DNA of 27,106 nucleotides, taken from IMG/VR virus record IMGVR_UViG_3300030328_000244, positions 5,965-33,070 of that record, one strand, 5' to 3'. The translations under genes and the position numbers were made by a program. The notes beneath the pieces are model-generated. The model was not told the DNA's origin and did not search any database. It saw only the letters and a list, made by a program, of their open reading frames with translations. Source of the stretch: a virus. Shown here one piece after another: positions 1 to 27,106 of this stretch; position 1 is the first letter of the stretch, and every line of letters begins with the position of its first letter.

Positions 1-221
1 GCCCAATAATATTTTGGAATGTGGTATTAACTCTTATAATAGCACCTGCCTTCTGGACATTTAGAAACCTTATGCAGGAAGTTAAACGTATAGATATATT
101 ACTCAACAGAACTAGAGAAGATTACGCTACTCGTAAAGAGATGAGAGATGACATGAAGGTAGTTGTTGATGCACTACACAGAGTAGAAGATAAGTTAGAT
201 AGAGTATTGAGCAAGGAATAA
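1..221 (+). CDS. Small membrane/coiled-coil protein, 5'-truncated by window edge
   Basis: The reading frame is open from base 3 to the stop at 219-221, so the true start probably lies outside the window; the GTG at 21 is only the first start-like codon inside it. The visible part begins with a hydrophobic stretch (about IIFWNVVLTLIIAPAFW), consistent with one membrane span, followed by a charged helical segment rich in Lys, Arg, Asp and Glu. It lies six bases before the next gene, so it belongs to the virion/late unit. A membrane span plus a short cytoplasmic helix fits many small phage late proteins (holin-like, spanin-like or accessory), but nothing here selects one. Function unassigned. 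Confidence 0.75.
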   Translation, partial: PIIFWNVVLTLIIAPAFWTFRNLMQEVKRIDILLNRTREDYATRKEMRDDMKVVVDALHRVEDKLDRVLSKE

Positions 222-227
222 AAATAA

Positions 228-3179
228 ATGACACTTACAAATGTAGAAAAGTTATTAATAGAAAATCATGGTTTTGTTCAGATGCCTAATGGTTTAATAT
301 TATCTCCTGAAGGAAAAGTTAGAACCGTAGTAGACGGTAAAACTACTTTTACATCTTTATCACCTATAGAACAATTAAAATTTGAATCAGGTGCAACTAA
401 TATATTTTCAGATACTCCTTTTGATGTATCTAATCCACCAATTGCTACGTCACCACCTGCAGCACCTGCAGTACCTGTTGATGATACGTCTAGTGCTACA
501 GAGTCACCACCTGCAGAACCTACACAACTAGAGGGTGGAATACTTACTCCACCACAAGGCGGTTTTTCAACAGGAGACCCTGTAGCAGCACCACCACCAA
601 ATATACAACCTGCAGGAGACCCTAATGCACCTGCAGATACAGTAGGTGGTGTAACAGCAACATCTACCCCCGACCCTGTAGCATCTGATGCAGGTGTAGC
701 TCCACCACCACCTGCAAATAATACTTCTGCAGAATCAGGTAGGCAAAATATATTTTTATATAATCCTGAAACGGGAAAATATAGAATACTTCCTGCAGGT
801 ATGCTTGGAAAAATGCCGGGCGATACAGAAATAACAGAAGCAGAGTATAGAGAGGCTTTAGGAGATGAATTAGCAGATACAAGAATAGCAGAAGCTAATG
901 CTAGAATTAATAATAACAACAATAATCAAATTCCTAATCCTACTAATGATTCAGGTATAGCTGCACTTAATGCTACGTTAGCTAATCCTACTGGTATTAA
1001 TCCTAATACAGGACAACAGTACAGTCCTGAAGATATATTTGTAGCTAAAGAACAATACAAAGCTCAAACAGGATTAAATTTTGATACAGGTCAACCTGAT
1101 GCACCTCTTCAAAATACAACTACTATAGATACTGGTAATATAGATGGACCAACTACTTATACAAATGTGGATACTGGTAATTTAAGTCAATTTCATGGTA
1201 CAGGTGGAACTGACAGTGTAGTTATTGACGGTCAAAGGTACAATAATTTTGATTTACAAGCTTTTCAAAAAGCTAACGCTACTAATGTAGTTCCTACGCA
1301 AGTAACTACAGGTACAACAGGTACAACTGGAACTACAGGTACAACTGGAACTACAGGTACACCATCACCAACATCAGCTATAACACCTACACCTGTAACT
1401 CAAATATCAGATGCTCAAGTTGCAGCAGGTAACATAGCTACAGGTACAGGACAGATAACTGGAACACCTGCAGGTGCTACAGCTACTACTGCAAAAAGTG
1501 CATCTACAGCGGCAGCACCTGCAGAAGATGCTGTAGAAGCCCAAACATATAATGCAAAAAAAGCACAGACTGATGCTCAAACAGCACTTAATACCGTAAC
1601 TGCAGAAACTATAGACACTACAGATGGATTACCTACAGGTGCTACAGTAACTGCACAAACACTAGCTCCACAACCACCGCCTGTTACTACGCAACCTGCT
1701 ACTGCAGGTACTACCACTACAACTGCACAAACAACAGCACAACCTACAGCTACAGACGTAGGGCAACTCGTAGAGCAAAAAGCAGGTGCAGACAGTGGCT
1801 TACGGCAAATAGGTTTAGATGCTGCTCAAATAGACCCAACAAAAGTACAAACAGTAGATGCACCTGACGCTTTAACTGCAGTTCAAACTACAAAAGACGT
1901 ACAAGGTGACTTACTTAACACTAATGTATCATCCGTAGACCAAACAATAGTAGAAAATACTATATCTAAAACTGCTGCAGCTACAGCTACGCCAAGTGAA
2001 CAAGCCACAGTACAAGGACAATTAGCTACATTAACTTCTAATTTTGATGCTACAAATCCCCCTGCATGGGCAGCAGGTGCATTACGAGCAGCTAATGCTC
2101 AAATGTCAGCTAGAGGTTTAAGTGCTTCAAGTATGGCAGGTCAAGCTATTTTACAGGCTACATTTGAATCAGCTATACCTATAGCTCAAATAGATGCTTC
2201 TACCTTTGCTCAATTTGAAGTACAAAATTTATCTAACAGACAACAAGTTGCTATGTTTGGTGCTCAACAAAGAGCTAAGTTTTTAGAAATAGAATTTAAT
2301 CAAGACTTTCAGATGCGAGTAGCTAATGCGTCACGTATAGCTGACATAGCTAATATAAACTTCAGTGCAGACCAACAGATAGCATTAGAAAATTCACGTA
2401 TGGCTCAAACAGTAGACTTAGCTAATCTTAATAACAGACAAGCTAAAGTAATGGCTGACGCTGCGGCTTTAACTAATTTAGATATGACTGAATTAAATAA
2501 TAGACAACAAGCTGCAGTAATGAATGCACAAAATTTCTTAGCTATAGAAATGGCTAATCTTAATAACGAGCAACAAACATCCTTATTTAAAGCTCAAGCG
2601 ATACAGCAAGCTATACTTTCCGATAAGGCAGCAGAGAATGCACAATTACAATTTAATGCATCAAGCCAAAATCAAGTAAATATGTTTATGGAAAATTTAG
2701 CTGCAGATATAAACAAGTTTAATGCTGACCAAAAAAACGGTGTTGAAATGTTTAATGCAGGACAAGAAAATGCCATTGCACAGTTTAATGCTGAACTAAG
2801 TGAACGTAGAGAACAGTTTAATGCACAGAATGGTCTTGTAATAGCTCAAGCTAACGCAGCGTGGAGACAAAGCACTACTACAGCTAACAATGCTACACAA
2901 AATGAAGCCAATAGAATAGACGCTAAAGCTTCTACAGAAATGACTAGAGCACAAATGGATGAATATTGGCAAGCAGCTAGGGATACTATTGCGTATGCTT
3001 ATGCTTCAGCAGAGTCAGAAAAAGATAGACTACAAGAAATATTTATCACAGAACTTACTGCTAACACAATACAAGAAATGGAAGCTAATACTGCACGTAA
3101 ACGTGTGTTCTTAAAATTTATTGATGCTACAATAACCGCAATAACAAGTCGCAATTTCTTAGGTGGTTTTAATCAATAG
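228..3179 (+). CDS. Large structural protein with low-complexity N-terminus and 11-residue helical repeats
   Basis: 983 residues. Roughly residues 1-70 look ordered; about 70-650 are rich in Pro, Thr, Ala, Gln and Asn, with an Asn run near residue 228 and a Gly-Thr-Thr tandem near 362-379. From about residue 667 to 919 the protein falls into 23 consecutive 11-residue units with no insertion or deletion, most starting with Asn or Asp (for example NAGQENAIAQF, NAELSERREQF), implying one very long helix or right-handed coiled coil. I see no cysteine and no catalytic motif. It lies in the late virion unit just before the lysozyme and ends in TAG directly followed by that gene's frame. I do not recognise the family with certainty. 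An internal-core, tail-tube or ejection-conduit role is inference from the helical repeat and the neighbours. Confidence 0.85.
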   Translation: MTLTNVEKLLIENHGFVQMPNGLILSPEGKVRTVVDGKTTFTSLSPIEQLKFESGATNIFSDTPFDVSNPPIATSPPAAPAVPVDDTSSATESPPAEPTQLEGGILTPPQGGFSTGDPVAAPPPNIQPAGDPNAPADTVGGVTATSTPDPVASDAGVAPPPPANNTSAESGRQNIFLYNPETGKYRILPAGMLGKMPGDTEITEAEYREALGDELADTRIAEANARINNNNNNQIPNPTNDSGIAALNATLANPTGINPNTGQQYSPEDIFVAKEQYKAQTGLNFDTGQPDAPLQNTTTIDTGNIDGPTTYTNVDTGNLSQFHGTGGTDSVVIDGQRYNNFDLQAFQKANATNVVPTQVTTGTTGTTGTTGTTGTTGTPSPTSAITPTPVTQISDAQVAAGNIATGTGQITGTPAGATATTAKSASTAAAPAEDAVEAQTYNAKKAQTDAQTALNTVTAETIDTTDGLPTGATVTAQTLAPQPPPVTTQPATAGTTTTTAQTTAQPTATDVGQLVEQKAGADSGLRQIGLDAAQIDPTKVQTVDAPDALTAVQTTKDVQGDLLNTNVSSVDQTIVENTISKTAAATATPSEQATVQGQLATLTSNFDATNPPAWAAGALRAANAQMSARGLSASSMAGQAILQATFESAIPIAQIDASTFAQFEVQNLSNRQQVAMFGAQQRAKFLEIEFNQDFQMRVANASRIADIANINFSADQQIALENSRMAQTVDLANLNNRQAKVMADAAALTNLDMTELNNRQQAAVMNAQNFLAIEMANLNNEQQTSLFKAQAIQQAILSDKAAENAQLQFNASSQNQVNMFMENLAADINKFNADQKNGVEMFNAGQENAIAQFNAELSERREQFNAQNGLVIAQANAAWRQSTTTANNATQNEANRIDAKASTEMTRAQMDEYWQAARDTIAYAYASAESEKDRLQEIFITELTANTIQEMEANTARKRVFLKFIDATITAITSRNFLGGFNQ
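1311..1364 (+). repeat. 9-bp tandem repeat encoding Gly-Thr-Thr
   Basis: Six adjacent 9-bp units, variants of GGTACAACT and GGAACTACA, the last diverged. They encode five Gly-Thr-Thr units followed by Gly-Thr-Pro within the disordered part of the large structural protein. The units alternate so that part of the array also reads as an 18-bp repeat. In-frame slippage would change protein length without breaking it. Confidence 0.8.
2226..2984 (+). repeat. Coding array of 23 hendecad (33-bp) units
   Basis: Residues 667-919 of the 983-aa protein can be cut into 23 units of exactly 11 residues. Position 1 is Asn or Asp in most units, position 2 is often Ala or Leu, and hydrophobic residues recur near positions 8-9 and 11 (frequently Phe in units 13-18). 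The DNA units are diverged, so the array is kept at the protein level rather than by recent duplication. An 11-residue period matches three helical turns and is known from right-handed coiled coils and membrane-binding amphipathic helices. Confidence 0.85.
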
Positions 3180-4094
3180 TTGAAAATTAACTATGTAGTA
3201 TTTATACTTATAATTTTAATACAAGGATACTTATTAATGTCTTATAAAAAAGCATATCAAAATGCACAATCTTTAGTAAATATGATACAAGAAGATGTAG
3301 CTAATATAAATACAGATATTAAATCTAAAGGTTTGGTGCGTAAAAATAAAAGTGTAGGAGATGTATTAGGTGCTTCTGAACAAGGACAACTTATGGCATT
3401 AATAAGAAAAAGACCTGATTTAAAAACTATGTACGCTATTAATCAATCTTTTAAAAATAAAAAACCTGTAGAAGTAGCTTCTTTAAAAACCACTACTGAT
3501 TATAATATGAGAACACATGATAAACTACCTGATGGAACATTGCGAGAACTAACTAAAGAAGAAAAAGCTCAGAGGGCGTATGAGTTAGATGGCAATGTAG
3601 TCACTAAATCTGTAACAGAAAATAAAGAATACACAACAGATATATCTAAGAAACTAATAAAAGATTTAAAAGCTGCCTTTCCTGATTTAACTAGAAAACA
3701 ATTAAGTGCTATTTTAGGAAATTTACATCACGAATCTAAAGGATTTACTCGTTATCAACAAATCATGGGTGAAGGAGTTTCGTATGCTCAATGGTCAGGC
3801 TCTAGAAAAGACGAGTTTTTAAAGTTTTCAAAAGATAATAATTTAGACCCTAAAGGGTATGATGCACCTCTTAAATTTTTAATATATGAATTAAACAATA
3901 ATCGTAAACATGGATTTTTAAATGAGAACTTTTCTAAAGCCTTTAATAATCCTGATGCTACACTGTCAGAACTAACAGAAATATTTGAAAATAACTATTT
4001 AGCTGCAGGTAAAAAATTAATGTCAGATAGAATAGTGGATGCAGAAGCTTATAATGCAGATGATTATCCATTTGAAATGACAGACGAAAACTAA
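3180..4094 (+). CDS. Membrane-anchored phage tail lysozyme (Phage_lysozyme2-like)
   Basis: The C-terminal half carries the pattern of phage tail lysozymes that cut peptidoglycan: ILGNLHHES with the expected Glu185, then AQWSGSR (203-209) and LKFLIYELNNN. Residues 5-19 form a clean hydrophobic span flanked by Lys, suggesting a signal anchor, so the enzyme would sit in or on the inner membrane, or be ejected with internal virion proteins. Start choice is uncertain. The frame begins at a TTG touching the TAG of the upstream gene (AGGTGG 13 bases before), while the ATG at 3237 has an ideal AAGGA nine bases upstream but would lose the span (285 aa). The upstream gene is in the same frame, so readthrough of the TAG would give a fusion. 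Role as virion lysozyme or lysis enzyme: inference. Confidence 0.85.
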   Translation: MKINYVVFILIILIQGYLLMSYKKAYQNAQSLVNMIQEDVANINTDIKSKGLVRKNKSVGDVLGASEQGQLMALIRKRPDLKTMYAINQSFKNKKPVEVASLKTTTDYNMRTHDKLPDGTLRELTKEEKAQRAYELDGNVVTKSVTENKEYTTDISKKLIKDLKAAFPDLTRKQLSAILGNLHHESKGFTRYQQIMGEGVSYAQWSGSRKDEFLKFSKDNNLDPKGYDAPLKFLIYELNNNRKHGFLNENFSKAFNNPDATLSELTEIFENNYLAAGKKLMSDRIVDAEAYNADDYPFEMTDEN

Positions 4095-4107
4095 AGGAGA
4101 ATATTTA

Positions 4108-4719
4108 ATGAGTATGTTTGATGCTCCAATTCCCGGTCAGTCACTAACTACTGAACCTAAAAACTATCCTTGGGAAAGACCACCTGAAATGTCCGACATC
4201 AATGAAGTAATATCGTTTTACATGAAAGGTATGTCTTCACCTCAAGTAATAGATAACCTTTTAGATATGTTAGAGTTAGATACACCAGTAGATGCTATTG
4301 TTAATGCGTACACTACCGTCAATGTAATGAAAGGTATGCATAATGTAGATGTTAAGTTACTAGTTAGTCCTGTGTTACATGAGTATATATCTACAATAGG
4401 TAAGGCTGCAGGTTTAGATGTTAAAAGTAGTTTCGATGAAGTAGACACAGGTGATGCAGATAATGAACAATCTACTATTCAGTTAATAAATAAAAGAGTT
4501 AATGAAATAGAGGTTAGTGAAGATGAAGAAGATGATGAAGGTGTAGAGTTAATGCGTCAAACTTCTGAGATGTTATCGTCAGGGTCAGGTATGAACGAAG
4601 AACCTATGATGCCACCCTTAGAAGAAGAAGAAGAGCCAATGCCAATGCCACCTATGAAAGAAGAACAACAACAACAAAGTCCACCTACAGGATTAATGAG
4701 TAGAAGAGGAGCAATGTAA
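4108..4719 (+). CDS. Uncharacterised late/virion protein with acidic, Pro/Gln-rich tail
   Basis: 203 residues. The first 120 look folded (motif GQSLTTEPKNYPWERPPEM near the start, then helical segments). Residues from about 130 onward are very acidic and end in Glu, Met-Pro and Gln runs, so the tail is probably disordered. AAGGAG precedes the ATG at good spacing, and the stop overlaps the next start by one base (TAATG), indicating translational coupling. Proteins opening like this recur in my memory of marine podovirus genomes, where they are unnamed neighbours of virion genes. No enzymatic motif is visible. Structural or scaffolding-type role is inference only. Confidence 0.8.
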   Translation: MSMFDAPIPGQSLTTEPKNYPWERPPEMSDINEVISFYMKGMSSPQVIDNLLDMLELDTPVDAIVNAYTTVNVMKGMHNVDVKLLVSPVLHEYISTIGKAAGLDVKSSFDEVDTGDADNEQSTIQLINKRVNEIEVSEDEEDDEGVELMRQTSEMLSSGSGMNEEPMMPPLEEEEEPMPMPPMKEEQQQQSPPTGLMSRRGAM

Positions 4720-5909
4720 TGGCTATAATTGAAGATGAAGATGAAAGAAAAAATACTTCTTTTGCTAATATATTAAAGTTAGCTGCTAGAGCAGCCTTAT
4801 CTAGAAGTGATGCAGGTGCTATAGCTGTTAAAGAAGACATGGATTTACGAGATGCAGAGGCTAAAGAATATACGGACAAAGCTTTAGATTATGTAGACAG
4901 AATGGCGTTACCTAGATTATTACAAAAACGTGCTGAAGCATTTAAAGAAGAAAAGTTTGCAGAGCTTTTAATAAATACACATGGTATGTCTCCAGAAGCA
5001 GTTAAAGCCATAAGTAATGGTGGCATAGGAGAATTAGAGAACTTTTATAAACAAAAAGCAGTAGAATTAACTACTGCTAATGGTTCTCCTTTAACAGGAA
5101 CACAATTAAATAGTATAGTAACTAATGCATCAGAGTTTGCAAGTGACCCAAGAGATGTAGTACAATTTATTAAAGACAGACATGAGCCTATGAAAGCTAT
5201 AATGAGACAAAGACAATCTATGCCTGAAGCAGCTATATTCTCTTCTATGTTTGGTAACTCTAAAGAAATATCTAATAGAAAATTATCAGAGTTACCTGTG
5301 TACGGAGACATATCTGCATTAGATATGGTTCGTTATGCAAAGGGTGGTGGATTTGAAGACACAACAGAAGATGAAATGGCTTCATACAACTTAGAACAAA
5401 TAGATAAAATAACTTCACCAAGCAGAATAAATAGAATAACTCCATCTTTTGCTCCTTACGTTCAATCTGCTTTACTGGTAGGAGACCCTGAAGTACAATT
5501 TAGTGCAGATAATGCTGTGTTTAAATTATTTCTTGTAAAACAAGGTATAGACATTGATAACATGGGTAAAGCTGGAAGTCCAGTTCAGTTTCAAGGAAAC
5601 ACTAGAATACTAGACCCTACTGCTTCATCTGATAAAGTAATGACTGCTAAAGATAACTATAAAATACAAAGAGATGCATACTTTACTGCATTTAACGCTA
5701 GTTCAAATAAATCTCAATTTACCGCAGAAACAACTAAATCTCTAATAACTCAATTTGATGATTTTAAATTTGATAGTATGAAACAGTTAAAACAATTTTT
5801 AGCTATAGTAGACCCTATGAAGAATCAAGCATTTAAATCTTGGGATGCTTTTAAAGTAAATAACCAAATAGTAACAGTTAAACAAACAGGATACTACGAT
5901 GAACTTTAA
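4719..5909 (+). CDS. Uncharacterised virion-module protein (396 aa)
   Basis: 396 residues, mostly helical in composition, with no membrane span, no cysteine that I can see and no catalytic motif. The N-terminus is highly charged (EDEDERKN). It shares one base with the upstream stop and overlaps the next gene by 11 bases, so the three genes are co-translated. Its position directly before the 1252-aa probable ejection protein resembles the series of internal virion proteins in T7-like phages (lysozyme, mid-size core protein, large core protein). By position only, it may be an internal core protein. I do not recognise the family. Confidence 0.8.
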   Translation: MAIIEDEDERKNTSFANILKLAARAALSRSDAGAIAVKEDMDLRDAEAKEYTDKALDYVDRMALPRLLQKRAEAFKEEKFAELLINTHGMSPEAVKAISNGGIGELENFYKQKAVELTTANGSPLTGTQLNSIVTNASEFASDPRDVVQFIKDRHEPMKAIMRQRQSMPEAAIFSSMFGNSKEISNRKLSELPVYGDISALDMVRYAKGGGFEDTTEDEMASYNLEQIDKITSPSRINRITPSFAPYVQSALLVGDPEVQFSADNAVFKLFLVKQGIDIDNMGKAGSPVQFQGNTRILDPTASSDKVMTAKDNYKIQRDAYFTAFNASSNKSQFTAETTKSLITQFDDFKFDSMKQLKQFLAIVDPMKNQAFKSWDAFKVNNQIVTVKQTGYYDEL

Positions 5910-8900
5910 TTTAGATGTCACAGATGAAGATGTAGAAAAATACGTGCAGTCTCAAAGTTCTACTGTTACTGCACCTACACCTGCTTCTGCTCCTGAGTTA
6001 GAACCTTTACCTGCAGATACAAAACTTACCTTAGAAGATTTATTACGACCTGAATATCAAGAAACTATGCGTGATTACTTACGCATTAGAACTTCTGTAG
6101 GTAAAGGTATAGATAGATATTCAGATGAAGAAGTTAGAGATATGTATATGTCTAGAATGAGAGATTTTGAAACAAGTGATGTAGGCATTTTAAATGAAAG
6201 TATATTTGCTAACAGACAAAAAGATGAAAATAGAATGATTACGGCAAAGGCATATCAACTGTATGACCAAGTAGGTAATATATTTCAATCAAAAGGTGAA
6301 GGATTTCAGGGTTTTAAAGATGTTGCGTTTGGTCTAGCAGAACACATAAACAACGTGTTAAATCCAGTATCTAGTCCTAGTACATATTTAGGTTTAGGTG
6401 CAGGTAAGTTAGCTACAACTGGTATTTTAAAAGCAGGAAGTGCAACAGTAAGACAAGGTTTAGTTAGAGAAGCCAAAAAGATGGGTGGTAGAAAAGCTGT
6501 AAAAGATTCTTTAGTAGATGAAGGTATAAAAAAGTTTACTAAGAAAGCTGTAGTTAGTGGTGTAGCTACATCTGCTGCAGTTGATGCTGCACTGGCATAC
6601 GGATTAGATGGAGCATATCAAGATGCTAAGATAAATATCGGTGTTCAAGATGAGTATAATAAATATCAAGCAGGTTTTGCTCTATTAACAGGGGTACTAG
6701 GTGGTGGGTTAGACTTATTAAGCAGGGCTAAGACAACTAAACTTTCAGGATTAGAAGCTGAAAAACTTTCAGAAGTTATGAAACTTAAAAACTATTACAC
6801 TGCTCCTGCAAAAAAGAAAGCTGTAGTAGTAGAAAGTGCATTAAAAAATGTTAGAAGTTGGACAGATAAAGTAAAAGCAGGTAAACTTATAATTGAAGAT
6901 GGTAAAGTAGACGGTGAAGCATTAACCGTAGACTTCTTTAGAACTTTTCTATTTGGTGATTCCGATGAAGGAATACAGGGTATGGGTCAGATACTTAGAG
7001 AGGCAGGATTAGATTTAGGAGTAAACACTAAAGCTAATAAAGATAAAGGTATAACTGATATTGTAGGTAATTTTTTAGATAGTGTTCCTAAACCTGTTCA
7101 AAAACAAATGACTCAAGCTTTAAATGATTCAGGTATATTTGTAAAGTTAGGAATACCTCACAGTAAAAGAAATCTTTCAAGCCTTCTTTCATACACTGTA
7201 AGTAAAGCAGGTCAAGAATTAAATATGTTTTCTCAACTTAAACAACAATGGGATGCTACAAGAAGAACTGGAAGTAAAGTGTACTTACAAACAGTAGCAG
7301 AAGAAGAAGCTGCATTAGAAAGATTAGCTAAAAAGAATGCAGAAAAACCATTACGAGGAAACTACTTACAAAACGTATGGAAAAGAACTGTTGTGTCAGC
7401 TTTTAGTACGACAATGTTAAACATAAAAGGTTTAGCAGGTATAACTGCAATTAAAACGGCTGAAGATGTAGCTATGGCAGCGACATTAGGAGTAATAAAT
7501 GCTCCTGTAGCTACATGGAGACTGATAACAGGTGATGTAAAAGGTGCTACAAAACAGTTTTATAGTTCGACAGCTATAATGAAAAATCAAGTTCAACGAT
7601 TAAGAAACTTGTTAGACCCTAATGCGACTAAAGAAATGTTTCAGGAGTTAATGAAAATAGACAAAGACTCAGCTAAAACATTGAATAGAATTGTATCTAC
7701 TGGTATTGAAACTGGAACAGATATAGCAGACATGGCTAAAAGATATAAATTTAAAACAGAAGCTGATATACATTTAACTAATGATAAAGGTAAAAAATTA
7801 TATATTAACTCAAAAGGTAAATCAACTACTAGAGAAACAAATAAACCTTACATAGCAAAAGGAACTGTAGATAATCCTAATGCTATGATGTTACGTACTG
7901 GTGAAGCATACGTAGGTGCTGCACAAAAAATTATGTTAGTTAAAACGGCTGACACATTTATGAAATCTCAAGCATACATAGGTAATTTAGATAGATTACT
8001 AAGAGATAAAATGGGAATGTCTTTACTTAGTATTACTCAAAAAGGTGTTAATAAACAAGGTAAAAAAGAAACTGAAAGAGAAGTATCAAAAAGAATAGCT
8101 AATGTATTTAGGTCAGAGGATTTTTTAAATGTTAGTGCTGAAGCCACATCTTTAACATTAGAAGACATACTATCTAAAAGCTATAGAAACAATGACCATC
8201 TTTTAGGAAAAATTGCAGGTGCAATAGAAAAAGTAGGTGACGTTCCTATTATAGGTACTCTATTTCCTTTTGGTAAATTCTTTAATAATACTGTAGCTTT
8301 TTCTTACGATATTATGGGTGGAGGAAGTATTGGTGCTATGTTAGATTTATACAGAGCAGGTACTATAAAAACAAGTGCTCTACGAAGTGAAACTAAAAGA
8401 AGTTTAAAGAGAGCAGCCGTTGTAGGTGGAGGTTTAAGTGGTGCTGCTGCTATTACTACTGAAGGTGATGATGGAGATGTTCAAGAGTTCTTTGAAGGTA
8501 TGATACGTGGTGCAGCTAGTTGGACTTTAGTTGGTTGGGCTATGGGTCACGATGTAGAAAAAATGCAAAAAGGTTTAAAGTGGAATGACGAAGAGAAAGC
8601 TAATGGAGATATTATAAATGTACAATATGATTTTCCTTATGCTCCCATAGCTATATTAGCCAGATATTTAAATATGAAAAAAGCAGGTGTAGAAATACCT
8701 AAAGAGTTTAATTTAGAATTAGGTGAACAGTTTGGATACGGTCAACTACAACGCAACTTTGGAAAATTAGGTAATGTTACTCGTTTAATAGACCAAGCTA
8801 CAGCAGGTGAATGGGAAAAAGTATCAGAGACAGCAGCTACATCTGTATTTATACCTGCTTCTTCTTTCGTAAGTGGTATGCTCAGACCTTTAGACCCTAT

Positions 8901-9657
8901 TAATAGATTAGCTGCCTACGGTTTAGGCGAAGATGCAGAACTTATGGATGCAAGACAAAGTGACTTATTATTTAAAGATAATGACAGGTGGTATAAAGGT
9001 GGAGCAAACAGAATTGTGCATGACGCAACTCGTTATGTAAATAATATCTTTGAATATTTAGGAACAGAACAGTTTGCTGATTCAAAAAGGTCTACTTCTA
9101 AAGAAGGTGATATATTACCACAAAATATAGTAGCTGATGTAGCTAGTTTTAGAACTGAAACACCTCGTACTTATACAGAGTTACTATTTAATGATGTAGG
9201 AATTTATAATTGGAGAGTTGATTCTCAAATAAAATCTAAATTTCCAGAAGCAGATTCTATGTATAAAGAAATAATACAACCTGAATTAGAGGCAAGAGCT
9301 AAGTTACTTTATAAAAGTAAAGACTACAAAGAAGCTAGTCAAGAAGATAAAAAAGGAAAGGTTAAGAGATTAATCTCAAATGTAAAATCTTCTATAAAAT
9401 ATTTAATGGATAAAAATTCTGTTAATAATTTAGAAAACGAAAACAGTGCAAGTGCTTTTATTAACATAAGAGAAATTTACAATGTAAAAAATTCTGTTCG
9501 TAAAGAAGCTATAAAATATGTAACAGGACAAGACGATTTAAGCATAGAACAATTAAAAAGATTAAGTAAAACTTCACAAGGTTTAAATGTAATTAAATCA
9601 ATAGCAGGAAGAATAAAAGCAATGAGAAGAACTACTATGGAACAAAGACCCTTCTAA
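5899..9657 (+). CDS. Very large internal virion / DNA-ejection protein candidate
   Basis: 1252 residues, the largest gene in the window and the last of the + strand unit. The N-terminal 50 residues are acidic and Pro-rich. Hydrophobic or Gly/Ala-rich segments recur near residues 220-275 (TSAAVDAALAYGL, LLTGVLGGGLDLL), 500-545 (STTMLNIKGLAGITAI, AAATLGVINAP), 785-805 (VPIIGTLFPFGKFFNN) and 830-850, separated by long charged helical stretches. Size, late position and membrane-seeking segments resemble the largest ejection protein of T7-like phages (gp16 class), which forms a trans-envelope channel. No lytic transglycosylase motif is evident, and a separate lysozyme gene lies upstream. Assignment is by analogy. 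The start ATG overlaps the previous gene by 11 bases. Confidence 0.85.
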   Translation: MNFNLDVTDEDVEKYVQSQSSTVTAPTPASAPELEPLPADTKLTLEDLLRPEYQETMRDYLRIRTSVGKGIDRYSDEEVRDMYMSRMRDFETSDVGILNESIFANRQKDENRMITAKAYQLYDQVGNIFQSKGEGFQGFKDVAFGLAEHINNVLNPVSSPSTYLGLGAGKLATTGILKAGSATVRQGLVREAKKMGGRKAVKDSLVDEGIKKFTKKAVVSGVATSAAVDAALAYGLDGAYQDAKINIGVQDEYNKYQAGFALLTGVLGGGLDLLSRAKTTKLSGLEAEKLSEVMKLKNYYTAPAKKKAVVVESALKNVRSWTDKVKAGKLIIEDGKVDGEALTVDFFRTFLFGDSDEGIQGMGQILREAGLDLGVNTKANKDKGITDIVGNFLDSVPKPVQKQMTQALNDSGIFVKLGIPHSKRNLSSLLSYTVSKAGQELNMFSQLKQQWDATRRTGSKVYLQTVAEEEAALERLAKKNAEKPLRGNYLQNVWKRTVVSAFSTTMLNIKGLAGITAIKTAEDVAMAATLGVINAPVATWRLITGDVKGATKQFYSSTAIMKNQVQRLRNLLDPNATKEMFQELMKIDKDSAKTLNRIVSTGIETGTDIADMAKRYKFKTEADIHLTNDKGKKLYINSKGKSTTRETNKPYIAKGTVDNPNAMMLRTGEAYVGAAQKIMLVKTADTFMKSQAYIGNLDRLLRDKMGMSLLSITQKGVNKQGKKETEREVSKRIANVFRSEDFLNVSAEATSLTLEDILSKSYRNNDHLLGKIAGAIEKVGDVPIIGTLFPFGKFFNNTVAFSYDIMGGGSIGAMLDLYRAGTIKTSALRSETKRSLKRAAVVGGGLSGAAAITTEGDDGDVQEFFEGMIRGAASWTLVGWAMGHDVEKMQKGLKWNDEEKANGDIINVQYDFPYAPIAILARYLNMKKAGVEIPKEFNLELGEQFGYGQLQRNFGKLGNVTRLIDQATAGEWEKVSETAATSVFIPASSFVSGMLRPLDPINRLAAYGLGEDAELMDARQSDLLFKDNDRWYKGGANRIVHDATRYVNNIFEYLGTEQFADSKRSTSKEGDILPQNIVADVASFRTETPRTYTELLFNDVGIYNWRVDSQIKSKFPEADSMYKEIIQPELEARAKLLYKSKDYKEASQEDKKGKVKRLISNVKSSIKYLMDKNSVNNLENENSASAFINIREIYNVKNSVRKEAIKYVTGQDDLSIEQLKRLSKTSQGLNVIKSIAGRIKAMRRTTMEQRPF

Positions 9658-9661
9658 CAAT

Positions 9662-9697
9662 AAAAAAGAGGAGTGATACTGTTTCCAATACCACTCC
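9662..9697 (-). terminator. Intrinsic terminator for the - strand operon, between convergent blocks
   Basis: Read on the - strand, arms at 9697-9686 and 9681-9670 pair over 12 positions (two G-U pairs) and close on a GAAA tetraloop; U-rich sequence follows (six T at 9667-9662). Read on the + strand the two wobble pairs become A-C mismatches and no T-run follows, so it is oriented for the replication operon. It may act weakly on the late transcript as well. Confidence 0.9.
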
Positions 9698-9736
9698 CAA
9701 GTTTACGCACACACACATCCAACAGAGATATGTCTC

Positions 9737-9943
9737 TTAATACTCATCATAAGTATTGAGAGTGCCGTAATTATTACATATATTTTGCAGTCTGTCAAGC
9801 GTTTCTGCTAAAGAATAATACACTTCTACAGATTTTTCAAAAGAAATAATGTATCCATTATCGGCTATTCGTATCTCTATCTTATTAACTTTGCTTTCAT
9901 CTGACGCTTTCATGTAATTGATTGCGTCTTTTTTTATGTTCAT
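9737..9943 (-). CDS. Small hypothetical protein, last gene of the replication operon
   Basis: 68 residues, Lys/Glu-rich N-terminus and a beta-like middle (IEIRIADNGYIISFEKS), ending about 40 bases before the operon terminator. AAAGGTGG lies at good distance before the ATG at 9943. It overlaps the upstream RMF-like gene by 47 bases, which is long but supported by the ribosome binding site; an internal Met at residue 11 would shorten the overlap. No recognised family. Confidence 0.65.
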   Translation of the reverse strand: MNIKKDAINYMKASDESKVNKIEIRIADNGYIISFEKSVEVYYSLAETLDRLQNICNNYGTLNTYDEY

Positions 9944-10085
9944 TTGCTACCACCTTTTCTAAGTTATCGAAGTAACCACGATTAAAACCTCTCAACCATT
10001 CTTTGTGTTTGTACGTTCCATCTCTAAATGGATTATTTAAATTACCTTTATAAAAACACTGTCTTCCATATTCATAGTTAGTCAT
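9897..10085 (-). CDS. RMF/CrpP-like small protein
   Basis: 62 residues. The core pattern Gly-Arg-x-x-Phe-x-x-Gly, then NPF, GT and EWLRGFNRGYF, resembles the ribosome modulation factor / CrpP family of short basic proteins. RMF binds 30S subunits and promotes inactive 70S dimers; phage copies are common but their role is not settled. GGAG precedes the ATG by seven bases, right after the nrdJ stop. If RMF-like in function, it could act on host ribosomes. If CrpP-like only in sequence, nothing functional follows. The family call rests on the spaced Gly/Phe/Trp pattern, not on an alignment. Confidence 0.6.
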   Translation of the reverse strand: MTNYEYGRQCFYKGNLNNPFRDGTYKHKEWLRGFNRGYFDNLEKVVANEHKKRRNQLHESVR

Positions 10086-10086
10086 A

Positions 10087-11994
10087 TTACGCTCCTATAT
10101 CTACAATTTCACAACTATCTCCGCTACAGGCAAAGGTTTGACTACCTGCTGTAGCATCTTCATTCTCATAATCCATCAATCTATTCCAATTTATGTTGCC
10201 ATCCATCTTGGCTAACATATTATTATATTCTCCCTTATTACATTCCTGATAAGGTGCTTGTTGATACACATGGTCAAAGTGTGGTAAGAATGACACGCCT
10301 GACATTGCATCAAAGTGTTTGTACACAAATGCACCCACATCCATCCATTCAGAATCACGCACAGAAACAGTACAGCTAGGTTTATGTTCACACCAATGTT
10401 CCTGATACATCATCCACATCTCTAACTGTTCTACGGCTGACATATCATTACGTGTTACGCAACCCTCTGGTGATTTCATAGGAAAACTAAAGACGGTGGT
10501 AGAGTCAGGCTTCATTACATCAGGTTCATTAGGTATGCCTTGGTCAATCATAAAGTTAGTTAGTGGGTCTTTATTATCACCACGTACAGTTCTGATATAA
10601 TAATCACTATGTCTAGCATGAATACCACTGGCACTATCTACTAACTGTGATACTGTACCTGATGGTTTGACACAGGTAATGGCTGTAGACTGTGGTATGT
10701 TCCACTTGTAAGCATACTCTTTATTTGTAGCTATAGCCTGTTTCTTTAGTTGACACAGAGTTTCATTAAGTTTATCTGTCTTACCATTTGTAATTTGATT
10801 GTCCATAATACCTGTAAGAGATACACCCAATAATCTTTCTTCTTCTGTATTATTTTTCCATATCTTTCGTAGGTAAGGAAAACTAGTGAGTGTTGCCTGT
10901 GCTGTACCAAGTATGGTAGCTAGTCTTACCTTACGTTTAAGTTCTTCCAACGTATCTGTAGCACGTATAACTACCTCAGTTAGGTTACAAAACTGATGTG
11001 GTCTTAATATTATTTCTGAACATGGGTTTGTACCAAACTCATAATCAGGGTCTCTCCTACCATTCTTCTTAGCCTGTTTCTGTGCGGCTACTCTATTAAA
11101 TATGCCACGTTCACCAGACTTAGATTCAATCAAAGAAGTCCACTCACGCATAAAGGTCTCTGCGTTTGGCTTGTCTGTGTAGCTTACAGAGTTATTAGAC
11201 AGTGCCATGTGAGGTGCAGTCTCATACCAGTTACCTGTCTTTGCCTGTCTCATACGTATGTCTGAAAGATTACTCAGACTAATCATGGCTGACCTACGTA
11301 CCCCACCTACTACCACTACTTCACCTATCTTACACATGAGAGAGTGACAGTCGTAGCTTGTCAACTTCTTCCCTGCATTGTTAGTAAATAAGTTAATTGT
11401 AAAGTTAAATAAATCTACAAGAGGAGCAGGACCACTTGCTCTTCCACCAAAGGTTTTAAGTCTAGCTCCTGCAGGTCTAACTTTACTGACGTTGTACGTG
11501 GGTATCTCTCCTGCATACAGTAAAGCAATTAGTTGACGTAGACCTTTAGCCCAACCTTCCTTTGAGTCTTTAACGACAATAGTAGTGTCGCTTTTAAACA
11601 TCTTTTCTGGTATCTCTGGTAGTCTGTTGATGTACTCTCGTTCTACTGAAAAGCCTACACCTGTACCACAGAGTAGTATGTACATAGCTTCATCAAAAGA
11701 TTTAGGGTCATCAACAGGCAGATAGCTACAGTTGTACCCTGCAGTATTGTCTCTGTCTAACGCTTCTCCTGCAGTCATTAGTGCTCTCATAGAAGGCATA
11801 ACCTCTAACCCTAGTATAGCCTGTTCAATGTCAGTTTTGTCCTGCTTAGAAAACTTAACTTTACTGTCCATGTAGTCTACATAACGTGAAACAGTTTCAT
11901 CCCACGTTTCTCTACGTCCTTCATCGTCTAGCCATCTTGCATAGCGTGACGTAGCTATAAAATTTTGATAATCTGTTGGTAGCATGTTATTCAT
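10087..11994 (-). CDS. nrdJ: Adenosylcobalamin-dependent (class II) ribonucleotide reductase
   Basis: 635 residues. It reduces ribonucleotides to deoxyribonucleotides for phage DNA synthesis, using coenzyme B12. Key residues are present: Cys89 (NCSYLP) and Cys336 (QFCNL) as the active-site disulfide pair, the NPCSE motif with Asn323, Cys325 and Glu327, the GGVRRSAM element, and the C-terminal shuttle pair Cys623/Cys628 in CSGDSC. It matches the monomeric B12-dependent type (rtpR/nrdJ) seen in marine podoviruses, somewhat shorter than the roughly 740-residue Lactobacillus enzyme. There is no class I small-subunit gene nearby. The start overlaps a 54-aa ORF by eight bases, itself coupled to the MazG gene. 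Confidence 0.95.
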   Translation of the reverse strand: MNNMLPTDYQNFIATSRYARWLDDEGRRETWDETVSRYVDYMDSKVKFSKQDKTDIEQAILGLEVMPSMRALMTAGEALDRDNTAGYNCSYLPVDDPKSFDEAMYILLCGTGVGFSVEREYINRLPEIPEKMFKSDTTIVVKDSKEGWAKGLRQLIALLYAGEIPTYNVSKVRPAGARLKTFGGRASGPAPLVDLFNFTINLFTNNAGKKLTSYDCHSLMCKIGEVVVVGGVRRSAMISLSNLSDIRMRQAKTGNWYETAPHMALSNNSVSYTDKPNAETFMREWTSLIESKSGERGIFNRVAAQKQAKKNGRRDPDYEFGTNPCSEIILRPHQFCNLTEVVIRATDTLEELKRKVRLATILGTAQATLTSFPYLRKIWKNNTEEERLLGVSLTGIMDNQITNGKTDKLNETLCQLKKQAIATNKEYAYKWNIPQSTAITCVKPSGTVSQLVDSASGIHARHSDYYIRTVRGDNKDPLTNFMIDQGIPNEPDVMKPDSTTVFSFPMKSPEGCVTRNDMSAVEQLEMWMMYQEHWCEHKPSCTVSVRDSEWMDVGAFVYKHFDAMSGVSFLPHFDHVYQQAPYQECNKGEYNNMLAKMDGNINWNRLMDYENEDATAGSQTFACSGDSCEIVDIGA

Positions 11995-12151
11995 ATTTTG
12001 ACACCTTTATACTTTTAATTTTCATTCCGTCTATATCATATATTAAAGACTCTATAGTTTGTTGAATAGTTTCATTGTGACTGTCTTCATCAACAGGTAA
12101 AAGATTTTCTTCTTCATCTACGTTTACTAGTAAATTAACTCTAAAAAGCAT
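11987..12151 (-). CDS. 54-aa linker ORF between mazG and nrdJ
   Basis: The ATG at 12151 shares one base with the MazG stop (TAATG) and the stop at 11987 lies within the nrdJ start (ATGAATAA). It encodes 54 residues starting MLFRVNLLVNVDEEENLLPV, with a hydrophobic beta-like N-terminus, an acidic middle and a basic C-terminus (MKIKSIKVSKYE). It fills an otherwise 156-base gap exactly, which strongly supports translation. Family unknown; it may simply couple nrdJ translation to mazG or be a small RNR-associated protein. Confidence 0.7.
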   Translation of the reverse strand: MLFRVNLLVNVDEEENLLPVDEDSHNETIQQTIESLIYDIDGMKIKSIKVSKYE

Positions 12152-12567
12152 TAAACTAAATCCTTTAAGTTAGGTGGTATATAATCTGGTCCTTTAATTA
12201 CTTTTCCGTCTTCTCTATACACTGGTTTACCATCCTCTCCTAGCTTAGACATGTTACTAGCGTGTACTCTATTGAAAGCAGTCTGTATGTCTAAACCTAA
12301 CGCTACAGCAGCTCCAGATAATACGTACTGTAAATCACAAAGCTCTTTTAGAAGATTGGTTCTTTGAACTAACGAAATAGACTTACCTCTCTCTAAGTCT
12401 ATAATCATATTTACAAACTCTTCTATTACTTCATTAGATTCTTCTCTAATAAGATTCTTACGTAACTCTAATAACTTTACAGTCCATTGTTCATCTATAG
12501 GATGCTTAAAACTCCTATGAAATTCATTTACTATGTCTTCTCTATTTAATGTTTTCATCATATTCAT
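12151..12567 (-). CDS. mazG: MazG-like nucleotide pyrophosphohydrolase
   Basis: 138 residues of the all-alpha NTP pyrophosphatase superfamily (MazG / PRA-PH-like). The metal-binding pattern is intact: Glu42, Glu43 and Glu46 (REESNEV), then Glu75 and Asp78 (KELCDLQ), with a Lys/Arg-rich C-terminal segment ending PDYIPPNLKDL. Such enzymes hydrolyse NTPs or dNTPs to NMP plus pyrophosphate. Phage versions have been proposed to clean up non-canonical dNTPs or alter (p)ppGpp; the substrate cannot be told here. It sits between DUF3310 and nrdJ, in a nucleotide-metabolism cluster, and overlaps the upstream gene by 26 bases. Confidence 0.85.
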   Translation of the reverse strand: MNMMKTLNREDIVNEFHRSFKHPIDEQWTVKLLELRKNLIREESNEVIEEFVNMIIDLERGKSISLVQRTNLLKELCDLQYVLSGAAVALGLDIQTAFNRVHASNMSKLGEDGKPVYREDGKVIKGPDYIPPNLKDLV

Positions 12568-12868
12568 TTATCAACCTTTTTAAATAATATTCAGCTTTAC
12601 GTAAATCTTCTACAGGTTTACCCTTGTATGGATGTCTCCATATGTACTTAAATATAGTTTGCCAACAGTAATGTGCATGACTTGAAGGTAATTCTGCACC
12701 ATCCGACATTGCCTTCATTGCTTCAATACATTCTATTACTTTATTATAATGTGGTGGACTATTTACCATATCGGTATTAGGATTACATATAGAACAGTCA
12801 CTAGGCTGTAAATTTTCATTTAAAGTATTTCCACACTTATAACATTTTTCTTTAGGATGTATGCTCAT
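12542..12868 (-). CDS. DUF3310 protein with N-terminal zinc ribbon
   Basis: 108 residues. The C-terminal part has the DUF3310 hallmark VNSPPHYN followed by a Glu-Cys-Ile-Glu-Ala element and a YIWRHPYKGKPVEDLRKAEYY helix. The N-terminus adds two CxxC knuckles (Cys9, Cys12, Cys25, Cys28), a probable zinc ribbon. DUF3310 proteins are common in phages, sometimes labelled nucleotide kinase without direct proof. Its place beside MazG and RNR suits a nucleotide-metabolism role, but that is inference. Confidence 0.85.
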   Translation of the reverse strand: MSIHPKEKCYKCGNTLNENLQPSDCSICNPNTDMVNSPPHYNKVIECIEAMKAMSDGAELPSSHAHYCWQTIFKYIWRHPYKGKPVEDLRKAEYYLKRLINEYDENIK

Positions 12869-13206
12869 CTTTTAGACCAATCTAATTTAATTACATTACC
12901 TTCTTTTTTAATTATACTAGGAGCAGCTCTAACTTCATCTTCTAATAAATCCATAGCCATCAATTCATTTTCAACTTCTAAAGAATCTCTATGATTGAAT
13001 ACCTGTTCTAAGAAACCTTTATCTTTTTCCATTAAGTCTACACATGTAGTCATAAGAGTCATAAGATTAACAACAGCTTCTGTTTCATTTTCATCAAGCT
13101 CATTATCTTTATCGTATTGAATATTAATATCTACTTCACCTGTCCAACCTACTTCTGATTGTTTAGGTGTAAGAATTAAAAGAAAATCATTATTATTTAT
13201 TTTCAT
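12865..13206 (-). CDS. Conserved-looking hypothetical protein (113 aa)
   Basis: 113 residues, acidic overall (runs of Asp/Glu in the middle), Met-rich around residues 48-60, with a beta-rich start (NNDFLLILTPK, EVDINIQY). No catalytic motif and no membrane span. It overlaps both neighbours by four bases (ATGA type), so it is translated with the gp3-type endonuclease and DUF3310. Acidic small proteins beside nucleases can be DNA mimics or inhibitors, but nothing here proves that. Confidence 0.75.
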   Translation of the reverse strand: MKINNNDFLLILTPKQSEVGWTGEVDINIQYDKDNELDENETEAVVNLMTLMTTCVDLMEKDKGFLEQVFNHRDSLEVENELMAMDLLEDEVRAAPSIIKKEGNVIKLDWSKR

Positions 13207-13673
13207 ACTACATCCTTTCTAGGAGTTTTCAGTTTAACTACTTTTTTTATAACACCTTTTTTAGGCTCTGTCAACCATTCAAAAGGTATGATTCTGTGTG
13301 CGTATAAAAATCCTTTCTGTTCGCACCACATTCCGTAAGTTGTTTTAGAACCTTTATATATTCTACTAAAAGTTGAAGTAAATACAAAACGTATATCTAA
13401 TTCAGGGTGTTGATTTTTTATTTCTAGATGTTTTCTTCTATCTTCTGAATCAAAAAATCCTTTTGTTTCTATTATTATACCGTTATCTAAAAGAAAATCT
13501 GGAGTATACGTTCTATAACGTAAGTCTTCCCACTCAATTTTTAAAGCTTCATATCTTACTTTTTTCTGCCTAGAAGATAGAAACTCAGATATTTTGTCTT
13601 CTAAACCACTTCTGTATTTGTTATTTATTTTACGTACATTTGCTCCGTACTTATTCTTTTTCCAATAAACCAT
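13203..13673 (-). CDS. T7 gp3-type endonuclease I (Holliday-junction resolvase)
   Basis: 156 residues, close to the usual length of T7 endonuclease I (149). Catalytic residues of the family are all visible: Glu25 in YRSGLEDK, Asp59 in YTPDFLL, and Glu69 and Lys71 in IIETKGF. The following segment DRRKHLEIKNQHPELDIRFVF and SRIYKGSKTTYG also match T7 gp3. It cuts branched DNA, resolving recombination intermediates and helping degrade host DNA. The start shares one base with the stop of the exonuclease gene. The last third of the gene carries a TTGACA/TATAAA pair that may be an internal promoter. Confidence 0.95.
   Translation of the reverse strand: MVYWKKNKYGANVRKINNKYRSGLEDKISEFLSSRQKKVRYEALKIEWEDLRYRTYTPDFLLDNGIIIETKGFFDSEDRRKHLEIKNQHPELDIRFVFTSTFSRIYKGSKTTYGMWCEQKGFLYAHRIIPFEWLTEPKKGVIKKVVKLKTPRKDVV
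13246..13274 (-). promoter_or_regulatory. Possible internal sigma-70 promoter in the endonuclease gene
   Basis: On the - strand TTGACA (13274-13269), 17-bp spacer, TATAAA (13251-13246). It would drive the 113-aa gene, DUF3310, mazG and nrdJ. TTGACA encodes Leu-Thr in a conserved protein segment, so chance is a real alternative. Confidence 0.4.
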
Positions 13674-14527
13674 CAGGCTACATCCGCTAATGTTATATAC
13701 TCAACCATTGGTGGTTCTTTTGCTTTAGATACTTTAGATGGCATTTCTTTTATGTTATCCCAACAAGAATATTTAAATCTACAAAAACGACATTCAATAG
13801 GTAATATTGTATTACCTGATGGAACACCTCTATATGTTTCTGGAACATCAGAAAAACATCTCTCAAAAGGTTCATCATTAACTATGTAATTAATTGTATC
13901 CTCGACCTTAGACATTACTTCTTCTGTGTCCATTTGTCTAGCTGATACATATTTAAAATCACCGTTTGCTTTATTTAAAACCCACCAACCACCTACATCA
14001 ACTCCTAAAGCTTTTGCATAGATAGCTAACTGTGCTACATATCCAAAAGAATCGTTGTTACTTAAAGTATTATAATCTGAAAATTTATTAGAATAAGACC
14101 ATGCAGAAGCTGATTTAATATCGTCTACTCTATTATCAATAGTTAAATCGTATTCTCCTGTTATGTTTTGATTTGCTATTTTAGTTTTAACTGTATCACT
14201 ATCTACAAAATCTACATTAGATGCACGTAAAACGCCTTTAAATATAGCTTCAACTATGTCTCCTATAATCATATTAAACATAAAGTTAGAAGGTAAAGGT
14301 TCTGCAGTTTCAGGTTTGTTTTTTTCAAACCATAGTTGGCATTTAGGTTTGCCTAGACCCGAAGGTCTAAGCTTAAATTCTTCTCTAGACTTCCCTGAGA
14401 ACTGTCTTTTTAAGGCTGCTCTCAAGTCTTCTACAACATTTTCAATTATATCATCAGACATTGTAGCTTGCCCTTTAACAGCTTTATCTAAGAAAGCTCT
14501 TATAGGCAGTTCTGCAGGGTGATTCAT
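13673..14527 (-). CDS. Cas4-like PD-(D/E)XK exonuclease with Fe-S cysteines
   Basis: 284 residues. PD-(D/E)XK nuclease core: Gly124 and Asp127 (GEYDLTI), Asp136-x-Lys138 (DDIKSA), and Gln166/Tyr170 (QLAIY). Four cysteines are placed as in Cas4/AddB-type nucleases: Cys63 (PKCQLWF) before the core and Cys246, Cys249, Cys255 (CRFCRFKYSC) after it, so an iron-sulfur cluster is likely. Located between the SSB-like gene and the gp3-type endonuclease, it occupies the slot of T7 gp6, the 5'-3' exonuclease needed for recombination, primer removal and host DNA breakdown. Functional equivalence is inference; the fold call is secure. Confidence 0.88.
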   Translation of the reverse strand: MNHPAELPIRAFLDKAVKGQATMSDDIIENVVEDLRAALKRQFSGKSREEFKLRPSGLGKPKCQLWFEKNKPETAEPLPSNFMFNMIIGDIVEAIFKGVLRASNVDFVDSDTVKTKIANQNITGEYDLTIDNRVDDIKSASAWSYSNKFSDYNTLSNNDSFGYVAQLAIYAKALGVDVGGWWVLNKANGDFKYVSARQMDTEEVMSKVEDTINYIVNDEPFERCFSDVPETYRGVPSGNTILPIECRFCRFKYSCWDNIKEMPSKVSKAKEPPMVEYITLADVA

Positions 14528-14528
14528 A

Positions 14529-15440
14529 TTATGATGCCTCTTCTAACTCAGATTCACCTAGAATATCATCTACAATGCTTTTATCGTCATCCGACATAGC
14601 ATCTTTAGAATGTTCTTTGTACTCTTTCATAATATAATCATTATGATTGACTATCCACTCTAAAAAATCTGTAGCTATTTTCTTATCTGCTTCTGGTGTA
14701 TCTTTAGATGAAGGATTAAGTTTAGCTACAACCGTATAATAAACTGCACCTGTAGGTAGACTCTGAGGTTCAGTAGTAAAGGTCATAGTATAATGATACG
14801 TTAAATGATGCAACTTAGATAACTTATCAAAAGGAACACCTGAAGTAGTAAAACTAGTCCTATTATCAATCTCAAATATAAACGGTATATTCTTCTCGAC
14901 TGTAGTAGGATTACCTTTATCATCAAGAGGGTCATCCAAAGTAACTAAACCAAAAATAACTCTGACTCGTTTAATACTTTTAATGAGGGCTTGCATATCC
15001 TCACTCAAAGATTTAAAGTCTTTTACAAATCCTGCAGGTTTACCACAGTTGAATGTGCCTCTGTTATCATGCAAATCATTATTTAAATTATTTGCCATTA
15101 CAGTTTTATGATAAAACCCCTTAGTGTCGGGTGAGGTAGACTGCACATATCTTTTGTACGAGAACCTTTGAACGTAAGGCTGAATAGTAATACTCTTAGA
15201 GTATACCATTGTGCCATCAGGCTTTTGAAGTGCATAACTACCGCCCTCAATCACCTCAATGTTTTTCATCTTACCGCCTATTTCTTGCTCCCCCATAATT
15301 GGAGTATGCAATATTTTTACTCTAGCTAAATCAGAAGTTCTCTTTTCATTAGAACTATTTTCTGAATCTAAGCCTAGTACTTTAGACATAACAGCGTAAT
15401 TATTCATATTATCAACAGTTACAATTTCATTATCAACCAT
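14529..15440 (-). CDS. Probable ssDNA-binding protein analogue
   Basis: 303 residues with a beta-rich body (KSITIQPYVQRFSYKRYVQ, IPFIFEIDNRTSF, HHLTYHYTMTFTTE) and a strongly acidic C-terminal tail (DDDKSIVDDILGESELEEAS). An acidic tail that docks replication partners is typical of phage and bacterial SSBs, and the gene sits between polymerase and exonuclease/endonuclease, where T7 carries gp2.5. It lacks the terminal aromatic residue of gp2.5 and I cannot see an OB-fold signature by eye. It has its own promoter (15476-15504) and a strong AAAGGAGAT ribosome site, suggesting high expression, as an SSB needs. Function is inference. Confidence 0.55.
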   Translation of the reverse strand: MVDNEIVTVDNMNNYAVMSKVLGLDSENSSNEKRTSDLARVKILHTPIMGEQEIGGKMKNIEVIEGGSYALQKPDGTMVYSKSITIQPYVQRFSYKRYVQSTSPDTKGFYHKTVMANNLNNDLHDNRGTFNCGKPAGFVKDFKSLSEDMQALIKSIKRVRVIFGLVTLDDPLDDKGNPTTVEKNIPFIFEIDNRTSFTTSGVPFDKLSKLHHLTYHYTMTFTTEPQSLPTGAVYYTVVAKLNPSSKDTPEADKKIATDFLEWIVNHNDYIMKEYKEHSKDAMSDDDKSIVDDILGESELEEAS

Positions 15441-15441
15441 A

Positions 15442-15504
15442 TTTATCTCCTTTGGTTTTTTTCAATAGATTTATAGTTATACTATTAAACATCTTTAGTG
15501 TCAA
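15442..15504 (-). promoter_or_regulatory. Sigma-70-like promoter and strong ribosome site for the SSB-like gene
   Basis: On the - strand TTGACA (15504-15499, inside the 3' end of the polymerase gene), 17-bp spacer, TATAAC (15481-15476), then about 25-30 bases of leader and AAAGGAGATAAA (15453-15442) before the ATG at 15440. It lies at the only gap (44 bases) between polymerase and SSB-like gene. Confidence 0.65.
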
Positions 15505-17524
15505 GCCAATTATCTCCTATTTTTGCCTCTAATAATAGAGGTACGTTAAAATCAACATCATAATAAGAATAGATAATGTCGTGCAGATTTGAGTTTAGTT
15601 TATGTACTGCCGCTATCACTTCATCTATCTCATCAGGATGTACATCGACAACAATAGAGTCATGTACTGTGTTTACCAGACATGACCTAATACTGTCAAG
15701 CTCTTTTTCAAACTCCATCATAATAACAGGCACAATACAGCCAGTAGCAAATCCCTGAACAGGATAATTTTTTATCATGGTAAAGTTAGAAACTCTCTCT
15801 CCTCTTCTTTGCATATTTTCAAACTCATACTGTCTACCTGACGGTGTTACAATACGATTAGTCTCTATAGCTTCATTAGCTAAATTTTTATGCCAAGACG
15901 CTATGCCTGTATACTTTTCATTAAAGTGAGTATAATAGGATGCCTCTGCTTTAGTTCTACCATAGCCACTAGCTCCGTATAAGGGAGCAAATGTATGTGC
16001 CTTGGCTTCCTGCCTAGACGTATCCTGACCTGCATCTGTAATAACCTTGGCAGTGTACGAATGCACATCAAAGCCTGTTTTAACCTCTTTCATTGCAGTT
16101 TCATCTTGAGCTAGAAAAGCTGCTACTCTAAATTCTAACTGAGCAAAGTCAGCTTCCATTATTTTACCGCCTTTCCAACGAGATACAAACACACGCTTAA
16201 CTGGGAAAGTATTACCTCTAGGCATATTCTGCATATTAGGATTACGTCCACTGAACCTGCCTGTAGACGTTATGTGTTGTGTTAATCCTACATGCAAATA
16301 GTTATCATCCTTAGTAAATATACGTATACCATTAACAAAAGACGAAAGATATGATTCTAATGCAGAAAGTCTACGTAAGCCACCTAAGAAATTAGCTTGA
16401 AAGTGAGAATTAGTTGAACGTGCATGCACTTCTAAACTCTCTATTTGTTTCTTAGAAGTGGAAAAACCGTTAGCACTAACCCACGACTTACCTGAAGGTT
16501 CTAATTTTAATCCTGCCCTTTCTTGTAGAGGTTTTAATAAGTAACCTTGTGCATCACAGTTAGTGCATTTATTTGGTTTCTTAAAACGTGTTCCATCTTT
16601 CTTAGTTTTATATATGTATCTTTCGCCTCTACAGTCTGCACATCTATAAGCTCTTGTTTTATATATAATTTCTGTATTTTCTTCAACACACTGTTTAAAT
16701 TCTGCAGGTGTTGTAACGTGATAAAATAGCTCTTCACCCCAAATATTCTTATCTATAACTCGTCTACCAAATATAAGTTGAGATACCTGCTCTGGACTAT
16801 TAAGATTAATAGGAGTATCACCCATTACTTGTTCAACATAAGCCTCTAGTCGTTGTTTTATTTCAGACCTTTCATTTTCAAACTCATATTGCACTGCATC
16901 TAATGCATCTTTATCAATCTTAACACCGTTCATATAAATACGAGTTAAAGTTTTACATACGTCATTGGTAATACGTAATACTTTATTTAAACTTTTATTC
17001 TCTTCATCTTTGTATTTATATTCTAGCTTATTAAATAAAGCTCTAGTTACTCTTATGTCTGCATTAAGATACGAACAAAGCTCATCAAATGGTATTTCTC
17101 TAGTGCTGTATCCTTTATTAAAATATTCTTTGAGAGTGTCTTCTTTTTTATAAGTAAGATGATACCGTTCTGCACAATCTTTAAGAGAAAGTTTACGTTT
17201 TAAACCTCTAGCTAATACATACTCAGCCAACATTGTGTCATATATGTCACCATCATATTTAAAACCACAAGACCAAAGCCATTGCAAATCATGTTGAGCA
17301 TTATGCATTATTAAAAGAGTAGTTTTATCTAATGTTGATTGAACTGCATCTTTAGTGTCAGGTTGATGCTCACAATGGTCGAATACCGATATTGACGGTG
17401 CATCTCCTGTATCTGCATTGCTGTAACCAATCATAGTTAAAGTATTGTCAGACTCAAATGGGTCTAAATGTAACTTACCATCTCTTTTGGTTGTTGTGTT
17501 TTCTACGTCTAGTATTGTTCTCAT
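15485..17524 (-). CDS. Family A DNA polymerase with DnaJ-type zinc-finger insert
   Basis: 679 residues. The 3'-5' exonuclease domain (about 1-175) has Asp6/Glu8 (DVE), Asp79 (HNAQHDL) and Tyr152/Asp156 (YLNAD). Residues about 291-330 hold a DnaJ-like zinc finger with Cys295, Cys298, Cys320 and Cys323 (CADCRG and CTNCDAQG), between exonuclease and polymerase. The polymerase domain has motif A ADFAQLEFRV (Asp459), motif B RQEAKAHTFAPLYG (Arg504, Lys508, Phe512, Tyr516) and motif C VHDS (His621, Asp622). Phe512 aligns with E. coli Phe762. This architecture is known, from memory, in HMO-2011-type marine phages. It is the replicative enzyme working with the primase and helicase genes just upstream in the operon. 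Confidence 0.95.
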   Translation of the reverse strand: MRTILDVENTTTKRDGKLHLDPFESDNTLTMIGYSNADTGDAPSISVFDHCEHQPDTKDAVQSTLDKTTLLIMHNAQHDLQWLWSCGFKYDGDIYDTMLAEYVLARGLKRKLSLKDCAERYHLTYKKEDTLKEYFNKGYSTREIPFDELCSYLNADIRVTRALFNKLEYKYKDEENKSLNKVLRITNDVCKTLTRIYMNGVKIDKDALDAVQYEFENERSEIKQRLEAYVEQVMGDTPINLNSPEQVSQLIFGRRVIDKNIWGEELFYHVTTPAEFKQCVEENTEIIYKTRAYRCADCRGERYIYKTKKDGTRFKKPNKCTNCDAQGYLLKPLQERAGLKLEPSGKSWVSANGFSTSKKQIESLEVHARSTNSHFQANFLGGLRRLSALESYLSSFVNGIRIFTKDDNYLHVGLTQHITSTGRFSGRNPNMQNMPRGNTFPVKRVFVSRWKGGKIMEADFAQLEFRVAAFLAQDETAMKEVKTGFDVHSYTAKVITDAGQDTSRQEAKAHTFAPLYGASGYGRTKAEASYYTHFNEKYTGIASWHKNLANEAIETNRIVTPSGRQYEFENMQRRGERVSNFTMIKNYPVQGFATGCIVPVIMMEFEKELDSIRSCLVNTVHDSIVVDVHPDEIDEVIAAVHKLNSNLHDIIYSYYDVDFNVPLLLEAKIGDNWLDTKDV

Positions 17525-17532
17525 TTTATCCT

Positions 17533-18756
17533 CTATGGTAGGTAATGCGATTTATGTATATCTAATCTACAATCAACTTGACCATGCCATCCACCTGTTA
17601 GTTTGTTTTTAGCTATAATTAAATGTCTTATGTCAGACTCTTCTTCTACTCCCTCTACTAATGGGTCTTTACTTATTAATATCATAAGGTCAGCTTCTGC
17701 AGCCTTACCTGTCTTAGAACCTTCTAGCATAGACTGATTCGGTGCAATCCTACCTTCAGCTTCAGCAGACAACTGTGACATCCAAAATATAGCACATCCA
17801 TATTGTTTAGCTATATTTCTAGCGTATATGGCTGCATCTTTTAAATACACATCCGATTTATCACTACTCTTTATAGCGAACTTATCTCCCATGTCAAGTA
17901 CAAGTATGTCAGGTCTGTATGTTTTAACTAACTGCTCAACCCAAGATAAATCTTTCCCAGTACAATCTTTAACGTGTAGATTATCTGCTAACTCTTTATA
18001 CAACATACCTGCTTTTGCAGGATTATTCTTTACATCTATTAACGACATGCCTGTAGCCGCACTAAGATACCTTGAACCTACCCTATGATATGCTTCTTCA
18101 TTAACTAGTACGATACACTTAGCACCTTGTTTAACAAATCCATTTGGTCCTGCAATCATACTAGCGTGAAAAGAAGTTTTACCTGTGTTGGGTCTAGCAC
18201 CTAATATTATAAGATGCCCACCGTTCACACCCTCTACTCTACGCTGAAGTGTATGTATATTGAATTTCCATTTAGCCTCTAAGTCATTAAGTTGTAACAG
18301 AGTATCCATACTCATATCATCCCACTCGACTTTAAGATTAGGTAAGAAATCATCACTATATTGTTCTACGAGTCTACGTAAAGGCTCTAGAGTTTTCTGT
18401 GTACCATTAACATAATCAAAACCTATGTTAGCTATGTCTTCCCCTAGAGACTGCCTAAACAACTCCGATAAAACATCCTCTGCTATATCTTTAGTCATAG
18501 CTTGTTGTTTAGCTAACTGACCAAACAATCCTTCAAACACCTGCTTGTTAGCAGTTGTCATAGTAGAATTGGTGGTCATAAACAGTGCCTTTAATTCATC
18601 AGGAGTAAGATTTCTTTCATACTTCTCCATAGAATAATCTAGCACCTGCTTAATCTTTCGTATGTCTTTACTAAACAACTTGTCAGGACATTTAGTTCCT
18701 TTGTAGTTTTCATAAAAGTCTTTGTCCATTAAAGACCTTATTAATGCTAGTTCCAT
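17533..18756 (-). CDS. DnaB-type replicative helicase
   Basis: 407 residues. Walker A GARPNTGKTS (186-195), a Glu pair after LVN (220-221), Walker B DILVLD (Asp288) and a sensor segment IFWMSQLSAEAEGR (324-336) identify a RecA-fold hexameric helicase of the DnaB/T7 gp4 type. The N-terminal 170 residues are helical, as in DnaB-like N-domains, without a zinc finger or primase fold; the primase is a separate gene two positions upstream. It unwinds the phage duplex ahead of the polymerase. The stop lies eight bases from the polymerase start and the gene directly follows thyX. Confidence 0.93.
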   Translation of the reverse strand: MELALIRSLMDKDFYENYKGTKCPDKLFSKDIRKIKQVLDYSMEKYERNLTPDELKALFMTTNSTMTTANKQVFEGLFGQLAKQQAMTKDIAEDVLSELFRQSLGEDIANIGFDYVNGTQKTLEPLRRLVEQYSDDFLPNLKVEWDDMSMDTLLQLNDLEAKWKFNIHTLQRRVEGVNGGHLIILGARPNTGKTSFHASMIAGPNGFVKQGAKCIVLVNEEAYHRVGSRYLSAATGMSLIDVKNNPAKAGMLYKELADNLHVKDCTGKDLSWVEQLVKTYRPDILVLDMGDKFAIKSSDKSDVYLKDAAIYARNIAKQYGCAIFWMSQLSAEAEGRIAPNQSMLEGSKTGKAAEADLMILISKDPLVEGVEEESDIRHLIIAKNKLTGGWHGQVDCRLDIHKSHYLP

Positions 18757-19416
18757 TTATTTTACCTCTGTTAATGCTTCCCAAGAAACAGGGAAGAGTT
18801 TATGCATGTGGTCACTAATTTGGTATGCAACCATTTTACTTTCTACTTGTGCATCCTTTGCACATCTTAATCGGCACATATCAGCGAATGCATCTAAACT
18901 ACCTGACCAAAACCATTCAGTCAAGTGGCAGATAGGCAACACCATACGAGCCTGTTCTTCACAGATACCCAATTCTAATAATTTAGAATAAGATGCCATT
19001 GCTTCGTTTATTACTTCACTTAAATGAAACGTAGCTAAACTCTGCTTCTGCTCACTTTGTATTACATCACCACTACCCTGCTTCTTGTCCTTAGTTTGTG
19101 AACGCCAGATAGCTGAATCAGGGTCACTGATACTAGGTCTATACCAGTTAGGCTTAGTATTTACATAGCGTCTACTAATTTCATTCCATCTTAAAAACTT
19201 ATGCTTCACTAACTGCCTAGCTACAAAGATAGGTGCAGTTACCTTGAATGAAGCAAAGCAATGACCGAAAGGTGACATGTGTTTGTGTTTAGCTAGATAA
19301 GCTATAAGTTTTTTGTCAGCCATAGTGAATGCCTTTTTATTTACGTCAAAGCTAACTCTAGCTGCATTAACTACAGTTAAGTCATTGCCCATGTAATTTA
19401 TTAATTCTACTTTCAT
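18757..19416 (-). CDS. thyX: Flavin-dependent thymidylate synthase
   Basis: 219 residues, normal for ThyX. The signature region reads KHKFLRWNEISRRY (71-84), against the classical R-H-R-x-x-S-x-N-x-x-S-x-R-Y: both flanking Arg are Lys and the first Ser is Arg, while Asn78, Ser81, Arg83 and Tyr84 are kept. Further support comes from HMSPFGH (46-52), EEQARMVLP and TEWFWSGSLDAFADMCRLR. It makes dTMP from dUMP using FAD, NADPH and methylene-tetrahydrofolate. It lies between primase and helicase genes and overlaps the primase gene by 35 bases. The altered signature could be lineage-typical rather than inactivating. Confidence 0.93.
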   Translation of the reverse strand: MKVELINYMGNDLTVVNAARVSFDVNKKAFTMADKKLIAYLAKHKHMSPFGHCFASFKVTAPIFVARQLVKHKFLRWNEISRRYVNTKPNWYRPSISDPDSAIWRSQTKDKKQGSGDVIQSEQKQSLATFHLSEVINEAMASYSKLLELGICEEQARMVLPICHLTEWFWSGSLDAFADMCRLRCAKDAQVESKMVAYQISDHMHKLFPVSWEALTEVK

Positions 19417-20188
19417 TTATCATATCCTCTATTTTAATTAAATCTTTTTTATTTTTATACTTAATATCATCACACAATCCAACAGCACTTACACTTTTAA
19501 CATAATTACGTAAATCTAAAGTATAAGATAAAGTTTTAGATATTGCATCAGGGTCTAAAGCCACTAACACTTTTTCGTATTTACTAAGTAATTGTTTATG
19601 TTTCAAACTTAAAGATGTACCTAGTATAGCTACACCTGTAACCTGAAACAGTTTAGATGCTATTAAAGCACTAATTACGTCTTCTACCACAATCGCACAC
19701 GCAAAAGATGTAGAACCTGATAGGTAATAATCTGCTTTGCCTGTATATCGTAGCCATTTTATTGAGTTATATGACAAAGCTCTACCTATTGCATCAATAA
19801 GTCTGCCTCTTGGGTCTCGTATTGGAAACACGGCTCTGTCATCTTTTACATCATACATCATGTATTCATTTTGTAAATCCCACCTACTCATAAATCTTTG
19901 AATAGATGGCTTACTTGTATCATGTATTACGTATTCAGGAAGAATATACTCCTCCACACTAGGGGTGTCATCTTTCAGTCGGGATAACCTTTCTCCTATT
20001 TCCCTTTTATTGTATCCTACAGCTTCCGCACCCCTAGTGTTACAACCTAACTTATAACAATTATATATTATTTTACCTTCCATCTTAGTAGCAGTAAAAG
20101 TTTTTCTACCTTTACATGATGGACAGTCAGAACGAATTGATTCACCCTCACTTAAATGTAAATCATTTATATATGTTTTTAAAATCAT
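19382..20188 (-). CDS. Stand-alone TOPRIM DNA primase (T7 gp4 N-half type)
   Basis: 268 residues. An N-terminal zinc-binding domain has Cys22, Cys25, Cys44 and Cys49 (CPSC, CYKLGC). The TOPRIM core follows: FPIRDPRGRLIDAIGRAL (121-138), VVEDVISAL with Glu169, and LVALDPDA with Asp212/Asp214. It matches the primase half of T7 gp4 and would lay RNA primers for lagging-strand synthesis. The helicase half is a separate gene, with thyX between. It is the first gene after the strongest promoter in the window, with GGAG eight bases before the ATG. Its 3' end overlaps thyX by 35 bases. Confidence 0.9.
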   Translation of the reverse strand: MILKTYINDLHLSEGESIRSDCPSCKGRKTFTATKMEGKIIYNCYKLGCNTRGAEAVGYNKREIGERLSRLKDDTPSVEEYILPEYVIHDTSKPSIQRFMSRWDLQNEYMMYDVKDDRAVFPIRDPRGRLIDAIGRALSYNSIKWLRYTGKADYYLSGSTSFACAIVVEDVISALIASKLFQVTGVAILGTSLSLKHKQLLSKYEKVLVALDPDAISKTLSYTLDLRNYVKSVSAVGLCDDIKYKNKKDLIKIEDMINESRINKLHGQ

Positions 20189-20205
20189 TTAAATGCTCCA
20201 TTTAT

Positions 20206-20248
20206 ATGTGCCTACGGCAGTATACATATACATTTTTTTACTTGTCAA
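20206..20248 (-). promoter_or_regulatory. Sigma-70-like promoter of the replication operon with operator-like palindrome
   Basis: On the - strand a perfect TTGACA (20248-20243, within the last codons of the integrase gene), 18-bp AT-rich spacer and TATACT (20224-20219). Just downstream the inverted repeat TGCC-GTA-GGCA (20218-20208) covers the expected transcription start, where a repressor could bind. The primase ATG is about 25 bases further on. It separates the integrase from the replication genes. Confidence 0.7.
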
Positions 20249-21350
20249 GATAATTATTTCGTTTTGCTAGTGCATTTTTTGACGCAGCTAACGTATGTTT
20301 TATATATGGAGTCACAGATTGTAGGTTTTGATGACCACTTACAGCCATTATTTGTGTTATATCTACTCCTGCTTCCACCATTTCCGTAATGGCAGTCCTA
20401 CGCATGTCCATTACCTGTAACTCGCTAGGAAGACCACACACAGCTTTTATCTCTTTTGCTATGTGAGATACCTTAGTTATGTCATACGGCTTGTATGAGC
20501 CGTTTATGGGCGTTAGAGAGGGAGCAACATATTCTTGGAAGCCGAAGTCCTCTTTTTGCGTGGTCAACATTTTTAATAGATTATCTGATATAGGAATGCT
20601 TACTTCTGCTCTCCTCTTTGATTGTTCTAAATTTAACACACCTTCATTTAAATCTAAACTTTTCCATTTTAAGTTACGCATGTCTCCTGTTCTTTGTGAC
20701 CATTCGTAAGCCATCTGAGCTATTAGACCAATATTTCTCCACTTCCACTCAGAATAACACGTATCTAGAAAAAGTTTAACTTGTTTGGGTGTCCACATTA
20801 CTTTTCTAGCAATTTCTTTGCGTTTTTCTATGTTAGACACTGGGTTGTATAGAAGTATGTCATGTTCTAATCCTACACCCACTATTTTATGTAGTATAGC
20901 GTATGTCATGTTTGCAGTTCTAGTTCCCCTTTCTAACCATCTTTCATAAGCTAACTTAATATGTTTTCTTTTTAGGTTTTTAAGTTTTACGTTAGCTAGT
21001 GTAACACCCTCTATCTTAGTCATTAAACCATTATGAACCATATTTACATAATCTCTCTTAGTTTGGTCTTTTAACTTATTGAAAGAAAAGGTTGTTTGAT
21101 AAAATCTAAACAATGCGTAAAGTGTACTGTTCTCAGTTGGTATCTCCTGCGATATAACACTCTGTTTCCATGTATCAAACTTAAAGTTCATTTCATTAAT
21201 AAGTTTTTTACTTGTATACGTAGATGCTTCTACATCTAACACTTCAACTACACCTGCCTGTATAGCACGTTTAGGTGGTCGATAATTCCACCGAACATCA
21301 CCCTCTTTGGTTGTATACTTAGTAGTATATCTAGGTAATTTTATTTTCAT
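20238..21350 (-). CDS. int: Tyrosine recombinase / phage integrase
   Basis: 370 residues. An arm/core-binding domain (about 60-180) precedes the catalytic domain. Catalytic residues visible: Arg220 (SQRTGD), Lys245 (EQSKRRAE), Arg317 (MDMRRTA), His340 (SGHQNL) and nucleophile Tyr349 (TPYIKH). The His normally opening the HxxR box is Met314. The enzyme would integrate phage DNA into the host chromosome. No tRNA fragment or obvious attP core is visible beside it; the short gap to the primase holds the replication promoter instead. It is co-oriented with the early genes upstream and preceded by GGAG. Substitution of the box II His occurs in some active families, so activity is likely but unproven. 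Confidence 0.92.
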   Translation of the reverse strand: MKIKLPRYTTKYTTKEGDVRWNYRPPKRAIQAGVVEVLDVEASTYTSKKLINEMNFKFDTWKQSVISQEIPTENSTLYALFRFYQTTFSFNKLKDQTKRDYVNMVHNGLMTKIEGVTLANVKLKNLKRKHIKLAYERWLERGTRTANMTYAILHKIVGVGLEHDILLYNPVSNIEKRKEIARKVMWTPKQVKLFLDTCYSEWKWRNIGLIAQMAYEWSQRTGDMRNLKWKSLDLNEGVLNLEQSKRRAEVSIPISDNLLKMLTTQKEDFGFQEYVAPSLTPINGSYKPYDITKVSHIAKEIKAVCGLPSELQVMDMRRTAITEMVEAGVDITQIMAVSGHQNLQSVTPYIKHTLAASKNALAKRNNYLDK

Positions 21351-21578
21351 TTATTTCTCCTTTTTCTTTGGTGGTGGAGCAGGAAACATCTCATCGTGAG
21401 GGTCATCATCTTCTGCATCATCAAGCTGTTTAACTTTACCTGTAGACATATCTATGTACACACCATCGTAATCATCTATGTCTGGATACCAATCTTTCTT
21501 TTTGTTAGGTATCACTTGAGGACTTTTTCTTAGGCGTAGCATTGCTCTCGCTATTGGGTTTATTGTTTTTATCTTCAT
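21351..21578 (-). CDS. Small hypothetical protein upstream of integrase
   Basis: 75 residues. The basic N-terminus (MKIKTINPIARAMLRLRKS) with PNKKK resembles, from memory, a short conserved protein of marine T7-like phages; the rest is acidic and ends APPPKKKEK. It overlaps the upstream gene by 74 bases, long but consistent with the conserved-looking start, and abuts the integrase ATG. Function unknown. Confidence 0.65.
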   Translation of the reverse strand: MKIKTINPIARAMLRLRKSPQVIPNKKKDWYPDIDDYDGVYIDMSTGKVKQLDDAEDDDPHDEMFPAPPPKKKEK

Positions 21579-21999
21579 TTTCTAATTGCTCCTTAAATGT
21601 TTTTATAACATCACTTGAGAATAATTTCTGTATGTTTAACAGATACATACGTGATGCATTGTGGTCTCCACCGTTTACACTGCGTTTGTAATCTAGTGAA
21701 TCTATTATTTTACGTAACACCTCTGTCTTAAATACGAGAGTAGCATACGTGTCCTTACCTATACAGAGATTGTGAAACCAATAGTCTGATTCCGTAGCGT
21801 CAATCCCTGATGGCTTGCCGTAGCTCTCATACTCTATAGCTATGTTACCTGTTTTTTGCCACATACCTCGCTCTGATTTCACTTCTATTTTTGAGTTTTG
21901 TAGCATATCAGCGACAGCACCCTCTCGTATCTTACCATATTGCAAGTCTATGTCAAACTTTTTACGGTTAGATTTAGTAGGCTCTAACTTTTTATCCAC
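21505..21999 (-). CDS. Putative PD-(D/E)XK nuclease-fold protein
   Basis: 164 residues. The segment YGKIREGAVADML (21-33) followed by IEVKSERG (38-45) places Glu26 and a Glu39-x-Lys41 pair as in compact PD-(D/E)XK nucleases, and AIEYE and GKPSGI continue the pattern seen in small phage endonuclease-like proteins. The C-terminal 30 residues are Lys/Asn/Ser-rich and lie in the overlap with the next gene. Substrate and activity are unknown; a role in DNA processing or host DNA degradation is possible. Confidence 0.6.
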   Translation of the reverse strand: MDKKLEPTKSNRKKFDIDLQYGKIREGAVADMLQNSKIEVKSERGMWQKTGNIAIEYESYGKPSGIDATESDYWFHNLCIGKDTYATLVFKTEVLRKIIDSLDYKRSVNGGDHNASRMYLLNIQKLFSSDVIKTFKEQLENEDKNNKPNSESNATPKKKSSSDT

Positions 22000-22210
22000 A
22001 TTGCACCTCTTCCTTTGTTTCTATCCACACCTTTGCTCCACAAGATAGTGGTTTATCAGGTCGGTATACTAAGTCACACACACCTGTAATCTTTACGGTA
22101 TGTGCGTAAGTGTTTGTTTTGCCTCGTTTAACTGTAAACACTGGGTCATTTTTGCCGTGTTTAGCGTTGGCTTTTATTACGTGTTGATTAACGTGTACTC
22201 TAGTTATCAT
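21992..22210 (-). CDS. Small hypothetical protein (72 aa)
   Basis: 72 residues, basic, starting MITRVHVNQHVIKAN and ending in YRPDKPLSCGAKVWIET. This pattern recurs, in my memory, among short phage proteins of unknown role. It overlaps both neighbours by 8-11 bases, so it is tightly coupled. No domain is recognised; beta-rich composition suggests a small folded domain. Confidence 0.75.
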   Translation of the reverse strand: MITRVHVNQHVIKANAKHGKNDPVFTVKRGKTNTYAHTVKITGVCDLVYRPDKPLSCGAKVWIETKEEVQCG

Positions 22211-22526
22211 TTAAAGACTCCTTTTTACTTTTATCAAATTTAAAAAACCAATTAGACTCTGACTCATTTGATTCTTTTTCTGTTTTCTCTAACATCTCAT
22301 TAAAGGATTTTAATGAGACACCACCTCTGTATGTCTCAAACATCATCTTACCTGTATAAGGTAATTTCCACATTTCAAGTTTTGCAAACTCTTCTTCTGA
22401 AGAACGGTCTTTCATACCATATTTTAAAGCAATTTTGTTAGCTCCGTATCCTATAAAACAAGAATCTTCCTCATCTTTAGGTATAATTGCCATGTATAAA
22501 TACGGTCTTGTTCCCATAATATCCAT
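22200..22526 (-). CDS. Hypothetical protein (108 aa)
   Basis: 108 residues. The N-terminal 70 residues look folded (RPYLYMAIIPKDEEDSCFIGYG, then LKYGMKD, KLPYTGKMMFETYRGG); the C-terminus is Lys/Glu/Ser-rich and probably flexible. The start lies one base after the stop of the upstream 57-aa gene. No recognised family. Confidence 0.75.
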   Translation of the reverse strand: MDIMGTRPYLYMAIIPKDEEDSCFIGYGANKIALKYGMKDRSSEEEFAKLEMWKLPYTGKMMFETYRGGVSLKSFNEMLEKTEKESNESESNWFFKFDKSKKESLNDN

Positions 22527-22527
22527 T

Positions 22528-22701
22528 TTACCACTCCACTTTCGTTGTTATACGTTTCTTTAAGTCATGCCATTGACTATTTGTAATCATGTGCATCAAC
22601 AAAAGAACAAGCCAACCCTGCGACACATCTTTGTGTAGATAGTCCATGACTTCCTTGTTGTCAGGGTCATTAAGTTCCTTTTGTACGTACTCTAAATCCA
22701 T
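22528..22701 (-). CDS. 57-aa hypothetical protein
   Basis: ATG at 22701, stop TAA at 22528-22530, one base before the next ATG. 57 residues starting MDLEYVQKELNDPDNKEVMD with a hydrophobic middle (GWLVLLLMHMI) and a basic end (DLKKRITTKVEW). GAGG lies five bases and AGGAG twelve bases upstream. It fills exactly the gap between its neighbours. Function unknown; possibly an amphipathic or membrane-touching early protein. Confidence 0.65.
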   Translation of the reverse strand: MDLEYVQKELNDPDNKEVMDYLHKDVSQGWLVLLLMHMITNSQWHDLKKRITTKVEW

Positions 22702-22708
22702 TATCGCC

Positions 22709-22831
22709 TCAATCTCCTATTCCTATTGGAAACATGAAGCTACTCATGCCCAGTATATTAAGAAAAAATTCTACTGTGGCAATGCCTAATACAAGTGCCA
22801 CACAGATTTGTATTGTTGCAGTATGATTCAT
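22709..22831 (-). CDS. 40-aa membrane peptide
   Basis: ATG at 22831 overlaps the upstream stop by one base (TGATG); stop TGA at 22709. 40 residues, nearly all hydrophobic from residue 5 to 37 (IQICVALVLGIATVEFFLNI, then GMSSFMFPIGIG), so probably one membrane span. GAGGGG immediately precedes. Small single-span proteins are common in phage early regions; no specific role can be assigned. Confidence 0.6.
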   Translation of the reverse strand: MNHTATIQICVALVLGIATVEFFLNILGMSSFMFPIGIGD

Positions 22832-22992
22832 CACCCCTCAAACTCCTTAATTGTTAATTCAACCCTACCATCAGCTTCAATAATGGTTTCTAATTCTCTA
22901 TTTTGCAAGTCATAATTTTCTAAATTGTAAAAAATAATTTCTTGTTTTTTGTCAAATTTCTTTAATTTTTTTATGAGTTCATTGACCGTCAT
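22831..22992 (-). CDS. 53-aa hypothetical protein
   Basis: ATG at 22992, stop TGA at 22831. The sequence opens MTVNELIKKLKKFDKKQEII, a pattern shared by many short phage proteins of unknown role, and ends RVELTIKEFEG. AAGGAGAAG lies just upstream, overlapping the end of the preceding gene. It is translationally coupled to the membrane peptide downstream by the TGATG overlap. Confidence 0.7.
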   Translation of the reverse strand: MTVNELIKKLKKFDKKQEIIFYNLENYDLQNRELETIIEADGRVELTIKEFEG

Positions 22993-22993
22993 A

Positions 22994-23176
22994 CTACTTC
23001 TCCTTCTTCTCTATTTTAAAATTAATGTTCTTAATGCCTCGCATACCCTTGCTTGCTTCCTTAAATCGAGACAGTTCTTCCTTGTCTTTACACACCCTAG
23101 TCAAAGGCATAGTACCTTTGGTAAGGTTACGCATGTCCTCTATATCTTTCTTATACCATCTGTAATCATACGCCAT
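22994..23176 (-). CDS. 60-aa basic hypothetical protein
   Basis: 60 residues, strongly basic, helical in composition (KKDIEDMRNL, KEELSRFKEASKGMRG, FKIEKKEK). AAAGGA lies about eight bases before the ATG. It ends one base before the next start. No recognised family; basic character would suit nucleic-acid binding, which is only a suggestion. Confidence 0.6.
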   Translation of the reverse strand: MAYDYRWYKKDIEDMRNLTKGTMPLTRVCKDKEELSRFKEASKGMRGIKNINFKIEKKEK

Positions 23177-23270
23177 CTTTATACATTCCTTTCAATGAGT
23201 TCAGTTTGTTTTCTAGTAGTGTTATAGCTGACGCTATGCCATACGTTTTGTCATTCTCCTTCCCTTTCAA
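23166..23270 (-). CDS. Possible 34-aa peptide or gene remnant (TTG start)
   Basis: An open frame from a TTG at 23270 to TGA at 23166 encodes a plausible peptide, with core DKTYGIASAITLLENKLNSL and ending GMYKDGV. There is no good ATG. The only ATG with a strong GGAAGGAG site here (23250) is in another frame and stops after six codons. Either a non-AUG-started peptide, a product of frameshifting from the gene above, or a decayed gene. Confidence 0.3.
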   Translation of the reverse strand: MKGKENDKTYGIASAITLLENKLNSLKGMYKDGV

Positions 23271-23415
23271 TTTTAATGTATCTTCTAGTTATAATATGTT
23301 TAAAATAATAATAAGTGTCATCTTGACACATATACATATACATATTTTTTATCTGCTCGTATGCCTTGTCAAACATTCTATGAGCATTTTCTGCTGTTAC
23401 TTCTGTGTCTTTCAT
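23251..23415 (-). CDS. 54-aa hypothetical protein coupled to the methyltransferase
   Basis: The ATG at 23415 overlaps the methyltransferase stop (ATGA), with GGAAGGAATGGAG just before it. This start (MKDTEVTAENAHRMF) is preferred to an upstream ATG at 23460 that would overlap the methyltransferase by 49 bases. Features: Tyr/Met-rich middle (NMYMYMCQDDTYYYFKH) and basic end. Co-translated with the methyltransferase, but no function is recognised. Confidence 0.6.
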   Translation of the reverse strand: MKDTEVTAENAHRMFDKAYEQIKNMYMYMCQDDTYYYFKHIITRRYIKIEREGE

Positions 23416-24560
23416 ATCTCCATTCCTTCCATGATATGTTGTATTACATCTACAGTCCACCCATTACCTAGCATCTTGTAGCGTTGGCTGTTGCTTATAG
23501 GTTTAAATGCACCACCCTCTTCAAACAGACCATAGCTAGTGTACCCATCTGGTACAGTCTGCAATCTCTCACACTCCAATGGAGTCAATGCTCTCCAATA
23601 CATCTCCTCATGGTTTACCACCACGTTATCCTTTGTAAGAGTAGTGAGTGTACCTGTCTTTTCATCTGCCCTAGTCTCTATACGAGACTTGGCTTTGATG
23701 TCAGGGTTGTAGTCATCACGCTTGCCTGTATCAGGATTAATCTTACGCTTGATAATTGAACCACAGACTATCTTAGGTTCTCTGTGTCCACCCTGCATCG
23801 TAGTCAAGGCAGGTGCTTTACCTGATGTACTATAGACACGCTTGATGATGTCATAACCTTTGAGGTCAGCTTCACCGACTTGATGGCAACCCTTAGTGTC
23901 AAACACTAACTGTCTTCTAGCTTTTTCGTAGTACATTTTCATACTGCCACCCTTAAAATAGTTGGCATCTATACAGTAGGACTTGTTTCTGTCTACCATA
24001 CCGTCCTCTATGATGTCAGACAATACTATGCCCTTGTCCTCGTAGGGTGCAATAGGAATGTTTGTCCAATACAACCTCTTTCTGTGGTGGGCAGAGAAGT
24101 CTTGGCTATTAATCAAGACAGGCTCAACAAAATCCTGACCACCATAAGCCTCAGTTATACCCATAGTTATTCTCAACTCGTCCTCTGGTTTCATGGGTAC
24201 ATTCTCAAAGAGAAAATACTTAGGCTTGAGTTCACGCAGGGCATCAAAGATAAGTGTAGACAAGTCACGCTCATCAGCATCACCCTTGCCTTGCCCTGCT
24301 ACACTATATGGCTGACAAGGAAAGCCACCCATCAGTAGGAATACATCTTTGCCTATGAGTTTGGTGTAGTTCCTAGCGTCACCATGACGTATAATCTCAG
24401 GGTAGTTGTAACGACTGACAGCTTCAGCATACTTGTCTATCTCAAAGGCATGGTATTCTATGTTATGAAACCTAGTGTCCATAAAACCTAGCTTGTCGAG
24501 TGCTATTGCACCACAAGACATACCGTCACATAGACTAACTACAATTTTATTTTCTGGCAT
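23412..24560 (-). CDS. DNA cytosine-5 methyltransferase
   Basis: 382 residues from the ATG at 24560, chosen because AAAGGAA precedes it closely and it avoids overlap with the upstream gene; an in-frame ATG at 24593 would add 11 residues. All C5-MTase motifs are visible: motif I SLCDGMSCG (9-17), motif IV GGFPCQPYSVAG with Cys82, motif VI FENV (118-121), motif VIII QDFSAHHRKRLYW (153-165), then RALTPLECERLQ and GNGW near the C-terminus. It transfers a methyl group from SAM to cytosine C5 in a short DNA target. The target domain between motifs VIII and IX cannot be read for specificity. No cognate restriction enzyme lies nearby, so protection from host restriction or epigenetic control is the likely role. 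Confidence 0.95.
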   Translation of the reverse strand: MPENKIVVSLCDGMSCGAIALDKLGFMDTRFHNIEYHAFEIDKYAEAVSRYNYPEIIRHGDARNYTKLIGKDVFLLMGGFPCQPYSVAGQGKGDADERDLSTLIFDALRELKPKYFLFENVPMKPEDELRITMGITEAYGGQDFVEPVLINSQDFSAHHRKRLYWTNIPIAPYEDKGIVLSDIIEDGMVDRNKSYCIDANYFKGGSMKMYYEKARRQLVFDTKGCHQVGEADLKGYDIIKRVYSTSGKAPALTTMQGGHREPKIVCGSIIKRKINPDTGKRDDYNPDIKAKSRIETRADEKTGTLTTLTKDNVVVNHEEMYWRALTPLECERLQTVPDGYTSYGLFEEGGAFKPISNSQRYKMLGNGWTVDVIQHIMEGMEI

Positions 24561-24573
24561 ACTATTTCCTTTC

Positions 24574-24759
24574 TTAAAGTTTTTGCCATTCATCAGAAGT
24601 AATACCTGTTTTTATAAACTCCCTCTCATCAAGTGTCAATTCAGGAAATACATCCTGTATCAAGCCACCATTTTGCCATGTTTCTAGTTGTTCTTCTGTT
24701 ACAGGCAAGTCCATTGTGTTAGTCTTACCTGATATTAAACTTCTTCTATGTATTATCAT
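24574..24759 (-). CDS. Conserved small phage protein (61 aa)
   Basis: The ATG at 24759 has GAGGAAG seven bases upstream and starts a protein whose pattern (RRSLISGKTNTMDLPVT, then DEREFIKTGIT and EW near the end) I recall from short unnamed proteins of many phages and prophages. A longer frame from 24822 would run through an inverted repeat and has no ribosome site. 61 residues, function unknown. It precedes the methyltransferase by 13 bases and probably shares its transcript. Confidence 0.75.
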   Translation of the reverse strand: MIIHRRSLISGKTNTMDLPVTEEQLETWQNGGLIQDVFPELTLDEREFIKTGITSDEWQKL

Positions 24760-24789
24760 TTTTATCTTCCTCTTGATTTGAACCTGATA

Positions 24790-24851
24790 GGTATCAATAT
24801 ACTGCAATACTGATACCAACAAGTTATACTACAATTAAGATGCAAGTGCAA
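24790..24851 (-). promoter_or_regulatory. Candidate promoter with inverted repeat over the start site
   Basis: On the - strand TATAAC (24828-24823) lies 17 bp after TTGCAC (24851-24846), a weak -35. The inverted repeat GGTATCA (24817-24811) and TGATACC (24796-24790) begins at the predicted transcription start. As RNA it can extend to 11 pairs (one G-U) around a six-base loop. A third half-site, TATCAGG, follows directly. It would control the 61-aa protein and the methyltransferase. Confidence 0.45.
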
Positions 24852-25707
24852 GCTCTTTGAACTGTGGAGTGTTAATCCATTTCATAACATCTCTGGATTC
24901 TCTATCCCACATGTTCTTAGCTTCAGTGTCCTTGCCTGTATTGCGTAGCTTGAAGCCGTTACGCTCATCTTGGTAGGACGCATAGTTAGTGAACGCACTA
25001 TATAGAGCAAACACATTCGTACCACGTACAGATGCTTCTTGGCTATATAGGGAATACATCTTTTTAGACATCTGCTCTGAACCTATAATCTTATCGAGCA
25101 TAGCCTTGACATCTACGTGACCAATAGGCTTCCTAGCCCAATGCTGTAGTGTTTCAGTAGTCTTGTAAAACTCCTGCTCTGCATTCTGTAACTCATGGAT
25201 AAATAAGTCTAAACTAGACCCAGAGGTATTCTTACGCTTAATAGATGACGCATCACCTGTAACCATACCATTAGTACAAAAGAAGTCGATAGCACCAAAG
25301 ATAACAGTCTTACTCTTACAGCCGTTGACACCATTGAGAGCAATAATACGTCTAGCTATCTCTGTAGCGTGTTTGGATGTTTCAATGGTGGCTTTCATAT
25401 TCGGCAACTTTACGTCCATCATAGCCCACGCATTATTGAGAGAAGTAGAGAACTTGGTAGTCGCACCCTCTAATTGGTCAGGTGTAAGACCCTCACGTAT
25501 TACATCTTTTACACTTAGGAAGTAATCACCATGAGGTACACAGCGAAAGCCGTTGCCTACATGTCCTATGTAGTCACCTGTAGTGCCATTAATGACATAC
25601 TTATGGTCAGGCAACTTTGAAGGCTCAAAGTGGACATGGTAATCTAGGTGTGCAGGTATACCTCTGTTACCGTAATCGGGGGTCTCATTTGTAAAATCTA
25701 AGGGCAT
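24835..25707 (-). CDS. DUF932 (phage/plasmid-like) protein
   Basis: 290 residues. The central region matches the DUF932 / TIGR03299 pattern: a start with the Trp/Gly-poor lead, YVINGTTGDYIGHVG, a conserved NGM element in FFCTNGMVTGD, then Lys/Arg-rich KRKNTSGSS and a helical C-terminal half. Members are widespread on phages and plasmids and have no established function; a DNA-associated or anti-host role has been suggested for relatives only loosely. The gene has its own leader with a perfect inverted repeat and an AAAGGAG site, hinting at separate control and strong translation. Confidence 0.8.
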   Translation of the reverse strand: MPLDFTNETPDYGNRGIPAHLDYHVHFEPSKLPDHKYVINGTTGDYIGHVGNGFRCVPHGDYFLSVKDVIREGLTPDQLEGATTKFSTSLNNAWAMMDVKLPNMKATIETSKHATEIARRIIALNGVNGCKSKTVIFGAIDFFCTNGMVTGDASSIKRKNTSGSSLDLFIHELQNAEQEFYKTTETLQHWARKPIGHVDVKAMLDKIIGSEQMSKKMYSLYSQEASVRGTNVFALYSAFTNYASYQDERNGFKLRNTGKDTEAKNMWDRESRDVMKWINTPQFKELALAS

Positions 25708-25726
25708 TTTTATCTCCTTTATGCCG

Positions 25727-25744
25727 TTGGTTGGTTGGTTGGTT
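25727..25744 (+). repeat. TTGG tetranucleotide repeat in the DUF932 leader
   Basis: Four and a half copies of TTGG (CCAA on the transcribed strand), between the inverted repeat and the ribosome site of the DUF932 gene. The mRNA leader would carry AACCAACCAACC-type unpaired sequence. Confidence 0.85.
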
Positions 25745-25753
25745 TAGATGCAA

Positions 25754-25775
25754 ACCACGTTTACATAAACGTGGT
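25754..25775 (-). promoter_or_regulatory. Perfect 10-bp inverted repeat in the DUF932 leader
   Basis: ACCACGTTTA and TAAACGTGGT separated by two bases. Either a stable leader hairpin or an operator for a dimeric regulator. No U-run follows on either strand, so it is not a standard terminator. A TTGACA at 25820-25815 with a weak TTTACT at 25797-25792 (17 bp apart) could start transcription about ten bases upstream of it. Confidence 0.6.
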
Positions 25776-25831
25776 CTACATCAGTAATGATAGTAAATAC
25801 GTAAATACTATAATTGTCAATAGTATCTGCA

Positions 25832-26221
25832 TTAAGAGTTAAGTGCAAGTTCTATGCCATTTCGCTTGGCTAGTAACCTTTGAAACTTCTTAATGTTTCG
25901 CACAGTCACAGTTTTACCCATGACCTCTGTAGCAATAACCTTATCGAGCTTCTTCAACTTAGCCTTGTTAGAGTTACGCTCCATCTTAGCCATAAGAGTA
26001 GGCGATGCCTTGATGTAATGTCTTTTAGTATACTCTACTCTACGAACAGCCGTAAGTTTGGTGACATCACAACCTTGCATGGTAGCTTCTGCAATCTCTT
26101 TGTCTGTCATCTTGTGGTTATTTTCAATAATGAACTTAGCTATATCATTGTAGGGTCTTTGACCTCTAGTCATCTTAACATCGTGATTATGAACTGAATT
26201 ATTTAATATAAGTAGTGCCAT
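25832..26221 (-). CDS. Basic protein, possible helix-turn-helix DNA binder
   Basis: 129 residues, highly basic. The segment YNDIAKFIIENNHKM-TDKEIAEATMQGCDVTKLTAVRRVEY (about 24-63) reads like a helix-turn-helix: a 'KMTDKEIAEAT' helix, a short turn, then a basic recognition-like helix. The C-terminal half is Lys/Arg-rich. It lies just upstream of the DUF932 gene and its inverted repeat, so a regulator is an attractive but unproven idea. AAAAAGGAGATAAA is placed well before the ATG at 26221. No specific family recognised. Confidence 0.7.
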   Translation of the reverse strand: MALLILNNSVHNHDVKMTRGQRPYNDIAKFIIENNHKMTDKEIAEATMQGCDVTKLTAVRRVEYTKRHYIKASPTLMAKMERNSNKAKLKKLDKVIATEVMGKTVTVRNIKKFQRLLAKRNGIELALNS

Positions 26222-26262
26222 TGGTTTATCTCCTTTTTGGCTTTGTGTGTTTACGTATGTGT

Positions 26263-26460
26263 TTATTTATTGTTGTTGTTGATGTAGTCACGCATAGATA
26301 ATGTGTGCATGTCTACGGCTTCTTTTAAAGTAGGCAATGGCTTAACTATATATCTTCTAAGTAACCATCCTACGATAAATCCTAGTATGAAAGTAAACCA
26401 TCCTACTAGGATTATTAGGTACGAATATACTAAGTAATCAAAAGAATTTACCCAATCCAT
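26263..26460 (-). CDS. Single-span membrane protein (65 aa)
   Basis: 65 residues with one long hydrophobic segment (about 9-35, including SYLIILVGWFTFILGFIVGW) followed at once by LLRRYIVK, giving an N-out/C-in prediction by the positive-inside rule. The C-terminus ends in an Asn run. A full-strength AAAGGAGGTGA site lies 12 bases upstream, inside the end of the preceding gene. Function unknown; small early membrane proteins of phages often modify the host envelope. Confidence 0.75.
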   Translation of the reverse strand: MDWVNSFDYLVYSYLIILVGWFTFILGFIVGWLLRRYIVKPLPTLKEAVDMHTLSMRDYINNNNK

Positions 26461-26469
26461 TATATTGTG

Positions 26470-26667
26470 TCACCTCCTTTCACTTTGTTTACTGTACCAC
26501 TTGCGTATAGACCGAATAAACTGTGGTAGCGTCATGTTACCATACAGTATAGCTCTGTCTGCACTATTAGATAGGTACTTGGTATTTAAGATAGTAGTAA
26601 CGTCTGAAGGCATCTTACGTGTAGACAACGCATCTAACACCTTCACAATTTGAAACATATTTAACAT
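26470..26667 (-). CDS. Small hypothetical protein (65 aa)
   Basis: The ATG at 26667 is chosen because AAAGGA precedes it by about nine bases; a TTG at 26703 would add 12 residues that read through this ribosome site. The protein is helical and basic toward the end (LPQFIRSIRKWYSKQSERR). Its last codons contain the ribosome site of the downstream membrane-protein gene. No family recognised. Confidence 0.65.
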   Translation of the reverse strand: MLNMFQIVKVLDALSTRKMPSDVTTILNTKYLSNSADRAILYGNMTLPQFIRSIRKWYSKQSERR

Positions 26668-26703
26668 ACTATAGTTATCCTTTCTTCCTATGTTTAAGTT
26701 CAA

Positions 26704-27106
26704 TTATCCGACTACAAAACCACTGTAGTCATGTACTGCCTTGCCTTTAGCGTACAAAGCCGACACTACTCCTTGAGGTTCTAAGAACCGTAAATCACTG
26801 TCATCACCATCGAAAGTTTGCATGCCTTCAAATACCTCTGGTATATCCTTTTGGTATCTGAATACTACAGCTATTCTCATACCCATAGCTTTAGCTTTAT
26901 CTACGAACCTACGAAACTGTGGCTTCCCACTGTAACTAAACGTAAGGTCGTATATCTTAGGGTCAGGTATAATCCTATTGACTTCTTTGGTGTAGTCATA
27001 CCATCTCACACCGAACCAATGGCTCGTAGAGACCATATAATCCCATATCTTGTTTTCCCATCGAATGTCACTCGTACCATTAAGTCTAATGGCAGGTGTA
27101 TATTCT
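26704..27106 (-). CDS. gp88-family protein, 5'-truncated by window edge
   Basis: The frame is open from the right edge (from 27105) to the stop at 26704, so an ATG at 27036 is internal. The visible 133 residues follow the pattern of the phage gene-product-88 family: AIRLNGTSDIRWE, then FYDYTK-like WYDYTKE, YDLTFSYSG, MRIAVVFRYQKDIPEVFEG, FDGDDSDLRFLEPQGVV and a final DYSGFV. The family is common in phages and of unknown biochemical role. The upstream part lies outside the window. Confidence 0.75.
   Translation of the reverse strand, partial: EYTPAIRLNGTSDIRWENKIWDYMVSTSHWFGVRWYDYTKEVNRIIPDPKIYDLTFSYSGKPQFRRFVDKAKAMGMRIAVVFRYQKDIPEVFEGMQTFDGDDSDLRFLEPQGVVSALYAKGKAVHDYSGFVVG

Follow-up and report, generated by a model that had tools for sequence, protein, structure and literature searches.

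A length-quantised array of eleven-residue repeats in a candidate genome-delivery protein of HMO-2011-type marine phages

The window analysed here is a stretch of 27,106 nucleotides (positions 5,965 to 33,070 of IMGVR_UViG_3300030328_000244), taken from a virus record of 52,323 bases. Close to its start lie five consecutive genes:

228..3179, plus strand: ORF for a 983-aa protein, homologous by tblastn to HMO-2011 phage1322_25 (hypothetical protein), hereafter the array protein
3180..4094, plus strand: 304-aa protein, the next gene, Phage_lysozyme2 (phage tail lysozyme; Pfam PF18013, E=1.2e-14)
4108..4719, plus strand: 203-aa protein of the PIPGQSLT family, with 309 matches among the loci, counting those in the regions of all ten isolates
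4719..5909, plus strand: 396-aa protein, in the slot occupied by a 300-900-aa protein in relatives
5899..9657, plus strand: 1252-aa protein, last gene of the structural block, with relatives in many loci

The order of the block is conserved. The array protein comes first and is followed by small or hydrolase genes, by a protein of ~190 aa and, usually, by proteins of 300-900 aa and 800-1300 aa. Hydrolases near the array gene are also annotated in CRP-3, CRP-212, RHph_N3_13 and ctYwJ313. Nearly every locus has the 203-aa PIPGQSLT protein close to its array gene, in spite of strong divergence among the remaining neighbours. Genes for tail fibres and spikes precede the array gene. In the phage of the window, the portal is of the SU10 type, a terminase is encoded and the major head protein matches both Phage_capsid_4 and P22_CoatProtein. 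An SU10-type portal was found in 12 of the 16 contigs checked; most of the long-array phages checked have one.

The array protein itself can be divided as follows:

228..1976, plus strand: residues 1-583, variable Pro/Thr/Ala/Gly-rich N-terminal region, unconserved between homologues
729..914, plus strand: residues 168-229, a 62-residue segment with 79% identity to an array-less 576-aa protein
1977..2225, plus strand: residues 584-666, conserved N-terminal anchor, predicted helical (ATVQGQL..PPAWAAGA..ARGLSASS..GQA..ESAIPIAQ)
2226..2687, plus strand: residues 667-820, array part 1, best fitted by 22-residue repeats
2688..2984, plus strand: residues 821-919, array part 2, 11-residue repeats (..FNA..), the last 1-2 units weak
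2862..2864, plus strand: Trp 879, where the length measurements end, in the conserved C-terminal anchor (N.xWR)
2985..3176, plus strand: residues 920-983, C-terminal helical tail

The N-terminal region contains 55 prolines in 584 residues. It includes a short in-frame tandem repeat of period 9/18 in a Thr-Gly-rich run (window 1308-1361), and the 62-residue segment (window 729-914) ends in a run of Asn. The array-less 576-aa protein belongs to other viral contigs (L004-L008) and carries the PAMLSEGEYVVPADV motif. The presence of this segment in otherwise unrelated proteins looks, from their sequences, like module exchange. In relatives, the C-terminal tail is swapped or extended by other modules: a Peptidase_S74-like domain forms the C-terminal end of 31 homologues, all with 162-residue arrays, and a CWVAREVYG-type end is present in 8; most homologues have no S74 domain.

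Searches with tblastn matched 27 phage records. The closest matches were Puniceispirillum phage HMO-2011 (58% identity over residues 584-946), Roseobacter CRP phages and Pelagibacter HTVC104P; more distant ones were Pseudoalteromonas Slicky01, Rhizobium, Sinorhizobium, Vibrio CHOED and Aeromonas MQM1 phages. Nearly all of the matched proteins are called hypothetical, one is named 'huntingtin' and one lies where no gene is annotated. Four overlapping scans of viral contigs returned at least 582, 471, 202 and 516 relatives, respectively. The array protein belongs to a family that lacks annotation and occurs in short-tailed marine phages of the HMO-2011 type as well as in more distant podoviruses. 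Neither the protein nor its conserved part had a significant match in Pfam or PHROG, with the exception of PHROG 6121 for the CRP-3 homologue. This group, filed under head and packaging as a virion structural protein, reaches few members of the family and includes the S74 domain. A profile search of solved structures gave no match to the array protein, and Foldseek of the AlphaFold2 model against the PDB gave nothing meaningful; against viral models, only four matches were obtained at E <=0.001, all to unnamed or uncharacterised phage proteins.

An initial sequence-only reading of the window had described an uninterrupted array of 23 eleven-residue helical repeats at 2226-2984. The coordinates proved exact: the 253 residues 667-919 divide into 23 units of 11 without any indel, 17 of the 23 units start with Asn or Asp, and 83% have a hydrophobic residue or Ala at position 11. 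In the window array, identity at lag 11 is 0.186 (z=5.2, with none of 1000 shuffles as high), identity at lag 22 is stronger (0.238, z=7.9, 1000 shuffles) and lag 7 gives no signal. From the sequence, therefore, the unit is best read as partly 22 rather than 11 residues, with 22-mers from residue 667 to about 820 and 11-mers thereafter. Periodicity fades beyond about residue 900, hence the weakness of the last one or two units. Within the window array, no tandem repeat is left at the DNA level; thus, the units are old in this phage.

The register was compared across the family by measuring the distance between two anchors located by profiles, from the end of PIAQ to the W of N.xWR, in 336 homologous ORFs. 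Nineteen different distances occur, between 118 and 778 residues, all congruent modulo 11, so that the expectation that homologues should differ by multiples of 11 holds exactly in 336 of 336 ORFs. As these ORFs are related, they do not represent independent events, and the fairer measure is given by the 24 clusters at 60% identity, over which the congruence is kept as it is over 77 clusters at 70% and 217 at 90%, together with the many distinct lengths. Control distances in the same ORFs, one between the W and the stop, the other between the first Met and PIAQ, fall into all eleven classes modulo 11. Moreover, the anchors have their leading P and aromatic residue in 283 of the 336 ORFs and the array itself is usually devoid of Trp; an anchor would therefore rarely be a slipped array unit.

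Most of the variation in array length falls in part 1 (residues 667-820). In long arrays, internal identity peaks at lags 22, 44 and 66, and is strongest at lag 110, where it reaches 41-57% in L296, L297, L298, L302, L328 and L338. At the sequence level, this pattern suggests that 110-residue cassettes were duplicated in tandem. Two ladders of lengths rise by steps of 110 residues, one from 228 to 778 and the other from 206 to 536. Finally, L300 and L298 have flanks that are 94% identical and arrays that differ by 330 residues, L302 being intermediate. Taken together, the lag-110 peaks, the ladders and the L300/L298 gap indicate that the array gains or loses length in cassettes of ten hendecads, 16.5 nm each.

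The composition of the array would suit a continuous helix. Proline is absent from the arrays of the 336 ORFs (81,352 residues in all), as compared to 7028 of 109,140 residues (6.4%) upstream in the same ORFs, and in 144 non-redundant sequences Gly and Pro together account for 1.2% of array residues. The AlphaFold2 model of the window protein is essentially all helix (mean pLDDT 69), with low-confidence breaks near residues 724-738 and 779-808. For a homologue with a 162-residue array the model is also helical (mean pLDDT 54) and otherwise uninformative. Such predictions are compatible with either a straight or a folded-back helix and do not settle the matter. The idea of an uninterrupted, helix-compatible array is thus upheld by the lack of proline and the strict register, AlphaFold2 adding a helix at moderate to low confidence.

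The distribution of hydrophobic residues along this helix departs from what had been anticipated. The sequence-only reading foresaw a right-handed coiled coil or a long amphipathic helix, with a hydrophobicity peak at 3.67 residues (11/3). In the window array this peak is missing (power 2.0 versus a shuffle mean of about 9), and 11-residue periodicity does appear in the spectrum, as power at 11, 2.75 and 2.2 residues (11/1, 11/4 and 11/5). The same holds for 144 non-redundant homologues, with a mean power of 7.5 at 3.67 (9.2 shuffled), as against 121 at 2.75 and 98 at 2.2 (9.5 shuffled). The tape measure protein of TP901-1 served as a control: its repeat region has a peak at 3.68 residues and a power of 232 at 11/3, versus 10 after shuffling; the spectral test is therefore able to detect a stripe. 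The three hendecads of phiX174 H are too short for a clear spectrum. On a wheel with three turns per 11 residues, two opposite hydrophobic seams are formed, one by positions 11 and 8 around position 4, the other by positions 2 and 10 around position 6; positions 4 and 6, thus flanked, are Asn/Gln. The face made of positions 1, 5 and 9 is 32% charged. The face made of positions 3 and 7 is neutral, rich in Gln/Asn/Ser/Ala, with 16% charged residues, 43% Asn/Gln and 2% large hydrophobic residues. Over the family, the array contains 14% Asn and 16% Gln. Given the lack of power at 3.67 and the two seams, neither a coiled coil of two to four strands nor an ordinary amphipathic helix is likely, and the two seams would rather point to a wide tube or sheet.

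Several phage systems share part of these features. In some long-tailed phages, tape measure proteins have 11-residue repeats in variable number, duplicated in blocks (PMC3271669; PMC5099701). Like those of TP901-1, p2 and Clostridium and Bacillus prophages, the array protein is a mostly helical phage protein with tandem 11-residue units, its array changes in length by whole blocks and a lysozyme domain is nearby. However, it belongs to short-tailed phages, shows no detected homology to tape measure proteins and has neither the 3.67 stripe nor a Trp/Phe marker in each unit. A second likeness is with the phiX174 H pilot tube, described as having hendecads in a long Gln/Asn-rich helix, whose amides may line the DNA path (PMC7354561). 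The array recalls it by its amide-rich hendecad helix and by the neutral face that positions 3 and 7 form with amide and small residues, as a likeness and not a homology. In H, however, three hendecads are followed by heptads, and the passages that describe them mention no comparable length variation (PMC7354561).

The gene neighbourhood invites comparison with Kuravirus SU10, where gp20-24 leave the virion upon genome release (PMC9509320). As in SU10, the block comes after tail genes, contains a peptidoglycan hydrolase, runs in a small-to-giant order and goes with a related portal family, but SU10 gp21 and gp22 show no such array by eye. By its succession of small, medium-sized and very large proteins, the block also recalls T7 gp14/gp15/gp16 and P22 gp7/gp20/gp16, and the layout resembles that of T7 genes 14-16, although no HH or HMM match to T7 or P22 ejection proteins was obtained. 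Indeed, hhalign of the array protein against T7 gp13-16, P22 gp7/8/14/16/20/26 and SU10 gp18/20-24 gave probabilities below 2%. Similarly, the 203-aa family had no reportable hhalign match to T7, P22 or SU10 proteins, and the middle and giant proteins of HMO-2011-type phages had none to known ejection proteins. PHROG 4287, 598 and 805, including the PHROG of SU10 gp21/gp22, are absent from the 16 genomes. HMO-2011-type phages are described as short-tailed and among the most abundant marine viruses (PMC9038755). Despite this reported abundance, no ejection-protein family tested is recognised in them, and the array protein points to a delivery part that can be tested.

We tentatively propose that the array protein is a virion protein of the genome-delivery apparatus, in which helices pack side by side to give a rod or tube of quantised length; this proposal may hold, with a likelihood that we place somewhat under one half. 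It would thus be an ejection-apparatus component of short-tailed HMO-2011-type phages, located in the virion according to homology and gene order. A survey of the literature on virion proteomics of these phages returned nothing that settles its presence there, and no mass spectrometry or imaging was found. Residues 667-919 would form one long Pro-free α-helix, each unit making three turns, spanning ~1.65 nm and coming back to the same side of the helix. Because each unit ends on the same side, the packing could survive the gain or loss of whole units, and a change that is not a multiple of 11 would upset it. Each helix would touch two neighbours, an arrangement better suited to a wide helical tube or sheet than to a two- to four-stranded coiled coil. 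If the amide-lined pilot tube of phiX174 is a guide, the DNA path could be lined by the neutral face (positions 3 and 7), and the adjoining tail lysozyme would open peptidoglycan. We infer oligomerisation, the tube and the ejection function on these grounds.

An ejection protein with side-by-side helices is the best fit to the register, the composition and the gene order, even if we would not give it quite an even chance. The main difficulty is that a conduit of fixed span should not vary from 118 to 778 residues, nor by 330 residues between near-identical phages with SU10-type portals. The S74-type ends of 31 homologues, the modest confidence of AlphaFold2 and the failure to match any known ejection protein or solved structure also speak against ejection. 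In this respect, it had been noted that as one helix the array would be long enough to cross a bacterial envelope. The arithmetic is right for the window copy, but the length is no evidence of a conduit tuned to the envelope, because arrays range from 18 to 117 nm as one helix and vary even between near-identical phages. Either the function tolerates length, as a spacer, a filler or a fibre would, or the helix is folded or staggered.

Tolerated length changes of 50 nm would suit a spacer, and the array could accordingly form the shaft in a trimeric fibre, spike or needle of the tail; its variable length would determine how far this structure reaches, and the S74-type C-terminus that some homologues have would act as a trimerisation chaperone. 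In known proteins, Peptidase_S74-type domains go with trimers, often those of tail spikes and fibres. The 31 S74-ended homologues with their 162-residue arrays, the upstream tail-fibre and spike genes and the highly variable N-termini agree with such a shaft. Nevertheless, we find it unlikely: a trimeric coiled coil requires a single hydrophobic stripe, and neither the 3.5- nor the 3.67-residue stripe expected of a two- to four-stranded fibre or needle was found; the needles SU10 gp18 and P22 gp26 have no hhalign match; most homologues are without S74; and the gene is grouped with a lysozyme and giant proteins. Tolerance of length would also agree with a filler inside the head, little constrained in its length, in which the helices would be stacked as a core or scaffold-like mass, either about the portal or within the DNA. 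Cores of this kind are present in T7-like phages (PMC8954989), and PHROG 6121, the sole family matched, is a head and packaging one. But this group matches few members and has the S74 domain in it, there is no homology to T7/P22 core proteins or scaffold, and a filler alone leaves the strict 11-residue register unexplained, all of which renders this explanation distinctly improbable.

It may also be imagined that the helices extend in the lumen of the tail or along the head-tail axis, where they would set the length of a tail structure before being released into the envelope on infection, in the manner of a tape measure. The variable 11-residue repeats and block duplication of known tape measure proteins (PMC3271669; PMC5099701) follow the growth law seen here, with blocks of 22 and 110 residues, and the lysozyme domain that adjoins the array gene is also present in tape measure proteins. 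However, HMO-2011-type phages are described as short-tailed (PMC9038755), long-array contigs have an SU10-type portal and the TP901-1 stripe (power 232) has no counterpart in the array (2.0), so that a measuring role appears improbable. A tape-measure-like motif was sought in the homologues and not found. Least probable by far is an amphipathic helix lying on or perforating a membrane. Repeats of 11 and 22 residues are typical of such apolipoprotein- or synuclein-like helices. These need one broad hydrophobic face with a 3.67 period, yet the power at this period is at or below the shuffled level and 30% of the family array is Asn+Gln.

Returning to genome delivery, a more ambitious statement is that one of the commonest ocean phage groups has a previously unrecognised delivery module, made of a two-seam amide-faced helix forming a wide tube or rod, that grows by whole hendecads and by 110-residue (16.5 nm) cassettes to reach ~117 nm in short-tailed phages. 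Taken as a whole, this seems doubtful to us. As far as these searches show, the family, the strict quantisation over a 6.6-fold range of lengths and the two-seam pattern in short-tailed phages are new. Variable 11-residue repeats in tape measure proteins and the hendecads of phiX174 are already known (PMC3271669; PMC5099701; PMC7354561), and the array protein is not filed as a member of the tape measure or phiX174 pilot families. The missing 3.67 stripe separates the array from tape measure repeats and raises the question of how a helix with two opposite seams assembles. Arrays of 118-778 residues, quantised at 11 and containing no proline, offer an unusually clean natural experiment on how a helical rod might vary in length.

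Other genes of these phages may be mentioned. In L348, a 1186-aa ORF (13379-16939 of its own genome) lies between the portal and major capsid protein genes and has no significant PHROG or Pfam match. On the minus strand of the window, the replication module contains a tyrosine integrase (20238-21350; PF00589, E=1e-20), and a short B12-dependent ribonucleotide reductase (phrog_367) is encoded at 10087-11994; HMO-2011 has one too.
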